NCBI GenBank assembly: GCA_022823465.1
Contig: JAJEHX010000044.1
Location: 1 to 62,632 of the forward strand
Direction: 5' to 3'
Origin: Candidatus Latescibacterota bacterium
Lineage (GTDB): Bacteria > JAAXHH01
DNA: 62,632 nt
The position numbers were made by a program, and so were the translations under genes. This document shows positions 1 through 62,632 of this stretch, piece after piece. Position 1 is the first letter of the stretch, and every line of letters begins with the position of its first letter. The notes under the pieces are model-generated. The model worked only from the letters and a program-made list of their open reading frames with translations. It searched no databases and was not told the origin of the DNA.

Positions 1-231
1 GACGTCCAGTCCTTCGTCCCCCGGAACGAACGGACCAGGGCAATCCGGACGGCCCTCGATAAACTGGGAAGGGAGAGCCGGGAACTGGTCATTCTGCGAT
101 TCATCGAGCAATACACCTACGCGGAAATCGCGTCGGTCACCGGTTCGTCGGAATCGGCGCTGCGGGGCAAGGTGTACCGGGCGCTACGTAGACTCCGTAA
201 AATCATGGAGGGCGATCCCAGTGGATTGTAA
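1..231 (+). CDS. ECF-type RNA polymerase sigma factor, C-terminal part (region 4), 5' truncated by window edge
   Basis: Frame 1 is open from the first base to a TAA at 229-231 and encodes 76 residues. The text reads as sigma-70 region 4: a helix ending ELVILRFIEQYTYAEIASV, then a turn and recognition helix (TGSSESALRGKVYRALRRLR). That is the helix-turn-helix that contacts the -35 element. Region 2 lies outside the window, so the ECF group cannot be assigned. The stop codon lies inside the next gene: the GTG start of the anti-sigma fusion at 221 overlaps this gene by 11 bases in another frame, which suggests translational coupling of a sigma/anti-sigma pair. Seen: the HTH and the overlap. Inferred: that it belongs to the ECF class. 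Confidence 0.85.
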   Translation, partial: DVQSFVPRNERTRAIRTALDKLGRESRELVILRFIEQYTYAEIASVTGSSESALRGKVYRALRRLRKIMEGDPSGL

Positions 232-1111
232 CGAAGCGAGACAGTACCTGGATCAAATCAGAACAGGCAAGGCGGACGATGAAGCGAGCCGGGCCGTGGC
301 GGAACACCTGGAAGCGTGCGCCGATTGCCACGAAGAGGCTGCTTTTCTGAAGAATCTTGTCGTGGAATCTCCCAATCTGAAACTAAACGCCCCCGCGGGG
401 ATCAAGGAGGAAGTGATGATCAGGATCGCAGACCGATATGATGTCATCGACACGGATTTCGGGCCGGCGCACGTGGGATGTACGCCCAAGGGCATATCGG
501 CGGTAAAACTCGACGTGGAGGAGGACGGTGCCTTCGAATCGTACTACGAAGACAGGCTTGGGCGGATTGTAGTCCGGGGTTCCCTGCCTTCGGCATTGGC
601 CCAGGCAGTCAGACGGGCCATAAAGGGGGAGAAAACCGCGCCGCCGCCGGTCACGCTCGAGGGGCTGACCGAATTCGAAAAGACCGTCCTGGAGCACCTG
701 GCCAGGATTCCGTCGGGCGAGGTCCGTCCCTATGCCTGGCTGGCAAGGGAAGTAGGCAGGCCCAAGGCAATCCGCGCGGTCGGGACGGTCATGGCCCGCA
801 ATCCCGTTCCCTTCCTGATGCCCTGCCACCGGCTCGTACCCTCGACCGGAGGCGTGGGGAACTATTACTATGGGCCGGAAATGAAATGGACCCTGCTGGA
901 GCGGGAGGGGATCGCCAGAGAGGATCTCGCGGGCTGGAAGCAACGCGGCGTGCGCTTTGTCGGTAGCCGCACGACCGGTATCTACTGTTATCCGACCTGC
1001 CGCGACGCTCGGCGTATCCAGCGGCAGCATCGTCTTGAATTCACCAGTCCCGGCGAGGCGGCGGAAAAGGGGTGCCGCCCGTGCAAACACTGCAGGCCGC
1101 TGTCTGCATAG
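221..1111 (+). CDS. Anti-sigma zinc-finger / O6-alkylguanine-DNA methyltransferase / Ada zinc-binding fusion protein
   Basis: This 296-residue protein has three recognisable parts in one frame. Residues 1-50 look like a zinc-binding anti-sigma domain with an H-x3-C-x2-C motif (HLEACADC). Residues about 75-230 are an MGMT-type methyltransferase with a 1N-like lead-in and the PCHR active site, acceptor Cys202. Residues about 245-296 are an Ada metal-binding domain: RTTGIYC with Cys256 and Cys260, then CRPCKHC with Cys288 and Cys291, spaced as in E. coli Ada, where the first of the four cysteines takes methyl from phosphotriesters. The order is inverted relative to Ada and there is no AraC HTH. 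The start is GTG 221, overlapping the sigma gene. Inferred role: an alkylation-sensing anti-sigma factor that releases its sigma when methylated. The domains are clear; the mechanism is a hypothesis. Confidence 0.88.
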   Translation: MDCNEARQYLDQIRTGKADDEASRAVAEHLEACADCHEEAAFLKNLVVESPNLKLNAPAGIKEEVMIRIADRYDVIDTDFGPAHVGCTPKGISAVKLDVEEDGAFESYYEDRLGRIVVRGSLPSALAQAVRRAIKGEKTAPPPVTLEGLTEFEKTVLEHLARIPSGEVRPYAWLAREVGRPKAIRAVGTVMARNPVPFLMPCHRLVPSTGGVGNYYYGPEMKWTLLEREGIAREDLAGWKQRGVRFVGSRTTGIYCYPTCRDARRIQRQHRLEFTSPGEAAEKGCRPCKHCRPLSA

Positions 1112-1157
1112 ATTCTACACCAAAATTAAGAAGGAAATTAACGCAGATAGTAGAACG

Positions 1158-1189
1158 TTAGTGCTGTAGAAACTTAGTGCTGTAGAAAC
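1158..1189. repeat. Two perfect tandem copies of a 16-bp unit
   Basis: The unit TTAGTGCTGTAGAAAC occurs at 1158-1173 and again at 1174-1189 in the short gap between the Ada fusion and the convergent PhyH gene. It is one of several intergenic arrays in this window with a 16-bp period. Confidence 0.9.
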
Positions 1190-1199
1190 AATGTAGATA

Positions 1200-2033
1200 C
1201 TACCGATTCCGGGGAGGAATCTGGTCGTCTGTCGGTCGGGGAATGGGCCTCCAGTAACCCGAGGGATCGCTGCCCCGGCAGATCAGGGCGCGGTGATATT
1301 CCGGATAACGGCCCCGCACGTCGGGCGGCAGGTACCGGATGGTCAAACCGCATCGGCGGCGCTCCGATACGTTCGGCTCGGACCCGTGCAGCAGCAGGTC
1401 GGTGTGCATGGAAATCTGACCCGCCTTCATGACGAAGGGCACTGGATCGCCGCCCCACCTGAGCGGGTCGTGGACGGTCTGTCCCAATACGTTCCGTTCG
1501 GCTTTCGTGCTGTTCTCGAAGGGGATCTGTCCGTGGAGGTGGGAACCGGGAATGACCGTCATGGGACCGTTCTCCTCGTCCACGTCGTCGATGGCCAGCC
1601 AGATCGTCACCACCTTGCTCGGTGTCAGGGGCCAGTAGGACGCGTCCTGGTGCCAGCTCACCCGCTGCACGTCGCCCGGCATCTTGCAGAAGTAGTGGGT
1701 CATCTCGCAGATCAGCGTCTCGCCGACCAGGTCTTCCGCGTAGTCCAGTATCTTCGGGTTCATGGCCAGGTTGTAGATACCTTCGCAGTGCCGCTGCCAG
1801 CCGTTTATGGAGTAGCTGTTGTACCCTTCCTGTTCTGCGCGGGCCATCAGGTCTTCGAAATACAGACGGTTCTCCTCGGCCTCCTGTGGAGTAAAAACCT
1901 CCAGGGGGCAGAGATACCCGTTTGCGTTGAAAAAATCGACCTGTTCGCGCGAAAGTGTCTTGGGATGCTCGGTGCTTGCCGGGAAAAAACGAAGTTCCCG
2001 CTTCATTTCAGGCAGGGCATCGGTGATGGGCAT
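1200..2033 (-). CDS. Phytanoyl-CoA dioxygenase family protein (PhyH 1)
   Basis: The product is a 277-residue Fe(II)/2-oxoglutarate oxygenase of the PhyH family. The iron triad is visible as His128 and Asp130 (SWHQD) with distal His216 (LLHGSEPN), followed by an arginine-rich strand suited to 2-oxoglutarate binding. IPGSH around residue 161 is a family hallmark. The reading frame extends upstream to 2312, but that part lies opposite the J-domain gene and is not protein-like. I chose ATG 2033, with AAGGTG upstream and the usual N-terminal pattern (EQVDFFNANGYLC). The substrate is unknown; small-molecule hydroxylation is the family expectation. It is convergent with the Ada fusion gene. Confidence 0.9.
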   Translation of the reverse strand: MPITDALPEMKRELRFFPASTEHPKTLSREQVDFFNANGYLCPLEVFTPQEAEENRLYFEDLMARAEQEGYNSYSINGWQRHCEGIYNLAMNPKILDYAEDLVGETLICEMTHYFCKMPGDVQRVSWHQDASYWPLTPSKVVTIWLAIDDVDEENGPMTVIPGSHLHGQIPFENSTKAERNVLGQTVHDPLRWGGDPVPFVMKAGQISMHTDLLLHGSEPNVSERRRCGLTIRYLPPDVRGRYPEYHRALICRGSDPSGYWRPIPRPTDDQIPPRNR

Positions 2034-2148
2034 GGGTGCACCTTGGTCGAAGGAAAGATTATGATCAGACGGGCGGATTGCCGCGTCGATGAATATACCG
2101 TCATAAAACGCTTGAGACAACCCTTTGCATCGGTTAAATAATCCGTAT

Positions 2149-2958
2149 ATGGACGACAAGACACATACGGCGCTTATTTCGCTCGACCTCGCTCCGGGCG
2201 CGTCTATTGACGACGTAAAGAAATCGTACCGGGAACTGGCGTTGATCTGGCATCCAGACAAGGTGCCCGACCGGGTGAAGGACCGGGCAACGGCGAAGTT
2301 CACGGAGATCAACGAGGCCTACCAGTGGCTGGTTCGGAACCCGGAAAAACTGCGGATGTCCTCATATTCTGGGTCATCATCCCAACGGCAATCGCCGCCA
2401 GGTTATCGCACTTCCACGCGGACCTACCAAACTCAGTCGGAGCGGAACCGGTCGGAGCATGCCCGGACCGGCGCTTCCGGTCGAACGGGAGCCGGCGCCT
2501 CAGGTCGAACGGGAGCCGGGGCCTCCGCCGATCCGGCTGTTCAACGAGTACGACAGGCCGCACGTGGCATCTGGACTGATGCCCGCGCGGGACTGTACAT
2601 CTTCCCGGACATCGACGCCGACCGGGCGGCGAACTTCGTCGTTTCGCTGCAGCAGAATAGCCGCTTCAGAGGTGTGGCCGCGACGGTGAACGACCTGCTG
2701 GTATTCTACGACATCGACGGTTCCGGCGAGGAAGGCATGGCCATCACCCGTTCCGATCACCTGGTCAACAACAACACCTCGACGCTGTACGACATCGGCG
2801 ACCTGGTGGAGGTCAATCTGAAAGAGGGCTTCTTCTTCTGGAGCGAGATCAAGGTGAGGAGAAGGGGAAGCAGAACGTTCGAACTGGCGGGATACGCGGA
2901 AAAGGCGCCGGGCAGGGCGCTTGTGGGGATCTTGAAGAACCTGGTCGGCGACGCCTGA
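2149..2958 (+). CDS. J-domain (DnaJ-like) protein with C-terminal PH-like domain
   Basis: The product is 269 residues from ATG 2149; a TTG at 2125 in frame is less likely. Residues 1-65 form a J domain with the HPD motif (ALIWHPDKVPDRVK), which stimulates DnaK-type ATPases. Residues about 75-125 are a low-complexity linker with direct repeats (GASGRTGAGASGRTGAGASA). The C-terminal 130 residues include FYDIDGSGEEGMAITRSDHL, a pattern I associate with bacterial PH-like domains in which a predicted strand follows a T-x-x-x-L(V/I) segment; that assignment is tentative. A degraded second copy of the linker plus C-terminal domain lies at about 4757-5274. No DnaK or GrpE gene is adjacent, so this is not a core chaperone operon. 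Confidence 0.75.
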   Translation: MDDKTHTALISLDLAPGASIDDVKKSYRELALIWHPDKVPDRVKDRATAKFTEINEAYQWLVRNPEKLRMSSYSGSSSQRQSPPGYRTSTRTYQTQSERNRSEHARTGASGRTGAGASGRTGAGASADPAVQRVRQAARGIWTDARAGLYIFPDIDADRAANFVVSLQQNSRFRGVAATVNDLLVFYDIDGSGEEGMAITRSDHLVNNNTSTLYDIGDLVEVNLKEGFFFWSEIKVRRRGSRTFELAGYAEKAPGRALVGILKNLVGDA

Positions 2959-3010
2959 ACCAATGAAGTGGAATTCACTGCTCATCCTTGTTGAGGAGGG
3001 TATTATAACG

Positions 3011-3058
3011 CCCCTTAGACCCCTCCTTAGACCCCCTTAGACCCCCCTTAGGCCCCCT
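3011..3058. repeat. Short C-rich array of CTTAG units
   Basis: CTTAG recurs at 3014, 3026, 3036 and 3047, separated by runs of C (for example CCCCTTAGACCCCT), giving a 10-12 bp period. It fills the gap between the convergent J-domain and AlbA_2/HATPase genes. I see no terminator hairpin in it. Confidence 0.8.
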
Positions 3059-4482
3059 CAGATTCCAGAGGAACCATCTGATGACCTGACACGTTTCCAC
3101 CGGGCCGATCCACCGTGCCCGGAAGAAGCGATCAAACCACGTTCCCTCATTGTTTCCAAGTCCCGAGTCACTTGGCGCTTGCTGGCATAGGGAGCCAGTC
3201 GCGCGACTATGTCTCGCCGTGCCATTCCATCGCCGGCGTTGTTAAGCAACGAGAGAATAACCTGCTTTCTATGGGCCGCGCTGGTTTCCCTACTACCCGG
3301 TTGAAGCACGAACTGTCCGTGCCGAAATCTCACCGTCACGCACCAGCCGTCATCTTCGATTTCCAGCATGGGAAGGCCCGCCGCTCTGTTCAGGTCCGTC
3401 ATCTTCAACGTTCCGTGCCCCCACTCCTCGATGATCCCGCGACGATGGAACGCGCGGGCAATCAACGGATTCCACGGACGTGATTCGTGCGGTACGAACA
3501 GCTTTTCCGGGGTCAAACCGAAGTGCAGCGATCCGGCAGAGGTGATCTCCAGTCGGTCATCGTAGATCGCCACCCCAATGGAACCGCCGCCAATGGAATA
3601 ATCTCGATGACACAACGCGTTCGCGAGCGCCTCGCGCGTCGCCAACGGAGGATAAAGCGGTTCGTCGATTCGGTCGAAGCGATCATCCTCGAACCGAGCG
3701 GCGATCGGCAGGCTGTCGCGTAGGAAACGTTCCGCGTTCCCGAGGAGCGTGAAGGCATTGCCGTTGAATTGACGATTGTCCAGGAACTGCATCTTGTCGG
3801 TTCCCCGGAAGCGAGCCACGCGGAGCAGGCATTGCGGCATGTCGACCTCCAGCCGTCCCCTGTTGCCGAACAGTACGGCGCCCGCCCGTAGCAACACCCC
3901 ATCGCGCAGCACACCGAGTCCCCGCAGCAGGTCGGCCGGTTCCCGGCTCGGCGGCTCATCCATGCGGCCGCGGCGAACGCCCTCCGCGACGACCCGCCTA
4001 ATCTCCGCCACGTCGAGGTCACTGATCGACCATCCGGTGGCAGGCTGGTTTTCCCAACGCTGCTCGCTGTGCATCCGTTCGAAGAGGATCCGGTTGTACT
4101 CGTCCGGAGACATTGCCAGCGTGGTGTTCCCGACCCGGCGGTAGGCACTGCCACGGAAAATGTACGGCCTCGTAGGTCCCCGGCCCGTACCGACCATGAT
4201 CACTTCACGGCCACCTTCCACGGGGACTCGCTCGACCGTCGGAAACGCCGGAGGGTCGATTTGCCGAAGCTCGGCGCTCAACTCCTCGATGGTGCGCTCG
4301 CCAACCTGCTGCCCTACGACGCCCCCGTCCCGGTTCACACCGAACAACACCCGTCCGCCGTCCTGATTCAGGAAGGCACACACCGTCCTGGCTGCCTCCC
4401 GGCGAGTCCCGGTCGTTTCCTTGAACTCGAGCGTTTCGGACTCGCCCGATGCGGCCAACGCTGAGATCCTGTCAAGAGTCAT
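3058..4482 (-). CDS. AlbA_2 (Schlafen-type) DNA-binding / HATPase_c_4 family protein, copy 1
   Basis: The product is 474 residues from ATG 4482, with an excellent AAGGAGGG upstream; the 22 residues further upstream are rejected. The N-terminal 130 residues carry the AlbA_2/Schlafen signature (ESETLEFKET, then FLNQDGGRVLFGVNRDGGV). A middle segment (LPPLATREALANALCHRDYS-like, at 3550-3660) and DDRLEITSAGSL match the GHKL-type HATPase_c_4 module of putative transcriptional regulators (COG2865). A winged-helix-like C-terminus (SKRQVTRDLETMRERGLI) follows. Such proteins are common in accessory and defence islands, but their biochemical role is poorly known. A second homologue lies at 51891-53093. 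Three TGTCA sites with 10-bp spacing lie about 75 bp upstream. Confidence 0.85.
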   Translation of the reverse strand: MTLDRISALAASGESETLEFKETTGTRREAARTVCAFLNQDGGRVLFGVNRDGGVVGQQVGERTIEELSAELRQIDPPAFPTVERVPVEGGREVIMVGTGRGPTRPYIFRGSAYRRVGNTTLAMSPDEYNRILFERMHSEQRWENQPATGWSISDLDVAEIRRVVAEGVRRGRMDEPPSREPADLLRGLGVLRDGVLLRAGAVLFGNRGRLEVDMPQCLLRVARFRGTDKMQFLDNRQFNGNAFTLLGNAERFLRDSLPIAARFEDDRFDRIDEPLYPPLATREALANALCHRDYSIGGGSIGVAIYDDRLEITSAGSLHFGLTPEKLFVPHESRPWNPLIARAFHRRGIIEEWGHGTLKMTDLNRAAGLPMLEIEDDGWCVTVRFRHGQFVLQPGSRETSAAHRKQVILSLLNNAGDGMARRDIVARLAPYASKRQVTRDLETMRERGLIASSGHGGSARWKRVRSSDGSSGI

Positions 4483-4555
4483 AAAAACCCTCCTTCGGCA
4501 GACGTCCTTACGTAACTTCCCTCGTAAATCCGAGGTCGTTTGCCACAAATCGCCA

Positions 4556-4580
4556 TGTCACGGTATGTCACAGCTTGTCA
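4556..4580. promoter_or_regulatory. Three TGTCA repeats in exact 10-bp phase, possible operator
   Basis: TGTCA starts at 4556, 4566 and 4576, so all three sit on one face of the helix. They lie 74-98 bp upstream of the AlbA_2/HATPase start. On the gene's own strand they read TGACA. Whether any protein binds them is inference. The rest of 4483-4750 is AT-richer than its surroundings and holds nothing else I can name. Confidence 0.4.
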
Positions 4581-4756
4581 TAGCTCGGAACCAAGTTACC
4601 CATCTTCGAACCCATATCGTTTGTCAGAATCCGTCGAATGACTAATTAGTCGGAATTTTGTCCACGATCTCGTTTACTTCAAATCTCTGCTTGCGTATCA
4701 AATCAATTACGGGGAGCCTTAGCGGGCTCGATCTGGTTCGTCCAGCCCGACGCCAA

Positions 4757-5274
4757 AGGAGAGGGCATGCCCGGACCGGCGCTTCCGATAGAAGGGGATC
4801 AGGCGCCTCCAGTCGCGCTGGATCCGGATCATCTGCTGACCCGGCTGTTCAGCAAGTACAACAGGCCGCCGCGTTATCTGGACTGATGCCCGCTCGGGCC
4901 TGTACGTCTACTCTGAAATCGACGCCGACCGGGCGGCGAACTTCATCGTTGCGCTGCAACAGAACGGCCGCTTCAGAGGTATGACCTCGACGGTGAACGA
5001 CTTGCTGGTCTTCTACGATATCGACGGATCCGGCGAGGAAAGCATGGCCATCACCAGGTCGAACCACCTGGTCAACAACAACACCTCGACCCTGTACGAC
5101 ATCGTCGACCTGATAGAGGTCAGTCTGAAAGAGGGGTTCTTCTTCTGGATTGAAATCCTGGTGCGGAGAAGGGGAACGCGTCAATTCGAATTGGCGGGAT
5201 ATGCGGAAAAGGCGCCGGGCAGGGCGCCAGCGGACATTCTTAAGAACCTAGTTGGAGAGAATCGTGCTGGATGA
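4757..5274 (+). pseudogene. Broken second copy of the J-domain protein (linker and C-terminal domain only)
   Basis: From GGCATGCCCGGACCGGCGCT onward the DNA is a diverged copy of 2451-2958. The J domain is absent. Relative to the intact gene there is a one-base deletion near 4865-4875 (after the GTACAACAGGCCGC stretch), so the upstream part reads in one frame and the conserved C-terminal part (VNDLLVFYDIDGSGEESMAI) in another. A short ORF from ATG 4981 to 5274 keeps 97 residues of the C-terminal domain and could still be translated. I call it a pseudogene of a partial duplication. Confidence 0.75.
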
Positions 5275-5442
5275 GATTGGAGACCGAGAGGATATGTAAT
5301 GCGTTTTCGTAATTGGCAATTGTATACATCTTACGCCAAAGAAATAGTGCCCACGGCCAGAGACCAACGATTGTATTTAGTAGACCCGGTATAGTGGACA
5401 TGTAAATGACTTGGGAACTGTATACGCAGGTAAACTTTTCGT

Positions 5443-6135
5443 TCAGTCACTTTTAGGAATTCTTACTTCAATGGTCCTATTGATATCTCGTGAGTTACAG
5501 TAGGATGTGATATCAGATATATCTCCGATTTCCAGCGGTAAAGGATCGTCCCCGGGTACGCCTTTGTCGATAGCAATTCGATATTCGTTCTCGTAATTGT
5601 ACTTATCTCTTTTTAAAAACGCAGCGTTGAAACTGTTGTAAGGGACTGCAGGTTGCTTACCGGATTCAAAGTAGGTGATCAATCCCCGTCGTATCCTAAA
5701 TCCGTTTCGACTTATCGCCTTATCTACACGGGTTAGGAATTCATTCCGATTGTGGACAATAACAGCATGATCACCAAATGTATCAAAACACCGATCATCA
5801 ATCTCCAGATGTTTCTTAAATGCTTGTAGGTTTTCAGGACCGATGAATTCAAAATCGCCTGTGTCTATTGTGTACATGCAGAAAACATTTAGGTTCTGAA
5901 CGTGAGGTGATCGTAATTCGGCAGATCCACACATGTCCTCTGCTAGTCCATCAACAATAACACCATTACATTTCAGTTCTATTCTATTAGGAGGAATCAG
6001 TGTAACTCCTTCAAGTAGATCATTTCCATTTTGACCGTGCCAACTGATCCGATTTGAGTACAATACGCCATTTCGGAAGTCATCTGCGAATTTCCTTTTC
6101 CGACACATTTTAACAAACCCCATTATCTCCGACAT
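5443..6135 (-). CDS. Hypothetical protein, AT-rich, probably horizontally acquired
   Basis: The 230-residue product has no family I can name with confidence. The N-terminus (FVKMCRKRKFADDFRNGVLY) and the segment KYNYENEYRIAI near residue 190 recall DUF2971-like proteins, where an E-x-E-[YW]-R motif follows a conserved Y or W, but this is weak. No signal peptide or membrane segment is visible. Base composition is clearly AT-richer than the flanks and codon choice differs (many ATA, TTA, AAT), which supports recent transfer. It lies just downstream of the truncated hsdM on the same strand, so it may once have been cargo of that restriction locus. Confidence 0.7.
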   Translation of the reverse strand: MSEIMGFVKMCRKRKFADDFRNGVLYSNRISWHGQNGNDLLEGVTLIPPNRIELKCNGVIVDGLAEDMCGSAELRSPHVQNLNVFCMYTIDTGDFEFIGPENLQAFKKHLEIDDRCFDTFGDHAVIVHNRNEFLTRVDKAISRNGFRIRRGLITYFESGKQPAVPYNSFNAAFLKRDKYNYENEYRIAIDKGVPGDDPLPLEIGDISDITSYCNSRDINRTIEVRIPKSD

Positions 6136-6259
6136 TATATTGACTCCAATATCTCCAAAAGAAAAAACCGGCGCTTATAGAGAACCGGGGGTTAACCCAC
6201 TGTGTATTCCACATTCTCCGTCTTCGGTTGTAGAAGATTGTTAATCAAACCTTCTTTTC

Positions 6260-6910
<651 letters not shown>

Positions 6911-6995
6911 CGAATGTACCGTCCATCATTCAAGATTGAAGCTTCTCTGAGTTAAGGCGGGTTGAATCTTGCCCAGCTGTAGATCGACTTCCCCG

Positions 6996-7163
6996 TCAGG
7001 CGCGCTTCTCTGCGATCCACACCTCCGCAAGCTCCTTGGCAGCCGCCAACGCGCCGTTTATTCCCTTCCCATGTGTCGTCAGTTCCAATACCGGAATATG
7101 AGCATAGTAGCAGCCCTCGAATCCGGGCTCGTCAATTACGTCGAGCATCACTGAGTATTTCAT
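6996..7163 (-). CDS. Small HicB-like antitoxin-type protein (solitary)
   Basis: A 55-residue ORF runs from ATG 7163 to TGA 6996, preceded by GGAGGA seven bases upstream. It begins MKYSVMLDVID, continues EGCYYAHIPVLELTTHG and ends in an amphipathic helix (NGALAAAKELAEVWIAEK). That is the partial RNase H fold of the HicB/DUF1902 antitoxins (usual pattern: YYAxxPxLPGCxTxGxTxEEAxxNxxEA). There is no C-terminal DNA-binding domain and no HicA toxin in the 85 bases before the hsdM remnant. It may be a solitary survivor, or have a function unrelated to a toxin. Confidence 0.65.
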   Translation of the reverse strand: MKYSVMLDVIDEPGFEGCYYAHIPVLELTTHGKGINGALAAAKELAEVWIAEKRA

Positions 7164-7193
7164 TGTTCGTCCTCCCTTCTCTGGATATCAACC

Positions 7194-7877
7194 TCACACC
7201 GGCCACTGCTCCTTCCGATACCCCATGTCCCAGAACATCCACTCGTACCGGCTGGTCGTGATGTAGTGGTTCAGCATGGCTTCCCGGTCCTCGTCGGAGA
7301 GCCCCTCGGAGATGCGGTTCGTAATCTCGAGGACGGCGACGACGCACTCGGCGAATTGCTCGCCGGCGTAGGTGTCGATCCACTGCTGGTACATGGGATC
7401 GGGCGATCCCTGCTCGGCCAGCGCCTTGCCTACCTCCCAGTAGATCCAGTAGCACGGCAGCACGACAGCCACGACCTCGTGGTAGGGACGGCCGTAGGCC
7501 ACCGACAGCAGGTAGCTCGTGTACGCCTGGCACGCGGGAGCCTTGGGTGTCGCCCAGACCTGATCCGCCGACAGGCCGAAAACGTCGAAGAAGTGCTCCT
7601 GCATGGCCCGCTCTTCCACGAGACAACCCTTGGCGTGGTCGTTGAAGAGGATGATACTGTCCTCGTCCGGTGCCTTCGCGGCGGCGAGGCTCAGTGCCCT
7701 GGCGTAGTCCTTGAGATACAGCGCGTCCTGGACGGTGTAGAATTCGAAGGCCGACCGGTCCAGGTTACCCGACGTGAGCCCCTTGATGAAGGGATGGGCG
7801 AGGATCGCTTCGTAGATCGATGCCGTCTCCGACCACATGAGATCGGTGATGGTTCCTGTCGCCGATGCGGTCGTCAT
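7194..7877 (-). CDS. tenA: TenA family protein (thiaminase II / aminopyrimidine aminohydrolase)
   Basis: The 227-residue product has the length and all-helical pattern of TenA, which hydrolyses aminopyrimidines to salvage the thiamin pyrimidine moiety in the cytosol. The catalytic cysteine context AVVLPCYWIYWEVG is intact, and the C-terminal RYEWMFWDMGY motif with its acidic and tyrosine residues is present. The start ATG 7877 has GGGAG upstream. No other thiamin gene is adjacent, and I could not find a TPP riboswitch in the 268-bp gap upstream. It is divergent from the XRE-ImmA gene. Confidence 0.92.
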   Translation of the reverse strand: MTTASATGTITDLMWSETASIYEAILAHPFIKGLTSGNLDRSAFEFYTVQDALYLKDYARALSLAAAKAPDEDSIILFNDHAKGCLVEERAMQEHFFDVFGLSADQVWATPKAPACQAYTSYLLSVAYGRPYHEVVAVVLPCYWIYWEVGKALAEQGSPDPMYQQWIDTYAGEQFAECVVAVLEITNRISEGLSDEDREAMLNHYITTSRYEWMFWDMGYRKEQWPV

Positions 7878-8069
7878 CTAAACACTCCCTAGTTACTTAC
7901 CTAACGGGTGTACAATCGCAACCTGCTGAATCATATCCTTTTATATGATCTTATGATCGGTCTAAAATACATGTTTAGAGTATGTAATCAAACGGAAAGC
8001 AGACTCATTACAATTCCCATGCGTCCAGCGGATAAACGCTTACCGAATCGGGAGAAAATACGATGGGCG

Positions 8070-8108
8070 TTGAAAACATATTGAATATCGCATTAAAATA
8101 TTGCATAT
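8070..8108 (+). promoter_or_regulatory. Promoter and twin palindromic operator of the XRE-ImmA/PIN pair
   Basis: TTGAAA at 8070-8075 and TAAAAT at 8094-8099, with an 18-bp spacer, form a good sigma-70-type promoter 47 bp before ATG 8146. Two copies of ATATTGNATAT, each an inverted ATAT repeat, lie at 8078-8088 and 8098-8108, exactly 20 bp apart. One is in the spacer and the other overlaps the -10. This is the arrangement expected for autorepression by the encoded HTH protein, although binding is inferred. The rest of 7878-8069 is AT-rich without a gene. Confidence 0.6.
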
Positions 8109-8145
8109 ATAAAAACGCAAGGGTTCAAATTCGCGGGAGGGTATT

Positions 8146-9252
8146 ATGACGACAGGGCTTATCGGCAGGCGCATCAAGGCGTTACGAGAGAAACGCGGGC
8201 TCTCTCAAGAGCGTGTAGCGGAGATCTTCGGCTTCAGGGACCGGCAGACCGTATCGGCTATCGAGACGGGCGCCAGACGCGTGACGGCGGAGGAACTGCT
8301 GCTCGCTGTCGAAAGTCTGGACGCTCCGCTCGATTACTTTACCGACCCGTTCCTGCTTGCGGGCGAAGGACGCTTCTCCTGGCGCCAGACCCGCGTCGAC
8401 GTTGAGCGGCTCGAAGCCTGTGAACAAAGCGCCGGCCGCTGGATTGGCGCGTTCCGCAGCCTGGCGCCACAGGTCGGATACGAAACCCGGTTGATGCGGC
8501 GGGCGCTCAGACTCACCCGCCGTGCGCGTTTCGAGGACGCCATGGCGGCCGGCGAGCGGTTTGTCACCGAATTCGACCTCGGCGAAGTCCCCGCCGTGCG
8601 TCTCGTGGAGGTCATGGAACGCGAACTCGGCATCCTGGTGCTCATGATGGATACCGAGCGCGGTATCTCGGGCGCGGCCTGCCGCCTGCCCGAACTCGAC
8701 GCGGTGCTGATCGCGCGACGTGAAGTCATCGGACGCCGTCACTTCGATCTCGCCCATGAGCTGTTTCATATCCTGACCTGGGATGCGATGCCGCCCAGGC
8801 ACACCGAGGAAGTGATGGAGACCGGAGGCAACCGCGCCGAGCAACTTACCAACAATTTCGCGGCGGCGGTTCTGATGCCGGCCGCCACCCTGGCGAGGTT
8901 TGGAAGCTGGTCGGACCTCGCCGAAGAAAAGTTGATCCGGAGACTCCACACGGTGGCGAACGAGTTGCGCGTGACGGCCTCGGCGCTAAGATGGCGGCTG
9001 GTCGCACTCGACAGATTGAAACCTGTGGTTGCGCGTTCCCTGCCGGATGCGGCATTGCGCAACAACAGACCAGACATCGCCGAGAACATACCGCCCGCCC
9101 TGTTCTCGAAACCCTTCATGGAGGTGCTCGGACTTGCGATCGATAGGGGATGCGTCTCGGTGCGTGGTGTTGCCGGTTTGCTCGAACTGAACATCGAGGA
9201 TCTCGTAGACCTCTTCGCAGCACATGGCGTCCAGTGTGCAATCGACTTGTGA
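8146..9252 (+). CDS. XRE-family HTH / ImmA-IrrE metallopeptidase fusion (probable antitoxin-regulator)
   Basis: The 368-residue product has an N-terminal XRE helix-turn-helix (residues 7-60, LREKRGLSQERVAEIFGF). A Zn-peptidase of the ImmA/IrrE family (COG2856) follows, with H204-E-L-F-H208 and a downstream glutamate at 232 (NRAEQLTNNFAAAVLMP). ATG 8146 has GGGAGGG upstream. Six bases separate its stop from the PIN gene, indicating one operon. In the family, ImmA cleaves its cognate repressor; HTH-COG2856 proteins also occur as antitoxins in predicted type II toxin-antitoxin pairs. Here it probably represses the operon through the ATATTGNATAT sites and controls the PIN protein. Confidence 0.9.
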   Translation: MTTGLIGRRIKALREKRGLSQERVAEIFGFRDRQTVSAIETGARRVTAEELLLAVESLDAPLDYFTDPFLLAGEGRFSWRQTRVDVERLEACEQSAGRWIGAFRSLAPQVGYETRLMRRALRLTRRARFEDAMAAGERFVTEFDLGEVPAVRLVEVMERELGILVLMMDTERGISGAACRLPELDAVLIARREVIGRRHFDLAHELFHILTWDAMPPRHTEEVMETGGNRAEQLTNNFAAAVLMPAATLARFGSWSDLAEEKLIRRLHTVANELRVTASALRWRLVALDRLKPVVARSLPDAALRNNRPDIAENIPPALFSKPFMEVLGLAIDRGCVSVRGVAGLLELNIEDLVDLFAAHGVQCAIDL

Positions 9253-9258
9253 GGCGTC

Positions 9259-9765
9259 ATGGCTCGGCATCAGGGTATCGTGCTGGTCGATACGAACGTC
9301 ATACTGGAAGCCCACCGGACTGGTTCGTGGCGAGCGTTGACTGGTGGCTACCCTCTGGAAACCGTCGAGGATTGCGTCTATGAAACGCAGGCGGGCTTCC
9401 AGCTCCGCCGGTCAGAGCTGCGTATCGACGCAGGCGAATTGCGAGATTCCCTGAATGCGGTCCATCCGGTTGGAAACAGCGAACGCGCGGGGTTGGCCGT
9501 TCGTATAACCGATATCAAGCTGGACAGGGGAGAGGCGTCGCTTTGGGCGCATGCACTGAGCAGGACCGATGCATGGGTCTTATGCGGACCGGACAAGGCA
9601 AGTCTTCGTTGCGGCGTCCGGCTTGGGTTCCGGGAGCGGTTGGTGTCGCTCGAGGAACTCCTCAATGATGTAGGATACCGGTCAAGAACCACCCTGCATC
9701 CAGCGTATACGAGGCGTTGGCACAAGAGGGTACTCGGCGAGATACTTCTCATGGAGAGGGATTAA
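9259..9765 (+). CDS. PIN-domain-like putative RNase toxin paired with XRE-ImmA
   Basis: The 168-residue product opens with a PIN signature (GIVLVDTNVILEAHRTG, Asp11). It has a second acidic patch at LDRGEASLWAHAL (Asp89, Glu92) and an aspartate at VLCGPDKASL (Asp112) near the position of the third catalytic acid. PIN proteins are Mg-dependent ribonucleases and the usual VapC-type toxins. It is longer than typical VapC (about 130 residues), with an extra C-terminal segment. It lies six bases after the XRE-ImmA gene, so the two probably act together. Its 3' end overlaps the convergent PhyH gene by four bases. Confidence 0.75.
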   Translation: MARHQGIVLVDTNVILEAHRTGSWRALTGGYPLETVEDCVYETQAGFQLRRSELRIDAGELRDSLNAVHPVGNSERAGLAVRITDIKLDRGEASLWAHALSRTDAWVLCGPDKASLRCGVRLGFRERLVSLEELLNDVGYRSRTTLHPAYTRRWHKRVLGEILLMERD

Positions 9766-10541
9766 CCCACTCCCGCCCGGTCCGCGGCGCGCACATGCTC
9801 CGCGTAGTCGTCGCTCCGGAAGTAGGCGCTGTCCAGGTTGTCCGTCTCCGTGGTCACTTTGGCGGTGGCCCAGTGGGTCGCGTAGCCGCGCCGCCAGCGG
9901 TCCGACGTATTGCGGCGCGACGAGTGGAGGGTTTCCGAGTGGTGCAGCACCACGCCGCCCTTGCGCACCGGCGCCGCGGCCTCGTTCTCCCAGTCGATCA
10001 GATCGTCCGGCGGAGCCAGGTTGTAGGGCTGGCCGGGGACCTCCACGTGGTCGATGATCCCCTTCTTGTGCGAACCGGAGATGTAACGGAGGCAGCCGTT
10101 CTCCTCGTCCACGTCGTCGAGGGCGATCCAGGCCGTGATCACGTGGCCGCCCGGCGTGCACCGGAAGTAGAAGTTGTCCTGGTGGTAGGGTTTCTCGGAG
10201 CCGAACCGCGGCGGTTTCATGAAGAGCTGGTCGCTCTTGAGCAGGGGTTCTTCACCGGTAATCCGCCGGATCACGTCACGAAGCCGGCCGTCCAGGGCGA
10301 AGTTACGAAACACCGGGTGGCGAAGATAGGGACTGTCGATCTTCCGGGGCGCGGTCTCGCCTGATTCGGACCGGTCCAGCAGATAGCCCTCCATGGATTC
10401 CTCGACGTCGATGGCATCCGCAGTTTCAAGGGCCAGCCGGGCGACCTCATCCGTTTCTTCCGGCGCGAACACCCCTTCGACCACCAGCCATCCGTTCCGG
10501 TGGAATGTACGGACCTGTTCTTCGCTGATCATTTTGCTCAT
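9762..10541 (-). CDS. Phytanoyl-CoA dioxygenase family protein (PhyH 2)
   Basis: This 259-residue Fe(II)/2-oxoglutarate oxygenase has the triad His120 and Asp122 (PYHQDNFYF) with distal His206 (ETLHSSRRNTS), and a DDVDEENGCLRYISGSHK core. Its ATG overlaps the TGA of the upstream HpcH aldolase (ATGA), so it is the last gene of a three-gene operon of Tat-aminotransferase, aldolase and oxygenase. That context suggests it oxidises an amino or keto acid-related compound, but the substrate cannot be read from sequence. Confidence 0.92.
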   Translation of the reverse strand: MSKMISEEQVRTFHRNGWLVVEGVFAPEETDEVARLALETADAIDVEESMEGYLLDRSESGETAPRKIDSPYLRHPVFRNFALDGRLRDVIRRITGEEPLLKSDQLFMKPPRFGSEKPYHQDNFYFRCTPGGHVITAWIALDDVDEENGCLRYISGSHKKGIIDHVEVPGQPYNLAPPDDLIDWENEAAAPVRKGGVVLHHSETLHSSRRNTSDRWRRGYATHWATAKVTTETDNLDSAYFRSDDYAEHVRAADRAGVG

Positions 10542-11302
10542 CCGTTCCGCAGGGTGTCCAGGTTCTCCTGCAGCACCCGCATGCCGTAGCCCATGGGCGT
10601 GCCGACGTTGATGTACCGATAGCCCCAGTCGATCTTCTGCTGGATTTCTTCCATGCCGTCCAGCGTCGTGCCCGCCACGATCCCCGTGCCTTGGAGGCGC
10701 TTCGGCACGTCCCGCATAATGTCCTGCACTTCCTTCGATTCAATCTGGGTGATCACGCCCAGGGTGGCGGACAGGTCCGTGGGACCGACGAAGAGCACGT
10801 CGATGCCCTCGACCTGCATGATCTCGTCGAGGTTCTCGTAGGCTTCCAGGCTTTCGATCTGGAGCACGAGGACGGTCTCGTCATTGGCGGTCCTGACCAC
10901 GTGGTTGAAATCCAGGCCCGCCATCATGGCCCAGTACGGCGAAATGCCCCGGTTTCCCTCCGGCGCGTACCGGGCGTACTGTACGGCTCGCTCCGCCTCT
11001 TCAGCGGTGTTTACCTGGGGAATCATGACGGCCACGGCACCGATGTCATAAGCCTTCTTGACGAGGGCGGGATCGTTCCAGGCGATGCGGATCATGGGCG
11101 CCACGTCGTTCCGGCGCGCGATGACCGGGACCATGTCCAGCCCCTCGATCCAAATGGACGAATGTTCCGCGTCGATCCAGAGAAAGTCGATGTCTGAATT
11201 GCACACCTGGGATGCCATGAACGAGGTGGGGGCGGGCAGCACCGTGCCCAGCAGCAGTTCGCCGCCACGAATGCGCTGTTTCAGCGGATTGGGATATTTC
11301 AT
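10538..11302 (-). CDS. HpcH/HpaI family class II aldolase (2-oxo-acid aldolase)
   Basis: The 254-residue TIM-barrel protein resembles 4-hydroxy-2-oxo-heptanedioate and 2-keto-3-deoxy-sugar-acid aldolases. Typical signatures are visible: FLWIDAEHSS near residue 42 (base and ligand region), then VAVMIPQVNTAEEAERAV and YAPEGNRGISPY, VLQIESLEAYENLDEI with a metal-ligand glutamate, and DVLFVGPTDLSATLG with an aspartate. The family cleaves or makes C-C bonds of 2-oxo acids using a divalent metal. It starts directly after the stop of the aminotransferase gene and overlaps the PhyH gene by four bases, so the three are almost certainly cotranscribed. Confidence 0.92.
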   Translation of the reverse strand: MKYPNPLKQRIRGGELLLGTVLPAPTSFMASQVCNSDIDFLWIDAEHSSIWIEGLDMVPVIARRNDVAPMIRIAWNDPALVKKAYDIGAVAVMIPQVNTAEEAERAVQYARYAPEGNRGISPYWAMMAGLDFNHVVRTANDETVLVLQIESLEAYENLDEIMQVEGIDVLFVGPTDLSATLGVITQIESKEVQDIMRDVPKRLQGTGIVAGTTLDGMEEIQQKIDWGYRYINVGTPMGYGMRVLQENLDTLRNG

Positions 11303-12463
11303 CTACGGCGCGCTCCGCTCCCGCTTGAAGGCGGAGATGAAGGCCTCGTTCTCGCGGGGCAGGCCGACGGAAATGCGCATGAAGCCTTCCATGTCGAAGG
11401 CCTGCCGGACGTACACCTTCTTCTCCCACAGGCGGTCGATCAGCGTATTCACGTTGGGGCCGACCTCGACGGTGACGAAGATCGTCTGCGTGCGTATGGG
11501 GCTGTATCCCATGGCCTCCAGCTCTTCGTAGAGAAAGGCTTTCCCCTGGCGGGTGATCTCCACGGTGCGGCGCACGTGTTCCTGGTCCTCCAGCGCGGCC
11601 AGCGCCGCCACGGTCGACAGGGTGTTCTTGTTGAGCAGGCCGATGCTGAACCGCTGCATGCGTTCCAGGAGGGCGGGGTGGGCCACGCCGTAACCGACGC
11701 GCATGCCGCCGAGGCCGTAGGCCTTCGAGAAGGTCCTGGATACGAGCAGGTTCTCGACTTCCTTCGTCAGGGGGATCATGGACGGATAATCGGGATCGTC
11801 CACGAACTGTATATACGCTTCGTCGACGCAGACGATGACGTCCTTCGGCATCGCCCGGATCGTCCGTTCCAGTTCCGCGGCGTCGAGGATCTGGCCCGTG
11901 GGATTGTTCGGATTGCAGATGCTGACGATCCGCGTGTTTTCGTCCACGGCCGCCAGCATGGCCGGCAGGTCCATCTGCCAGTGCCCGGTCAGCGGTACCC
12001 GCTTGACGGCCTGTCCGAGTTCCTCGGCGGTCCTCGGGATGGACCGGTAGGATGGAAAAGCGGTGACCGCGTTTCCCGGCCGGTCCCAGAAAGCGGCGAG
12101 CGTCGCCGTCAACAGGATTTCCGACGACCCGACGCCCGTGAAGACCGTCTCGGGGTCGACGCCGTGGTGGGCCCCAAGGGCTTCCTCCAACTCGAAATGC
12201 ATGGTGTAGCGGTTCATGCCGAACATCTTGCCGGCCACGGCCTCGATAGCCCGGTGCGAAGCGCCCAGCGGGTTTTCGTTGATGCTGAGCTGTACCAAAA
12301 GCGGATCGTCGAGTCCGACGCCGTTCACCTGCATCGTCCCGGACCCGTTGACCATCTGGGCTGCCGCTTCCCAGACCGGCGTGCCCATCAGCGTCACGCC
12401 CGCGCCGCCCAGCACGGTGTTGCGCAGGAAACTGCGCCGGTTCATGTCCTGTGCTTCAGCCAT
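11303..12463 (-). CDS. Tat-exported class I/II aminotransferase (histidinol-phosphate aminotransferase-like)
   Basis: The 386-residue PLP enzyme resembles HisC: SINENPLGAS near the start of the fold, CNPNNPTG in the large domain, CVDEAYIQF, and the Schiff-base lysine in SRTFSKAYGLGGMRVGY. In front of this is a twin-arginine signal (NRRSFLRNTVLGGAGVTLMG), so the folded, cofactor-loaded enzyme should be exported. GGAGG precedes ATG 12463. It heads the operon with the HpcH aldolase and PhyH 2. A periplasmic transaminase cannot be part of cytosolic histidine biosynthesis, so HisC activity is unlikely and a catabolic or modifying role is more plausible. Confidence 0.9.
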   Translation of the reverse strand: MAEAQDMNRRSFLRNTVLGGAGVTLMGTPVWEAAAQMVNGSGTMQVNGVGLDDPLLVQLSINENPLGASHRAIEAVAGKMFGMNRYTMHFELEEALGAHHGVDPETVFTGVGSSEILLTATLAAFWDRPGNAVTAFPSYRSIPRTAEELGQAVKRVPLTGHWQMDLPAMLAAVDENTRIVSICNPNNPTGQILDAAELERTIRAMPKDVIVCVDEAYIQFVDDPDYPSMIPLTKEVENLLVSRTFSKAYGLGGMRVGYGVAHPALLERMQRFSIGLLNKNTLSTVAALAALEDQEHVRRTVEITRQGKAFLYEELEAMGYSPIRTQTIFVTVEVGPNVNTLIDRLWEKKVYVRQAFDMEGFMRISVGLPRENEAFISAFKRERSAP

Positions 12464-12510
12464 GACTGCCTCCGTATTCGATGGCGATCAGATTGGATGT
12501 GATATCGTGT

Positions 12511-12541
12511 AAAATAAGCGGCGAGAACGGTGGAAAGTCAA
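12511..12541 (-). promoter_or_regulatory. Possible promoter of the aminotransferase-aldolase-PhyH operon
   Basis: On the minus strand TTGACT (12541-12536) is followed by TTATTT or TATTTT with an 18-19 bp spacer, about 50 bp before ATG 12463. The spacer is slightly long. Confidence 0.4.
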
Positions 12542-12566
12542 AGTTTCTTTTAGCCTTGATTTGGCC

Positions 12567-12595
12567 TTGAAAAGAACACGCGATATGGGTACACT
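12567..12595 (+). promoter_or_regulatory. Promoter of the amidohydrolase gene
   Basis: TTGAAA at 12567-12572, a 17-bp spacer and TACACT at 12590-12595 form a sigma-70-like promoter about 110 bp upstream of ATG 12707. With the facing element at 12511-12541 it makes the 12464-12706 gap a divergent promoter region. Confidence 0.5.
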
Positions 12596-12706
12596 GAACC
12601 GTCTCACACGACATTACACCGCAATTTCCGGCTTCACGCGGCCGGTGTTGCGCCGCATGCGCGGTTATGGCACGAGGGTTTCGATTCATCATTGCGAGGA
12701 GCGACC

Positions 12707-13711
12707 ATGAGCAAGATTGAATACCAGGATTTCGACCGGGGCATATGGGACGAGGAACTGGCCGGTTTCGTGCCGGGAACCGTCTACGACATGCATGTGC
12801 ACATGTGGTCGGAGCGGCATCGAGGAAAGCTCCCTCCAGGCCCCACCGGACTGCGGCTGGAGATCGATTACCAGGACCACCTGGCCTGGGCGGAGAAGCT
12901 GTATCCGGGCCGCAAGATGCACTACCTGGTCCTCGGCACGCCGATTCCCGGGGGGATCGACACGGAAGGCCATAACGACTGGATGGCCGAGGAGATGAAG
13001 CAGGACCCCGAGTCGGGCATCAACATGATGGTCACGCCCGACATGAGCCCCGAATACGTGGCCGCGCAGGTGAAAAAGCACGGCTTCCTGGGCCTGAAGC
13101 CGTACCGGACCTTCGCACCGGATCCCACCCACTGCCGCATTCAGGACTTCCTGCCCGAATCCTTCATCGAAGTGGCCCACGATCTCGGACTCGCCATCAC
13201 CATGCACATGTCCAAGCCCGATGGACCGGCGGACCCGGACAACCAGAAGGACCTGGCCTACTACACGAAGCAATACCCCCGCGCCCAGTGGATCCTCGCC
13301 CATTGCGCCCGGGCCTTCAACGCCTTCATGATGGAACGGGCCATCCACTTTCTCACGGACCTGCCGAACATCTGGTACGACACCTCGGCCGTGAACGACC
13401 TCTATTCGCAGTACCTGCTGATGAGATACGAGGACCGCTCGCGCGTCATGTTCGGCTCGGACAACGTGGTGGCGGGCTGCGCCCGAGGCAAGTACGTCAC
13501 CTACGGGCGGGCGTGGACCTACTACGAGGGCACGACGGAGACGACGCCTCACTGCGATTCGAGGGCGACGCTGGTCATCTACGAACAGTTGCGGCAGGAA
13601 AAACAGGTGGCGGATATGCTGGGCCTGACGACACAGGAGATCGAGGACCATTTCTCCGGCAACGCCCGGCGGTTCCTGCGGGAAGTCCGCGGCCGGCAGG
13701 ACTGGCGGTGA
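12707..13711 (+). CDS. Amidohydrolase family protein (COG2159-type metal-dependent hydrolase/decarboxylase)
   Basis: The product is 334 residues from ATG 12707, with GAGGAG upstream; an in-frame TTG at 12692 is rejected. It has the metal-binding YDMHVHMW motif near residue 30, a histidine at AITMHMSKP, a histidine at WILAHCARAFN and an aspartate in VMFGSDNVVAG. This order matches the amidohydrolase_2 family that includes ACMSD-like decarboxylases and related hydrolases. No signal peptide is visible. A second, different amidohydrolase_2 protein lies at 47525-48643. The substrate is unknown; carboxylate-containing ring or lactone compounds are typical for the family. Confidence 0.88.
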   Translation: MSKIEYQDFDRGIWDEELAGFVPGTVYDMHVHMWSERHRGKLPPGPTGLRLEIDYQDHLAWAEKLYPGRKMHYLVLGTPIPGGIDTEGHNDWMAEEMKQDPESGINMMVTPDMSPEYVAAQVKKHGFLGLKPYRTFAPDPTHCRIQDFLPESFIEVAHDLGLAITMHMSKPDGPADPDNQKDLAYYTKQYPRAQWILAHCARAFNAFMMERAIHFLTDLPNIWYDTSAVNDLYSQYLLMRYEDRSRVMFGSDNVVAGCARGKYVTYGRAWTYYEGTTETTPHCDSRATLVIYEQLRQEKQVADMLGLTTQEIEDHFSGNARRFLREVRGRQDWR

Positions 13712-13733
13712 GCGCGCGCAGCGCGGCCGCGCT

Positions 13734-14585
13734 CTAACCCCGCGACGGCTCCGCCATACGCAGCCTGGCCTTGCGTACCTCCTCCACAAGGTGGTCCTGG
13801 TGGGCCAGGGGCTGTTCCAGGTGTTTCATGCGCGCCGGGCCAGCCGTCTCCAGCATGGCCTCGCCGTAGACGCTGTCGAGCCAGAACCGTGCGGCAGCGG
13901 CGATCTCGTTCTTCAGGATCGGGATATCCTCATCGGCAAACCGGGCCGTGCAGTTGACCGTGAACATCCTGCGCCGATCGCCCCCGCCCCAGGCGCTGTG
14001 CTTGGTATTCTGGTTGAACACGACAATGTCGCCGGGCCGCGTCTCGAGGGCCACCGCGGGTACCTCCCAGCCTTCGACACCCCAGTTCTCCCCCGACTTT
14101 CTGATCTGGGATTCCAGCGATTCGGCATAGGCGTCGCCCCACCGGTGACTGCCCGGGATCACGCGCAACGCACCCGATTCCCGCGTCAGGGGATCAAGAT
14201 AGAAAGCCATCTTGTAGTAGATACGGGGCGGCGCGCCGCGCATCTTACCCGACCAGTCCGTGTCCGAATGCCACCGCGTATCGTCCACGTAGAAATTCCC
14301 GTCGCTGCCCAGGTACACAAAGTCGTCCCCCAGGAGGCTGCTGAATATCCCGTTGACGCGAGGGTCGTCGATGAGCGCGGACAGCACGGGATGCTGGTCG
14401 ATGAAGGGCACGATGCAGGACCTGGCCGTGCCGTCGTGGGGCTTGCCGTCATGACCGCCGCCGCGCTCGGCCCAGACGGCCTCGAAGGCGCCTGTAATTC
14501 CGTCGATCCGGTCCTTCAACAGCCCGGGAAAGCCGAGGAAGCCGAAGGTCTCCATGAACGCCAGTTGTTCTTTCGTCAGTCGCAT
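13734..14585 (-). CDS. Phytanoyl-CoA dioxygenase family protein (PhyH 3)
   Basis: This 283-residue Fe(II)/2-oxoglutarate oxygenase has the triad His106 and Asp108 (RWHSDTDW) and distal His196 (NTKHSAWGGGDRRRM), with RVIPGSHRWG at 141. A GGAGA-type site precedes ATG 14585. It is convergent with the amidohydrolase and separated from it by 22 bases. The C-terminal 60 residues form an extra helical extension absent from the shorter paralogues here. The 225-bp gap upstream (14586-14810) is AT-richer and has no gene. Confidence 0.92.
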   Translation of the reverse strand: MRLTKEQLAFMETFGFLGFPGLLKDRIDGITGAFEAVWAERGGGHDGKPHDGTARSCIVPFIDQHPVLSALIDDPRVNGIFSSLLGDDFVYLGSDGNFYVDDTRWHSDTDWSGKMRGAPPRIYYKMAFYLDPLTRESGALRVIPGSHRWGDAYAESLESQIRKSGENWGVEGWEVPAVALETRPGDIVVFNQNTKHSAWGGGDRRRMFTVNCTARFADEDIPILKNEIAAAARFWLDSVYGEAMLETAGPARMKHLEQPLAHQDHLVEEVRKARLRMAEPSRG

Positions 14586-14810
14586 AGCCTGTTCTCCGCA
14601 ATGGGCCGCTGTGTCAGTGCCGTTTGAGCTTGTAAGAGTTCGATGAAACCGCTAAAATCTGAATATACAGTTTTTCCATACAAACGCCCCTGAAATGTAA
14701 CTGTTCAAACATGCCTTGCGAAATTCTTTACGAGATGCTCAGACTATATGACGACTGTTTGGGTGTTACGACGTGACTGCTAGAATTGCATAATACCTGA
14801 GGATATCGTT

Positions 14811-15107
14811 ATGACTGTTTTTGTCATTATACCCTTACAGCAAGATTCGCAAGGGGTGCGGCAAGTACTCGAAAGGCTGCTGACGCACAAAGACGACAAC
14901 TTGAAACTATATCCGACTGACCAACTCCAAAATGTGTTCTTTGTAGCCTACACCGGCACTACATCCGAGTTAGAGTCATTACTGGAATACGGGAAAGACA
15001 GTATTTGCGCTGCGATTATACCCATCGTTCAAATATCCGGATACGGTCCGACCAGCCTGAAACAATGGATTGTTCACTATGAGCGAGCAGGGCAGGCTCG
15101 ACACTGA
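14811..15107 (+). CDS. Small hypothetical protein, first gene of an AT-rich pair
   Basis: The 98-residue product starts MTVFVIIPLQQDSQ and has no recognised domain. GAGGAT precedes ATG 14811. It has alternating beta/alpha-like segments (VFFVAYTGTTSELESLLEYG and AAIIPIVQISGYG), compatible with a small alpha/beta protein. Its 3' end overlaps the next gene by 29 bases in another frame, so the two are probably translated together. Base composition is AT-richer than the neighbouring catabolic genes, suggesting acquired DNA. Confidence 0.65.
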   Translation: MTVFVIIPLQQDSQGVRQVLERLLTHKDDNLKLYPTDQLQNVFFVAYTGTTSELESLLEYGKDSICAAIIPIVQISGYGPTSLKQWIVHYERAGQARH

Positions 15108-15336
15108 AACTCGATTCGATATCGGTCGAGTGAAAGAAGATATCGATTTGCTTCTCGGAGAGGTATTTCACCGTGAAGGCAGTGTTCGAGACCGACTGAT
15201 CACAATAGAAACATCGCTAAAAAGCCTTAACTTTCGTCTTGGTATCCTGACGTGGGCGATAGGGCTGCTGGTTTTACTTGTAGGGAGCGTCTTTGCCGGT
15301 GTCGTTAAGATGGCGTTCTTTGACGTGCCTCAATAA
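15079..15336 (+). CDS. Small membrane-anchored coiled-coil protein, second gene of the AT-rich pair
   Basis: The product is 85 residues from ATG 15079; a TTG at 15070 is the alternative. The first 55 residues are charged and helical (VKEDIDLLLGEVFHREGSV, then ETSLKSLN), suiting a coiled coil. One strong transmembrane helix follows (LGILTWAIGLLVLLVGSVFA) with a short tail. The layout resembles small haemolysin-XhlA-like or signalling adaptor proteins, but there is no sequence-level identification. It overlaps the preceding ORF. Confidence 0.65.
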   Translation: MSEQGRLDTETRFDIGRVKEDIDLLLGEVFHREGSVRDRLITIETSLKSLNFRLGILTWAIGLLVLLVGSVFAGVVKMAFFDVPQ

Positions 15337-15433
15337 GACCGGCTAAAGCCATACACCCACAACAGGTATTCACTGCCCCGCCATTGAGCGTCGTCTCTCG
15401 GGACCGTGCCGGGGCTTTGTAAGGAGCAACCCG

Positions 15434-16366
15434 ATGCGACGATTTACCCGAACCCCTTACCTGTCCGGCCCGGACGACCCTGCATACCGTGAGATACGGG
15501 GCGTACTCGAACCTGGAGAGCCGGTCCAGGTGGAGACCTACGGCGGCCACGACCAGGACTATCTCGCCAAGAAGGACCTGCGGGCCGGAGCGGTCATGGA
15601 CGTGGATCCCTACCGCCACTCCCGTCCGTGCGGTCCCTTCCATATCGAGGGGATCGAGGCCGGAGACTGGGTGTCCGTGGAAATCATCGACATGGAAGTC
15701 GGCGCCTACGGATTCTATCGCAACGGCGGCCCTCACTGGGGCAGCCTGCGCCTCATCGCGCCGGTGCGGGACGGGCTCGTCCACTTCCCGCCCGACTTCG
15801 TGGTCCCGGTGCGGCCCATGATCGGCGTCGTCCAGTTGGAATCGGTGGCGCTCCACCAGATCGACACGGGCGGCAACATGGATTTCAACGCGATACAGCC
15901 GGGAAGCACGGTGCACATCAAGGCGCAGAAGCCGGGGGGACTGCTGACTCTGGGCGACGTGCACGCGCGAATGGGGGACGGCGAGCTGACGGGCACGGGC
16001 GTGGAAATCGATTCGACAATCACGATGCGGGTGGACAAATCGCCCGGGTTTCCGTGCAGCGCGCCAGTGGTGGAGAAGACCCGGATCGTGGAGTCGCAGG
16101 AAGAGTACCTGACCAGCGGACAGGGTTACAACTGGGAGGAGGCCGTCAAGATCGCCTGGAGTGAAATGAACGCCCTGATCGCGGATCGGTACGATACCAC
16201 CGTGGAATACGCCAATCTCATCGTCGGCACCATAGCCGACGCCCGGCCGGGCTACTCGGCCGGCCTGCTTAACCGCCGGGGCAACGCGGACGAGCACGCG
16301 TACGTAACCTGCCAGATGGCGGTGACGAAGGAGCTGCGGAGAACGGGGACGCCCTACGTGCCCTAA
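15434..16366 (+). CDS. Acetamidase/formamidase family protein, copy 1
   Basis: The 310-residue product matches the FmdA/AmdA fold: IEAGDWVSVEIIDMEVG, MIGVVQLESVALHQIDTGGN with MDFNAI, and LLTLGDVHARMGDGELTGTG. The family hydrolyses formamide or short amides in the cytosol, and some members have other substrates. AAGGAG lies upstream of ATG 15434. It overlaps the convergent transporter gene by four bases. A second homologue with a long tail lies at 23364-25289; the two share the LGDV-GDG core but are otherwise diverged. Confidence 0.9.
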   Translation: MRRFTRTPYLSGPDDPAYREIRGVLEPGEPVQVETYGGHDQDYLAKKDLRAGAVMDVDPYRHSRPCGPFHIEGIEAGDWVSVEIIDMEVGAYGFYRNGGPHWGSLRLIAPVRDGLVHFPPDFVVPVRPMIGVVQLESVALHQIDTGGNMDFNAIQPGSTVHIKAQKPGGLLTLGDVHARMGDGELTGTGVEIDSTITMRVDKSPGFPCSAPVVEKTRIVESQEEYLTSGQGYNWEEAVKIAWSEMNALIADRYDTTVEYANLIVGTIADARPGYSAGLLNRRGNADEHAYVTCQMAVTKELRRTGTPYVP

Positions 16367-18438
16367 TCGTGATACGTCCTCCGGAAGGTTCTCAAGTCCG
16401 CGGGCTCTCCAATAACAGTCAACAGGACGCCGGACCGGATTACAGTGTCGCCCCTGGGGACGATTACCTCGTCGAAATGGCGAATCCACACGATTCGGCA
16501 TCCTTCGGGTATATCTATTTCGGAGATGCGCATGCCAATCAGGCCGCTTGCGGGCGACTGCGGAAGGACCGGTACGGTAAGGTACCGATCATGACGCAGG
16601 AAGATATCGCGAAGGGCATGTTCATCGACCGCGGCGAGCCACACCTGGCCGAAGTGCTCGTCATCGGCCCGTTCCGCAATACGGGCCAGCATGCGCAGAT
16701 GCAAAGCGGGGTTCTCCGCCGGGCTGACCAGAAAGAAAAAGGCGTGAATCTCGTCTGAACTCAGCGTGCCGGTCACGGGATTTCGATAATCCACCCGTAC
16801 TCCTTCGAAAGTACGGACGAGTACCAGTTCCGGCAGGGCGAGATCCGGCATTCGAAAATGACGGAGCATCACGCCTTTTGCCACGGGAGTCCCCCCTTCG
16901 CGGGATCCCTCCTTGAAACGGTCGGCAATATCACTGTCTGAAAGCGCTATACGGGTCGATATCCTCTCGGCCGCACCGGCGGCAACCCGTTCGAATTCGA
17001 CTTCCTGCTCCAGATCGATGGTCTGACATCGCGTGATCATGTCTTCGAAGGGATCTTCGTCCCGCAGCCCCTTCTCCTTCAGAATCCCACGCAGCTCCTG
17101 ATCCAGCCCCTGGTGCCGCAACCGGCCTAGCCGCTCGAAGATGTGGTAGATCGCGCCGTTGCGGTCGGCCTTGAATCGTGCATAGTAGAAATACCACAGG
17201 GTCCCGGCGACGATGAACCCTGCAATGAACAAAATGGCGGGCCAGCCCATCTGCCAGATCACGAAGAAGGGCAGGACCATACCTGCGATCTGCATCCAGG
17301 GGTACCAGGGCGAGCGGTAGCCCGGATCGTACTCGATGATCCTGCTTTCCCGCATGACGACGACCGCGAGGCACACAAGAGCGAAGACGACCAGTTGAAA
17401 GGCGCTCGCCAACTTGGCAATGCCCAAGGGATCCAATACCAACAGGATGACGAGGATGCTGCCCACGGTAAGCAGCAGCGAGACGATGGGCACGCCCTGG
17501 GTTGTTATGTGGCTGATTCCGGCGGGCAGCAGCTGGTCCCGGCTCATCGCCAGGGGATACCGGGAAGCGCTCAGGATGCCCGCGTTCGCCACGGAGACGA
17601 AGGCGAGCAGGGCCGCTACCGAGAGAAGCAGGCTTCCCCACCAGCCGTACAGGATTCCGGCCGCCGTCGCCGCCGGCGTGAGGTCGCCCGAAAGGCGTTC
17701 GATGGGAATGACGCCCACCATTACCGCCGTGCCTAGTCCGTATACCAGGACGGCGGTGGCCAGAGACAGGAACACGCCCCGGGGAAGGATCTTCTCCGGT
17801 TTTTCGATTTCTTCCGAAAGGCTTGCGACCTTGGTCACGCCCACGTAGCTGATGTAGACCAGTCCGGCCGTCCCCATGAGCGTCGTGAACTCGACGTCGA
17901 AGAGGCCCTCGAAGACCGCGGGGGACAGTTCGGGTACTCCGCCGCCGATAAAACCGGCCAGGAGTAGGAGCAGGGCCATCACCAGGTAGATCTGCAGGCG
18001 GCCGCTCTTCCTCGCGCCGAAATAGTTCACCGCGCCGAGACTCGCCGCAAGCGTCAGGGCCACGGGTGTCTGCGGAAGCCCCGGAAAGAAAAGGGAGATA
18101 TAGGCGCCCATACCCACAAGGGCGAAGGTGACCTTGAGGATAAGCGCCAGCCAGGTCCCGATTCCCGTTATCAGTCCGGCGTACGGCCCCAGGGACCGGT
18201 CGACGAAGTAATATACCCCGCCCGCGCGCGGCATAGCCGTTGCGAGTTCCACGATGCACAGCATGGCCGGAATGAGGGGGAGGGTCGCAAGGAGATAGGC
18301 AAGTACGAGAGACGAACCCACTTCCATTGCAGCCAGGCCGGGCAGAAGGAAGAACCCCGCGCTCAACGTCGTGCCCGTCGCGACGGCGTAAACTTCGAAG
18401 AACCGCAGTTCCTTCTTCAGGCGCTGTGTTCTGGCCAT
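16363..18438 (-). CDS. APC-superfamily amino-acid permease with C-terminal PTS EIIA-like and RCK_C (TrkA_C) domains
   Basis: The 691-residue inner-membrane protein has about twelve hydrophobic segments over residues 1-425. They carry APC features (ATGTTLSAGFFLLPG, then PRAGGVYYFVDRSLGPYAGL). A cytosolic part follows: residues about 520-620 contain a stretch like PTS EIIA-2 domains (HAFFFLVSPAENPALHLRML), and the last 70 residues match RCK_C/TrkA_C (GMRISEIDIPEGCRIVWIRH, then VIRSGVLLTVIG). RCK_C domains bind small ligands such as nucleotides and gate transport. The substrate is probably an amino acid or another organic cation or anion. No pairing with other PTS genes is seen. Confidence 0.85.
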   Translation of the reverse strand: MARTQRLKKELRFFEVYAVATGTTLSAGFFLLPGLAAMEVGSSLVLAYLLATLPLIPAMLCIVELATAMPRAGGVYYFVDRSLGPYAGLITGIGTWLALILKVTFALVGMGAYISLFFPGLPQTPVALTLAASLGAVNYFGARKSGRLQIYLVMALLLLLAGFIGGGVPELSPAVFEGLFDVEFTTLMGTAGLVYISYVGVTKVASLSEEIEKPEKILPRGVFLSLATAVLVYGLGTAVMVGVIPIERLSGDLTPAATAAGILYGWWGSLLLSVAALLAFVSVANAGILSASRYPLAMSRDQLLPAGISHITTQGVPIVSLLLTVGSILVILLVLDPLGIAKLASAFQLVVFALVCLAVVVMRESRIIEYDPGYRSPWYPWMQIAGMVLPFFVIWQMGWPAILFIAGFIVAGTLWYFYYARFKADRNGAIYHIFERLGRLRHQGLDQELRGILKEKGLRDEDPFEDMITRCQTIDLEQEVEFERVAAGAAERISTRIALSDSDIADRFKEGSREGGTPVAKGVMLRHFRMPDLALPELVLVRTFEGVRVDYRNPVTGTLSSDEIHAFFFLVSPAENPALHLRMLARIAERADDEHFGQVWLAAVDEHALRDIFLRHDRYLTVPVLPQSPASGLIGMRISEIDIPEGCRIVWIRHFDEVIVPRGDTVIRSGVLLTVIGEPADLRTFRRTYHD

Positions 18439-18464
18439 GGCGGTGTCATTTTGGCGGGGTCATT

Positions 18465-18791
18465 TTATTGTAAGGGAGAAAAGGGAACCGGGGCGAGGAT
18501 CCGGTTGGCCACATCGGCGACCAGCGGACCGTTCGTTTCGCTGTCGGCCTTTGCCTTGATCCAGGCGGGATCGGCCATGAACGCCGCCCAGGCCCGGTCC
18601 CGGTGGTTCGCGTCTTCGAAGGCCAGCAGGTAGGTGAGCTCATGATTGCTCGGACCCACCGCGGTCTGCCAGAATCCCACCAGTTTCATGCCGTGTTTCT
18701 CGAAGAGGGGCACGGCGTGGTTGGTGAAACGGTTCAGGATATCCGGTACGCGGCCGGGCATGATTTTGTAGATGCGTTCTTCATAGATCAT
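18465..18791 (-). CDS. NIPSNAP family protein
   Basis: The product is 108 residues from ATG 18791, preceded by AGGAGA. It has the ferredoxin-like NIPSNAP pattern: MIYEERIYKIMPGRVPDILN at the start, HGMKLVGFWQTAVGPSNHEL in the middle and YLLAFEDANHRDRAWAAFMA near residue 70. Bacterial NIPSNAP proteins are small dimers of uncertain role, often beside catabolic enzymes. It follows the class V aminotransferase on the same strand by 77 bases and may share its transcript. Confidence 0.9.
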   Translation of the reverse strand: MIYEERIYKIMPGRVPDILNRFTNHAVPLFEKHGMKLVGFWQTAVGPSNHELTYLLAFEDANHRDRAWAAFMADPAWIKAKADSETNGPLVADVANRILAPVPFSPLQ

Positions 18792-18821
18792 TTCGGTTTC
18801 TCCTGAAGTCAGTTCGTTGGG

Positions 18822-18852
18822 GCCGATCCGCTGGGATGCCGATCCGTTGGGA
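18822..18852. repeat. Two copies of a 15-bp unit at a 16-bp period
   Basis: GCCGATCCGCTGGGA at 18822-18836 recurs as GCCGATCCGTTGGGA at 18838-18852, in the gap between the NIPSNAP gene and the aminotransferase gene. Confidence 0.85.
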
Positions 18853-18868
18853 GTCAGTCCTCTTGAGA

Positions 18869-20014
18869 TCAATCCAGGCCGGCCAGGCACGCGCCGCGCG
18901 CGACGTCGAAACCCTGCCGGCGCAAATACTGCTCCAGGCCCACGAGAAAGGGCGTCACCGCCTCCAGATTGGCGTTGTGCGCCATGTGGCCCACGCGTAT
19001 GGACCGGTTGACGTAATCGCCCAGGCCCAGGCCGACGTGCATACCGTATTCGGCCTTCATGAAATCTGAAAAAGCGACGGGCTTGAAGTGATCCTCCGAC
19101 AGGATGACCGTCATGTTGACGCAGGCGGCCCGCTCCTCGGCCATGACAGTCAATCCCATCGCCCGGACGCCTTCACGCACCACGCGGGCCACCCTGCGGT
19201 GGCGGGTCCAGGTGGCTTCCAGCCCTTCCTCCAGGATGGCGGCCGTACTCTTCTCCAAAGCGACGAAGTTGTTGACGGGCATGGTGCCGGGATGGGGATG
19301 GACGTCAGCCTGGGTCTCGGCGAAGTGACGCAGATTCTGCAGGTCGGCCATGAATCCGCGGGGCTCGCGCCGGTCTTTCATGACGTCCCAGGCCCGGTCG
19401 CTCACGGCCACCAGGGCCAGGCCGGGCGGCGCACCCAGGGCCTTCTGAGAGGCGCACACCGTAACGTCGATGTCCCACGCATCCATCAGGTACTGCTCGC
19501 CGCCCAGGGACGCGATCGAATCCACCAGGACGAGCAGGCCATGTTCCCGGGCGGCGGCGGCCAGTTCATGCACCGGGTTGGCCACCCCGGTCGACGTCTC
19601 CCCGTGTACCACGAAGACCGCCTTCAGACCGGGGTTTTCGGCGGCAGCCTCGTGTATGTCCGATGCTTCGAATGGGACGCCCCAGGGTTTCTTCAACACC
19701 ACCGAATCCAGTCCGAAAGCCCTGGCGAGATCGTCCAGCCGGCGGCCGAACAGGCCGTTATCGAGCGTCAGGATCCGGTCGCCGGGATTGAACAGGCTGT
19801 TCATGACCACGTCGTTGCCGGTATGACCCGATCCCACGAGCACGAAGACCTCGCCTTCCGTCCCGATCACGCGCTGGAGATTGGAAATGGTCTTCCGCCA
19901 GATCTCCACCCAGCGGTCGCCGTAGTGGGCGGTGAGCGGATCGCTCATATGGGCCAGCACGTCGGGACTGACTTCGATGGGCCCGGGGATCATAAGACGG
20001 TAGTGTTTACGCAT
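18869..20014 (-). CDS. Class V aminotransferase (alanine-glyoxylate / serine-pyruvate aminotransferase-like)
   Basis: The 381-residue PLP enzyme opens with the family phrase YRLMIPGPIEVSPDV and continues with VLVGSGHTGNDVVMNSL. The Schiff-base lysine is in VCASQKALGAPPG, and the C-terminus includes VGHMAHNANLEAVTPFLVGL. The family moves the amino group between alanine or serine and glyoxylate or other 2-oxo acids in the cytosol. No signal peptide is present. It leads a short transcript with the NIPSNAP gene. The exact donor and acceptor cannot be set from sequence; some homologues act on purine-catabolism ureidoglycine. Confidence 0.92.
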   Translation of the reverse strand: MRKHYRLMIPGPIEVSPDVLAHMSDPLTAHYGDRWVEIWRKTISNLQRVIGTEGEVFVLVGSGHTGNDVVMNSLFNPGDRILTLDNGLFGRRLDDLARAFGLDSVVLKKPWGVPFEASDIHEAAAENPGLKAVFVVHGETSTGVANPVHELAAAAREHGLLVLVDSIASLGGEQYLMDAWDIDVTVCASQKALGAPPGLALVAVSDRAWDVMKDRREPRGFMADLQNLRHFAETQADVHPHPGTMPVNNFVALEKSTAAILEEGLEATWTRHRRVARVVREGVRAMGLTVMAEERAACVNMTVILSEDHFKPVAFSDFMKAEYGMHVGLGLGDYVNRSIRVGHMAHNANLEAVTPFLVGLEQYLRRQGFDVARGACLAGLD

Positions 20015-20238
20015 GGAGGGTACCTGTCGATGGGTCTTGCGAGTGAGTTGAATCCGTTACAACGCATGCCGGACGGCCCGGCCTGCGCACTGGCCCGCGC
20101 AGTGTCCTGCGCGCTCGAAACATCGTTCGAATATACGGGGACGGCGCGGGTGGATCAACAGAGAAAAACTGAAGACAGGACGGCGGGACGACGTATCTAT
20201 ATCGTGGCTTTTCTTCCGGCATAAAGGACATATAGCTC

Positions 20239-20267
20239 TTGACTTGACCGAGAGCACCGTCTTTATT
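20239..20267 (+). promoter_or_regulatory. Promoter upstream of gamma-glutamyltransferase, in the 449-bp divergent gap
   Basis: TTGACT (20239-20244), a 17-bp spacer and TTTATT (20262-20267) lie about 195 bp before ATG 20464, implying a long 5' leader. The gap 20015-20463 otherwise holds a direct GTATCGA repeat near 20416-20432 and GC-rich imperfect repeats around 20080-20110 and 20285-20335. I see no gene in it. Confidence 0.5.
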
Positions 20268-20463
20268 GATTGTGCCGGTCCGTGTGTCGGTAGTCGGCAG
20301 TTGCCCGCGCGCAGGACACGTCGAGGACAGTGGCGCGGAAGCATGGTACCTATAGTTATGTAATGCGGGTGCGGGCCGTACCGAAATTCGCGCATGATAC
20401 TTTAATCTTCCCGGTGTATCGATTGTATCGACGTCGGTACGGGAAAATGACAGGAATTATTAA

Positions 20464-22236
20464 ATGATGCATCGTTTCAGGATTCTGATCGCGGTATGCG
20501 GCCTGGTCATCTCGTCCATTGCGGTTCACGAAGCGAATGCGGCGTCCCGCAAGCCGGCAGTCGGCAAGAAAGGCATGGCGGTGGCCGTGGAACCCCTGGC
20601 CACGCAGGTTGCCGCGGACATCCTGAAAAAAGGCGGCAACGCCGTCGACGCCGCCGTGGGGCTGGGACTTGCCCTGGCGGTGACCCATCCCTCCGCCGGC
20701 AACATCGGCGGCGGCGGGTTCATGGTCATACGACTGGCCGACGGAACGGCCGTGGCCATCGATTACCGCGAGAAAGCGCCGGGCAAGGCCCATGCCCGGA
20801 TGTATCTGGACGAAGACGGGAACCGGGCCGTGAACCCGGCCATTTCCTTCACGCGCTCGGACGGTTCGACCTTTCATCCCAACACAAACCGTATTCATCA
20901 CCTGGCGATCGGCGTCCCGGGCACCCCGGCCGGATTCGCGCTGGCCCTGGAGAAATACGGTACCATGAGCATGGCGGAAGTCGCTCAGTACGCCATCGAT
21001 CTCGCCGAGAACGGCTTCATCCTCACCGAACGGATCGCCCGGGGCCTGAACGGCCGCAGGGCGATTTTCTCCCAGATACCCGCCAGCAAAAAGGCCATGA
21101 TGCGGGCGGATGGGGAGGACTGGCAGGAAGGCGACCGGTGGATACAGAAGGACCTGGCGGAGACCCTGAAGCGTATCGCCCGGGACGGCCATGACGGGTT
21201 CTACAAGGGCAAGACCGCCGAATTGATCGAAAAGGACATGAAGGCGGGGGGCGGCATGATCGACCGCGCCGACCTGGCGAACTACCGCGCGGTCATACGC
21301 GAGCCCGTCCGCAACGTCTACCGGGGAATCTACGAGACGATCTCCATGCCGCCGCCGAGTTCGGGCGGCATCACCATGGCCATGATGCTCAACATACTCG
21401 AGGGTTACGACCTGGGTCGAATGGGACACAATTCATCCAGTACCATTCACGTGATGGCCGAGGCCATGCGCCTCGCGTACGCCGACCGGGCCCGGTATCT
21501 CGGCGACGCGGATTTCGTGGAAATCCCAGGCCATCTCACCTCAAAGGACTACGCGGCCGCCCAGCGGTCGAAAGTCGACCCCTTCTTCGCTACGCCGAGC
21601 GAAGAGGTGGGGCCGGAGCTTACGCTGGCCACGGAGCCGGACGAAACAACGCACTATTCCGTGGTCGATCAGTGGGGAAACGCCGTTTCGAACACCTACA
21701 CGCTGGAAGGCGGGTACGGCTCCCACATCGTGATCGCGGGCACCGGCATGTTGACCAACAACGAGATGGGCGACTTCAATCCGGATCCGGGGATCACCCG
21801 GTCCACCGGCCAGATCGGCACGCCGCCCAATCTCATTGAACCGAACAAGCGCATGTTAAGCTCTATGTCCCCGACCATCGTCACGCGGAACGGCGAACTG
21901 TACCTGGTGGTGGGCAGCCCGGGGGGACGCACGATCATCAATACGACCATGCAGTTGATCCTGAATGTCATCGACCATGGCATGAATATGCAGGAAGCGG
22001 TAAACGCGCCGCGCCTCCATCACCAGTGGTTTCCGGACCGCCTCCGCATCGAAGGCGGGGTGGGACGGGAGGTACTGGACGCCTTGAAGGCGATGGGGCA
22101 TGACATCAGCAGCCGGGGTTTCGGGGGCGGGTCCTACCGCCAGGGGGACGGCCACAGCATCATGGTGGACCCCGACACCGGCTACCGTCTGGGGGCACCG
22201 GATCCCCGGATCGAGGGCGCTGCATACGGTCATTAG
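20464..22236 (+). CDS. ggt: Gamma-glutamyltransferase (secreted, self-processing Ntn hydrolase)
   Basis: The 590-residue precursor has a Sec signal (about residues 1-26, ending in an ANA-A type cleavage site). The fold begins at GMAVAVEPLATQVAADILKK. Family signatures are GGNAVDAAVGLGLALAVTHP, SAGNIGGGGFMV, the autocleavage threonine in DETTHYSVVDQWGNAVSNTY (about residue 395), and TNNEMGDFNPDPG. The enzyme transfers or hydrolyses gamma-glutamyl groups, for example from glutathione, in the periplasm. It lies directly upstream of a D-cysteine desulfhydrase-like enzyme, a context suited to recovery of sulfur or nitrogen from glutathione conjugates (inference). Confidence 0.95.
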   Translation: MMHRFRILIAVCGLVISSIAVHEANAASRKPAVGKKGMAVAVEPLATQVAADILKKGGNAVDAAVGLGLALAVTHPSAGNIGGGGFMVIRLADGTAVAIDYREKAPGKAHARMYLDEDGNRAVNPAISFTRSDGSTFHPNTNRIHHLAIGVPGTPAGFALALEKYGTMSMAEVAQYAIDLAENGFILTERIARGLNGRRAIFSQIPASKKAMMRADGEDWQEGDRWIQKDLAETLKRIARDGHDGFYKGKTAELIEKDMKAGGGMIDRADLANYRAVIREPVRNVYRGIYETISMPPPSSGGITMAMMLNILEGYDLGRMGHNSSSTIHVMAEAMRLAYADRARYLGDADFVEIPGHLTSKDYAAAQRSKVDPFFATPSEEVGPELTLATEPDETTHYSVVDQWGNAVSNTYTLEGGYGSHIVIAGTGMLTNNEMGDFNPDPGITRSTGQIGTPPNLIEPNKRMLSSMSPTIVTRNGELYLVVGSPGGRTIINTTMQLILNVIDHGMNMQEAVNAPRLHHQWFPDRLRIEGGVGREVLDALKAMGHDISSRGFGGGSYRQGDGHSIMVDPDTGYRLGAPDPRIEGAAYGH

Positions 22237-22296
22237 GCGAACGCGCCGGATGATTCCCGCGGGGAACCCGGCCTCTCGCCTGGTGGAGCAGCCATA

Positions 22297-23316
22297 TTGA
22301 AGTTGTACGACCGTGACGCCGCGCAGGAACTGCGTCACCTCCTGGGCAGGTTCACCCGAGCGCCGGTGGCCCACCTGCCCACGCCGCTACAGGACTGTCC
22401 TCGCCTCGGGAAGGCCCTCGGGGGCCCCCGTATCCTCATCAAACGCGACGACATGACCGGGCTGGCCATGGGCGGAAACAAGGCCCGCCAGTTCACCTAC
22501 TCGCTGGGCCCCGCCCTGGAAAACGGGTGCGACTACCTGGTCCACGGCTCCGATTCCCAGTCCAACCAGTCCGCGCAGACCGCCGCCGCCGCCGCACGGC
22601 TCGGCATGAAGTCCGTCGTGGTCATCCCGCGGGACCACCGATCCTACCCCGTTTCCGGCAACCTGCTGCTCAACCACCTCATGGCGGACCAGATCAAGTA
22701 CGTCTTTCCCCTGACCGTGAAGGACGAGCTGAAAAAGCAGGTCGAGGAACTGGAAACGAAGGGATCGAAGCCATACGACACGAGCAGTGACGGCGCGATC
22801 CTGCGCGCCGTGGCCTACGTGGACGCCGTCCTCGAGCTTTGCGAACAACTGGCGCAGCGGGGCGTCACGCCAAGGGCCATCTATACGAGTTCCATGACCT
22901 ATACCATCGTCGGGCTGGTGGTCGGACTGCGCGCCGTCTCCGCCTGCTTCAAGGCCGTCGGGCTGAACTACTGGGTGGGGGACGACCGGGAGATGCAGGA
23001 ACGTCTCGCGCCCGTGGCCAACGAATGCGCCTCGGTCATCGGACTCAGACACACTTTCACACCGGACGATTTCGATGTGACGTGCGATTTCGCGAAACCG
23101 GATTTCGGCGAACCGTCGCGCACCAGCCTCGAAACCATGCGCCTGGTGGCGCAGACCGAGGGCATCGTACTCGACCCGGTATACACGGCCAAGGCCATGG
23201 ACGGCCTGGCCGGTCACATCAGGGAAGGGCGATTCCAGGAAGAGGATGCCATCGTCTTCCTGCACACAGGAGGAACGCCCGCCATATTCGCCTATGGAGA
23301 CGAGCTCTTCGGTTGA
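22297..23316 (+). CDS. D-cysteine desulfhydrase / ACC deaminase family PLP enzyme
   Basis: The product is 339 residues with a probable TTG start at 22297, preceded by GGTGGAG. Features are FTRAPVAHLPTPLQDCPRLG at the N-terminus, the PLP lysine in GNKARQFTYSLG, GSDSQSNQSAQTAAAAARLG, and HTGGTPAIFAYG near the end. All are typical of the DcyD/ACC deaminase family of fold II PLP enzymes. It may eliminate sulfide from D-cysteine or deaminate a related amino acid. It follows ggt by 60 bases on the same strand and is 47 bases before the tailed acetamidase homologue. Confidence 0.9.
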   Translation: MKLYDRDAAQELRHLLGRFTRAPVAHLPTPLQDCPRLGKALGGPRILIKRDDMTGLAMGGNKARQFTYSLGPALENGCDYLVHGSDSQSNQSAQTAAAAARLGMKSVVVIPRDHRSYPVSGNLLLNHLMADQIKYVFPLTVKDELKKQVEELETKGSKPYDTSSDGAILRAVAYVDAVLELCEQLAQRGVTPRAIYTSSMTYTIVGLVVGLRAVSACFKAVGLNYWVGDDREMQERLAPVANECASVIGLRHTFTPDDFDVTCDFAKPDFGEPSRTSLETMRLVAQTEGIVLDPVYTAKAMDGLAGHIREGRFQEEDAIVFLHTGGTPAIFAYGDELFG

Positions 23317-23363
23317 GCCGCTCCGGTGGAATTCACCAACCCAACAAGAGAGGTAATGTTATT

Positions 23364-25289
23364 TTGTTTCGCAGATCATCCAGGACGGCCAGATCGTCCA
23401 AGACGGAGAACACGGGTCTGACGCGGCGGGTAGCCAGGGACCGGGTCGAGCAGGTTTTCAGCCCGAACGTCTCCCCCGCCATAACCGTCAGCCGCGGCGA
23501 GACCATCGTCGTGGAAACGCAGGACTGCTATCGGGGTCTTCTCGCGGCAGAAAAGGAAGCGGATCAGGACGGCGAACGGTCCGGCGATATACCGGTAACC
23601 GGTCCCATCTACGTGGAAGACGCCCATATCGGCGATGTACTGTCGATACAGGTAAAAGAGATCAAGACGGCCGGTACCGGGGTGTTCGCCGTGCGTCCTG
23701 AAACGGGCGTGCCGGGGCAGGATATCCAGAAGCCGGAGGTGCGCGTCCTTGAAGTCGCCGAAAACCACGTACAACTGGACGAAAGGCTTAAATTGCCGCT
23801 GCACCCGGTGATCGGGAACATCGGCGTGGCCGCGAAGCACGGTGAAATCGATACCGTCTATCCGGGCAGGCACGGCGGAAACATGGACACCCTGGAAATC
23901 ACGACCGGGTCCCGTGTCTTTCTCCCCGTTCAGGTCAACGGCGCCCTGCTGTCCCTGGGAGATGTCAAGGCCTGCGTGGGCGATGGCCAGATCGCCGGTT
24001 CCGGCGTGGAAGTCGAGGCGGAGGTCACCCTGCGGGTGGACACGCTGCCGGGCGGCCGGTTTTCCTGGCCCCGGGTCGAATCGAAGGGCGAGTGGATCAC
24101 CATCACGTCCGCGTCCACGGTCGATCAGGCGGCGCGCCTGGCGATCACGGAGATGGTAAAGTGGATTACGCAGGACAAGGGACTCGACTTCGATACGGCC
24201 TACGCGCTGGTGAGCCTGGGAGGCAGTCTCCGCGTCAGCCAGTGGGGGAATCCGCTGGTCACCGTGCGCATGGTCTTCCCCAAGCGGCTGGTCAACAAGC
24301 TCAAGTCGGTGCCGACCGCTTCCGGCCGGCTCAACTACCGTTCCCTTCCCCCTGCGGCCAACGGCGGCGCGGGCGGCGAAACAGCGGAAGGCGAAGCGGA
24401 ACAGCCCGCTTCCCGGTCATCCCGCAGATCCGGCTCAGGCCGTTCGCAACGCGCTTCGGGACGGTCTCGCCAGTCCGGCGGCCGGCGCGGCACGCGACAG
24501 AAGTCGAATGGCGCCTCTGCTTCCGCGAACGCCGAAACCAACCAGCAGGAAGCAATTGAACAACAGGATGCGGCCAGCCGGCAGGAGGCAGCCACGGTGA
24601 GCGCCGATGAAAAGACCGACCGGCAGGACGCCACCGCCGAGCAGGCCGATGAAAAGACCAGCCGGCAAGACGCTACCGCGGTGAACGCAGATGAAAAGAC
24701 CGGCCAGCAGGAGGCAGCCACGGTGGACGCCGGTGACAAGACCGACCGGCAGGACGCCACCGCCGAGCAGACCGACGAAAGGACCAGCCAGGCAGCCGTT
24801 AAGGGCAACGGTCACGAAGACAAGCCACGCCGAACCCGCCGGACTGGCAGAACCGGCAGAAGAAAGAGTCCGGCCGCGAAAAAGGACGCGGCGCCTGAGC
24901 AGACGGATACTTCCGCCGTAGCGGCAGAAACCGCTCCCATGTCCAGCGACGAACCCGAAGCCGCAACCAGGCGGGCGCCGGCCAGCACTGATCGGGAAGA
25001 TGCCCAGGAACCTGCCGTTGCAACCAGGAAGAAAAAGGCCAAGGCCGTAGCCACACCTGATGCCAGTGACAAGCCTGAAGCCGAAGCCCGGCCTGCAGCC
25101 GGTGATAAGTCCGAAACCGTGACAGAACAGTCGAAGAGCCCGGCAGCAGGCAAGGCCCCTCGGAGTGAAGAGCCAAAGACCGGAGGCGGGGCCGTACAAA
25201 GAGAGACCGGACAGAAGGACGCCAAACAGGAAGGCGCCGACCGCAAACCCACCTACGGAAGAAGGCAGCGTACGGTACGCAGGGCATAG
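23364..25289 (+). CDS. Acetamidase/formamidase family protein, copy 2, with a ~310-residue disordered repeat tail
   Basis: The frame is open from 22839, but the part before 23364 is a shadow of the desulfhydrase gene. The best start is TTG 23364 with GAGAGG ten bases upstream, giving 641 residues. Residues about 20-325 are an FmdA-like domain (HPVIGNIGVAAKHGEIDTVY, GGNMDTLEITTG, LLSLGDVKACVGDGQIAGSG). From about residue 330 the protein becomes charged and low in complexity. Imperfect ~20-residue repeats (DEKTDRQDATAEQADEKTSR and variants) are followed by lysine/arginine-rich stretches (RRTRRTGRTGRRKSPAAKKD). Such a tail is foreign to this family and may bind nucleic acid, other proteins or envelope polymers. 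Confidence 0.85.
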   Translation: MFRRSSRTARSSKTENTGLTRRVARDRVEQVFSPNVSPAITVSRGETIVVETQDCYRGLLAAEKEADQDGERSGDIPVTGPIYVEDAHIGDVLSIQVKEIKTAGTGVFAVRPETGVPGQDIQKPEVRVLEVAENHVQLDERLKLPLHPVIGNIGVAAKHGEIDTVYPGRHGGNMDTLEITTGSRVFLPVQVNGALLSLGDVKACVGDGQIAGSGVEVEAEVTLRVDTLPGGRFSWPRVESKGEWITITSASTVDQAARLAITEMVKWITQDKGLDFDTAYALVSLGGSLRVSQWGNPLVTVRMVFPKRLVNKLKSVPTASGRLNYRSLPPAANGGAGGETAEGEAEQPASRSSRRSGSGRSQRASGRSRQSGGRRGTRQKSNGASASANAETNQQEAIEQQDAASRQEAATVSADEKTDRQDATAEQADEKTSRQDATAVNADEKTGQQEAATVDAGDKTDRQDATAEQTDERTSQAAVKGNGHEDKPRRTRRTGRTGRRKSPAAKKDAAPEQTDTSAVAAETAPMSSDEPEAATRRAPASTDREDAQEPAVATRKKKAKAVATPDASDKPEAEARPAAGDKSETVTEQSKSPAAGKAPRSEEPKTGGGAVQRETGQKDAKQEGADRKPTYGRRQRTVRRA

Positions 25290-25420
25290 CGGCCGCCCGA
25301 GAAGAGCCGGAAAGCCGGGAAGCGCACCGACCAGGTGCCCGGGAATGATGTACTGACTTGGCATCCTGCTAGCGGGATGCGGTATCCAGTCGGCGGGATG
25401 CGGGCGACGGGGCGCGCAAT

Positions 25421-25810
25421 TCAGCTTCCCTTCGACTCCACGTCGATCTCGTATTCGGCCTCAAACGCGGTGGTGAAGTCGAACACCTCGTCGAAGTCCT
25501 CGATGACGTCCTCTTCGGTCTTCCGCAGCAGTCCCTCGTTGACCAGGTTGAAGACGATATCGCCGAAGTGGCGGGTCTTCGTGATGTTCCATTCCTCGAA
25601 AACCAGTTTCGCCGCGATGCCGAACCGTTCGATGGCGAAATCACGGATGCCCAGAGAAAGTTCCTTCCCCGTGATGTGCCTGCGGACGGTAAGTTTCTCC
25701 ACCGTATACGAAACCGCGTCCATGACGAAGAGGTACGCCCGCCGGGGATAGCGGTCGTCGTTTTCCAGGACGCGGTCCAGTACTTCCTGTGGATCCTGTT
25801 CTTCCGGCAC
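25421..25810 (-). CDS. Minf_1886 family protein (uncharacterised)
   Basis: The product is 129 residues from GTG 25810, which has GGAGGG immediately upstream. The open frame reaches 25891, but this start gives the standard family length and beginning. The family pattern is clear: RYPRRAYLFVMDAVSYTVEKL, RHITGKELSLGIRDFAIERF, and FGDIVFNLVNEGLLRKTEED with a final DFTTAF. The family is conserved in PVC/FCB bacteria with no known biochemical role. It lies downstream of, and in the same direction as, a DUF6785 membrane protein. Confidence 0.85.
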   Translation of the reverse strand: MPEEQDPQEVLDRVLENDDRYPRRAYLFVMDAVSYTVEKLTVRRHITGKELSLGIRDFAIERFGIAAKLVFEEWNITKTRHFGDIVFNLVNEGLLRKTEEDVIEDFDEVFDFTTAFEAEYEIDVESKGS

Positions 25811-25890
25811 TTCACCCTCCAGGTACGATCTTCCGAAGTAAATCACGCCAACCCGGTCGCCGAGTCTGGACGGGATGGCCAACACGGCCA

Positions 25891-25952
25891 CCAGTTCCGG
25901 ACAGGATGACCGGTCCTGTCACCAGTTCTGGACGGGATGGCCGGCCCTGGGA
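25891..25952. repeat. 31-bp tandem duplication of the 3' end of the DUF6785 gene
   Basis: The last codons of the membrane protein gene on the minus strand (CCAGTTCTGGACGGGATGGC on the plus strand, from 25922) are repeated with changes from 25891 (CCAGTTCCGGACAGGATGAC). The period is 31 bp and the second copy lies beyond the stop codon. A third, weaker match begins near 25862. Confidence 0.75.
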
Positions 25953-27910
25953 AACCACGTGACATCGGCCACGTAAGAAAGAAACACGCCCAGTACGAAC
26001 GCGACGAGCATGCCCATGACAGCGGGTATGGCTTTTCGGTACAACTGGATGCCCCCGATTTTCAACAGCAGGGCCTTGACGCACCAGACCACGAAGAGGG
26101 AAAAGGCGGAACTGGCCATGCCCGGCGTCAGGACCACGGTGAATCCAATGGGATGGAGCGACCACCACGTGAACCGGTGGTGCGCCTGGATCAGCAGCGT
26201 GGTAACGACCGCGCCGAAAACCATGAACCAGAACTCCGGCCCGGTGATCACATCCCGGTTGTTGATCCACTTCACGAGATTGTCGTAGGGCAACTTGGTT
26301 CCATTCGTGAACGCGGGCTCGAAAAACTGCGCCGCCCCGCCGTGGTTATATCCCAGGTATAACGTGAATACCAGCGCCACGACGATACTCATCGCGAGCA
26401 CGGCGATGATCGACTTGAAGGAACCCTTTCCCGTGCCGCCCAGCTGGTCGTCCACCTTCGCGATATGCCCCATGGAGCACATGCCGAGTGTTCGCCAGTT
26501 CCGGGCGTAAGTGTTGGCGATGGCGAGGTTGGTCAGATCCCGCGTGCCGATACTCCCTGAACCGATGACGGCCACGGTGAAGTCGTGGGTCTCGAAGGGC
26601 AGGTCGAGGAATACGATCCCCGTTTCCGCCACGATGCGCGTCACACCTACGAACATGATCAGCAGAGAACCCATCATGAAAGCGATGATCCCGAGGGACA
26701 TGCCGGACGCGTAGAGCCAGCAGACGATGTAGGTAATACCCCCGAGAACGCCCAGCGTGGCCATCCGATAGGAGAAGAATTCCTTAGAATCGTCCACGTG
26801 GGGGGCCTTCCCCAGCGCCTTCATCAGCACGTCTTTCAGGTGGCGCCGCGCGGCCCAGAGGGCATAGAGCGCAAATACGAGAAATCCGCCGGAATGCTGC
26901 GACTTGACGACGGCGAAAGCCCTGGGCACGCCGAGCCGGGTCATGATGCCCTGTTGAATGGTCATGATGACGAAGAACACCCAGATGCTGAACAGGACGT
27001 TCAGGTTGGTGAAATACCCGACGCCCGCGACCAGGAAATTGAACTTCACGGGAATGGCGGGAAACGACCGCGCCAGAACCACGTTGAAATTGTGCAGTGG
27101 TCCGATGGGAATGGAACTGACCCAGTTGAAGAAACCGACAATGTTCCAGAGGAAGATAAACAGCGTAATGCCGAAGGCGTACCAGAACAGCTTTGACTGC
27201 ATCACCGCGGGCAGCGCGCGGCCCTTTTCCTCCTCGATCAGGATCAGTGGAATCTGGGCGAGTGGAAAGGTAAGCCGCTCGTGTTCCACCCACTGCTTGC
27301 GCAGCATGACCATGGCCGATGCGCCGACCACGAAGATGGCCAGGAAGAAGGTGATCCACCAGATCATCGGAATCGTCCAGGCATTCCGGATAATGCCGAG
27401 GACCGGGGGACGGCTGTCCGGTATGCCTTCAAAAAACCACGAGAGGGCCTGCTGTTCGTTCTGGACGATCAGCCAGGAGGGCAGATACTGGAAGAAAAGC
27501 TCCGCCCACTGATTCTCCGTGGTGGCGTTGTAGTACGGTCCCGTGATACCGCCGATCCAGTAGGAACTGAAGGGCCACGCGGGTATGGTGGACGCGGTGA
27601 AGACCAGGAAGAACACGATGATCTGTTCGTTCCTGTTGAGCACTTTCGCTGGCCAGAAGCGTTTCAGCAGGGGATTGAGCCCCAGCACCACCAGCAGGAA
27701 GGGAAACAGGGCGGAAACGGGCAGGTGGGTCAGGCTGATAAAAGACGATTGGGATATATACCCCGCGTGAATCGTCCAGATATTCAGCAGAACGGACAAA
27801 ACCACGCCGATGGACAGCGCCCTGCGCGTGAGTCCCGAGGTCAGCGTGGCTGCCAGGCCTCCACGACCGGACTCGCCGGTTTGCGGGGTGGTCTTGCTGG
27901 TTTGGGACAT
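25919..27910 (-). CDS. DUF6785/DUF6784 family polytopic membrane protein, copy 1
   Basis: The 663-residue product has about 13-15 hydrophobic segments. It shows the family arrangement I know from Latescibacteria, Planctomycetes and Lentisphaerae: HAGYISQSSFISLTHLPVSA near the N-terminus, a conserved RKQWVEHERLTFPLAQIPL loop, FFSYRMATLG, RIVAETGIVFLDLPFETHDF, ARNWRT and WWSLHPIGF. The fold is thought to resemble oligopeptide (OPT-like) transporters, but the substrate is unknown. It lies immediately downstream of a sulfatase, and the same pairing recurs at 30429-33912, which suggests handling of products of sulfate-ester degradation. Confidence 0.8.
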   Translation of the reverse strand: MSQTSKTTPQTGESGRGGLAATLTSGLTRRALSIGVVLSVLLNIWTIHAGYISQSSFISLTHLPVSALFPFLLVVLGLNPLLKRFWPAKVLNRNEQIIVFFLVFTASTIPAWPFSSYWIGGITGPYYNATTENQWAELFFQYLPSWLIVQNEQQALSWFFEGIPDSRPPVLGIIRNAWTIPMIWWITFFLAIFVVGASAMVMLRKQWVEHERLTFPLAQIPLILIEEEKGRALPAVMQSKLFWYAFGITLFIFLWNIVGFFNWVSSIPIGPLHNFNVVLARSFPAIPVKFNFLVAGVGYFTNLNVLFSIWVFFVIMTIQQGIMTRLGVPRAFAVVKSQHSGGFLVFALYALWAARRHLKDVLMKALGKAPHVDDSKEFFSYRMATLGVLGGITYIVCWLYASGMSLGIIAFMMGSLLIMFVGVTRIVAETGIVFLDLPFETHDFTVAVIGSGSIGTRDLTNLAIANTYARNWRTLGMCSMGHIAKVDDQLGGTGKGSFKSIIAVLAMSIVVALVFTLYLGYNHGGAAQFFEPAFTNGTKLPYDNLVKWINNRDVITGPEFWFMVFGAVVTTLLIQAHHRFTWWSLHPIGFTVVLTPGMASSAFSLFVVWCVKALLLKIGGIQLYRKAIPAVMGMLVAFVLGVFLSYVADVTWFPRAGHPVQNW

Positions 27911-27963
27911 GGAAGCTACGGTAGCCCTGTTGTTAACGCACTGTCGCCGGGCACGGGTACGGT

Positions 27964-28003
27964 GCGGTCCACGCCGGCAAATCGACCGCGGTCTACGCCG
28001 GCA
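27964..28003. repeat. Direct repeat, 16-bp unit at 24-bp period
   Basis: GCGGTCCACGCCGGCA at 27964-27979 recurs as GCGGTCTACGCCGGCA at 27988-28003, between the membrane protein and sulfatase genes. Confidence 0.8.
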
Positions 28004-28036
28004 GTCCGGTCCCCGAGGACGCCGGGGCAGCGCGGG

Positions 28037-29407
28037 TTAGTCCCAGGTATTCAATCCTTCCCTGCCGTATGCCGGAAGGAGTACGAAGTGGTCGTCTGTT
28101 TCCTTCATCCTGTCGAGGAGGAGATCGTGGTGCCGCGTGATCTCTCCCCGGTACGCCGGATCGTCCAGTAGATTCCGCTGTTCCCACGGATCCTCCGCCA
28201 GGTCGAAGAACTGCCAGGGAGATCCGCCGTGGTTGTCCCCGCGGACGGTGTACTTGTACCGGGCGGACCGGAATCCCCGCCAGACCCAGTCGTGGAAGGC
28301 CACGCCCCGGCGCTGTTCGGCAATGAACTCGAGCATCACGCCTTCCCTGTCCAGCCTGTCCGCGTTGCCGTGCACCAGCGGCGCCAGGTTGTCGCCGGGG
28401 AGGACGTCCCTCGGCTTCAGTCCAGCCAGACCCAGGATAGTGGGAAACAGGTCCTCGGTGGAGACGGGATCCTCGATCACGGCGCCGGCCCGGTCCGGGT
28501 GCCGGGGGTCCGCCACGATGAGCGGGATCCCCGTGGACTCCTCATAGGGCCATTGCTTCCCGCGGAGGCCGTGGGCACCGCCGAGTTCCCCGTGATCTGA
28601 AAGAAAAAGGACAACGGTCTCGCCATGTAACCCGGTACGCAAAAGGAAGGCGCCAAGGCGCCCCATGTTCCAGTCCAGGTTCTCGACCATGGCGTAGTAC
28701 CGCTTCCGATTGAGCATGATCCGTTCCATGGCCTCGGCGTCTTCTGCTTCGACGTTGGGTGGCAGCACGATGTCCATCGCCTCCCAGGTGCGCTGCAGGG
28801 ACTCCGGCGCCTCGAAGGGATCGTGAGGCGGTTCCACGGAGATCACCGCGCAAAACGGACGGGACGGGTCCCGGTGCTCGAGATAGTCCATGGCAAGGTC
28901 GAAGAGTCCGTCGGTCTGGTACCCTTCGACGGGCTTTGGCGTCGGGTCGTCGTCCTCGAAGTAGTACGTGTCGAAGGGGCCGTTCCTGAGCTCGAATCCG
29001 AGCCATTTCTGCCAGCGGCCCCGGTAGGCTTTCTTCACGGGTGTCCGTCCGCACTGGACGGCGGACCCCATGCGTCCGTGGCCGCCGTCGAGATGCCATT
29101 TCCCCGTGTAGATCGTCTCGTAGCCCGCCTCGTTGAATTCGTCGGCCAGGGTCCGTTCCGCCGGAGACATCCTGTACTCGATCGCGGGGACCTTCCGGTC
29201 GTGAGCGTACAGTCCCGTCATGAAGGTAAAGCGGAAAGGGACGCAGATGGGGCAGGTAGAGCTGGCGTTCTCGAAGCGGACGCCCCGGCCGGCCAGGGCG
29301 TCGACGTGAGGGGTTACGATGTTCGGATCACCGTAGGTGGACAGGGCCTGCCGCCGCAGTTGATCACTCAGCACGATCAGCACATTGGGCGGTGAAGCAG
29401 CCTTCAT
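28037..29407 (-). CDS. Sulfatase (type I, FGly-dependent), copy 1
   Basis: The 456-residue product is an alkaline-phosphatase-fold sulfatase. NVLIVLSDQLRRQAL carries the first metal-binding aspartate. The formylglycine-precursor cysteine is Cys55 in CVPFR, the C-x-P-x-R form, with Phe where Ser is most common. KWHLDG, VISVEPPHDPFEAP and FLSDHGELGGAHGLRGKQ supply the other active-site residues. No signal peptide is visible, so it may be cytosolic. It lies upstream of DUF6785 copy 1 on the same strand and divergent from PhyH 4. Maturation requires a formylglycine-generating enzyme encoded elsewhere. Confidence 0.93.
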   Translation of the reverse strand: MKAASPPNVLIVLSDQLRRQALSTYGDPNIVTPHVDALAGRGVRFENASSTCPICVPFRFTFMTGLYAHDRKVPAIEYRMSPAERTLADEFNEAGYETIYTGKWHLDGGHGRMGSAVQCGRTPVKKAYRGRWQKWLGFELRNGPFDTYYFEDDDPTPKPVEGYQTDGLFDLAMDYLEHRDPSRPFCAVISVEPPHDPFEAPESLQRTWEAMDIVLPPNVEAEDAEAMERIMLNRKRYYAMVENLDWNMGRLGAFLLRTGLHGETVVLFLSDHGELGGAHGLRGKQWPYEESTGIPLIVADPRHPDRAGAVIEDPVSTEDLFPTILGLAGLKPRDVLPGDNLAPLVHGNADRLDREGVMLEFIAEQRRGVAFHDWVWRGFRSARYKYTVRGDNHGGSPWQFFDLAEDPWEQRNLLDDPAYRGEITRHHDLLLDRMKETDDHFVLLPAYGREGLNTWD

Positions 29408-29492
29408 TCAGGTTACCTCGTCCTGACTTCCGCGGGCGTTTCGGGATGGGCCGGAGCCGGCCGATGGAGGCGCGGCGACCGGGTTTATTGGG

Positions 29493-29521
29493 TTGTGTGC
29501 CGGGGATCGGCGTACTATATT
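29493..29521 (+). promoter_or_regulatory. Promoter of PhyH 4
   Basis: TTGTGT (29493-29498), a 17-bp spacer and TATATT (29516-29521) place a transcription start near 29528, just before the candidate ATG codons at 29539 and 29593. Confidence 0.5.
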
Positions 29522-29592
29522 CCCGGCTTAAGAGATTAATGAATCGAGCGGGACAAATCAACAGGATTTACCGGAGCACGACGGCACTTGCC

Positions 29593-30444
29593 ATGAACAG
29601 ACCCGACGACCTGGATATCTATCTCTTCGACCTTCAGGGTTTTCTTCATTTGAAGCAGGCCTTGACCAGGGCGGAAGTGGCGGAATTGAACGCCTGCCTG
29701 GACGAAATCCCGCCCCTGTCGCCGGGCGAATGGCACGGCTACGTCCACGCCCATACCTATGGCACGGTCGATGGCCTCAACCTGCAGCAGATCTACGAGG
29801 CGGGCGCGCCTTTCGAGGCGCTGATCGACCATCCATCCTGGATCGGCCGGCTCAAACACTTCGTGGGCGGAGAGGGCACCTTCGACTACGCCCACGGCCC
29901 CCTGTTCATCGACGAGAACTTCGCCAATTTCCGGGAACCCGGTGAAGCGATCGGACTGCATTCCGGGGGGTTCCCGCCCATCATGCGCAACGGATTCCGC
30001 TACCACGGCGGCCGGTTCATGTGCGGACAGATCAACGTGCTGATGGCCCTGACCGACATCGGCCCCGGGGACGGCGGCACCATGGTCATCCCCGGCAGCC
30101 ACAAGTCCAACTTCACCCATCCCCATTTCGCCCGGCACGCCATGAAACCGAAAGGCGCCTCGGTGGAAGGCATCACCGGTTCCGTGGAACTCTTCATGGA
30201 GGCCGGGGACGCCCTGCTGTTCGTGGACGGCATATCGCACGGTTCGGCCATGCGGCGCAACGCGGGCACGCGGCGCATCGTGGTCTACCGGTACGGACCG
30301 TCCTGGGGGAACTTCCGCCACGGGTACCAGGCCTCGCCCGAACTGCTGGAACGACTGACGCCCGAACGCAGGCAGATCGTATCGCCACAGCATGCCCCGC
30401 CTCCCGACGCGCCGTATGGTCCTGGTGGTCAGGGCGGGAAGTGA
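29593..30444 (+). CDS. Phytanoyl-CoA dioxygenase-like protein with HSG in place of HxD (PhyH 4)
   Basis: The product is 283 residues from ATG 29593; ATG 29539 would add 18 residues and cannot be excluded. The fold landmarks are intact: LTDIGPGDGGTMVIPGSHKS at residues 153-172 and distal His216 in DGISHGSAMRRNAGTRR. At the position of the first iron ligands the motif is His123-Ser-Gly125 (GLHSGGF), so the carboxylate ligand is missing. In 2-oxoglutarate halogenases such as SyrB2 and WelO5, Ala or Gly at this site opens room for a halide. However, an H-x-G motif may simply be normal for this PhyH branch, with another residue used. All nine other PhyH proteins here keep HxD. Confidence 0.88.
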   Translation: MNRPDDLDIYLFDLQGFLHLKQALTRAEVAELNACLDEIPPLSPGEWHGYVHAHTYGTVDGLNLQQIYEAGAPFEALIDHPSWIGRLKHFVGGEGTFDYAHGPLFIDENFANFREPGEAIGLHSGGFPPIMRNGFRYHGGRFMCGQINVLMALTDIGPGDGGTMVIPGSHKSNFTHPHFARHAMKPKGASVEGITGSVELFMEAGDALLFVDGISHGSAMRRNAGTRRIVVYRYGPSWGNFRHGYQASPELLERLTPERRQIVSPQHAPPPDAPYGPGGQGGK

Positions 30445-31790
30445 AACCGCCGGCGCAATCGCCTTCGCAGCGTCTGCACGACGTCCGGCCGCTCGGCCGA
30501 CACGTTCTTCTGCTCGTCCGGATCGTTCTCCAGATCGTATAGTTCCGTCTCTCCCGTCTCGTGGGCAATCAGCTTGTATTCCGCCGTGCGTATCAGCCTG
30601 AATTGGCGCAGCGCACTGGCCGCTTCCTCCCGGTGGATCGACCGTTCACCGGCCAGCACGGGGCTGAAGTCCTTCGCGTCGAGTCCCTCCTGCGCAGGCA
30701 GACCCGCCAGCCCGCACAGCGTCGGGTTGACGTCGATCAATTCCACGAGGGCGTCGGAAGTCCGCCCACCCGATATGCCCGGTCCGGCTGCGATGAGGGG
30801 CACCCGCAGGGCCGCCTCGTAGGGTACGGACTTGGTATAAAGGCCGTGGTCGCCCAGCATCTCGCCATGGTCGCTGGCGAAGACGACGATGGTGTCCTCC
30901 CCCATGCCCCGCTGTTCCACGGCCTCGATGATCTGTCCCACCTGGTCGTCGATCAGTTCGATGGCCGCGCAGTACTGCCTGCGCGTAACGGCCACTTCGG
31001 CATCGGAGAGGTTGCGCCGCCGGGCGTTGACCCAGCCTGGCTTCCCTTCGTCCGTGCTTCGTATTGCAGGCGGCACGGCCGCTTCACGGTACCGGTCGCC
31101 GTATGCCGTGGGCGGATCGAAGGGGTCGTGGGGGCCCACGAAGCTCACGAAGAGATGCCAGGGGTAATCGTCGGGCACGGCGTCGATCCATTCGACGGCG
31201 CGGCGGCCGATGTAGGCGTCTTCGAAGGCTTCCGCGGGCAGCACCGAGTCGTGGGATGCGTCCTGGATCCAGCCCCGTGCAGCCCGGTCCGCGTAATCGG
31301 CACGGAAGTCGTTAAACAACCCCTGGGCCCGCAGCCAGAACCCGTAGGGTCCCCGCGGCTGGTCGGCCATGCCCGCGTGCATCTTGCCCTCGCATTCCAC
31401 GGGATGGGTGAATCCCCATTCGAACACCCGGGGCCGGTCGCCGTGGCGGCCGTTATAGGGATCCGGCTTGGCCAGATCGAGCTTGCCCACGCACCCGACC
31501 CGGTACCCCGCGCCCCGCAGGCGGACGTAGTAGGGCGTGACGTGCCGGGGCAGATAGCAGTTGTTGTCCAGGCAACCCAGCCGCGCGGGCTGGTACCCGC
31601 TGGCCAGGCCGATGCGGGCGGGCGCGCAGACCGGTGCGTTGGTGATGCACTGCGTGAAGCGGATGCCGCGCTCCGCCAACCGGTCCAGGTTCGGTGTGTT
31701 TACGAAGGACGCCCCCGCTGCGGACAGGTAGTCGTGGCGGTGCTGGTCGTCCATGATGAACAGCAGGTTGGGGCGTGTGGGTTTTGCCAT
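30429..31790 (-). CDS. Sulfatase (type I, FGly-dependent), copy 2
   Basis: The product is 453 residues from ATG 31790, with AGGACGG upstream. The frame continues to 32036, but that part overlaps the membrane gene and is not protein-like. NLLFIMDDQHRHDYL has the metal aspartates. The formylglycine site is Cys55 in CAPAR. SFVGPHDPFDPP and VFASDHGEMLGDHGLYTKS complete the active site. The C-terminus (YKLIAHETGETELYDLENDP) is the standard sulfatase end. No signal peptide is seen. It is 166 bases downstream of DUF6785 copy 2 on the same strand and ends convergently on PhyH 4 with a 16-base overlap. Confidence 0.93.
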   Translation of the reverse strand: MAKPTRPNLLFIMDDQHRHDYLSAAGASFVNTPNLDRLAERGIRFTQCITNAPVCAPARIGLASGYQPARLGCLDNNCYLPRHVTPYYVRLRGAGYRVGCVGKLDLAKPDPYNGRHGDRPRVFEWGFTHPVECEGKMHAGMADQPRGPYGFWLRAQGLFNDFRADYADRAARGWIQDASHDSVLPAEAFEDAYIGRRAVEWIDAVPDDYPWHLFVSFVGPHDPFDPPTAYGDRYREAAVPPAIRSTDEGKPGWVNARRRNLSDAEVAVTRRQYCAAIELIDDQVGQIIEAVEQRGMGEDTIVVFASDHGEMLGDHGLYTKSVPYEAALRVPLIAAGPGISGGRTSDALVELIDVNPTLCGLAGLPAQEGLDAKDFSPVLAGERSIHREEAASALRQFRLIRTAEYKLIAHETGETELYDLENDPDEQKNVSAERPDVVQTLRRRLRRRFHFPP

Positions 31791-31828
31791 GATTCCGTCC
31801 TGGTTGGGTTCAGGTTGGTCCCGATCGC

Positions 31829-31940
31829 TATGTAACCACTTGACTACGAACGCGCTTGAATGTGAACGTGTTAAATCGTGAGCGCGCTGACTTGTGAAAG
31901 CGCATGACAGTGAACGTGCGATATGTGCACGCGCCGGATG
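31829..31940. repeat. Seven degenerate 16-bp tandem units
   Basis: Units start at 31829, 31845, 31861, 31877, 31893, 31909 and 31925. Examples are TGTGAACGTGTTAAAT, CGTGAGCGCGCTGACT and TGTGAAAGCGCATGAC, with a rough consensus TGTGAACGCGCTGAAT. The array fills the gap between the sulfatase start and the end of DUF6785 copy 2. The units are too degenerate and spacer-free to be CRISPR. Confidence 0.75.
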
Positions 31941-31956
31941 TGTTCCCGGACACGCT

Positions 31957-33912
31957 TCAGTTGATGAACGATTCGAACTGGTGCGGCGTGGCCGGGAACC
32001 ACAGGCTGTCCACCAGGAACGAAAGGGCCATCCCAAGAACGTACCCTACCAGGATGCCGAGAAAAAGGGGTTGCGCTCTGCGGTAAAGCGCCCCTCCGCC
32101 CAGGCGCAGCAGGATCACCTGGATGAGCCAGGCCAGCAGGAAGGGCAGGAACATGAACCGCACGGTGTCCGCGGCCACGGCGACCAGGCCGATGGGATGG
32201 AGCGGCCACCAGAGGAACAGGTAGCGCCCGAGGATCATCAGCATGTACAGGGCGACGCCATTTCCAAAAAAGAACAGTTCCAGATCGGAGACGCTGCTCG
32301 CGCTGCTGTTCCACGTCATGATGGTGTTGTAGAAGAAAGGCACGAGATCGCCGGGCTTGGAAAGGAGATTGTCGGCGCCCACGGCATAACCCGCGCTGAT
32401 ATAGTAGTAGAGTGAGGCGACGACGCTGGCGGCAAAGGCCAGGCAGATCCACAGAAACAGGTGCCGGGTGGCCGGCGCCATCCAGCGCTTAAGGTAGGCG
32501 GCGTGGGACAGCCCGATCATCGTGAATGTCCGCCAGTTCCGGGCGAATGCGTTCGTCATGCCCAGGGCGGTGATGGTAGACGGGTTCATGTTGTCGGGAC
32601 CGATGATGCCCCCGGTGAAGATGTTGGGGTTTACCGGCAGGTCCATGGCGACGAGACCCGCCTCGGCGACCATGCGAGCCATGCCGAGATAGACGGTAAA
32701 GAGGACGGCAAGCAGGGCCACGCTGACCGGCAGCGACATGCCGATACTGTACAGCCACGCCAGCAGGTAGAGCATGCCGAAAACGAATCCGAACACCGCG
32801 ACCCGGTAGGAGAAGAACTCCTCCCGGTCGTCGACCGTCGGATCCCGCCTGAACGCCCGCCGGGCCACGGCGGCCAGGTGGCGCCGTGCCATCCAGAGTC
32901 CCCAGGCCACCAGGGCGATCAGGGCGCCGATGGACTGCGTGCCCACGAGTCCGGTTGGCGACATGGTCGTCGCTGCCGAGACGCCGATCATATTCAGCAC
33001 GCCCCGCTGCAACGTGGTAAACAGCAGGAAGAAGCACAGGCTGAAGAGAATTTCGGCGTTGATGAAGAAGGCGAAGCAGAACACGAAGACATTCAGCCGT
33101 ATGGGCAGATCGGGGATGGACGGGTGCACTTTGATGTACGCAAGGTCGGGTCCCATTATGGGTATAGGCGCTACGATATCCCAGTAGGAAACGATATTCC
33201 AGAGCACGACCGCCAGCGACAGGCCGAGGCCGATCCGGAACGCGGCCGTGCGGACCATGGGTGGCTCGTCTTCGTCCTTCCGCACCCCCATGAGGTTGAG
33301 CGCCACCTCGCCGAGGGGGAAACGCAGCCGCTCGTGGCTCACCCACTGTCTCCTCAGGATGACCACGATGCAGGCGCCCGTCCACATCAGGGCGGCGAAG
33401 CACGACATCCACCACAAAAGGGGCGAGATCCAGGCCATCCACGGGATCTGGTAACCCGGCGCGGCGCCCTCGTAGAATACCCGCACGGCGTCGGTCTTGC
33501 CGCTGATCACGAGCCACGCGGGCAGGGTATCGAAGAACGTTTCCGCCCAGCGGTTTTCCGGGCTGGCATGGTAGAAGGGGCCCGTGATGATGGAGACCAG
33601 GTACCGCGTCATGCCCCAGTCGGGCACCATGGAACCGATCAGGCCCATGGCGAAAACCACGACCAGTTCCGAAGTCGCCAGGGCGTACCGCGGCGCCAGG
33701 ATCTTGAGCAGTACGTGGGGGACCAAGATCAGCAGAAGGAAGGGTATCAGCAGCGCCGAGGGCAGATGGGCGTAGGTGACGTAGTTGTACCCGGCGTGGT
33801 CGGCGGCGAACTGTCCCCAGACGGCCACGACGGCGGAGAGGACGAGCCCGATGATTCCGGACCGCAGGGTTACGGGAGCAGAACCGTTGGACCGGGGTGG
33901 TTCAGTGGACAT
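31957..33912 (-). CDS. DUF6785/DUF6784 family polytopic membrane protein, copy 2
   Basis: The product is 651 residues from ATG 33912; the frame continues 17 codons upstream. It has about 14 hydrophobic stretches and the same landmarks as copy 1: YVTYAHLPSALLIPFLLLIL, RRQWVSHERLRFPLGEVALN, FFSYRVAVFG, ARMVAEAGLVAMDLPVNPN, ARNWRTFT and LWWPLHPIGLV. The two copies are clearly homologous but diverged. It lies upstream of sulfatase copy 2, in the order membrane protein then sulfatase; at the first locus the order is reversed. It is probably an inner-membrane transporter of an unidentified organic solute. Confidence 0.8.
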   Translation of the reverse strand: MSTEPPRSNGSAPVTLRSGIIGLVLSAVVAVWGQFAADHAGYNYVTYAHLPSALLIPFLLLILVPHVLLKILAPRYALATSELVVVFAMGLIGSMVPDWGMTRYLVSIITGPFYHASPENRWAETFFDTLPAWLVISGKTDAVRVFYEGAAPGYQIPWMAWISPLLWWMSCFAALMWTGACIVVILRRQWVSHERLRFPLGEVALNLMGVRKDEDEPPMVRTAAFRIGLGLSLAVVLWNIVSYWDIVAPIPIMGPDLAYIKVHPSIPDLPIRLNVFVFCFAFFINAEILFSLCFFLLFTTLQRGVLNMIGVSAATTMSPTGLVGTQSIGALIALVAWGLWMARRHLAAVARRAFRRDPTVDDREEFFSYRVAVFGFVFGMLYLLAWLYSIGMSLPVSVALLAVLFTVYLGMARMVAEAGLVAMDLPVNPNIFTGGIIGPDNMNPSTITALGMTNAFARNWRTFTMIGLSHAAYLKRWMAPATRHLFLWICLAFAASVVASLYYYISAGYAVGADNLLSKPGDLVPFFYNTIMTWNSSASSVSDLELFFFGNGVALYMLMILGRYLFLWWPLHPIGLVAVAADTVRFMFLPFLLAWLIQVILLRLGGGALYRRAQPLFLGILVGYVLGMALSFLVDSLWFPATPHQFESFIN

Positions 33913-33969
33913 GGGGTTGATCCGATCCGGTTGCGGCGCCGACCGTAGCGCGGATTGCGGCACCCGGAA

Positions 33970-34797
33970 TTACTGGACCCATGGATCCAGGCGGAACAGT
34001 TTGCGTCCAAGGGGGGTCAGTGCGGCCTGGGCTTCCGGACTCAGAGGACGGTCCGGCCCCGGTGCCTGCCTGGCCTCTTCTTCAGTAAGGGCCTGCAGTC
34101 GCGTAAATTGGGCGATCCGGGGCGAACTGTTGTGATTGGCGCTGGCGGAATGGGGCATGAGGTGGTGCATGAGCACGTAATCGCCGGCGTCTCCGGTGAC
34201 TTCCACGGATGAAGGAAAATCGACGATTTTCCCCCAACCATCGTTGCGCGTCAGACCGTCCGGTTCGCTGAGCATGATATCCCGCACCCGGTTCGGGGCG
34301 CCAGGTACCACGTGGATGCCTCCGCCTTCATTTTCTACCCTGTTCAGGTAGTAGCATCCCCCGATGCCGATACCCGTGCGCAGGAAATTCTCGTTAAGTT
34401 CCTCCGGACCTTTCGGCACGGCGTCCAAATGAAGGTTCTGAAGCCGCCCATCCATGGCGCGGTTTCGGAGTGTAATCCCCGCCGAGCCGTCCCACACCTG
34501 TATGTATTCGGTCCCCAGGATATCCACGGCCGCGCCGTACAATCCTTCGTTCTGCATCAGGGGCAGCATCGCCGGTTCGAAAAAGCTGCCGTTCCCATCG
34601 GGGTGGTGAGGTTTGAACCGGCCGTGGTTCGCGTGATAGTGGTCCGGGATGACCAGGTCGCGCGGAATCAGGTCCAGCAGGAAGTCACGGGCCTTTTGGA
34701 CGACGTCGTCATCCAGCGTCCCCTTAAGGACGAGGTAGCCTTCGGACCAGAATTGATCCAGTTGCTCGGCGGTGAGGTAGCGGGGGGATGGATTCAT
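33970..34797 (-). CDS. Phytanoyl-CoA dioxygenase family protein (PhyH 5)
   Basis: The product is 275 residues from ATG 34797; a TTG at 34812 is less likely and neither has a strong ribosome site. The iron triad is His123 and Asp125 (QNLHLDAVPKG) with distal His216 (LMPHSASANHNSSPRI). The usual PGSH is altered to VVPGAPNRV. It follows DUF6785 copy 2 in the reverse order of transcription and is separated from the AT-rich PIN/ATPase cassette by about 50 bases, so it marks the left edge of that insertion. Confidence 0.9.
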   Translation of the reverse strand: MNPSPRYLTAEQLDQFWSEGYLVLKGTLDDDVVQKARDFLLDLIPRDLVIPDHYHANHGRFKPHHPDGNGSFFEPAMLPLMQNEGLYGAAVDILGTEYIQVWDGSAGITLRNRAMDGRLQNLHLDAVPKGPEELNENFLRTGIGIGGCYYLNRVENEGGGIHVVPGAPNRVRDIMLSEPDGLTRNDGWGKIVDFPSSVEVTGDAGDYVLMHHLMPHSASANHNSSPRIAQFTRLQALTEEEARQAPGPDRPLSPEAQAALTPLGRKLFRLDPWVQ

Positions 34798-34845
34798 GAA
34801 GGTGAAAGCCAAGGTGGTATTTGGATGACAACACGAAATTGCGGG

Positions 34846-35259
34846 TCAAGGGCAGGTGTCCGGCCGTAACAAGCGCCTGTGGGCTCTGGTTTGATACACA
34901 CTTCCTCCAACAACTGACTTGAAGTCCGTATGCAGGTCAGTATCACCTGAAACCAACAGATTGACTTCCGCTACGCACGCCAGCGCGATGATATCCGGGT
35001 CGTCAGACTGCAGTTGGGGTAACCTTTGTTTGAACATTTCAACTTTTTGCGCAGAAAACAGTTTGAGTCTACCGTTGGCTCGAAATTGGTCGATCTGCTG
35101 CCTCATCTTGTCGTGTCTATTTAACTCCTGCTTCAGTTTTTCTGTTGGCGAGTACACCATTTTACCTTGGTCTCTCATCCACCTTCTAACTGGTTCCATA
35201 TCGAGATTTTCCAGATCTAAATAATCACTAAACTTATTAGCGTCCAAAACAAGACACAT
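34846..35259 (-). CDS. PIN-domain protein, putative effector nuclease of the ATPase-PIN cassette
   Basis: The 137-residue product has a PIN layout: MCLVLDANKF with Asp6, a helical region with Glu40/Glu45, SDDPDIIALACVAEVN with Asp86/87/89 and LLVSGDTDLHTDF with Asp106/108. This supplies the four-acid site of Mg-dependent RNases. GAAGAG precedes ATG 35259. It starts ten bases after the stop of the ATPase gene and shares its AT-rich composition, so both came as a unit. The ATPase partner and absence of an antitoxin-like gene argue against a simple VapBC pair. Confidence 0.78.
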   Translation of the reverse strand: MCLVLDANKFSDYLDLENLDMEPVRRWMRDQGKMVYSPTEKLKQELNRHDKMRQQIDQFRANGRLKLFSAQKVEMFKQRLPQLQSDDPDIIALACVAEVNLLVSGDTDLHTDFKSVVGGSVYQTRAHRRLLRPDTCP

Positions 35260-35269
35260 GACTCTTCTT

Positions 35270-36667
35270 TCATAAGGATAGGCCTAGCAACTTATCCGAT
35301 TCATTGATGAAGAAATCCCGATAGCCTTTGGGTACATTTAGCAAATTAGCCTGATCGTCGAAGCCAATATTGTGGACTTTCACCCGGTTTCCTACTGGTT
35401 CCAAGTAAACCAACGATACGTCCTCAGGTGAAATCACTCCATTCATGATTTCGATTCTTGCTCTATTTACCATAGTGTCACTATGAGTCTCAATAACATA
35501 TGCGTTCTTCACTCGATTTAAAGTTTCAATCAGTAAAGACGTTAATGCTGCCTGACCTTTGGGATGCAAATGGATTTCTGGTTGTTGCATAAGGAACATC
35601 GTGCTTCTTGATCCATTTAGAACACGTACCAGAATGGGTAAGATTTGGCTAACACCGTATCCCACATCAACCATGTTCACTCTTGGACCATTAACTTTGA
35701 CTTGCAATTGGAATGGATCCCCGGGAGATTTCCCAAAACGCCGTACGAAAACCCCATTAAACAATCCAGAATGTCTGCCGAAATCACTCAATCGATCTCG
35801 TAGTTGTTGCCAGCGCTCTGTATCGGAACTCGTCATATTTACCAGAGTCATCGGCAAATCTCTTCCAAAAGGACTGACATCCTCTCGTATTGGATCATAT
35901 GTACGATGCGGTTTAGATCTAATTGGAGCAAAACTACATACTTCTACAGGGCTCCATATTTCGTTTTTTGGATAACCTGCCAGATACTCTTTGAAAATAT
36001 GTAATAGTTCCATATAGAAGTTGTTACGAGACTCATTTCTCTTTGGGCTTATGGGTCGTTCTTGTTCGACCGATTGATATACAGATTCCATCTCCTTGGC
36101 TAAATACCGAAACGAAGAGAAAGGCGACAACATCGCCAATACAGCGGATTCCAATCTGTTTTTTTCTATCGCCAGCTTGGTTTTACAAATTCCTTTCTTC
36201 TCAGTGGATTTGACTAATTTGAAGTTGTCATAGAAACCCGTCTGTGGATCACTCTCGTCTAGTATTTTGCTGTTCTCAACAAAAGAAATCTCACCGGTTT
36301 CATACCTAATCCTCTGTTCAACAATAACAGGTTCAGAACTCCGTTCTCTTGTACCAATTCCCAACGTATATTCAACGGGTTCTGTAGATTTTTGATTCTG
36401 TATTTCGAGACCAATCTCAAATTCTGTTTTTCTGGGGTTGGCTCGTCTGACGATATCCGTAAACGCTCCCATCTCATATGGCTGTGTATTGAAATTCAAA
36501 CCAGCGTTTTTCCCACAAATAAAACCGTACAGTGTGTGCAAACAACCAAGTACGGTAGATTTGCCGGTGCTGTTTTCACCTACCAAGAAGGTTATTGGTC
36601 GGATTTCTAGTTCGTGTCGACCAGAAAAACACCGCACGTCTTTAATTACCAACTTCCGAATGTTCAT
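35270..36667 (-). CDS. ABC/SMC-like AAA family ATPase (AAA_15/AAA_21, OLD-like), putative defence sensor
   Basis: The 465-residue product has Walker A GENSTGKST (residues 30-38), an ABC-type signature DVGYGVSQILPILV, a Walker B-like strand MFLMQQPEIHLHPKGQAAL and an H-loop histidine in VIETHSDTMVNRAR. The glutamine pair before PEIHLHP is where the family usually has E or D. A long insert (residues about 50-310) separates the two ATPase halves. Proteins of this type pair with toprim, HNH or PIN effectors in anti-phage modules such as PARIS and Septu. Here the partner is the PIN gene ten bases downstream. Low GC content supports lateral transfer. Confidence 0.85.
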   Translation of the reverse strand: MNIRKLVIKDVRCFSGRHELEIRPITFLVGENSTGKSTVLGCLHTLYGFICGKNAGLNFNTQPYEMGAFTDIVRRANPRKTEFEIGLEIQNQKSTEPVEYTLGIGTRERSSEPVIVEQRIRYETGEISFVENSKILDESDPQTGFYDNFKLVKSTEKKGICKTKLAIEKNRLESAVLAMLSPFSSFRYLAKEMESVYQSVEQERPISPKRNESRNNFYMELLHIFKEYLAGYPKNEIWSPVEVCSFAPIRSKPHRTYDPIREDVSPFGRDLPMTLVNMTSSDTERWQQLRDRLSDFGRHSGLFNGVFVRRFGKSPGDPFQLQVKVNGPRVNMVDVGYGVSQILPILVRVLNGSRSTMFLMQQPEIHLHPKGQAALTSLLIETLNRVKNAYVIETHSDTMVNRARIEIMNGVISPEDVSLVYLEPVGNRVKVHNIGFDDQANLLNVPKGYRDFFINESDKLLGLSL

Positions 36668-36783
36668 TTGTTTACCTTCACAAATACTGGCTTATTCCAA
36701 TCCAAACGCCACGCCTTGCATCTATACAATGACGGATGATTCAAAATACTCGTCAACTCAATAGGGATTCCAACAATTCTCAT
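36664..36783 (-). CDS. Possible 39-residue protein bridging PhyH 6 and the ATPase gene
   Basis: A small ORF starts at ATG 36783 inside the stop region of PhyH 6 (ATGA overlap) and ends with a TGA at 36664-36666 that overlaps the ATPase ATG at 36667, again as ATGA. The product begins MRIVGIPIELTSILNHP and ends WNKPVFVKVNK. It has no known domain. The ORF may be a real leader-type gene, a coupling ORF, or the stump of a longer gene. Composition is AT-rich like the cassette. Confidence 0.4.
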   Translation of the reverse strand: MRIVGIPIELTSILNHPSLYRCKAWRLDWNKPVFVKVNK

Positions 36784-37529
36784 ACCGCCCAGTACTTCCA
36801 CAGATCCTCGGGAATCTCGTATCGGAAGGACTGCTCCAGATGTCTTTCATGGTTCCAGCGGGCGAAGAGGGCAAAGCGCGGGGAATGACTGGTGTTCTCC
36901 GATCCGTTGTGGGTCAGGTAGGAATGCCAGAGCACCACGTCGCCGGCCTTCGCGGTGAATTCCCGGCCACCGGTGGCCGGGTTGTCGCAGAACACGTCCC
37001 AGGAGAAGCCTTCGATCTCCAGGAAGCTGCCGTCCACGTGGGACGGATGCTCGAGGAAATACCGGTGCGCTGCATGGTGGCTTCCCGGCCAGTAGATCAG
37101 GCTGCCGCCGCCGGGTTCCACATCGTACAGGTAGGTCGTCGCGCCGATCATGAAGGGCAGCCACCGGCCCCCGTAGGCGTCGATATGGCCGGTTTTGGGC
37201 ATTTCCCACGATTTCCCGGGCTCGGGCCAGCGGATGATGGGGATCCCGTCACCGGCGACGAAGTGTCCTCCACTTAGCTGATCGATGATCTCCATCATGT
37301 ACGGGTGATGCACGAGGGCCGATTCGGGCGGATCGTATTCGTACCCGTCGAGGCCGCTCGTCTCCCTGGGCCAGGTCGTGGGATCCTCCAGGCGGCCGTC
37401 GAGGGCGCGCCAGATCTGCCGCCGCCAGGTCTCGAGTGTTTCTTCGTCGAAGACGTTCTTCAAAACCAGGTAGCCGTTCAGTTTGAAGTAGGCGATCTGC
37501 TGGGCACTCAGGGGTTGTGGAGTGGACAT
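36780..37529 (-). CDS. Phytanoyl-CoA dioxygenase family protein (PhyH 6)
   Basis: The product is 249 residues from ATG 37529, with AAGGA upstream; the long upstream extension of the frame to 37880 is rejected. The triad is His115 and Asp117 (KTGHIDAYGG) with distal His207 (YLTHNGSENTSHSPR), and the core reads YWPGSHHAAHRY. It marks the right border of the AT-rich ATPase/PIN cassette, into which its stop codon merges. It is divergent from the hypothetical gene at 37906. Confidence 0.92.
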   Translation of the reverse strand: MSTPQPLSAQQIAYFKLNGYLVLKNVFDEETLETWRRQIWRALDGRLEDPTTWPRETSGLDGYEYDPPESALVHHPYMMEIIDQLSGGHFVAGDGIPIIRWPEPGKSWEMPKTGHIDAYGGRWLPFMIGATTYLYDVEPGGGSLIYWPGSHHAAHRYFLEHPSHVDGSFLEIEGFSWDVFCDNPATGGREFTAKAGDVVLWHSYLTHNGSENTSHSPRFALFARWNHERHLEQSFRYEIPEDLWKYWAV

Positions 37530-37748
37530 CTGTATTCCTTGAAGACTGAGAACCGGTTGTGGAAACGACAAAGCGGCGGCGCGGGAAGCTTCTGCCCGGT
37601 CGAACGCTACGTTCCGGTAGCCGGAAAGACCTGGAAGACCGTACCGCGATAGTCGGCAAAAAGGCAACTTAAGCACGTTGCCGGATGCTGTCAAGACCCT
37701 GCGGCTTCTATGCCTGAACCACCTCGAAAAACGACGGTTCGTTCCTGC

Positions 37749-37776
37749 TTGACACGATACACGTAACCCGTATACC
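37749..37776 (+). promoter_or_regulatory. Promoter of the hypothetical-PhyH 7 transcript
   Basis: TTGACA (37749-37754) and TATACC (37771-37776) with a 16-bp spacer lie about 130 bp before ATG 37906. Downstream a GACATCACGCAA repeat occurs at 37873 and 37895 (22-bp period), next to the ribosome-binding site. Confidence 0.5.
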
Positions 37777-37905
37777 ATTGCAGAGAGCCAGGCGCGCACC
37801 CTGACATCGATCATTCGTACTTCTTGCACATAATAGCATCTGTATTGTCCGCGACGACTGCGCGGCAAAAGAGACATCACGCAAGCGGCAAAGGGACATC
37901 ACGCA

Positions 37906-38268
37906 ATGCAATCGGAAATCAGGCAGTGGATCGCCGAGAGCCGGAAGAAACTGGATGGGAAGGGGCTGGATGAAGGGGATCTGAATAAACTGGAAGCGCT
38001 CCTGGATGACGGGCCCCGGCCGAAAATCATGTACCTGACGGCCCGGTCGACCAACATGCGGTCCGGGCTCGTCGGCTGGGTGGTGTTCGTCCCGGGCGAG
38101 AAACCGAAACTCAGGCTGCCGGGCGACGAGCCGCCTTACGACTCCGTGCTGGAGGCCGTTGCCGACGGGTGGCGCGTGGTGCAGTACCCGATCCCGAAGC
38201 TGTACGAATACAAGGACCTCGAGAACGATTACGTGGGTTTCGATTTCATACTCGAGAAGTGGAACTGA
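37906..38268 (+). CDS. Conserved-looking hypothetical protein
   Basis: The 120-residue product starts MQSEIRQWIAESRKKLDGKG, with AAGGGA upstream of ATG 37906. The first 35 residues are helical. The rest looks like a small beta-rich fold (KIMYLTARSTNMRSGLVGWV, then DGWRVVQYPIPKLYEYKDLE). I do not recognise the family. It lies 12 bases before PhyH 7 with a strong ribosome site between them, so it is the first gene of that transcript and may assist or regulate the oxygenase. Confidence 0.75.
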   Translation: MQSEIRQWIAESRKKLDGKGLDEGDLNKLEALLDDGPRPKIMYLTARSTNMRSGLVGWVVFVPGEKPKLRLPGDEPPYDSVLEAVADGWRVVQYPIPKLYEYKDLENDYVGFDFILEKWN

Positions 38269-38280
38269 GGAGGCACGGCC

Positions 38281-39081
38281 ATGGCCGAGATCAAACCAAC
38301 GATGACCGATGATGACGTGATGGATTTCGTGGCGAAGGGATACGCGGTGCTCGATACCATGGTGGATCCCGATTTCAATGAGCGGTGCCGCAACCAGGAG
38401 CCGGGACGCGCGAAGGACTTGGTCGGTTCACCCGAATTCGTCCGCGAGATCCTGCTCCATCCCCGGTTGGCGGGCGTGATCCGTTCGCTGCTCGGTCCGA
38501 ATTTCCTGATGCCGACGGGAGGCCACCATCACCTCATAAGCGAGCCGGTGGCGGGACAGGACTGGCATTCGGACGGCATTTCCGGTCTCGGCTACGAGAT
38601 CAACGAGCTTCAGTGCTACTACTATCCGCAGGACGTGAACATCGAAGACGGACCGACCATGATCCTGCCCGGTTCCCATTGCCGGGCGGTCAACCGCGAC
38701 GCCCTGGCCCACTACGGAGATCTCACCGGCCAACTCTCGCTTGTCGTGAAGGCCGGGACCGTGGCCATTACCCGGTACGGCATCTGGCACCGGGCCGGCC
38801 CGAAGCTCAATCACAAGCCCCGGAGCATGATCAAGTTCTCCTACTTCCGCAATGCGGCGCCGCGGCGCGACTGGCTGATCGATTCGGAAGAAATCCCGGC
38901 GTACCGGGATCGTCCGGCCGCGCCATACACGAGCGGGGTGGAATCATACCGGGATCTGAGACGGCGCATCCACACCTGGAACTGGCTGTGCGGGCTCAGC
39001 GAGGAAGAGTCCATGGCCCACGACCGGTGGCGGCCCGCCTACGAGACCGGCACGCAGCCCGTCGAGGAAGTCGCCCTTTAG
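38281..39081 (+). CDS. Phytanoyl-CoA dioxygenase family protein (PhyH 7)
   Basis: The product is 266 residues with the triad His96 and Asp98 (QDWHSDGIS) and distal His170 (GIWHRAGPKLNHKPRSM), and a MILPGSHCR core. GGAGG precedes ATG 38281. A copy of its last 26 coding bases lies 98 bp further on (39150-39175), beyond the stop codon. It follows a small hypothetical gene and is followed by a bicupin, all on the same strand, suggesting one operon. Confidence 0.92.
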   Translation: MAEIKPTMTDDDVMDFVAKGYAVLDTMVDPDFNERCRNQEPGRAKDLVGSPEFVREILLHPRLAGVIRSLLGPNFLMPTGGHHHLISEPVAGQDWHSDGISGLGYEINELQCYYYPQDVNIEDGPTMILPGSHCRAVNRDALAHYGDLTGQLSLVVKAGTVAITRYGIWHRAGPKLNHKPRSMIKFSYFRNAAPRRDWLIDSEEIPAYRDRPAAPYTSGVESYRDLRRRIHTWNWLCGLSEEESMAHDRWRPAYETGTQPVEEVAL

Positions 39082-39175
39082 CGTTTGTACAGACCCAGGC
39101 CCCGGTTGATGCCATCGCCGCGGCAATGGGCGCGTTCGACCGGAACGGTACGCAGCCCGTAGAGGAAGTCGCCCT
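39052..39175. repeat. 26-bp direct repeat: 3' end of PhyH 7 and a copy after its stop
   Basis: ACGCAGCCCGTCGAGGAAGT (start of copy 1, 39052-39077) recurs at 39150-39175 with one mismatch. The first copy encodes TQPVEEVA at the protein's C-terminus. The second is non-coding in the current gene but would still read QPVEEVAL in another frame. Confidence 0.85.
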
Positions 39176-39247
39176 GCCGTGATCTGACCGGCACGTACTG
39201 AAACACGTAACGTCTGATGCGATCACCGGCAGGCCGGAGCGTTCACC

Positions 39248-40063
39248 ATGCTGATCACCCACACCCGGCGCGAAGAAATGCATCTTGGCGTCAGCCACGG
39301 CGGTGCCGCGGCGAGCTATTTCAACCCGGGGTTCGACGCGTCGGCCTTCAAATCTCCGTGGGGATTCATCCATTCCGTGATCTTCCCGCCCGGCAGCGGC
39401 ATTGGCCAGCACAGCCACACCTATGCGGAAGAGATCTTCGTCACCATCGACAACGCCATGCAGTTCACTCACAACGGCCGCACGGCCGAAGTCACCGGCG
39501 GCGCCGCGGTGCCCCTGCGATCAGGCGAATCCCACGGTATCTACAACCACACCGACCGGGATACCTGGTTCTTCAATTTCCACTGCGTGGATACGGTCCG
39601 CGAACCGAAGCACGAGGACTTCGACGACCCGCGTGTAGAGGTCGAACTGGAATCCACGGACCGGCTGCCCGTGGGACGGTTCGACCGCGCCTTGCTCAAG
39701 CCCCGGCGGCACCACGGCGGACGGGGAGAAGTGTTGTTCCGTGAGGTGTGGGGAAGCCGGGACTTCACGACCAACTTCGAATACCTCTGCCACGTCCTCC
39801 TGCCGCCCGGGACTTCCATCGGCTACCACAGACATGAAATCGTGGACGAGGCCTATATGATCATGAACGGCAGCGGGCGGATGACAGTGAACGACGAGAC
39901 CGAAGAAGTCGTCCGCGGGGACGCCATCCCGAATAACATGGGCGGCGCCCACGGCATCTGCAACCACACGGACGAAGACCTCGAACTCTTCGTCGTCGGC
40001 GTGAGCCTGGAGAAGGGCAAGGTGGACGCGACCGACCTGGGCGACGACCTGGCCGGGCGGTAA
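39248..40063 (+). CDS. Bicupin protein (two cupin_2 domains)
   Basis: The 271-residue product has two cupin barrels. The first has SGIGQHSHTYAEEIFVTID, then GESHGIYNHT, giving H-x-H, E and H metal ligands. The second has GTSIGYHRHEIVDEAYMIMN with GGAHGICNHT. A CGGAG site precedes ATG 39248. Bicupins include dioxygenases, isomerases and sugar-binding regulators, so function stays open. It lies in the run of PhyH 7, bicupin, PhyH 8, enolase-superfamily enzyme and VOC-cupin, consistent with one catabolic cluster. Its 3' end is duplicated after the stop. Confidence 0.88.
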   Translation: MLITHTRREEMHLGVSHGGAAASYFNPGFDASAFKSPWGFIHSVIFPPGSGIGQHSHTYAEEIFVTIDNAMQFTHNGRTAEVTGGAAVPLRSGESHGIYNHTDRDTWFFNFHCVDTVREPKHEDFDDPRVEVELESTDRLPVGRFDRALLKPRRHHGGRGEVLFREVWGSRDFTTNFEYLCHVLLPPGTSIGYHRHEIVDEAYMIMNGSGRMTVNDETEEVVRGDAIPNNMGGAHGICNHTDEDLELFVVGVSLEKGKVDATDLGDDLAGR

Positions 40064-40107
40064 GTTTGAGCGGACGCCACGGACCTGGGCGACGACCTGG
40101 CCGGGCG
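40024..40107. repeat. 36-bp tandem copy of the bicupin gene's 3' end, 48-bp period
   Basis: The segment at 40024-40059, encoding the DATDLGDDLAGR terminus, is repeated at 40072-40107 with two mismatches, beyond the stop codon. A further pair of 19-bp units (CACCGGCCGCGCGCTGATC) lies at 40149-40167 and 40168-40186. Confidence 0.88.
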
Positions 40108-40218
40108 CTGATCCGCCGGCCGGACAGCCGTGTGACCGCGAACAGATTCACCGGCCGCGCGCTGATCCACCGGCCGCGCGCTGATCCGCCAGGAATCCAT
40201 GGAAACCGGAATCAACCC

Positions 40219-41022
40219 ATGACTGAAGAATCCTTTCAAGCTCACGTGCTGGACCTGAAGGTCGAAGGGTACACGATCCTGACGGACCAGTTGACGGCAG
40301 AGGAATGCGCGGAAGCACGAAGTGAACTCGAAGCCCGCTACCCCGACCGCGACCAGGGCGGTTTGGAATGGCTGTTCAACAAAGCGCGGGTTTTCGAGCG
40401 GTTCTACCAGCTTCCCGATCTGCTGCGTCTGATCCGCCATTTCCTGGGACCCGACGCGCTTCTGAGCGCTGTGTACGGTTCGGTGGTCATGCCCGGCGAA
40501 GGTGGCCGCGGCCTGCATTCCGACAGCGGCATCACCGGGCACAATCGCGAGGCGTCCATGGCGGAGGCCGACGAGGGCCGACGGATCACGAGCCATCCCA
40601 TCGCCTTCAACGTGATCTTCTGCCTGAGCCCCTTCAACGGGACCAACGGCGCTACCGAACTCGTCCCAGGCAGTCACCGGTTCGAGTACCTGAACGTACC
40701 CGACTCGGCCTACGACAACGCCCGGACCGCCGTCGCCCCGGAAGGATCGCTGGTGCTCTTCGACGTCAACACCTGGCACGGCACGACGAAGAACCAGACC
40801 GACGAGCCGCGCTACGCGGTGCTGAGTCCCTGGCGCCGGCGCTGGACCAAGTGCGAATACGAGATGGCCCGCGTGGTCAAGCCCGACGTGCTCGAACGGG
40901 CCGGGGAAGATGGACCCGTCATCTTCGGTTTCCAGGCCCAGTCGCCCTACACGGAACTGTGGCAATGGGACCGTGAAGAAGGCGGCCCGAAACCGGAGTT
41001 CAGCCATTTGCGGCGGGACTGA
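40219..41022 (+). CDS. Phytanoyl-CoA dioxygenase family protein (PhyH 8)
   Basis: The product is 267 residues from ATG 40219; the frame extends to 40066 across repeat DNA, which I exclude. The triad is His100 and Asp102 (GRGLHSDSGI) with distal His187 (NTWHGTTKNQTDEPRYAV), and the core ELVPGSHRFEYL is intact. It lies between the bicupin and the enolase-superfamily gene in the same direction. Its C-terminus carries an extra tryptophan-containing tail (ELWQWDREEGG). Confidence 0.9.
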   Translation: MTEESFQAHVLDLKVEGYTILTDQLTAEECAEARSELEARYPDRDQGGLEWLFNKARVFERFYQLPDLLRLIRHFLGPDALLSAVYGSVVMPGEGGRGLHSDSGITGHNREASMAEADEGRRITSHPIAFNVIFCLSPFNGTNGATELVPGSHRFEYLNVPDSAYDNARTAVAPEGSLVLFDVNTWHGTTKNQTDEPRYAVLSPWRRRWTKCEYEMARVVKPDVLERAGEDGPVIFGFQAQSPYTELWQWDREEGGPKPEFSHLRRD

Positions 41023-41151
41023 CGTCCAGCGGGACAAAAACGACGTCCCGACGCGGTGGACGAAGAACCAACCCGGCGCGGCCGGCCGCCTCAGTGTCCG
41101 TGACACAACTGATGGGAATGAACCATCACCAGGCACAACCCGGAGGAATTC

Positions 41152-42273
41152 GTGAAAATCACCGACGTGAAAGTGCACCTGGTGGAGTCCTGGCGTAAAT
41201 CGACGGATATCGGCTCGCCGTGGATCTTCGTGCAGGTCTATACCGACGAGGGCGTCGTGGGTCTGGGCGACGCCACGAACTGGCCGGGCGGCACGATCAT
41301 CGCACAGTCCGTGGAGGAACTGGGCAAGCTCATCATCGGTGAGGATCCCTTCCACATCGAGTACCTGTACCACCGCATGTACTACGCCCTGGAGCAGATC
41401 GGGCAGACCGGCGCGGTCATCGCGGCCGTCAGCGGCATCGAGATCGCCCTGTGGGACATCGTGGGCAAGGCCACCGGCCAGCCCATCTATAACCTCATCG
41501 GCGGACCGTGCCGCGACCGCATACGGTTCTACAGCCATGCGTCCAATCCGGAGGAATGCGCACAGCTGGCCGAAAAGGGCGTCACCGCCATCAAGGCCTA
41601 CTTTCCAGGCGATCCGATGGTCAGAGGGGAGCGCATTGACTCGCCCCGCTCCGTCACGCTGCGGGAAGAAAAGATGGCCCTGGATCACATGCGACGGTGC
41701 CGGGAGGCCGTGGGCGACGAAGTGGACCTCTGCACCGACGTGGGATGCCGGTACACCACCAGCGCCGCGATCCGCATCGGCAATCGGCTGGAGGAGATCG
41801 GCCTGCTGTTCTACGAGGAGCCCGTCCATCCTGAAAACATAGACGCTCTGGCAAAGGTTACCGCGGCCGTCAACGTGCCCGTGTGCGTGGGAGAGCGGCG
41901 GTACACGCGCTTCGGCTTCCGGGACCTGATCGCCGCCCAGGCGGTGGACATGATCATGCCCGACGTGGTGCGCACGGGCGGCATCATGGAGACCAAGAAG
42001 ATCGCCGCCATGGCCGAAAGCTACTACATGCAGGTCTCCCCCCACAATCCGAACAGCGCCCTGTCCACGACGGCGAGTCTCCACGTCATGGCCAACATCC
42101 CCAACGCCCTGGTGCTCGAATTCGTGGACGAAAAATGGGACGCGCCCTGGCGCGACGACCTGCTTACCGATCCGCCGATCGTGGAAAGCGGCTATTTCCG
42201 TCTCCCCGAGAAACCCGGCCTGGGGACGGAATTGAACATGGACGTCGTGGATAAGTATCGTTTCGAAGGGTAA
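41152..42273 (+). CDS. Enolase-superfamily enzyme (mandelate racemase / sugar-acid dehydratase type)
   Basis: The product is 373 residues from GTG 41152, with GGAGG upstream. The capping domain is residues 1-125 and the barrel follows. Ligand and catalytic positions are visible: GVTAIKAYFPG (lysine on strand 2), LCTDVGCRYT (Asp), FYEEPVHPEN (Glu), VGERRYTRFG (Glu), MPDVVRTGG (Asp) and QVSPHNPNSALS (His). The S-P-H-N motif with ALE-like LVLEFVDEKW is close to galactonate- or mannonate-dehydratase-type members. It would abstract a proton next to a carboxylate and eliminate water. A UxuA-type protein lies nearby at 46525-47511, hinting at sugar-acid catabolism. Confidence 0.9.
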   Translation: MKITDVKVHLVESWRKSTDIGSPWIFVQVYTDEGVVGLGDATNWPGGTIIAQSVEELGKLIIGEDPFHIEYLYHRMYYALEQIGQTGAVIAAVSGIEIALWDIVGKATGQPIYNLIGGPCRDRIRFYSHASNPEECAQLAEKGVTAIKAYFPGDPMVRGERIDSPRSVTLREEKMALDHMRRCREAVGDEVDLCTDVGCRYTTSAAIRIGNRLEEIGLLFYEEPVHPENIDALAKVTAAVNVPVCVGERRYTRFGFRDLIAAQAVDMIMPDVVRTGGIMETKKIAAMAESYYMQVSPHNPNSALSTTASLHVMANIPNALVLEFVDEKWDAPWRDDLLTDPPIVESGYFRLPEKPGLGTELNMDVVDKYRFEG

Positions 42274-42286
42274 GGGAGCGGGCAAT

Positions 42287-43522
42287 ATGCAACTGCATGA
42301 CGACAAGCGGACCAACCGCGAGGACAACATACAGGGCGCAGAGATCCGGCTGCCGACCTCGGATCTGACCGCGGACCTGGCCTTCTTCATGAAGACCCTC
42401 GGATTCCGCATGGACAAAATATATCCTGCCGACTACCCGACGGTCTCTGTGCTCTCCGGCCACGGACTCACCATCCGCCTGGAGCAGGGCGCGGCCGAAC
42501 CGCCCGGCACGCTTCGAATCCTCTGCCGCGATCCGGCGGCCCTGGCCGGCGGCCAGACAGAACTTACCGCGCCGAACGGCACCCGCGTAGAGATCGCGGA
42601 GGCCGATCCGCCCCTGGAGATTCCCCCGACGGAGCACGCCTTCCTCGTGCGAAGGCTCAAGGACAACACGCCGTGGGTGATCGGCCGCGCCGGCATGCAC
42701 TACCGCGACCTGGTGCCCGGCCGTCTCGGCGGGAGCATCATCGCCTCCCACATCCGTATACCCGACGCCGGTCCCGTGCCGGACGTGGTCCATTATCACA
42801 CGGTGGGGTTCCAGCTGATCTTCTGTTACCGGGGCGAAGTAAAACTCGTCTACGAGGACCAGGGGCCGCCCTTCATGCTGAAGGCCGGGGACTGCGTAAT
42901 CCAGCCCCCGGAGATCCGGCATCGCGTGCTTGAATCATCGGAAAACCTGCAGGTGATCGAGATCGGCGTGCCCGCGGACCACGTGACCACCATCGACCAC
43001 GTGGTGGAGTTACCAACCGGGGTGCTGAACCCCGATCGCATCTTCGGTGGGCAGACGTTCTGCCGCCACCAGCTCAAGGACGCGGTCTGGGAACCGTGGA
43101 GAATCGCGGGGTTCGAGGCGAGGGAAACTGGGATAGGCGAAGCGACGGGCGGCGTGGCCTCAGTGCAGGTCGCCCGGGTGACAACGGGCGCGAACAGCGG
43201 CGCTAAGGACAGTGCGAATGGCGGCGCGACCGGCAGCCCGAACGGCGGCTCCGCCGCTGCCGGCGATAGCGGCGCCGCTGCCGGCGGCGAACAGGTCACG
43301 AGCCACACAGGCGACATCCTGTTCACCTTCGTCATGGAGGGGCAGTGTACGTTGAACGGGGAGAACCAGGGCGCTCACAGGCTGGAAGCGGGGGACGCTT
43401 ACGTCATTCCGCCCCACACGAAGACGTCGCTCACGGATCGCTCCGATGACCTCGAACTCCTCGAGGTGGCGCTGCCCGCGCGGTTCGAGACGATCGCGCA
43501 CGGGGATGTAAACCTGGGTTAA
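42287..43522 (+). CDS. VOC domain plus two cupin domains, with a Gly/Ala/Ser-rich insert
   Basis: The 411-residue product starts at ATG 42287, with GGGAG 13 bases after the enolase-superfamily stop. Residues 15-115 look like a glyoxalase/VOC domain (EIRLPTSDLTADLAFFMKTL, GFRMDKIYPADYPTV). Residues about 145-235 form a cupin (HYHTVGFQLIFCYRGEVKLV, IQPPEIRHRVLES). Residues about 285-405 form another cupin, interrupted by about 40 residues of low complexity (ANGGATGSPNGGSAAAGDSG) before FTFVMEGQCTLNGENQ. Substrate unknown; probably cotranscribed with the preceding gene. The insert lies in a surface loop and may be slippage-derived. Confidence 0.85.
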   Translation: MQLHDDKRTNREDNIQGAEIRLPTSDLTADLAFFMKTLGFRMDKIYPADYPTVSVLSGHGLTIRLEQGAAEPPGTLRILCRDPAALAGGQTELTAPNGTRVEIAEADPPLEIPPTEHAFLVRRLKDNTPWVIGRAGMHYRDLVPGRLGGSIIASHIRIPDAGPVPDVVHYHTVGFQLIFCYRGEVKLVYEDQGPPFMLKAGDCVIQPPEIRHRVLESSENLQVIEIGVPADHVTTIDHVVELPTGVLNPDRIFGGQTFCRHQLKDAVWEPWRIAGFEARETGIGEATGGVASVQVARVTTGANSGAKDSANGGATGSPNGGSAAAGDSGAAAGGEQVTSHTGDILFTFVMEGQCTLNGENQGAHRLEAGDAYVIPPHTKTSLTDRSDDLELLEVALPARFETIAHGDVNLG

Positions 43523-43536
43523 CGGGCGATCCCTGC

Positions 43537-43571
43537 GGGACTTTTGCCACGGGACTTTGCTGCGAAACTTC
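43537..43571. repeat. Three degenerate 14-bp tandem units
   Basis: GGGACTTTT-type units begin at 43537, 43551 and 43565 (the third GAAACTT) in the short gap between the VOC-cupin and PhyH 9 genes. Confidence 0.6.
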
Positions 43572-43649
43572 GTTGAGGAGCAACCCCCGCGCCTGTCCCC
43601 GCGTTCGACGGCCTGACACGAGTCCATACGCCGAGCCAGCACGCCGAGG

Positions 43650-44447
43650 TCACACGCCCAGCACACCGTGCAATCGGCCGGATGCCCGGCTCAGCACCGT
43701 GGGTGGCACGGGTACGTGGTTGTATTCGGAGAAGCGTCTGTAGGCCCAGAAGGCGGCGTACTGGGATTGGAAGACGTAGCGCATCCGGTCCGACGTGACC
43801 GGCGCACCCCGGTGCCAGCATTGGTTGTTCTGCAGGTAGACGTCTCCCGCCTTGCATAACGCCGAGACCGGCCCCCTGCCTTCAAACTCCGGGTTTTCCT
43901 GGCTGTTGGGATCTCTGCCGGAATACTGGCTGCCCGGGACGAACTGCGTCGGACCGTCCTCCACCGAATCGATATCGGTCAGCGCCATCTGGATGGTGAA
44001 CCACTGCACCGGCATGCGGATACGGGGGTCGTGCCGGGGCACGTCGTCCGGCAGCGGAAACTCCACCCGGTCGTCCACGTGCCACAGGTCGATCGCCTGG
44101 CCCGGCGCGTTGCGGATCACGTTCTGCCCGCAGAACTTGCAGTCCTCGCCCACGACCGCCTCGGCCAGGCTCAGGATCGGTTCCCGGATCAGCATGTCCA
44201 CGAACACCGCGTCAAGTTCCAGCGTGTTGCGCAGCACGAATCCGTCCCCCTTCCCGCTCAGGTAATCGGTGCCGGCCAGCACGGGATCGTTGAAACAGCG
44301 GTCCGTGACCTCGCGCAGGGTGTCGATTTCGTCCCGGGTCAGCACTCCGGGGATGAGGGCGAAGCCGTCACGGTGAAAATCCGTAAGGATTTCTTCCATT
44401 TTGGCGTCGTCGAGGCGCTCGCCCGGCAATATGCGTTTGGAAATCAC
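43650..44447 (-). CDS. Phytanoyl-CoA dioxygenase family protein (PhyH 9)
   Basis: The product is 265 residues from GTG 44447, chosen because AGGAGAT lies four bases upstream; the frame extends to 44501 without a site. The triad is His123 and Asp125 (DLWHVDDRVEF) with distal His212 (QCWHRGAPVTSDRMRY). The core is QFVPGSQYSG, with Gln replacing the usual His of PGSH. It is convergent with the VOC-cupin gene and divergent from the methyltransferase-HNH gene. Confidence 0.9.
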   Translation of the reverse strand: MISKRILPGERLDDAKMEEILTDFHRDGFALIPGVLTRDEIDTLREVTDRCFNDPVLAGTDYLSGKGDGFVLRNTLELDAVFVDMLIREPILSLAEAVVGEDCKFCGQNVIRNAPGQAIDLWHVDDRVEFPLPDDVPRHDPRIRMPVQWFTIQMALTDIDSVEDGPTQFVPGSQYSGRDPNSQENPEFEGRGPVSALCKAGDVYLQNNQCWHRGAPVTSDRMRYVFQSQYAAFWAYRRFSEYNHVPVPPTVLSRASGRLHGVLGV

Positions 44448-44476
44448 GGTTATCTCCTGTCGACTTGCATGTAAAA

Positions 44477-44541
44477 GGAACACGTCAGGCAAGGGACACA
44501 TCAGGCAAAGGACGCGTCAGGCAAAGGACACTTCAGGCAAA
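44477..44541. repeat. Four 16-bp tandem units upstream of PhyH 9
   Basis: TCAGGCAA occurs at 44485, 44501, 44517 and 44533, exactly 16 bp apart, within units such as GGACACATCAGGCAAA. The array starts 30 bp upstream of the PhyH 9 start, between it and the divergent promoter at 44595. Confidence 0.92.
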
Positions 44542-44594
44542 CGCTGCCGGCAAACACCTATTGGCACTCGCGGTTGGCAGGCGCATTGGATTGC

Positions 44595-44622
44595 TTGACA
44601 TCCCGCGCCTTCCGACTACTAT
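44595..44622 (+). promoter_or_regulatory. Promoter of the methyltransferase-HNH gene
   Basis: TTGACA (44595-44600), a 16-bp spacer and TACTAT (44617-44622) place transcription start near 44630, about 58 bases before ATG 44688. This supports the 44688 start over the upstream in-frame start at 44574, which lies before the promoter. Confidence 0.6.
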
Positions 44623-44687
44623 GGCAAGACCATAGATTATGGCCTCGACCTGGAATATTCAACCGTTTTCCTGATTGGACCGTGCGC

Positions 44688-46445
44688 ATGCGCACCACCA
44701 GCTACTACGACCTCAACACCGCCGCCCTCATCGCCCAGTATGACGGAGTCGACCCTGCCGACGTCCACGCAGACTGGGCGCCGGCGCACCTGCGTGAAGA
44801 ACCGGGATTCGCCTGTGACATCGGCGCCGGTTCCGGACGCGATGCCAACTGGCTTGCGGCCAGGGGATGGGAAGTCGTGGCAGTGGAACCGAGCGCGTTG
44901 CGGAACCTCGCCGCGGAACGCTCCCATCCACGCGTGGTCTGGATGAACGACTCGCTGCCGGACCTGCGGGTCCTGCGCGCGCTCGGCCGGCGGTTCGACC
45001 TGATTCTGCTGAGCGGCGTGTGGATGCACGTGGCGCCGAGGGTCCGGGAACGGGCGTTCCGCTTGCTTACCGAGCTGCTCAATCCTTCCGGACTGTTGGT
45101 CATCATGCTGCGACAGGGCGGCGACGCCGCGGAAAACGCCGCCCGGGGATTCCATGACACTTCGGCGGAGGAACTGATCGGTTTCGCCAACCGCCGAGCC
45201 GTCGCGCTGCGCAGCCGCTCGACGCAGCCGGACCTGACGCGCCCCGGCATACACTGGGAAACGCTGGTCTTCGCCATACCGGACGACGGCAGCGGCAGCC
45301 TACCGCTGCTGCGCCACGTGATCGTGAACGACAACAAGTCTTCGACCTACAAGCTGGGGCTGCTCCGGACCCTGGTGCGACTTGCCGAAACGGCGCCGGG
45401 GCTGGTCATCCGTCGCACGGACGACTACGTGGAAATCCCGTTCGGCGCCGTCGGCCTGTACTGGCTGAAGCAATACCTGCCCCTGGTCCTTCATCATGGA
45501 CTGCCTCAACGCCCTTCGGGATCGGGTGGATATGGCTGGGCAAAGGACGCGTTCTACCGGCTGCGGAACGTCTCGCCTTCCGACCTTCGGCTCGGCGCCC
45601 GGTTTGATTCGGACCGGGCCGTCATCCTTGCCCGCGCCATAAACGACGCCTGTGAGAATATCGAGCGGATGCCGGTACGCTACATCACGTATCCCGCTTC
45701 CGGCGACCGGCAATTGTTCGAATCCGGATTTTCCAGAACGGGGGCGGCCGCCCGGCCCATCGTGCTGTCGCGCGAATACCTGGCGCAGTTCGGCCGATTC
45801 AGGATTCCCGCATCGCTCTGGCAGGCACTCGGTCAGTTCGCCTGCTGGCTGGATCCGGTCATCGTACGGGAATGGCGGCAACTGACTACGAATTGGGTTA
45901 GCCCGGCAAACCTGCGCAGCACGGAGCGGTGGGCGGCCAACACCGGCCAGCCTGTCGCCCTGGTCCGGGAAAGCGGGGGAGAATCGGTACCGGACGACCC
46001 GTTCGACTGGACCGAAAACCGCTACGACACCGGCATTGCTCTCGAACGGGCGAAGCAATTGCGCGATGAAGGATTCGCGCTCACCTGCGTCTGGTCCGCG
46101 GCGCGTATTCGAACCGCTCCTCACATCGACCACTGTTTTCCGTGGGCGCGCTGGCGCAACAACGATCTCTGGAACCTCATGCCGGCCCGCGGCAACATCA
46201 ACCTAAGCAAGAGCGACCGGCTGCCCTCCTCCAGCGCCATGGCCGACGCGCGGGACCGCATGCTGGAATGGTGGCAACACGCATGGGTCCAATCGCCTCG
46301 GGAAGAAAGGTTTTTCATGGAGGCGCGGTACTCCCTGCCGGGGCTCGAAGACGATACGCCCAGGCTGGAAGACATCTTCATCGCCGCCCAGCACCAGCGC
46401 GCGCGCCTGAAACAGGACCAGCAACTGATCGAGTGGCAGACTTGA
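44688..46445 (+). CDS. Class I SAM methyltransferase - HNH endonuclease fusion protein
   Basis: The product is 585 residues from ATG 44688. Residues 35-190 are a SAM methyltransferase of the methyltransf_11/23 type: FACDIGAGSGRDANWLAARG (motif I), EVVAVEPS, then FDLILLSGVWMHVAP and LLNPSGLLVIMLRQGG. There is no DPPY/NPPY motif, so it does not look like a DNA base methylase. Residues about 215-450 are an uncharacterised region (HVIVNDNKSSTYKLGLLRTL, then VEIPFGAVGLYWLKQYLPLV). Residues about 465-515 form an HNH nuclease: HIDHCFPWARWRNNDLWNLM followed by PARGNINLSKSDRLP, with catalytic His482 and the later Asn. The fusion suggests self versus foreign discrimination, or a defence effector, but function is unknown. 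Confidence 0.85.
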   Translation: MRTTSYYDLNTAALIAQYDGVDPADVHADWAPAHLREEPGFACDIGAGSGRDANWLAARGWEVVAVEPSALRNLAAERSHPRVVWMNDSLPDLRVLRALGRRFDLILLSGVWMHVAPRVRERAFRLLTELLNPSGLLVIMLRQGGDAAENAARGFHDTSAEELIGFANRRAVALRSRSTQPDLTRPGIHWETLVFAIPDDGSGSLPLLRHVIVNDNKSSTYKLGLLRTLVRLAETAPGLVIRRTDDYVEIPFGAVGLYWLKQYLPLVLHHGLPQRPSGSGGYGWAKDAFYRLRNVSPSDLRLGARFDSDRAVILARAINDACENIERMPVRYITYPASGDRQLFESGFSRTGAAARPIVLSREYLAQFGRFRIPASLWQALGQFACWLDPVIVREWRQLTTNWVSPANLRSTERWAANTGQPVALVRESGGESVPDDPFDWTENRYDTGIALERAKQLRDEGFALTCVWSAARIRTAPHIDHCFPWARWRNNDLWNLMPARGNINLSKSDRLPSSSAMADARDRMLEWWQHAWVQSPREERFFMEARYSLPGLEDDTPRLEDIFIAAQHQRARLKQDQQLIEWQT

Positions 46446-46524
46446 CCGCGGCATGGTGTAGACGGGACCGCCAGCCTTTCCTCCTTACCTCCGGCCGAAC
46501 GCCCGAACCAAGTCTGACCCCAAA

Positions 46525-47511
46525 CTACCCTTCGTCCATCACGGCCTGGATCATGGCCTGGATGTAGCCGAACTCGTAGGCGAAGGCCTGGCGGTAGCTG
46601 TCCGGCTCCTTGTGTCCCGGCGCGTGGTCCGGCACGCACATGTGCGGGTAGCCGACTTCTTTTAGCGCCTGCATGTTGCGGTGCATGTTCATGACGCCCT
46701 CGTCGGGCCAGACCTCCTGGAACTTGTTCCGTCCGCCCACGATGTTGCGGAAGTGGCAGAGGAAGATCTTGTCGCGCGAGCCCAGGTAGCGGATGATGTC
46801 CGGCACCTCGTTGAGCGGGTCGAGCGAACTTTCCGCCATGCAGCCCAGGCAGAGATTGACGCCGTGATAGGGACTGGGGCAGATCTCGATGAACTGCCTG
46901 AATCCATCGAAGCCACCGAGCACGCGGTCCACGCAGCGATAGCCGGGCGGCAGCCAGGGATCGCAGGGATGGCAGGCCATACGGACCTTGCACTCCGTCG
47001 CCACGGGGATCACCCGCTCCAGGAAGTAGGTGATGCGGGCCCAGTTCATCTCGGCGGTCACGGGTTCGTCGTATCGCGGCGGCCGGTCCTTCGCCTTCTC
47101 CAGGTCCCAGGTACTGTAGATCGAACCGCCCCGTCCAGGCGGATCGCTCTCGGTCCGCTGATTCTCCATCTCGCACAGGTAGTACTTGATCGCGGGGATG
47201 CCCGCTTCCGAGGCCTGGCGCACCATGTTGCAGACCAGCTCGATCTCCTTGTCGCCTTCCTCGTATTTTCCCAGCATGTAATTGGGTACCTGACCGCCGT
47301 TCACGTTCAGGTCGGCGATGGGCAGGGCCACCATTTCCATCTCGATCCCGAAACGGGCGCACTTCTCCTTCTTGGCCGCCAGTTCCTCCACGTCCCAGCC
47401 GTACTCCCGGTGGAAGGTAAGGTTGAGCTCGCTCTTGTTGAAGACGCCGTGGCGGGCGAGATACTCGAGGTCTTCGTCCGCCGTGCTGAACTGCTGCGTG
47501 CCGACGTGCAT
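46525..47511 (-). CDS. Mannonate dehydratase-type (UxuA-like) TIM-barrel protein
   Basis: The product is 328 residues from ATG 47511, with GGAGG upstream; the longer frame to 47838 is rejected. Landmarks match UxuA and related xylose-isomerase-like proteins: VRMACHPCDPWLPPGYRCVD, NLCLGCMAESSLDP (metal ligand Cys), FLCHFRNIVGGRNKFQE (metal ligand His) and VPDHAPGHKEPD near the C-terminus. UxuA removes water from D-mannonate to make 2-keto-3-deoxygluconate; the ligand cysteine and histidines are present here. It follows the amidohydrolase gene by 13 bases, so they form an operon. The exact sugar acid is uncertain. Confidence 0.88.
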   Translation of the reverse strand: MHVGTQQFSTADEDLEYLARHGVFNKSELNLTFHREYGWDVEELAAKKEKCARFGIEMEMVALPIADLNVNGGQVPNYMLGKYEEGDKEIELVCNMVRQASEAGIPAIKYYLCEMENQRTESDPPGRGGSIYSTWDLEKAKDRPPRYDEPVTAEMNWARITYFLERVIPVATECKVRMACHPCDPWLPPGYRCVDRVLGGFDGFRQFIEICPSPYHGVNLCLGCMAESSLDPLNEVPDIIRYLGSRDKIFLCHFRNIVGGRNKFQEVWPDEGVMNMHRNMQALKEVGYPHMCVPDHAPGHKEPDSYRQAFAYEFGYIQAMIQAVMDEG

Positions 47512-47524
47512 TTGATCCTCCGTG

Positions 47525-48643
47525 TTATGTAAACTTGATGCCCAGGATTCGCGCGGTGGTGCCGCCCATGATCGCGGACAGGTCCGCCTCGCTGAGAAAA
47601 TCCGCGTACTTCTCGATCCAGTCCCGGGACTGGCGGTAGGTGCAGAAACGGTTCTGGAAGGGCATGTCCGTGCCCCACAACAACCGGCCGGCGCCGATCC
47701 GGCCTGCCATCTCCTCCAGGGCCGGCCAGGCCTCGCGGTAGGGATAATCGTACAGATCGCCGATCCGCACGGGAAAGCACACTTCCAGGCTGAGGTTGGG
47801 GTTTTCGAACGGTCTCCACAGGCCGTCCGGCAGGACAAGGCGGTCGCCTTCGATGAACATGCGCCAGGGGAAACCGTGGGTTATGCTGCAGACCGAATCC
47901 GGATAGCGGTCCATCCAGTCCATGAGCACGCCGAGCTCGTCGAGGTACCCTTGCGTCAAGTCGGCATGGTAGCCGAGGACGGGTCCGGCGCCGAGGGTGA
48001 AGAAAACCGGCACGTCCAGGGCGGTCACCGCGTCCCAGAAGGGGCGGTAGGCGCCTCCGCTCCACGGCTGATCGCTTCCACGGTAGGACAGCGTGGCGTT
48101 GAACTTGACGGCGTGCAGTTGGTGGGCGCGCACGGCCCGTTCGATCTCTTCGATCACGCGGTCCGGTTCCGCGGCGATGCGCCACTCGTCCACGGGCGCC
48201 ATGGAGTACAACCGACCTGGAAATGCGGCAACGCATTCGGCCTGAAAGGCGCTGTCCCGGTTCAACATGGGATTGGTATGCAGGAGGGCGACGTCCACGC
48301 CCGCGTAGTCCATCTCGGCAATCAGGCCGTCGGGCGTGTATTCCAGGTTGCGGAGGTGGGGCGGGTAAAACTGCTTGGTGCAATCTTCGCCGTCGACCGT
48401 CCACACCACGCGGCCGTGGGTGCGATCGACGCGGAAATCCACGGCGGGGAGCGTGGACCAGTCCCCCGGCGACGCGGGAGCGATGGCCTCCGACGAGGCG
48501 GGGGCCCGGTCCCGGACCCGCCAGGCCGGCTGATGGTGGACCGCGTGCTCGGCCTGCATCCAGCGAAGGTGTTCACGGGCGTCGGCGTAACCAGCCTTCG
48601 CGTCTCCCGGCGGAAAACAGTAAGCGTGGGAATCGATGACCAT
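47525..48643 (-). CDS. Amidohydrolase family protein (amidohydrolase_2 / COG2159)
   Basis: The 372-residue product begins MVIDSHAYCFPPGD, where the metal-binding H-x-H of the family is reduced to H-A-Y. Other landmarks remain: AEMDYAGVDVALLHTNPMLN, AVKFNATLSYRGSD, SITHGFPWRMF with a histidine on strand 6, and RLLWGTDMPFQN with the strand 8 aspartate. It lies 13 bases upstream of the UxuA-like gene. The altered N-terminal metal site suggests a mononuclear enzyme or altered chemistry; hydrolysis of a lactone or amide of a sugar acid fits the neighbour. Confidence 0.87.
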   Translation of the reverse strand: MVIDSHAYCFPPGDAKAGYADAREHLRWMQAEHAVHHQPAWRVRDRAPASSEAIAPASPGDWSTLPAVDFRVDRTHGRVVWTVDGEDCTKQFYPPHLRNLEYTPDGLIAEMDYAGVDVALLHTNPMLNRDSAFQAECVAAFPGRLYSMAPVDEWRIAAEPDRVIEEIERAVRAHQLHAVKFNATLSYRGSDQPWSGGAYRPFWDAVTALDVPVFFTLGAGPVLGYHADLTQGYLDELGVLMDWMDRYPDSVCSITHGFPWRMFIEGDRLVLPDGLWRPFENPNLSLEVCFPVRIGDLYDYPYREAWPALEEMAGRIGAGRLLWGTDMPFQNRFCTYRQSRDWIEKYADFLSEADLSAIMGGTTARILGIKFT

Positions 48644-48683
48644 GGATCGGGATTCAGTCCCAGGTGGAAAGGGATTCGTTTCC

Positions 48684-49865
48684 CTAGCTTTCGAAGGTCC
48701 AGATGGTACGGGTCACCTGGCCGTTGCTTTCCCAGTAGGTCTTCTTGCCCGCCAGGTAGGGATCGTCCGGCGTCGGCTGCACCGTGCCGGCCATCGTTAC
48801 GCCCCGCGACGTGATCGTGTGCTCTCCGGGGGATGGGCGGTCCCAGTCCAGCCGCCAGAACTTCCAGGCGTATTCGGCGTCTTCCCCCTCGATGATCTCC
48901 GCCGTCTGCCACGGACCGTCATCGATCTGCACCTGTACCTCCCTGAGCGGTTCGCCCCACGCCGCGCCATAGATCCGGTGCAGGGGGCCGACCCGGGTGA
49001 CACGCGCCGTGACGGAATTGATGCGGCCCTTGCCCACGGACTCCTGGCGCCACACGGTCTCCCCGTTGTGGGTCTCCTCGCGGACCGTGACGTAATCTCT
49101 CGAAATAAAACGCCCCATGTAGCGGGTCGTGCGCACCTCGATGCGCTTGAGCCATTTCACCTGGGTGATGCCGTACCAGCCGGGCACGATGAGACGCAGG
49201 GGATACCCATGCTTCGGCGGCAGCGTCTGGCCGTTGACCTCGTAACACAGCAGGATGTCCGGATCCATGGCCTGTGCCATGGTCAGCGAACGGGCGAAGT
49301 TCTGCTTCATGGTCACCGGCTCGCTGCGCCGGGGCGTGATGACTTCCTCCCCTTCGTCGTGGCCGAAGAAAACCACCTCGATACCGTTGTCCCACACCCC
49401 GGCCCGTTCCAGGATCGGCGCCAGCGGCGTACCGGTCCACCGGGCGTTGAACACGCCGCCGCGGAACACGGGAACGCCCCGGTTGCCCGAGCACTCGAGG
49501 GTGAAGTCCAACTCCCTGCGTGGCATGTCCCTGATCTCGTCCAGACCCAGGTTCAACTTGTTTTTCACCGCGCCCGAAACCTCGAGGCTGTAGTTCTCCC
49601 CGTCCACCGTCGGCTCGGGATAGTGACTGGCCGAGAAGAACTGGTCCACGGGCGTGATCCACGACTCCAGGCCGTTCCAGTCCAGCAGCACGAAATCGGG
49701 CGTGCGCGGAGGGCCGAATTCGTCGATCCAGTCCACGGGCGTTTCGTCACGGGCCAGCTGAGTAAGTTGGGCGAGCACGTGGGAAGGCAGCAGCGTCATG
49801 CCGGCCGCGGCGAGCCCTCCCTTGATCAGTACGTCTCTGCGGGACAGGTTGGTTTTCCCAGCCAT
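48684..49865 (-). CDS. Tat-exported sulfite-oxidase-type molybdopterin oxidoreductase
   Basis: The product is 393 residues from ATG 49865, with GGAGG upstream. A Tat signal (LSRRDVLIKGGLAAAGMTLL) leads it. The Mo-binding domain has the ligand cysteine in FTLECSGNRGVPVFRGG, and KHGYPLRLIVPGWYGITQVK with WLKRIEV is the family hallmark. The C-terminal dimerisation domain ends in VTRTIWTFES. No haem domain is fused, so electrons must pass to a separate cytochrome. It could oxidise sulfite, which would suit the nearby sulfatases, or act as a sulfoxide-type reductase. The GGT, desulfhydrase and sulfatase genes give a sulfur-metabolism flavour to the region. Confidence 0.92.
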   Translation of the reverse strand: MAGKTNLSRRDVLIKGGLAAAGMTLLPSHVLAQLTQLARDETPVDWIDEFGPPRTPDFVLLDWNGLESWITPVDQFFSASHYPEPTVDGENYSLEVSGAVKNKLNLGLDEIRDMPRRELDFTLECSGNRGVPVFRGGVFNARWTGTPLAPILERAGVWDNGIEVVFFGHDEGEEVITPRRSEPVTMKQNFARSLTMAQAMDPDILLCYEVNGQTLPPKHGYPLRLIVPGWYGITQVKWLKRIEVRTTRYMGRFISRDYVTVREETHNGETVWRQESVGKGRINSVTARVTRVGPLHRIYGAAWGEPLREVQVQIDDGPWQTAEIIEGEDAEYAWKFWRLDWDRPSPGEHTITSRGVTMAGTVQPTPDDPYLAGKKTYWESNGQVTRTIWTFES

Positions 49866-50065
49866 ATGCGGATCCTCCCGGCGAAGCCGGTTCGGCTCGG
49901 CGGCCCGGTTCACTCCGGCGGCCCCCGGTTCACTTGCGTCAATTCGGTTTGAGATGGGATGCTGATGATCGGTTCTATGATACATCGAGCGGGCTGTTCA
50001 GATCAAGGGCAATATGACGCTTCGGATAAAGAATCAGGCGACGGTTTCGTTATTCCGATGCGATC

Positions 50066-50111
50066 GATTTCGGGATGACCCAGGCGGTTGATTTCGGGAT
50101 GATCTAGACGG
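50066..50111. repeat. 22-bp direct repeat, 24-bp period, upstream of the BNR gene
   Basis: GATTTCGGGATGACCCAGGC (copy from 50066) recurs from 50090 with three mismatches. It ends 12 bp before the -35 element of the promoter at 50124, so it may be an upstream binding site or one of the general intergenic duplications. Confidence 0.75.
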
Positions 50112-50123
50112 CACGCCTTCCGG

Positions 50124-50152
50124 TTGACAAGCCCTTCCCTTCCGAGTAGAAT
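50124..50152 (+). promoter_or_regulatory. Near-consensus sigma-70 promoter of the BNR-repeat gene
   Basis: A perfect TTGACA (50124-50129), a 17-bp spacer and TAGAAT (50147-50152) lie 35 bp before ATG 50188, which has CGGAGG upstream. This is the best promoter in the window. The gap 49866-50187 otherwise holds only the 22-bp repeat. Confidence 0.8.
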
Positions 50153-50187
50153 CGCTTATCCATCCCATGTAACCGGAGGTCCCAAAA

Positions 50188-51342
50188 ATGAACCGCATGC
50201 TCGCCGAAGATTACCTCGTACTCGCCTCATCGCCCGACCCGGAGAACGTCTACGCGGGCTCGCCCTCGATCGCGCGGATGCGCTCCGGACGCCTGCTGGC
50301 CAGCTACGAATGGTTTCGTCCCAGTCCCTTGAAGGAGGCGGTGCCCGACCAGACCGAGGTGCTGATCAGCGACGACGACGGCGCCACGTGGACGAAGGCG
50401 GCCTGTCAGGATTTCATCTGGGCGACCGTATGGGCTCACGAAGACGACGCCTATCTCATCGGCAACCGGCGGAAGAGCCGGGATATCATCATCGGCCGGT
50501 CGCGGGACGGCGGACACACGTGGGAAGGACCCGTCACGCTCTTCGAAGGGAAGCACCACTGCGCGCCCACACCGGTACTGATCCACAACGGCCACGCCTA
50601 CCGCGCCTTCGAGACCTGCGACGCGCCGAGCCGCTTCGACTGGAAATCACTGGTGGTAGCCGGCGACCTGTTGCGGGACCTGCTCGACCCGGCCGCCTGG
50701 CGCATGTCCAACCACGTCCGGTTCCCCGGCATCCCCGACGTGCTTTCGCAAAGGAAGTACCCGGAAAGTCTGAAAGACAAAGTACCGGCCGACAGCTTCC
50801 TGGAGGGCAATATCGTGCTGGTGGACGGCGAGATCCGGATGATCATGCGCACGATCGTCGACGGACACACCACTTCCAGCCTGGCCTCCGTCGGCCGGGT
50901 CGAGGACGACGGCGAGACCCTGGACTACCGGTTCGTTCAGTTCCACCCCATGCCGGGCGCCCAGTGCAAGTTCCAGATCGTATACGACGAAGTGGACGGG
51001 CTGTACTGGACCACCGTGACGCTGTCTACGAACCCGTGGCAGGACCGGGAACCCCTCCGGCGCATCGGCTTCAGCGGTCCGCCGGGCAACGAAAGGCGCA
51101 TCCTGGTGCTCATGTACAGCGTGGACGCCCTCAACTGGTTCCAGGCCGGCTGCGTGGCCATGAGCAGGAGCATGATGGAATCCTTCAGCTACGCCTCGCA
51201 GGTCATCGCCGGAGACGATCTCCTGGTCGTCGCACGTACCGCGCGCGGCGGCAAGAACCAGCACGACACCAACCTGGTCACCCTCCACCGGGTGAAGGGA
51301 TTCCGCGACCTGGCGCTGGACCTGCGGCCGGTGGATGTGTAG
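50188..51342 (+). CDS. BNR/Asp-box sialidase-like beta-propeller protein
   Basis: The 384-residue product has at least two Asp-box motifs: VLISDDDGATWTKAA near residue 60 and IGRSRDGGHTWEGP near residue 103. These are typical of six-bladed propellers of the exo-alpha-sialidase superfamily. An arginine early in the chain (PSIARMRSGRLLASYEW) matches the position of the first substrate-binding arginine. No signal peptide is visible, so it may be cytosolic. Proteins like this are often called sialidase-like without proof of activity; a glycosidase or a binding protein is possible. Confidence 0.85.
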   Translation: MNRMLAEDYLVLASSPDPENVYAGSPSIARMRSGRLLASYEWFRPSPLKEAVPDQTEVLISDDDGATWTKAACQDFIWATVWAHEDDAYLIGNRRKSRDIIIGRSRDGGHTWEGPVTLFEGKHHCAPTPVLIHNGHAYRAFETCDAPSRFDWKSLVVAGDLLRDLLDPAAWRMSNHVRFPGIPDVLSQRKYPESLKDKVPADSFLEGNIVLVDGEIRMIMRTIVDGHTTSSLASVGRVEDDGETLDYRFVQFHPMPGAQCKFQIVYDEVDGLYWTTVTLSTNPWQDREPLRRIGFSGPPGNERRILVLMYSVDALNWFQAGCVAMSRSMMESFSYASQVIAGDDLLVVARTARGGKNQHDTNLVTLHRVKGFRDLALDLRPVDV

Positions 51343-51371
51343 ATCGGATATCGCCCCGGTTCTTCAGTGTG

Positions 51372-51524
51372 GACATGCGAATCTGGATCTGGAATCTCGA
51401 ACTGGACTGGGATCACCAGGATCCCGCCGATCGGACGATCGTAGCCACCGCGGAATTGAACGATTGCCCACTTGTGACCTCGGATGCTAATATACCCGGG
51501 TACTATTCACAAGCGATCTGGTAG
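51372..51524 (+). pseudogene. Remnant of a VapC-type PIN toxin (C-terminal part)
   Basis: The frame around 51372-51524 ends with HQDPADRTIVATAELNDCPL followed by VTSDANIPGYY and AIW. This is the typical last third of VapC, where DPADRxIVATA holds catalytic aspartates and VTxD the fourth. The N-terminal two-thirds, including the VDTN motif, is missing; upstream bases belong to the BNR gene and a short linker. It is not a complete gene. Confidence 0.65.
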
Positions 51525-51620
51525 GGTCAAAGGGTGGTTCGGAGGACAGCCGGGGTCTCGAACAATAAGACCGTGCAGCGGAAGGGTCGCGGCAACACCT
51601 TCTTTCCTCGGCAACTTCAT
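51507..51620 (-). pseudogene. Internally deleted HicA toxin remnant
   Basis: A 37-codon ORF starts at ATG 51620, overlapping the stop of the HicB-like gene (ATGA). It begins MKLPRKEG like HicA/YcfA and then jumps to ATLPLHGLIV, which resembles the late V-P-x-H-G segment of HicA. The double-stranded RNA-binding core with the catalytic G-S-H histidine is gone. I read it as a dead toxin. Confidence 0.5.
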
Positions 51621-51829
51621 GCCACAAGGACCTCGTCGCGCACGAAGTGCAGTCGAATCAACTTGGGTCGTGCCATGGACTCGTCAAAGTAGCAGTCGAC
51701 GGCCTCCTTCACGTTGCGGCGGATTTCGTCGAGCGAGTCACCCTGAGTGTGTATTCCGTAACCCAGTGCGCTGGCCGAATAACCGCCGTCCACGTCGTCC
51801 TGGGCAACTTCGAAGATAACCTCGCCCAT
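51617..51829 (-). CDS. HicB-family antitoxin-like protein
   Basis: The 70-residue product begins MGEVIFEVAQDDVDGGYSAS and continues LGYGIHTQGDSLDEIRRNVK with EAVDCYFDE, the HicB/DUF1902 partial RNase H fold. AAGGA precedes ATG 51829. It overlaps the hicA remnant by four bases in the reverse of the most common hicA-hicB order, which does occur in some systems. The antitoxin appears intact, while the toxin has lost its core. Confidence 0.8.
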   Translation of the reverse strand: MGEVIFEVAQDDVDGGYSASALGYGIHTQGDSLDEIRRNVKEAVDCYFDESMARPKLIRLHFVRDEVLVA

Positions 51830-51890
51830 GTCCGGTCCTTCCTATCGATCAACACCGCTCTCGTCACTAAAACAGGCAGTATCCTCGAAT

Positions 51891-53093
51891 TCAAGCCTTC
51901 GGCCCGGCCGGGTACGGCTCAAAACGGAACGTCACCCGGACGAATCTGTCGCGTTCAAAGTTTTCGAGCGTCGGCTCCGTCCCGTTGAAGTTCCGCATGG
52001 CGTGTCGCATGGCAAGCCAGCCCCTGCCGCGACGTTCCATGAGCCCTCGCACGACCATGGCGTTCGCCATCATCTCGTTGCGAGATCGAGGTGCGCCACC
52101 CATCTGCGCCTGTTCGACCGTCATGTGGTTCGGCAACGCACCAGGACTGGTCACCACGATGCGGTCGTCGAAGACCTCCAGCATCACCTGGGAACCTGCG
52201 ATAGCGTAGTCCCGGTGAATGACCGCGTTCACCAACGCCTCGCGAAGCACCTCTTCCGGGATGAGGGGGACGTCCTCGCGGTGGAGTCCCCGGTAGATCT
52301 CTTTTCTGCCCAGGCTGCGGAACCACCCCATGGACCGGTGAACCTGCTCGTCAAGCCGCCCACGACTCTCGCCCGCGCTCAGTACGTCGGATGCCTGGTC
52401 GCCGCCTCCGTATCTGGCACATTGAATGAACAGGCTAGTGGTGTGCGGAAACCCCTGCGGATCCTTGCCGAAGACCATCAGTCCATATAGGGTTGGGCGG
52501 AGCGTGCCGTTCAGCCGGTCGCATACCGAGGCGTTGCGCAAATCGCTCTCCACGTCCGGCTGCGGCCCATCCTCCATCCGCATGCCCTGCGCCTGCATGT
52601 ACGAACGAAATGCGTTCATGTCGATGTCATCTGCGGTCGCGGAAGCGACGACCTGCTTCTCGGTGAGGACCAGGCCGAAGACGTTGAACAATTCCTGCAA
52701 CTCTGAAGGAGAAGGCGCCGCGGTGGCGCGTCCCCGACGAATCCAGAAGCGCCCGTCATAGCTGAACGGCTCGTACCCCCGCCGCTGGCGAGGAACGTCG
52801 ACCCAGTGCACCCATCCCGCTTCCGTGAGATACCGGTCGCACTCGGCGGTGACTGGACTGCCGCAGCCGTTTTGCAGGAAATTCGTCAGTCGTTCCTGCG
52901 CACTTTCCGGGTTTTCCCGCGCTCCCGCTATGACACCGGAGTTGTCTACACCGATCACGAGCAGTCCCCCGTCGCCATTGGCAAATGCGCACAGCGTCCT
53001 GCCGAGGGAGCTGAAGTCAACGAGTCCCCGCTTGAATTCAGTATGGCTGTTCTCTCCGCTTTCGATGCGCCGCAGCACTTCCGGCCATTCCAT
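51891..53093 (-). CDS. AlbA_2 (Schlafen-type) DNA-binding / HATPase_c_4 family protein, copy 2
   Basis: The 400-residue product has the AlbA_2 signature at residues 10-60 (ESGENSHTEFKRGLVDFSSL, FANGDGGLLVIGVDNSG). The HATPase_c_4 region is at residues about 270-350 (IPEEVLREALVNAVIHRDYA, then DDRIVVTSPGALPNHMTVEQ). It lacks the C-terminal winged-helix extension of the copy at 3058-4482 and is about 75 residues shorter. It lies beside decayed HicA and VapC genes. Family members are annotated as putative transcriptional regulators; a direct role in defence is unproven. The 297-bp gap upstream has a 21-bp-period duplication at 53213-53252 and no gene. Confidence 0.85.
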   Translation of the reverse strand: MEWPEVLRRIESGENSHTEFKRGLVDFSSLGRTLCAFANGDGGLLVIGVDNSGVIAGARENPESAQERLTNFLQNGCGSPVTAECDRYLTEAGWVHWVDVPRQRRGYEPFSYDGRFWIRRGRATAAPSPSELQELFNVFGLVLTEKQVVASATADDIDMNAFRSYMQAQGMRMEDGPQPDVESDLRNASVCDRLNGTLRPTLYGLMVFGKDPQGFPHTTSLFIQCARYGGGDQASDVLSAGESRGRLDEQVHRSMGWFRSLGRKEIYRGLHREDVPLIPEEVLREALVNAVIHRDYAIAGSQVMLEVFDDRIVVTSPGALPNHMTVEQAQMGGAPRSRNEMMANAMVVRGLMERRGRGWLAMRHAMRNFNGTEPTLENFERDRFVRVTFRFEPYPAGPKA

Positions 53094-53390
53094 GTACGTC
53101 TCTCGAATGAACGCCTCTCAGAATCCGAACCTTTGCCGCCGCAGTCGGAAGGATTCGTCCCGCCGTCCACGGTGCATACCATAGCATCGCGAACGGATGC
53201 CGACATTCTCTGTCAGACCGGCTTTCAGAGCTATCAGACCAGCTCTCCGAGCGTCTGAACTCCGGCCAGCCACCTTATTTGCCATGGTTATGATAAACGT
53301 ATTCGGCGGGCGCGGCAATCCATAATGGCCATCCGCATTGAACGGACGGACGTCATTTTCTGCCGGTTCTGTCCGGCATCATGATCAGGA

Positions 53391-53816
53391 TCAGGTTCCC
53401 TTCCGGGCGCGGCAATCGAACGCACCGGCGGTCATCCCTTTCCACGCCGGCAGTGTTCCTTCATCGTTTTCTGCCAGTGTGCCAGGATTTTGCGTCCCGC
53501 CTGTCGTTTCTGTTCGTTGCTTAAAAGGCCCCAAAGGGGTCTGTGCCGCGGGCTCATCAGCGAAAAGGACTTGATTACCGGCAGGGTACGCGTGCCAGCG
53601 CGCCTTGATTTTCACCGGCCGGCTACGCGGACTGCAGTCCTTCTTCTTTTCGAGAGCGTGGATTACCTCCCAACTGCCGCACGGTTCGAGTTCGATGTAA
53701 CAGTCGTTCATCCACTTCCAGGCGATTGAACTGAGCAGAATATCCGGTTGAAAACACTCGATGAGACGGCGCCAGAGCGGCGCGCCGTCCCGGACCAATC
53801 GTTTCAAGTCATTCAC
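53391..53816 (-). CDS. Hypothetical protein cotranscribed with the cupin gene
   Basis: The 141-residue ORF begins MNDLKRLVRDGAPLWRRLIE. Its ATG overlaps the stop of the cupin gene, with GAGGAG a few bases upstream, so translation is plausible. It has no clear domain: a tryptophan-rich N-terminal half (SSIAWKWMNDCYIELE) and a basic segment (KKKDCSPRSRPVKIKARWHA) are followed by a low-complexity end. It may be a fragment of a larger protein. Confidence 0.5.
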   Translation of the reverse strand: MNDLKRLVRDGAPLWRRLIECFQPDILLSSIAWKWMNDCYIELEPCGSWEVIHALEKKKDCSPRSRPVKIKARWHAYPAGNQVLFADEPAAQTPLGPFKQRTETTGGTQNPGTLAENDEGTLPAWKGMTAGAFDCRARKGT

Positions 53817-54307
53817 TCCTCTACGCGTTGAACGGCGATGACCGGCGCCGGCGCCACGTGTTCCAGCCCGAACTCCTCCCGCAGGCGGGCCATCTCCGCC
53901 TTCAGTTCGTCCGGATCGGGGGCATCCTGCGGCATGCGCTTGAGCAGCCGGTCGGAAGCTTCGAAGAACCGGTCCAGCCCCGCGGGCGTGCAGATCAGCA
54001 TGATGTGGGCAGGATCGTCAGTGTCGTTCCAGAATGAATGGGGTTTCCATCCCGGCACCGTGACCATCTGGCCGGCTTCGAGCACGAAGGCACTTTCGTG
54101 TAGGAACTGGAAGGTAAGCCCGCCTTTTACGACCAGGAACATCTCGATGAAGGCGTGGCGGGTGAATACGGGCGGCGGACTGTGGGGCGGTTCGACGCAC
54201 TCGATAACCGTCACGCGTTCCTCCGTGGCGGAGCCCGGCGTCTTTACCCGCACGTTCTGGCCCATCAGGGTGTCGAGCCAGGGACCTCCGTTGCCGCCGC
54301 CTTTCAT
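53813..54307 (-). CDS. Cupin domain protein
   Basis: The 164-residue product starts at ATG 54307, with GGAGAG upstream, and overlaps the stop of the large M28/FtsX gene by four bases. The cupin core is at residues 40-115: PPVFTRHAFIEMFLVVKGGL, VLEAGQMVTVPGWKPHSFWN and PAHIMLICTPAG. The first H-x-H metal motif is reduced to R-H, with E at EMF, so metal binding may be altered. The C-terminal 45 residues are helical. It probably belongs to the same transcript as the M28/FtsX gene. Confidence 0.87.
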   Translation of the reverse strand: MKGGGNGGPWLDTLMGQNVRVKTPGSATEERVTVIECVEPPHSPPPVFTRHAFIEMFLVVKGGLTFQFLHESAFVLEAGQMVTVPGWKPHSFWNDTDDPAHIMLICTPAGLDRFFEASDRLLKRMPQDAPDPDELKAEMARLREEFGLEHVAPAPVIAVQRVEE

Positions 54308-57300
54308 GATATCTCTCCAGCAACTACGCCTCCCCCGACCGCGATCATCTCCCTTCCTTCCTCGGAATAGACCTGCTTGACCTCCTGGTCCACGGTGCGC
54401 CAGACGAGGAACTGCTTGCGCAGGACGTTGAGGAAACGCCGGTTCAGCCGTTGCCAGGAGTCCACGTCTCCGCTTTCCCGATGTATATCCACCCATACCG
54501 CGTAGAGATCGTGTTCCTGCTCCGCGGGCGCCGCGCTCAGGGCCACCTGCTGGCTGACCCCCGTGTCGTAGGGCGCCAGCCAGGTCTTCATCGTAATCAT
54601 ATACGTCACCACGGTCTCCTCGCCGGTACCCGTCAGGACCACTTCGTCCGTCATGAAGTTGCCCAGGGTGCTCTCGCCGTGTGACTCGAAGAACCGCGTC
54701 AGGTAGGCGTAGAGACCCAGCGTCTCCGTGCGGCTGATGGTGAAGGGAAACTCGAAACTCCAGTTGTCGCCGTCGGGTTCCGGGAAGGACCATTGCCTGT
54801 TGACGTCCGGCACCGCCATTCGGGACGCCTGGCGGGCCGGGTAGATCGTCGAGAGCATGACCACCGCCATGACCATGGCCGTGGAGGCCACGGCGGAAAG
54901 GGAGGAGTAGTTCAGGGTCAGTCCCGCCAGCAACTGGTATTCCGTGATGCCCCGGGCCACGGTCTGGCCGATGAGGTAGCCGGACATGCCCCCGATGACG
55001 GCGTACATGGCCGCCTCCGCCATGAAGAGGGCGCCGATATGGGCCGGCGCAAGGCCCACGGCGCTGTACACCCCGATCTCGCTGAAACGCTCGTAGACGG
55101 CGTTCATCATGGTGTTCAGGATGATGAGGGCGGCCACGACCATGGGTATGAACAGGTTGCCCAGGCCGGACAGGGAACTCAGGGACATGGCGCTGTACAC
55201 GGCGACCTCGCCGTCGACGGCGGCCACCACGGGTATCCCCAGGCGCTGCATGAAGCGCTCGATCCGGTCCAGGGCGGCTGCGTCGGAGGGGAAGCGGACC
55301 GCGACGGACCGGAGCGTGCCGCCGAGATCGTTCACGAAGGCCTGCGGCGCCAGGATGAGGTTCGCCGCCGGCATGTGTTCGAATTTCGCCATTTGAACCG
55401 GTTCCTCGTCGTAGTCCATGAGGGCGAGTTCCGTGAGCAGGTCGTGACCCGTTGCCGTGTAGTCGACCGGCGTCAGCGGCTCTCCGTCCAGGTCGGTGAT
55501 CCCTTCCATGACCGCCGCGTCGAACATGCCGATTACCTTGTAGGGCTTTCCGAAGATCAGGATCTCCGACCGGCCCGTGTCTTCTTCGGTCATGCCCAGG
55601 AGTTCGGCCATATCCGTCGGAATGATGCACACGTCTGTTTCATCCGAGGCGAACCACCTGCCCGAGGTCAGCGCGCGGTCGAGGCCGCTCACCTCTGGTT
55701 CCTCCGGCAGCAGGCCCAGGACGCCCGAAGCGTAGGTGGACCTGGGCGTTCCGTCCGCATCCGTCCGGTCTACTTTGACAAAGACCTGTTCTCCGGGAAG
55801 GTTCCCGGAATACCACGTCCGGGAAACGATCTGGATGCCCTGGTCTTCGGCTTCCGAAGAACCGAACTCGGAGAGCACGTACTCGTGGGTCTGCTTCTGC
55901 AGCGCCGCCCAGTTGGGATTTCGCACGAGGAACCCGGTGTACGCGCCCTCCGCGTCCTGACTAACTTTCTGCAGGCGGAGGAAAGTCTGCACGGAGGTGA
56001 AGGAAAGCACGGTGAACACCAGGAGCACCAGGGTGGCGCAGGTCAGCAGCGTCCGGGCCTTGCGCTTGCGCATGTTTCCGATGCCCAGGGCGAAGGCCGT
56101 GGCCAGGGCGCTCGAACGCCGCACGTCGGTGGATTGCACGGTTCGGGCGTCCTGCCTTACTTCGCGCATGGTCTGGCTGAACCGGCCCGAAATGAGCCAG
56201 ATGACCACGGCCGCCAGGGCGAAGGTGATGAAGGCGAGGAGCACGATATCCGGCGCGGTGGTGATCTGGAAGGCCGGATGGGTGAACCGCAGCAACCCGT
56301 AGGCGGCCAGAAAGATGCCGAAGGTGGTGGCGATCCGTTTGTAGACGTTGGCGAAACCGAATATCAACCTCTCCAGGGCATAGGCGAAGGGGATGACCAG
56401 CACCATGTAGAACAGCACCCCCTTCACGACGTCGTTCGCCGTTCCCGTCGCGTCGGGATAGGCGCGGGACTCGTACCCCCAAGCGGCCCGGGCGTGCTTG
56501 ATGAACCGGTCCCACTGTAGGTTCTGCCTGGCGGTCTCGGCCAGGTCCAGCAGGCGTCCCGCTTCCAGGTGGAAGTCGTCCAGCCGGGAATTGCTCACGC
56601 CGACGGACTTGAGCGCGCCGATCCGCGCCTCGTCCAGGTGCCACATGTCCCGCGCCACCTGGTATGAAGTGAGCGGAATGGCCCCGATCCCCGAATCGAA
56701 CCCGACGCCCTCGGGATGCTGCTCGTCCGCGTTGGTCAGGATCAGGCGGCGGCCGAAGAGGCCGGTGGACATGGTGACCTTGAACCGGCTCTCCGGCGGC
56801 ATGAAGACCACGGCCGTGTCTTCCTCGTAGGAAAATCCCGTGGTCCAGCCCCCTTCCTGGAAGGTCATGCCCCATTCGAGGGGCGGATTGCCCGATTCGT
56901 CCAGCACCACGGCCTCATTCAGCCGGGTCAGGAAACGGGGATCCACCAGGTCGTAGATGTTGGTCGCGTCGGCCCGGAAGACTACCGTGGGTTTCTCCTT
57001 GTCCACCCAGTCCATCTTGATCTCGAGCGGGTACGCGCCTTCCCCGTAGGGACCCCGGTCCGGCGCGTAGATGATCTCCCCCGTGTCGGGATCTATGACG
57101 TAGCCTTCCGTCGGGTACGTACGCCCCGCCTCCAGTTCGGTGCATTCGGCCACGCCCGCGCTGTCGGCCACCACGAAGATCTCGTTCTTCACCCCGCTGA
57201 TGGTCTTGTTGTAGCGGCGGAACCGGACCACGGCGCCGGGCTTGGGCTTGCTCGGGATGTAGTCCTCCCTGGGATCGAATTCCACGACCCGGATGCGGCC

Positions 57301-58845
57301 GTTCACAAAGCGGTCCTCGAGCTGCATCTTGAAATCCGGAAACAGGCGGGGATCGTTGACCCCGCGGCCGAACAACTCGGTCAACAGGAGGGTCTGCGTA
57401 TACACGTTGTGGAAGTTCACCCGATCGAGGTCGTCGATGGGGGTATCCACGAACTCGCGCACGTCGAACACCGTGGCGAAGGACAGGGCGGGAATCCCCA
57501 TCCAGAAGACCAGTTCGGCCTCCAGGCCGATTTGGCCCGCGGGAAAGAAACCGCCCGTCCGGTGTCCCTGGGACGGAGAAATCACGTTCACCAGGGCGCC
57601 GGCCGGGAAAGCGCCGCGGCGGATGACCTCGTCGGCGTAACCCATGAAAGTGCGGCCGAAGGGGGTGAAGAACCGCTGCTTTTCGAAGGAATCCCCCCCG
57701 AAAAAGACGCCTGAGTAGATGACGCCGACCTGGTCCCGGGCGCTGGACAGGTCGATGCCCGCGAAGAGCTTGATGTTGATGGGGTCTTCGAGCTTGTCCG
57801 CGAAGTGACTGGATATGCGCGCATGGCGGTAGGAAAAGTCGTTGATCCCGCTGAGCGACATGAAATGGCCCGATGTCGCCAGGATCAGCACCGAGCGGGC
57901 GGGCGGATGGGCGGCGAAGTAACGGGCCATTTCAAGGAGCGCGGCCACGCCCGTCGCCTGGTTGGCGCCGGGGGATACGGCCGGCACGGCGGAGATGGAA
58001 TCGTAGTAGGCATTCAGTACGATGACCTCCTCCTTCAACTCCGGGTGCGTCCCGGTGATCCTGCCGAAGACATTGTAGGCCGGCAGCCGTTTCCAGGTCA
58101 TGCGCCCTTTTGCCCGGACGGTGATGGGACCGTTTGCTTCGAGGAATGCGATCAGGGGCCGGGCCGGGCCCTTCTTCATCCAGAAACGGGGGAAGTCGAG
58201 GGGGACCTGGAGGTGCTTCTCCTCCCCGTCGACGCGCGTGGTGTGGTCGGGCTCCGCGAAGATCACGGCGCCGGCGCCGAGCATGGCGGCCCGCTGCCAG
58301 TTCACGCCCGAGTTGAAGTCCATCAGGAAGACGGCGCCGGCGGGATCGATGCCGTTGAAGTCCTCCCACTCGCCGTTGCCGACGTAGTGAAGCTTCCCGG
58401 TGATGCCGCCCGGCGGAGTCGTGGACGTGCGGACCAGGTTCGGCCAGAGTGCGTAGAGGGGGATCGTCCGGGATGCAAGGGTGGTGGAGTCCGGAAGGTC
58501 CGCGGCGTCGAGGAGAATCAGTTCACCGCCCTCGTCCAGGGGGACGGACGAGACGAATTCCTCCATCTCCACGTCCTCGAGACCGATTTCCCGCATGCGG
58601 CCGGCCAGGTAGTGCGCCGCCTCGGTGGCGCCGGGATAGCCGGTCACGCGGGAACCGAAGGATACCAGGTCGGTAATGGTCCTCCTGATCCGCGCGGAGT
58701 CGACCACCGCGGCCACCTGGCCGTCGCCGATCGGTTCGGCGAGGAGTTCCACCCGCTCACGGACCCCCGTCGTCTGGCACGCGGAGACGGCGAACAACAA
58801 GGCCAGGATGAACAGGATACCGGGGAGGGTTCGTTTAAGATTCAA
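54304..58845 (-). CDS. Giant lipoprotein: degenerate M28-peptidase-like domain fused to an FtsX/MacB-type permease
   Basis: The product is 1513 residues from a TTG at 58845; the frame continues to 59454, but that part overlaps PhyH 10. The N-terminus is a lipoprotein signal (KRTLPGILFILALLFAVSAC). A PA-like and M28-like periplasmic part follows. At the usual H-x-D the text reads VLNAYYDSIS, and the D-N-x-S-G bridge is GANQATGVAALLEM, so key metal ligands are lost. A hydrophobic block (about residues 815-910) and the stretch KARTLLTCATLVLLVFTVLS precede a long soluble loop. FtsX-type segments include LIILNTMMNAVYERFSEIGV and SALGLAP-like text. The protein may be a mechanical or signalling permease using an ATPase encoded elsewhere. 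Confidence 0.85.
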   Translation of the reverse strand: MNLKRTLPGILFILALLFAVSACQTTGVRERVELLAEPIGDGQVAAVVDSARIRRTITDLVSFGSRVTGYPGATEAAHYLAGRMREIGLEDVEMEEFVSSVPLDEGGELILLDAADLPDSTTLASRTIPLYALWPNLVRTSTTPPGGITGKLHYVGNGEWEDFNGIDPAGAVFLMDFNSGVNWQRAAMLGAGAVIFAEPDHTTRVDGEEKHLQVPLDFPRFWMKKGPARPLIAFLEANGPITVRAKGRMTWKRLPAYNVFGRITGTHPELKEEVIVLNAYYDSISAVPAVSPGANQATGVAALLEMARYFAAHPPARSVLILATSGHFMSLSGINDFSYRHARISSHFADKLEDPINIKLFAGIDLSSARDQVGVIYSGVFFGGDSFEKQRFFTPFGRTFMGYADEVIRRGAFPAGALVNVISPSQGHRTGGFFPAGQIGLEAELVFWMGIPALSFATVFDVREFVDTPIDDLDRVNFHNVYTQTLLLTELFGRGVNDPRLFPDFKMQLEDRFVNGRIRVVEFDPREDYIPSKPKPGAVVRFRRYNKTISGVKNEIFVVADSAGVAECTELEAGRTYPTEGYVIDPDTGEIIYAPDRGPYGEGAYPLEIKMDWVDKEKPTVVFRADATNIYDLVDPRFLTRLNEAVVLDESGNPPLEWGMTFQEGGWTTGFSYEEDTAVVFMPPESRFKVTMSTGLFGRRLILTNADEQHPEGVGFDSGIGAIPLTSYQVARDMWHLDEARIGALKSVGVSNSRLDDFHLEAGRLLDLAETARQNLQWDRFIKHARAAWGYESRAYPDATGTANDVVKGVLFYMVLVIPFAYALERLIFGFANVYKRIATTFGIFLAAYGLLRFTHPAFQITTAPDIVLLAFITFALAAVVIWLISGRFSQTMREVRQDARTVQSTDVRRSSALATAFALGIGNMRKRKARTLLTCATLVLLVFTVLSFTSVQTFLRLQKVSQDAEGAYTGFLVRNPNWAALQKQTHEYVLSEFGSSEAEDQGIQIVSRTWYSGNLPGEQVFVKVDRTDADGTPRSTYASGVLGLLPEEPEVSGLDRALTSGRWFASDETDVCIIPTDMAELLGMTEEDTGRSEILIFGKPYKVIGMFDAAVMEGITDLDGEPLTPVDYTATGHDLLTELALMDYDEEPVQMAKFEHMPAANLILAPQAFVNDLGGTLRSVAVRFPSDAAALDRIERFMQRLGIPVVAAVDGEVAVYSAMSLSSLSGLGNLFIPMVVAALIILNTMMNAVYERFSEIGVYSAVGLAPAHIGALFMAEAAMYAVIGGMSGYLIGQTVARGITEYQLLAGLTLNYSSLSAVASTAMVMAVVMLSTIYPARQASRMAVPDVNRQWSFPEPDGDNWSFEFPFTISRTETLGLYAYLTRFFESHGESTLGNFMTDEVVLTGTGEETVVTYMITMKTWLAPYDTGVSQQVALSAAPAEQEHDLYAVWVDIHRESGDVDSWQRLNRRFLNVLRKQFLVWRTVDQEVKQVYSEEGREMIAVGGGVVAGEIS

Positions 58846-58955
58846 GGCGTATACCTGAACTTGCAGGATGGACGTGACTGCACGGATCGACCTGGATCGC
58901 AACCGCTTCAAGGCCGCGGCGGGTCTTGAAGCCAAAGAGTGCCCGGTACCCGAGA

Positions 58956-59861
58956 CTAGACCTTCCACTTCCGCCGCATCTCCTCCATGGACACGGTCTT
59001 CCCCTCGGTCCACGCGTAATGGGCGACGGGGTTCTCGCCGACCCACCGGTGGTCGACGGGTTCGCTGGCCAGTTGGTAGCGGGTGTCGGTGCTGATGCGG
59101 TACCGGTTGGACGTGTTGTTGATGGAACCGTGCATCGTATACATGCCGAGGATAATCACGTCGCCCATCTTGAATTCGCTCGTCTGCCACTGGCCCCCGT
59201 ACTGGTCGACCATCACGATGGGCTCGTTGGTGAAGTGGCCCGTCACGTGATCGCGGTCCACGTCCATCTGGCCGTAGGTTTCCTTCACGGCCTCGAACTG
59301 GTGGGAACCGGCCAGGATGACCAGGGGCCCCATGTCGTAGGTGACGTCGTCCAGGGGCGTCCAGACCGTGTACAGGTTCGGCGTGCCCCGGCCCATGTAA
59401 ACCATGTCGTAGTGCGCGCCTGTATTGTCGCCCGGACCCACGGCCCGGAGCCACTTGTAGTCGAAAGTGAGGACGGGCCCTCCCAGGAACCCTTCGAAGA
59501 ATCCCATGATTTCGGGGGAATTAACTACCGCCAGGAATTCGTCCGTATGGGTTACCCGCTTGGCGCCGCCGAAGAAGGCGCCGCGCTTGCCGGGGGCCGC
59601 CACGCCCAGGCCGAGGGGATAGTCCCGATCGATCTGGCCGTTGGCGTCGAGATTCTCCAGCACGACCCTGCGGGCTTCCGAGACCTTATCCGGGTCGTGG
59701 AGACCGCGGATGAGCAGGTAGCCGTCTTCGGCCATGCGCTCCCGCAGCCCGTCCGCGTCGTCCAACAGTTCATTGGCTTCCCGGAGCGTGGAGAGGTACT
59801 GGCCGTCCATCCGCAACTCGTCCTTGCCCATCACCAGATGCAATGATTCCCGGGTGGTCAT
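58956..59861 (-). CDS. Phytanoyl-CoA dioxygenase family protein (PhyH 10)
   Basis: The product is 301 residues from ATG 59861, with GGAGGG upstream; a start at 59891 is less likely. The triad is His150 and Asp152 (GAHYDMVYMG) with distal His244 (YTMHGSINNTSNRYRIS), and the core is VILAGSHQFEAV. It is the longest PhyH protein here, with about 40 extra N-terminal residues before ERMAEDGYLLIRGL. It lies upstream of the M28/FtsX gene on the same strand with a gap of about 110 bases. Confidence 0.92.
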   Translation of the reverse strand: MTTRESLHLVMGKDELRMDGQYLSTLREANELLDDADGLRERMAEDGYLLIRGLHDPDKVSEARRVVLENLDANGQIDRDYPLGLGVAAPGKRGAFFGGAKRVTHTDEFLAVVNSPEIMGFFEGFLGGPVLTFDYKWLRAVGPGDNTGAHYDMVYMGRGTPNLYTVWTPLDDVTYDMGPLVILAGSHQFEAVKETYGQMDVDRDHVTGHFTNEPIVMVDQYGGQWQTSEFKMGDVIILGMYTMHGSINNTSNRYRISTDTRYQLASEPVDHRWVGENPVAHYAWTEGKTVSMEEMRRKWKV

Positions 59862-59954
59862 TGGTCCCTCCGTCGTTTGTCCCTGCATCAAAAAAGACTC
59901 ATCTGGGGAAAGGATGCAATCTTGATCTAAAAAACTGCAGCGACCCCGTTTCCC

Positions 59955-60971
59955 TCACGAAGCCCGCACGGACGAGGCCTCGATGGCGGCGTATACCGTA
60001 TCTCCGACGGTCATGTCCATCCCGGCGAAGGCATCCCGCGCCACGTGGACGGTAAGGCGCAGGCCCGCGTCCACGTCAAGGCGAATGCGGTCTCCGTCCA
60101 CTGCCGCCGCGGACACGACGCCCTGGAGCGTGTTTGCAGTGTCCGGGGACGGGGTCGACCGGTACAGCCGGATTTCGTGCGGCGCGATGGCGACGTGGAC
60201 CGCTCCGCGGGCGGCCGCATCGGTGCGCAACGTCACGCCGTTCTCCAGCCGGACGACCGCGCCCTGGCTGGTATCTTCGATACTACCCTTGAAAACGTTC
60301 TCCGGCCCGGCCTCGATCATGCGCCCGTCGCGCATGATCAGTACCTCGTCGGCGATGCGATGGGCCTGTTCGTACTGGTGCGTCGAGAGTACCACGGTCA
60401 TGCGCCGCTGCCGGCACGTCTCCCGAAGTATCTCTTCGATCTGCTGCCCATGGGCCGCGTCCACGCTGGCCGTAGGCTCGTCGAGCAGCAGGACGTCTGG
60501 GTCCGTGACCAGGGCCCGGGCCAGGCCGGCGCGCTGGGCTTCTCCGCCCGACAGGCTATGGGCGGGCCGGTGGGCGAACTCCGCGAGGCCCACCTTGCCG
60601 AGCATGCCGGTCACGCGTTCCTCAATGGCCTCCTTCGCCATGCCGCGAAACCGCAGACCGGCCGCCACGTTTTCGAACACGGTGGACCGGAACAGGTACA
60701 CGTGCTGCATGAGCAGCGTCACGCGACGGCGGTACCGGCGGCTTCGGGCCGGATCGGCGCCGTGCACGGGCCTGCCTTCGAGAAGGATCCGGCCTTCCTG
60801 GGGCAGGGCCAGCAGGGCGAGCATGTTCAGGAGCGTCGTCTTGCCCGATCCGTTCGCGCCGTAAACGGCGTAGGTTCTTCCGGGGGACAGGGCGAGATGG
60901 CGGACCCGCAGATGAAACCCGGAAGCGTAACGGTGCGCAAGGTGCTCGACCACGATGATCGGATCGGCCAT
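59955..60971 (-). CDS. Tungstate/molybdate-type ABC transporter ATP-binding protein
   Basis: The 338-residue product is an ABC ATPase: Walker A YGANGSGKTTLLNM, Q-loop LLMQHVYLF, signature HSLSGGEAQRAGLARAL, Walker B VLLLDEPTASVD and H-loop STHQYEQAH. The last 120 residues resemble a TOBE/molybdate-binding regulatory domain (VAIAPHEIRLYRSTP, then GDTVYAAIEASSV). It overlaps the permease gene as TGATG. By its permease partner it most resembles TupC-type tungstate importers; molybdate or sulfate cannot be excluded. A tungsten or molybdenum supply would serve molybdo-enzymes such as the one at 48684-49865. Confidence 0.88.
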   Translation of the reverse strand: MADPIIVVEHLAHRYASGFHLRVRHLALSPGRTYAVYGANGSGKTTLLNMLALLALPQEGRILLEGRPVHGADPARSRRYRRRVTLLMQHVYLFRSTVFENVAAGLRFRGMAKEAIEERVTGMLGKVGLAEFAHRPAHSLSGGEAQRAGLARALVTDPDVLLLDEPTASVDAAHGQQIEEILRETCRQRRMTVVLSTHQYEQAHRIADEVLIMRDGRMIEAGPENVFKGSIEDTSQGAVVRLENGVTLRTDAAARGAVHVAIAPHEIRLYRSTPSPDTANTLQGVVSAAAVDGDRIRLDVDAGLRLTVHVARDAFAGMDMTVGDTVYAAIEASSVRAS

Positions 60972-61663
60972 CAGTCGTCGAACCCCTGCAGCCAGTGAAA
61001 GAGTATGTTCGCGCCGAAGGCGGTCAGCAGCAGGATGATGCCGAGGGCGATGGCCAGGCCGAACTCCCCCTTGCTGCTCTCGAGGGCGATCGCCGTCGTC
61101 ATCGTCCGCGTGCTTCCCTTGATGTTGCCGCCCAGCATCATGGCCGCGCCTACCTCGGCGATGACCCGCCCGAAGGCGGCGACCACCGCGGCCATGATGC
61201 CGAACCGGGCCTCCGAAATCAGCGTCCGGGCCGTCTGGGCCGTCGTGGCGCCCAGCGTCAGGGCCGTCTCCGTGATCCGCGAATCGACGGCGCGGAAGGC
61301 CGAAAGGGTGAAGGCGGCCACGATGGGCAGGGCGAGGATGGTCTCGCCGATGATCATGGCCTTCGGCGTGTAAAGCAGTTCGAGAAACCCCAGGGGGCCG
61401 CGCCGGGAGATCAGGGCGTAGACGAAGAGACCGATCACCACGGTCGGCATGGCGAGCAGCGTATTGAGCACCGTGGTAACCAGCCGCTGTCCGCGAAACC
61501 GGTGGGTCGCGAGGAAATAGCCGGCGGGCAGCCCCATCAGGGAAGCCAGCAGGATGGCGCAAACCGCGACGAAAACGGAAACGCCGACGATGCCGTACAC
61601 GCCGGACTCGCCCGTGAGCAGCAAACGGACCGCTTCCTGAAAACCGCTGAGCAGGTAGTCCAT
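60971..61663 (-). CDS. Tungstate/molybdate-type ABC transporter permease (TupB-like)
   Basis: The 230-residue inner-membrane permease has about six helices and the classic EAA loop region (ETALTLGATTAQTARTLISE, then AFGRVIAEVGAAMMLGGNIK). The phrase AEVGAAMMLGGNIKG and TTAIALESSKGEFGLAIALG are characteristic of TupB. It is cotranscribed with the ATPase downstream. No substrate-binding protein (TupA) gene lies upstream in the 240 bases before the divergent permease gene, where it is usually found. Confidence 0.9.
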   Translation of the reverse strand: MDYLLSGFQEAVRLLLTGESGVYGIVGVSVFVAVCAILLASLMGLPAGYFLATHRFRGQRLVTTVLNTLLAMPTVVIGLFVYALISRRGPLGFLELLYTPKAMIIGETILALPIVAAFTLSAFRAVDSRITETALTLGATTAQTARTLISEARFGIMAAVVAAFGRVIAEVGAAMMLGGNIKGSTRTMTTAIALESSKGEFGLAIALGIILLLTAFGANILFHWLQGFDD

Positions 61664-61734
61664 GTTCCCTATGAAACAACAAAACGGCCCATCGAATCAA
61701 CCTATTTTTGCCCTGCCGAAAGCACCGAAATACG

Positions 61735-61761
61735 TTGACAGAATCACCGCGGGGCTATAGG
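61735..61761 (+). promoter_or_regulatory. Possible promoter of the Opp/Dpp-type permease gene
   Basis: A perfect TTGACA (61735-61740) is followed by TATAGG (61756-61761) with a 15-bp spacer, or by TAGGTT at 17 bp. It lies about 140 bp before ATG 61901. Confidence 0.45.
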
Positions 61762-61900
61762 TTGTCTGGCGGTCGGCGGGGCCGTGCTCCGTTGGCGCCG
61801 CGATTTGCGGACGGGCTCGCCCCTGCAGGCGGTTTCCTCATCCTTCGGACCGCGGTTTCGCATGTAACCACCCCATTCAAGCAAAGGACTCGACGATCGG

Positions 61901-62632
61901 ATGCCCGCAATAGGGATCATTGGCGTCCTGTGGCTGCTCCTCGTCCTGGCCGCGGGTTACTGGGGTAACCGGCGCAAGCTTGACGCGGCCTTCGTCAAGG
62001 GCGTCCAGACGCTGATCACCATCGTCGCCCTGGCCGTCGCGGCCCCGCAGCTTGGCGTGTTCAGCACCGCCCTCGCGGCGCTCTGGCTGCTCCTGTTCGT
62101 GGCCGCGTCCACCCTGTTGCGCCGGTTTGGCGTGCCGAACCTGGCCGCGCGGGCCATCGCCCTGGCCGCCGTGAGCCTGGCGCTGTGGGGCACCGACTCC
62201 CAGAACGTCATGCTGATCCGCACGCTGATCATGCTTGCGGTCACCAGCATCTTTCTCCTCGGACTGAACCTGGGCTTCCGGTACCTGGTCCGCCGCATTC
62301 TCTGGATCTTCCCCGTACTCTTCGCCGTCTCGGTCATCACCTTCTCCATCATGCACGCCGTGCCCGGCGGCCCCTTCGACGCGGGCGGCGAGACCGGCGG
62401 CATACCGTTGACGCCCGAGGTGCGGGCCAACCTGATGCGGAAATACAACCTCGACCAGCCCCTGCACATCCAGTACATCTCCTGGGTGAGCAACGTCGTA
62501 CGGGGCGATTTCGGCTACTCTTTCCAGCATCAGAGCAAAACCTGCCAGGAACTCATCGCCCAGGCCTGGCCCGTATCCGTCCACCTGGGCAGCATGGCCC
62601 TGGTCGTGGCCCTGACCGGGGGACTGCTGCTG
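61901..62632 (+). CDS. Opp/Dpp-family ABC transporter permease, N-terminal part (3' truncated by window edge)
   Basis: The frame is open from ATG 61901 to the window end (244 codons). About 130 residues with four hydrophobic segments (IGVLWLLLVLAAGYW and others) precede a typical DppB start: YLVRRILWIFPVLFAVSVIT, FSIMHAVPGGPFD, then LDQPLHIQYISWVSNVVRGD with FGYSF. DppB normally begins at the ILWIFPVLF-like helix, so the extra N-terminal membrane part is unusual. The protein would import peptides or other oligomers together with a second permease and ATPases outside the window. Confidence 0.85.
   Translation, partial: MPAIGIIGVLWLLLVLAAGYWGNRRKLDAAFVKGVQTLITIVALAVAAPQLGVFSTALAALWLLLFVAASTLLRRFGVPNLAARAIALAAVSLALWGTDSQNVMLIRTLIMLAVTSIFLLGLNLGFRYLVRRILWIFPVLFAVSVITFSIMHAVPGGPFDAGGETGGIPLTPEVRANLMRKYNLDQPLHIQYISWVSNVVRGDFGYSFQHQSKTCQELIAQAWPVSVHLGSMALVVALTGGLLL

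What the first reader, a model, noticed from the sequence alone, without database searches (positions are those of the whole stretch)
1..1111. ECF sigma factor paired with an anti-sigma factor fused to both Ada DNA-repair modules
One continuous frame joins a zinc-type anti-sigma head (H-x3-C-x2-C), an MGMT domain with PCHR (acceptor Cys202) and a C-terminal Ada zinc domain with Cys256, Cys260, Cys288 and Cys291. The gene overlaps the 3' end of a sigma factor gene. In E. coli Ada, methylation of a zinc-bound cysteine switches DNA binding. Here the same chemistry is attached to an anti-sigma factor, and the domain order is inverted with no AraC domain. A simple hypothesis is that alkylation damage methylates the sensor and frees the sigma factor. 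I am not aware of a described system of this design.
Basis: partly seen in the sequence, partly recalled or inferred. Interest (0 to 1): 0.84.

Follow-up and report, generated by a model that had tools for sequence, protein, structure and literature searches.

The report
Anti-sigma factor built from Ada modules
Several unrelated groups of bacteria pair a gene-switch protein (an ECF sigma factor) with a partner that joins a sigma-holding head to the two suicidal DNA-repair parts of the Ada protein, which suggests that repairing methylated DNA itself turns the switch on; the design appears undescribed, although the switching step has not been tested.

Summary
ORF 221-1111 joins an anti-sigma head, an MGMT domain (PCHR, Cys202) and a C-terminal Ada zinc domain (Cys256/260/288/291), and overlaps the 3' end of an ECF sigma gene. 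The sigma gene is cut by the contig start; its other half apparently ends contig C32.

It is not an artefact. All 11 sampled congeners keep it (82-88% identity). The three-part fusion also occurs in another bacterial class (17 genomes; 15/15 loci read keep the zinc head, Ada cysteines and adjacent sigma). Variants exist: head+MGMT without Ada-Zn (64/81 genomes of one class), and MGMT+Ada-Zn without the full head in Actinomycetota. Every fusion locus read has an ECF sigma directly upstream; nearly all these sigmas group together (moderate support).

A promoter core, AAC-N16-GNGTT, precedes sigma at 47 of 51 MGMT-Ada loci, implying autoregulation. In the window's genus that operon is essentially its only genomic site.

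Corrections: the head's zinc ligands are incomplete in 10 of 13 relatives, so zinc is unlikely to be the sensor. Sigma-MGMT neighbourhood was already noted as ECF122 (mechanism unknown).

Best reading: sigma plus anti-sigma head replace Ada's AraC domain, and methylation frees sigma. The direction of the switch is inferred, not shown.

The parts
1..231 (+). 3' end of an ECF sigma factor gene (region 4, last 76 residues, stop TAA 229-231); the 5' part is outside the window, apparently at the end of contig G000:C32
   Evidence: PF08281 4.4e-13, PF04545 2.8e-9; C32 end carries a sigma region 2 ORF and the promoter; full-length orthologues directly upstream of the fusion in congeners
221..1111 (+). 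Fusion gene: anti-sigma head + MGMT + Ada zinc domain, 296 aa, GTG start, overlapping the sigma gene by 11 nt
   Evidence: ORF; Pfam; conserved in all 11 sampled congeners with sigma adjacent
221..433 (+). Anti-sigma (class I ASD) head, residues 1-71: helices 3-15, 20-32, 34-53 and helix 4 at 61-69; zinc-type ligands Cys3 (227-229), His29 (305-307), Cys33 (317-319), Cys36 (326-328)
   Evidence: RsrA 4e-6; zf-HC2 weak here, above cut-off in relatives; best PDB sequence match RsiW; AF2 full-length model; Foldseek top matches RsiW, ChrR
431..913 (+). MGMT (O6-methylguanine-DNA methyltransferase) region, residues 71-231; DNA-binding domain at 151-231 (671-913)
   Evidence: PF01035 8e-26; best PDB match E. 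coli Ada-C 1sfe 1.3e-32; structure match 1sfe 4e-11
824..826 (+). Cys202 codon, methyl-acceptor cysteine of the PCHR motif
   Evidence: invariant in 29 aligned fusion proteins; PCHR in 67 of 67 proteins
947..1099 (+). Ada zinc (methylphosphotriester acceptor) domain, residues 243-293; Cys256 (986-988), Cys260 (998-1000), Cys288 (1082-1084), Cys291 (1091-1093)
   Evidence: PF02805 2.3e-9; N-Ada 1adn 3e-9; structure match 1u8b, 42% identity; four-Cys pattern in all 51 untruncated MGMT-Ada proteins

Best explanation
A two-gene, self-amplifying alkylation-response module. The ECF sigma factor recognises its own promoter (AAC-N16-GNGTT) and thereby transcribes sigma and its partner. The partner is at once regulator and repair protein: its N-terminal anti-sigma head holds the sigma factor, and its MGMT and Ada-zinc modules take methyl groups from DNA onto Cys202 (O6-methylguanine) and Cys256 (methylphosphotriester). 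Irreversible methylation, or the DNA binding that follows it, changes the partner so that sigma is released, and the operon makes more repair protein until unmethylated partner again captures sigma. Sigma plus the anti-sigma head thus do the job of Ada's missing AraC domain. Shown here: architecture, conservation, sigma pairing, promoter motif, intact catalytic and zinc cysteines. Inferred: sigma binding, methyl transfer by this protein, and release on methylation.
For: Fusion in all 12 genus genomes and independently placed in class of G670 (17 genomes full length). Sigma directly upstream at all loci read: 13 Latescibacterota, 24 Actinomycetota and relatives, 15 of G670's class, 15 of G443's class. 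Head is an anti-sigma domain: RsrA 4e-6; zf-HC2 over the Pfam cut-off in L014 and in G670; RsiW as best PDB sequence match (E 0.015); top Foldseek matches RsiW and ChrR, with MucA and RslA below (weak individually). Catalytic Cys202, His203, Arg204, Tyr171, Arg185, Asn194, Tyr215, Glu229 invariant. Ada four-Cys pattern 51/51. Promoter core at exactly N16 in 47/51 loci against 4 hits in 408 tests at eight other spacings. No conserved box upstream of -35 (0.18-0.20 bits per column in actinobacterial sets), so sigma rather than DNA-bound Ada appears to define the promoter. Sigmas with an MGMT partner group together apart from 22 other ECFs of the same genomes (47 rows, support 89/83; Latescibacterota plus G670 class 100/99).
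Against: No experiment. Actinobacterial members lack head helices 1-3 and keep only a short helix, so holding sigma by a full ASD cannot be the mechanism everywhere. Zinc ligands of the head are incomplete in 10 of 13 Latescibacterota proteins. In the G443 class the Ada-Zn domain is absent, so it is not essential to the pairing. No second target promoter was found in the window's genus, so the response may be confined to its own operon. AF2 confidence in the head is moderate (pLDDT about 70-76 in the full model; 59 alone).
Confidence: 0.6

Rival explanations
1. Positive switch: the methylated partner is a co-activator. As with E. coli Ada, which contacts RNA polymerase sigma, methylation turns the partner into a helper that binds its dedicated sigma and stimulates transcription from the operon promoter; the head is a tether, not an inhibitor.
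For: Methylated E. coli Ada is an activator and works with the sigma subunit (PMC4437013). Actinobacterial members dispense with the three-helix inhibitor head yet keep sigma pairing and promoter.
Against: Head relatives with solved structures are inhibitors. No conserved DNA element beside the promoter for a DNA-bound activator. Gene order and overlap (sigma, then partner) is the usual sigma/anti-sigma layout.
Confidence: 0.18
2. The head is a thiol/redox anti-sigma switch of the RsrA type, and MGMT-Ada are merely the output (repair enzymes carried on the regulator), not the sensor.
For: RsrA is the best-scoring named anti-sigma model for the window's head; the zinc motif is complete in the window protein and in all 30 loci of the two other classes.
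Against: Zinc ligands are incomplete in 10 of 13 Latescibacterota proteins and the head is absent in Actinomycetota, while the MGMT cysteine is kept everywhere and the Ada cysteines wherever the Ada domain is present. The conserved part is the methyl-transfer chemistry.
Confidence: 0.12
3. In the window's genus the head is degenerating and no longer regulates; the fusion is simply a repair enzyme co-transcribed with a constitutively active autoregulated sigma.
For: Loss of zinc ligands in most congeners; narrow regulon.
Against: Head length, helices and 20 invariant positions are kept across 13 proteins; sigma and promoter kept in all congeners examined; zinc-free anti-sigma domains are common and functional (PMC7406223).
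Confidence: 0.07

Closest known systems
E. coli Ada (adaptive response regulator)
   Same: Both methyl-acceptor modules are present and closest in sequence to Ada itself (1sfe for MGMT, 1adn/1u8b for the zinc domain); protein is both repair enzyme and apparent regulator of its own operon.
   Different: Order inverted (MGMT before the zinc domain), no AraC DNA-binding domain, an anti-sigma head instead, and a dedicated ECF sigma factor in the same operon.
ECF122 sigma group (reported MGMT neighbour, mechanism unknown; PMC8999054 citing the 2021 ECF re-classification)
   Same: ECF sigma with a 6-O-methylguanine DNA methyltransferase gene beside it; our Actinomycetota loci with sigma plus MGMT alone (L067, L068, L073) look like this.
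   Different: The review lists no anti-sigma and no Ada-Zn domain for it. The window's type has an anti-sigma head and the Ada zinc domain. Group assignment of the sigma could not be run here.
Soluble zinc anti-sigma factors (RsrA, ChrR, RslA; RsiW head)
   Same: N-terminal class I anti-sigma domain, gene directly downstream of and overlapping its ECF sigma gene, autoregulatory promoter; ChrR and others also carry a sensor domain C-terminal to the head.
   Different: Sensor part is a pair of suicidal methyltransferase modules; zinc ligands of the head are often lost.
Bacillus AdaA/AdaB
   Same: Use the same two methyl-acceptor chemistries to induce repair genes (own knowledge).
   Different: AdaA keeps the AraC DNA-binding domain and AdaB is a separate MGMT; no sigma or anti-sigma.

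Membership tests
Class I anti-sigma domain (ASD/ZAS) proteins | Three-helix N-terminal domain followed by a fourth helix | tested here: met
   AF2 helices 3-15, 20-32, 34-53, 61-69; RsiW best sequence match and top structural match, individually weak; zf-HC2 over cut-off in L014 and G670
Class I anti-sigma domain (ASD/ZAS) proteins | H-x3-C-x2-C zinc motif (zinc-type subset only) | tested here: inconclusive
   Present in the window protein; complete in 3/13 of its family, 30/30 in the two other classes, 0/24 in Actinomycetota
Class I anti-sigma domain (ASD/ZAS) proteins | Gene adjacent to its ECF sigma gene | tested here: met
   11-nt overlap in the window; sigma directly upstream at every fusion locus read
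Class I anti-sigma domain (ASD/ZAS) proteins | Binds and inhibits the sigma factor | not testable with these tools
   no complex prediction or assay available
Ada adaptive-response regulator | Ada zinc domain with four cysteines including the methyl acceptor | tested here: met
   PF02805 2e-9; 51/51 untruncated MGMT-Ada proteins keep the four cysteines
Ada adaptive-response regulator | AraC-type DNA-binding domain | tested here: not met
   no such domain in Pfam or NCBIfam scans
Ada adaptive-response regulator | Order Ada-Zn, AraC, MGMT | tested here: not met
   MGMT 151-231 precedes Ada-Zn 243-293
MGMT / Ogt methyltransferase | PCHR active site with supporting Tyr, Arg, Asn, Tyr, Glu | tested here: met
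   Y171, R185, N194, C202, H203, R204, Y215, E229 invariant in 29 proteins; the equivalence to human AGT residues is own knowledge
ECF122 sigma group | Sigma sequence belongs to ECF122 | not testable with these tools
   no ECF-group models held; the defining paper is not in the library
ECF122 sigma group | MGMT gene in the neighbourhood | tested here: met
   fusion contains MGMT and is adjacent; sigma-plus-MGMT-only loci fall near it in the tree

The most novel reading that the evidence does not exclude
A widespread, ancient class of sigma/anti-sigma systems gated by suicidal methyl transfer from DNA: the repair reaction on the anti-sigma factor is itself the signal. The ancestral partner had head, MGMT and Ada-Zn, and lineages later dropped the Ada-Zn (class of G443) or most of the head (Actinomycetota). 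It would be a second, AraC-free solution to the adaptive response to alkylation.
Probability: 0.58. Interest if true: 0.88.

Novelty: new variant of a known kind. Interest (0 to 1): 0.8.

Why it matters
The adaptive response to DNA alkylation is known through Ada, where methylation of a zinc-bound cysteine switches a DNA-binding activator. This module seems to reach the same end with a sigma/anti-sigma pair, making a DNA-repair event the direct input of a sigma factor. It gives a concrete, testable mechanism for a sigma group (ECF122-like) listed as having an unknown one, and predicts alkylation-inducible promoters in phyla with no studied Ada response. A minimal two-gene, irreversible methylation-triggered switch would also be a useful biosensor part.

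Tried and rejected
Assembly artefact or frameshift joining two genes: rejected, the fusion is conserved in 11/11 congeners and in another class. Zinc/redox sensing by the head as the main signal: disfavoured by ligand loss. A broad repair regulon in the window's genus: exact and relaxed promoter searches in 12 genomes found only the operon itself consistently; an off-by-one spacing search served as an unplanned negative control and did not hit the operon. A conserved Ada box upstream of the promoter: none seen (the Latescibacterota value, 0.40 bits per column, is raised by close relatedness). A conserved repair neighbourhood: none; only the sigma-partner pair is constant. Library searches for a paper on an Ada- or MGMT-fused anti-sigma or an alkylation-responsive ECF found none beyond the ECF122 remark. 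The ECF re-classification paper itself is not held.

Full report
What is in the window. The window begins at base 1 of contig G000:C40. Bases 1-231 are the end of an ECF sigma factor gene (region 4, PF08281 4.4e-13). The next gene starts with GTG at 221, overlaps the sigma stop by 11 nt and runs to 1111. It encodes 296 residues in one frame: a head with C3, H29, C33 and C36; an MGMT region with PCHR (Cys202); and a C-terminal Ada zinc domain with Cys256, Cys260, Cys288 and Cys291 (PF01035 8e-26, PF02805 2.3e-9). The missing 5' half of sigma appears to lie at the end of contig G000:C32, whose last ORF reads as sigma region 2 and carries the promoter described below. The next gene downstream (1200-2312) is on the other strand, so the operon is two genes long.

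The head is an anti-sigma domain. zf-HC2 alone is weak for the window protein (E 0.017, below the curated cut-off), but the head alone matches the RsrA model at 4e-6 and nine of 13 Latescibacterota heads weakly match an anti-sigma model. zf-HC2 passes the Pfam cut-off in the G012 protein (26.6 against 22.2 bits) and in the G670 protein (23.0). A profile of the heads finds RsiW as its best PDB sequence (E 0.015). AF2 gives four helices, 3-15, 20-32, 34-53 and 61-69, and the two best Foldseek matches of the head model are RsiW and ChrR, with MucA and RslA further down (E 0.5 to 8). Each is individually weak; together they agree. Published work places anti-sigma helix 1 on sigma4 and helix 4 on sigma2, and notes that zinc-free domains are common (PMC7406223).

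The repair modules look functional. The closest solved structures are E. coli Ada-C (1sfe) and N-Ada (1adn, 1u8b), not a generic Ogt. Y171, R185, N194, C202, H203, R204, Y215 and E229 are invariant in 29 aligned proteins. All 51 untruncated MGMT-Ada proteins keep the four Ada cysteines; the one exception in the count is the G012 protein, cut by its contig end.

It is conserved and modular. The fusion is present in the window's genome and all 11 sampled congeners (82-88% identity) and, cut by a contig end, in the neighbouring genus (G012). A broad search found new lineages. In the class of G670, 17 genomes carry the full three-part fusion; 15 of 15 loci read keep the H-x3-C-x2-C head with the first cysteine, MGMT, the Ada-Zn cysteines and a sigma gene directly upstream. 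In the class of G443, 64 of 81 genomes carry head plus MGMT without Ada-Zn; 15 of 15 loci read have sigma upstream. In Actinomycetota (19 of 296 sampled genomes) and related MAGs, MGMT plus Ada-Zn follows sigma, often with an ATGA overlap, but the head is reduced to a short helix of the form APxGLxxxV before the MGMT. Three further Actinomycetota loci have sigma plus MGMT alone (L067, L068, L073).

Sigma lineage. In a 70-sequence tree, 47 of the 48 sigmas next to MGMT proteins lie on one side of a branch, apart from 22 other ECF sigmas of the same genomes (support 89/83, moderate; L176 is the exception). Latescibacterota and the G670 class, which share the full fusion, are sisters at 100/99. 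Parsimony suggests an ancestral head-MGMT-Ada-Zn partner with later loss of Ada-Zn in the G443 class and of most of the head in Actinomycetota; this is inference.

Promoter. Directly upstream of sigma lies AAC-N16-GNGTT: CGAACGAAAAC..GGTGTTGTA in Latescibacterota, CGAACGAAAC..CGTGTTGTT in the G670 class, TGCAAC..GGGGTTCT in Acidimicrobiia and TGAAAC..GTGTTGTA in other Actinomycetota. With spacing exactly 16 it occurs in 12/12, 14/15 and 21/24 loci of the three groups; eight other spacings give 4 hits in 408 tests. In many Actinomycetota the -10 element ends only a few bases before the sigma start codon, and nothing upstream of -35 is conserved. It is absent in the G443 class (0/15), whose partners lack Ada-Zn. 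In 12 genomes of the window's genus, exact and two-mismatch searches find the operon's own site (not the divergent one of G004) and otherwise only scattered hits near control level, plus one weaker site shared by five genomes that was not followed up. The simplest reading is a narrow, autoregulated operon.

Mechanism. Established knowledge: Ada's cysteines accept methyl groups irreversibly, and methylated Ada activates transcription with its AraC domain and contacts to RNA polymerase (PMC4437013). Here AraC is gone and a dedicated sigma with an anti-sigma-like partner is present. The most economical model is that unmethylated partner holds sigma, methylation releases it, and the operon amplifies itself until repair is complete. 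Loss of head zinc ligands in 10 of 13 Latescibacterota proteins, against complete retention of the methyl-acceptor cysteines, argues that methylation rather than zinc or redox chemistry is the signal. The direction of the switch is not shown; a co-activator model fits the headless Actinomycetota proteins about as well.

Novelty. ECF122 was listed with 6-O-methylguanine DNA methyltransferase neighbours and unknown mechanism (PMC8999054). No paper in the library describes an anti-sigma fused to MGMT or Ada-Zn; the primary ECF classification is not held, so this is not proof of absence. I file it as a new variant of sigma/anti-sigma signalling that works like Ada without being an Ada protein.

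Noticed in passing
window 2125-2958 and about 4658-5274: A DnaJ-domain protein gene has a second, frame-shifted partial copy of its C-terminal part about 2 kb downstream, beyond an intervening gene on the other strand.
   Followed up: no
window 6260-6910: Short ORF resembling the N-terminal part of a type I restriction methylase (HsdM), apparently a remnant; judged by eye only.
   Followed up: no
window 7194-7877 and 8146-9252: ORFs that look like a TenA-type protein and an HTH plus ImmA/IrrE-type metallopeptidase regulator; judged by eye only.
   Followed up: no
L041 3157-3558, L042 514-921, L044 3825-4373: An ArsC-like (low-molecular-weight phosphatase type) gene sits just upstream of sigma on the same strand in three of the MGMT-Ada loci.
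   Followed up: partly
L206, L214, L218, L220, just downstream of the fusion: A SpoIIE/RsbU-like phosphatase ORF follows the three-part fusion on the same strand in several genomes of the G670 class; its link to the module is unknown.
   Followed up: partly
L191-L205 upstream of sigma: Loci with head plus MGMT but no Ada-Zn lack the AAC-N16-GNGTT promoter core (0/15), so loss of Ada-Zn and a different promoter go together.
   Followed up: partly
L044 (record titled Acidobacteria MAG): Its sigma and fusion nest within the Acidimicrobiia group, which suggests transfer or a mislabelled bin.
   Followed up: no
L176 (G402) 790-2013 of the reverse strand: Another sigma plus MGMT-Ada-Zn pair whose sigma falls outside the main clade (long branch), possibly an independent pairing.
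   Followed up: partly
G005, G001, G002, G004, G008 (L101, L102, L110, L106, L099): A weaker promoter-like site (GATCGAAACGxGGCGGGACGATGTTGTA, two mismatches) recurs in five congeners; whether it precedes a gene was not checked.
   Followed up: no
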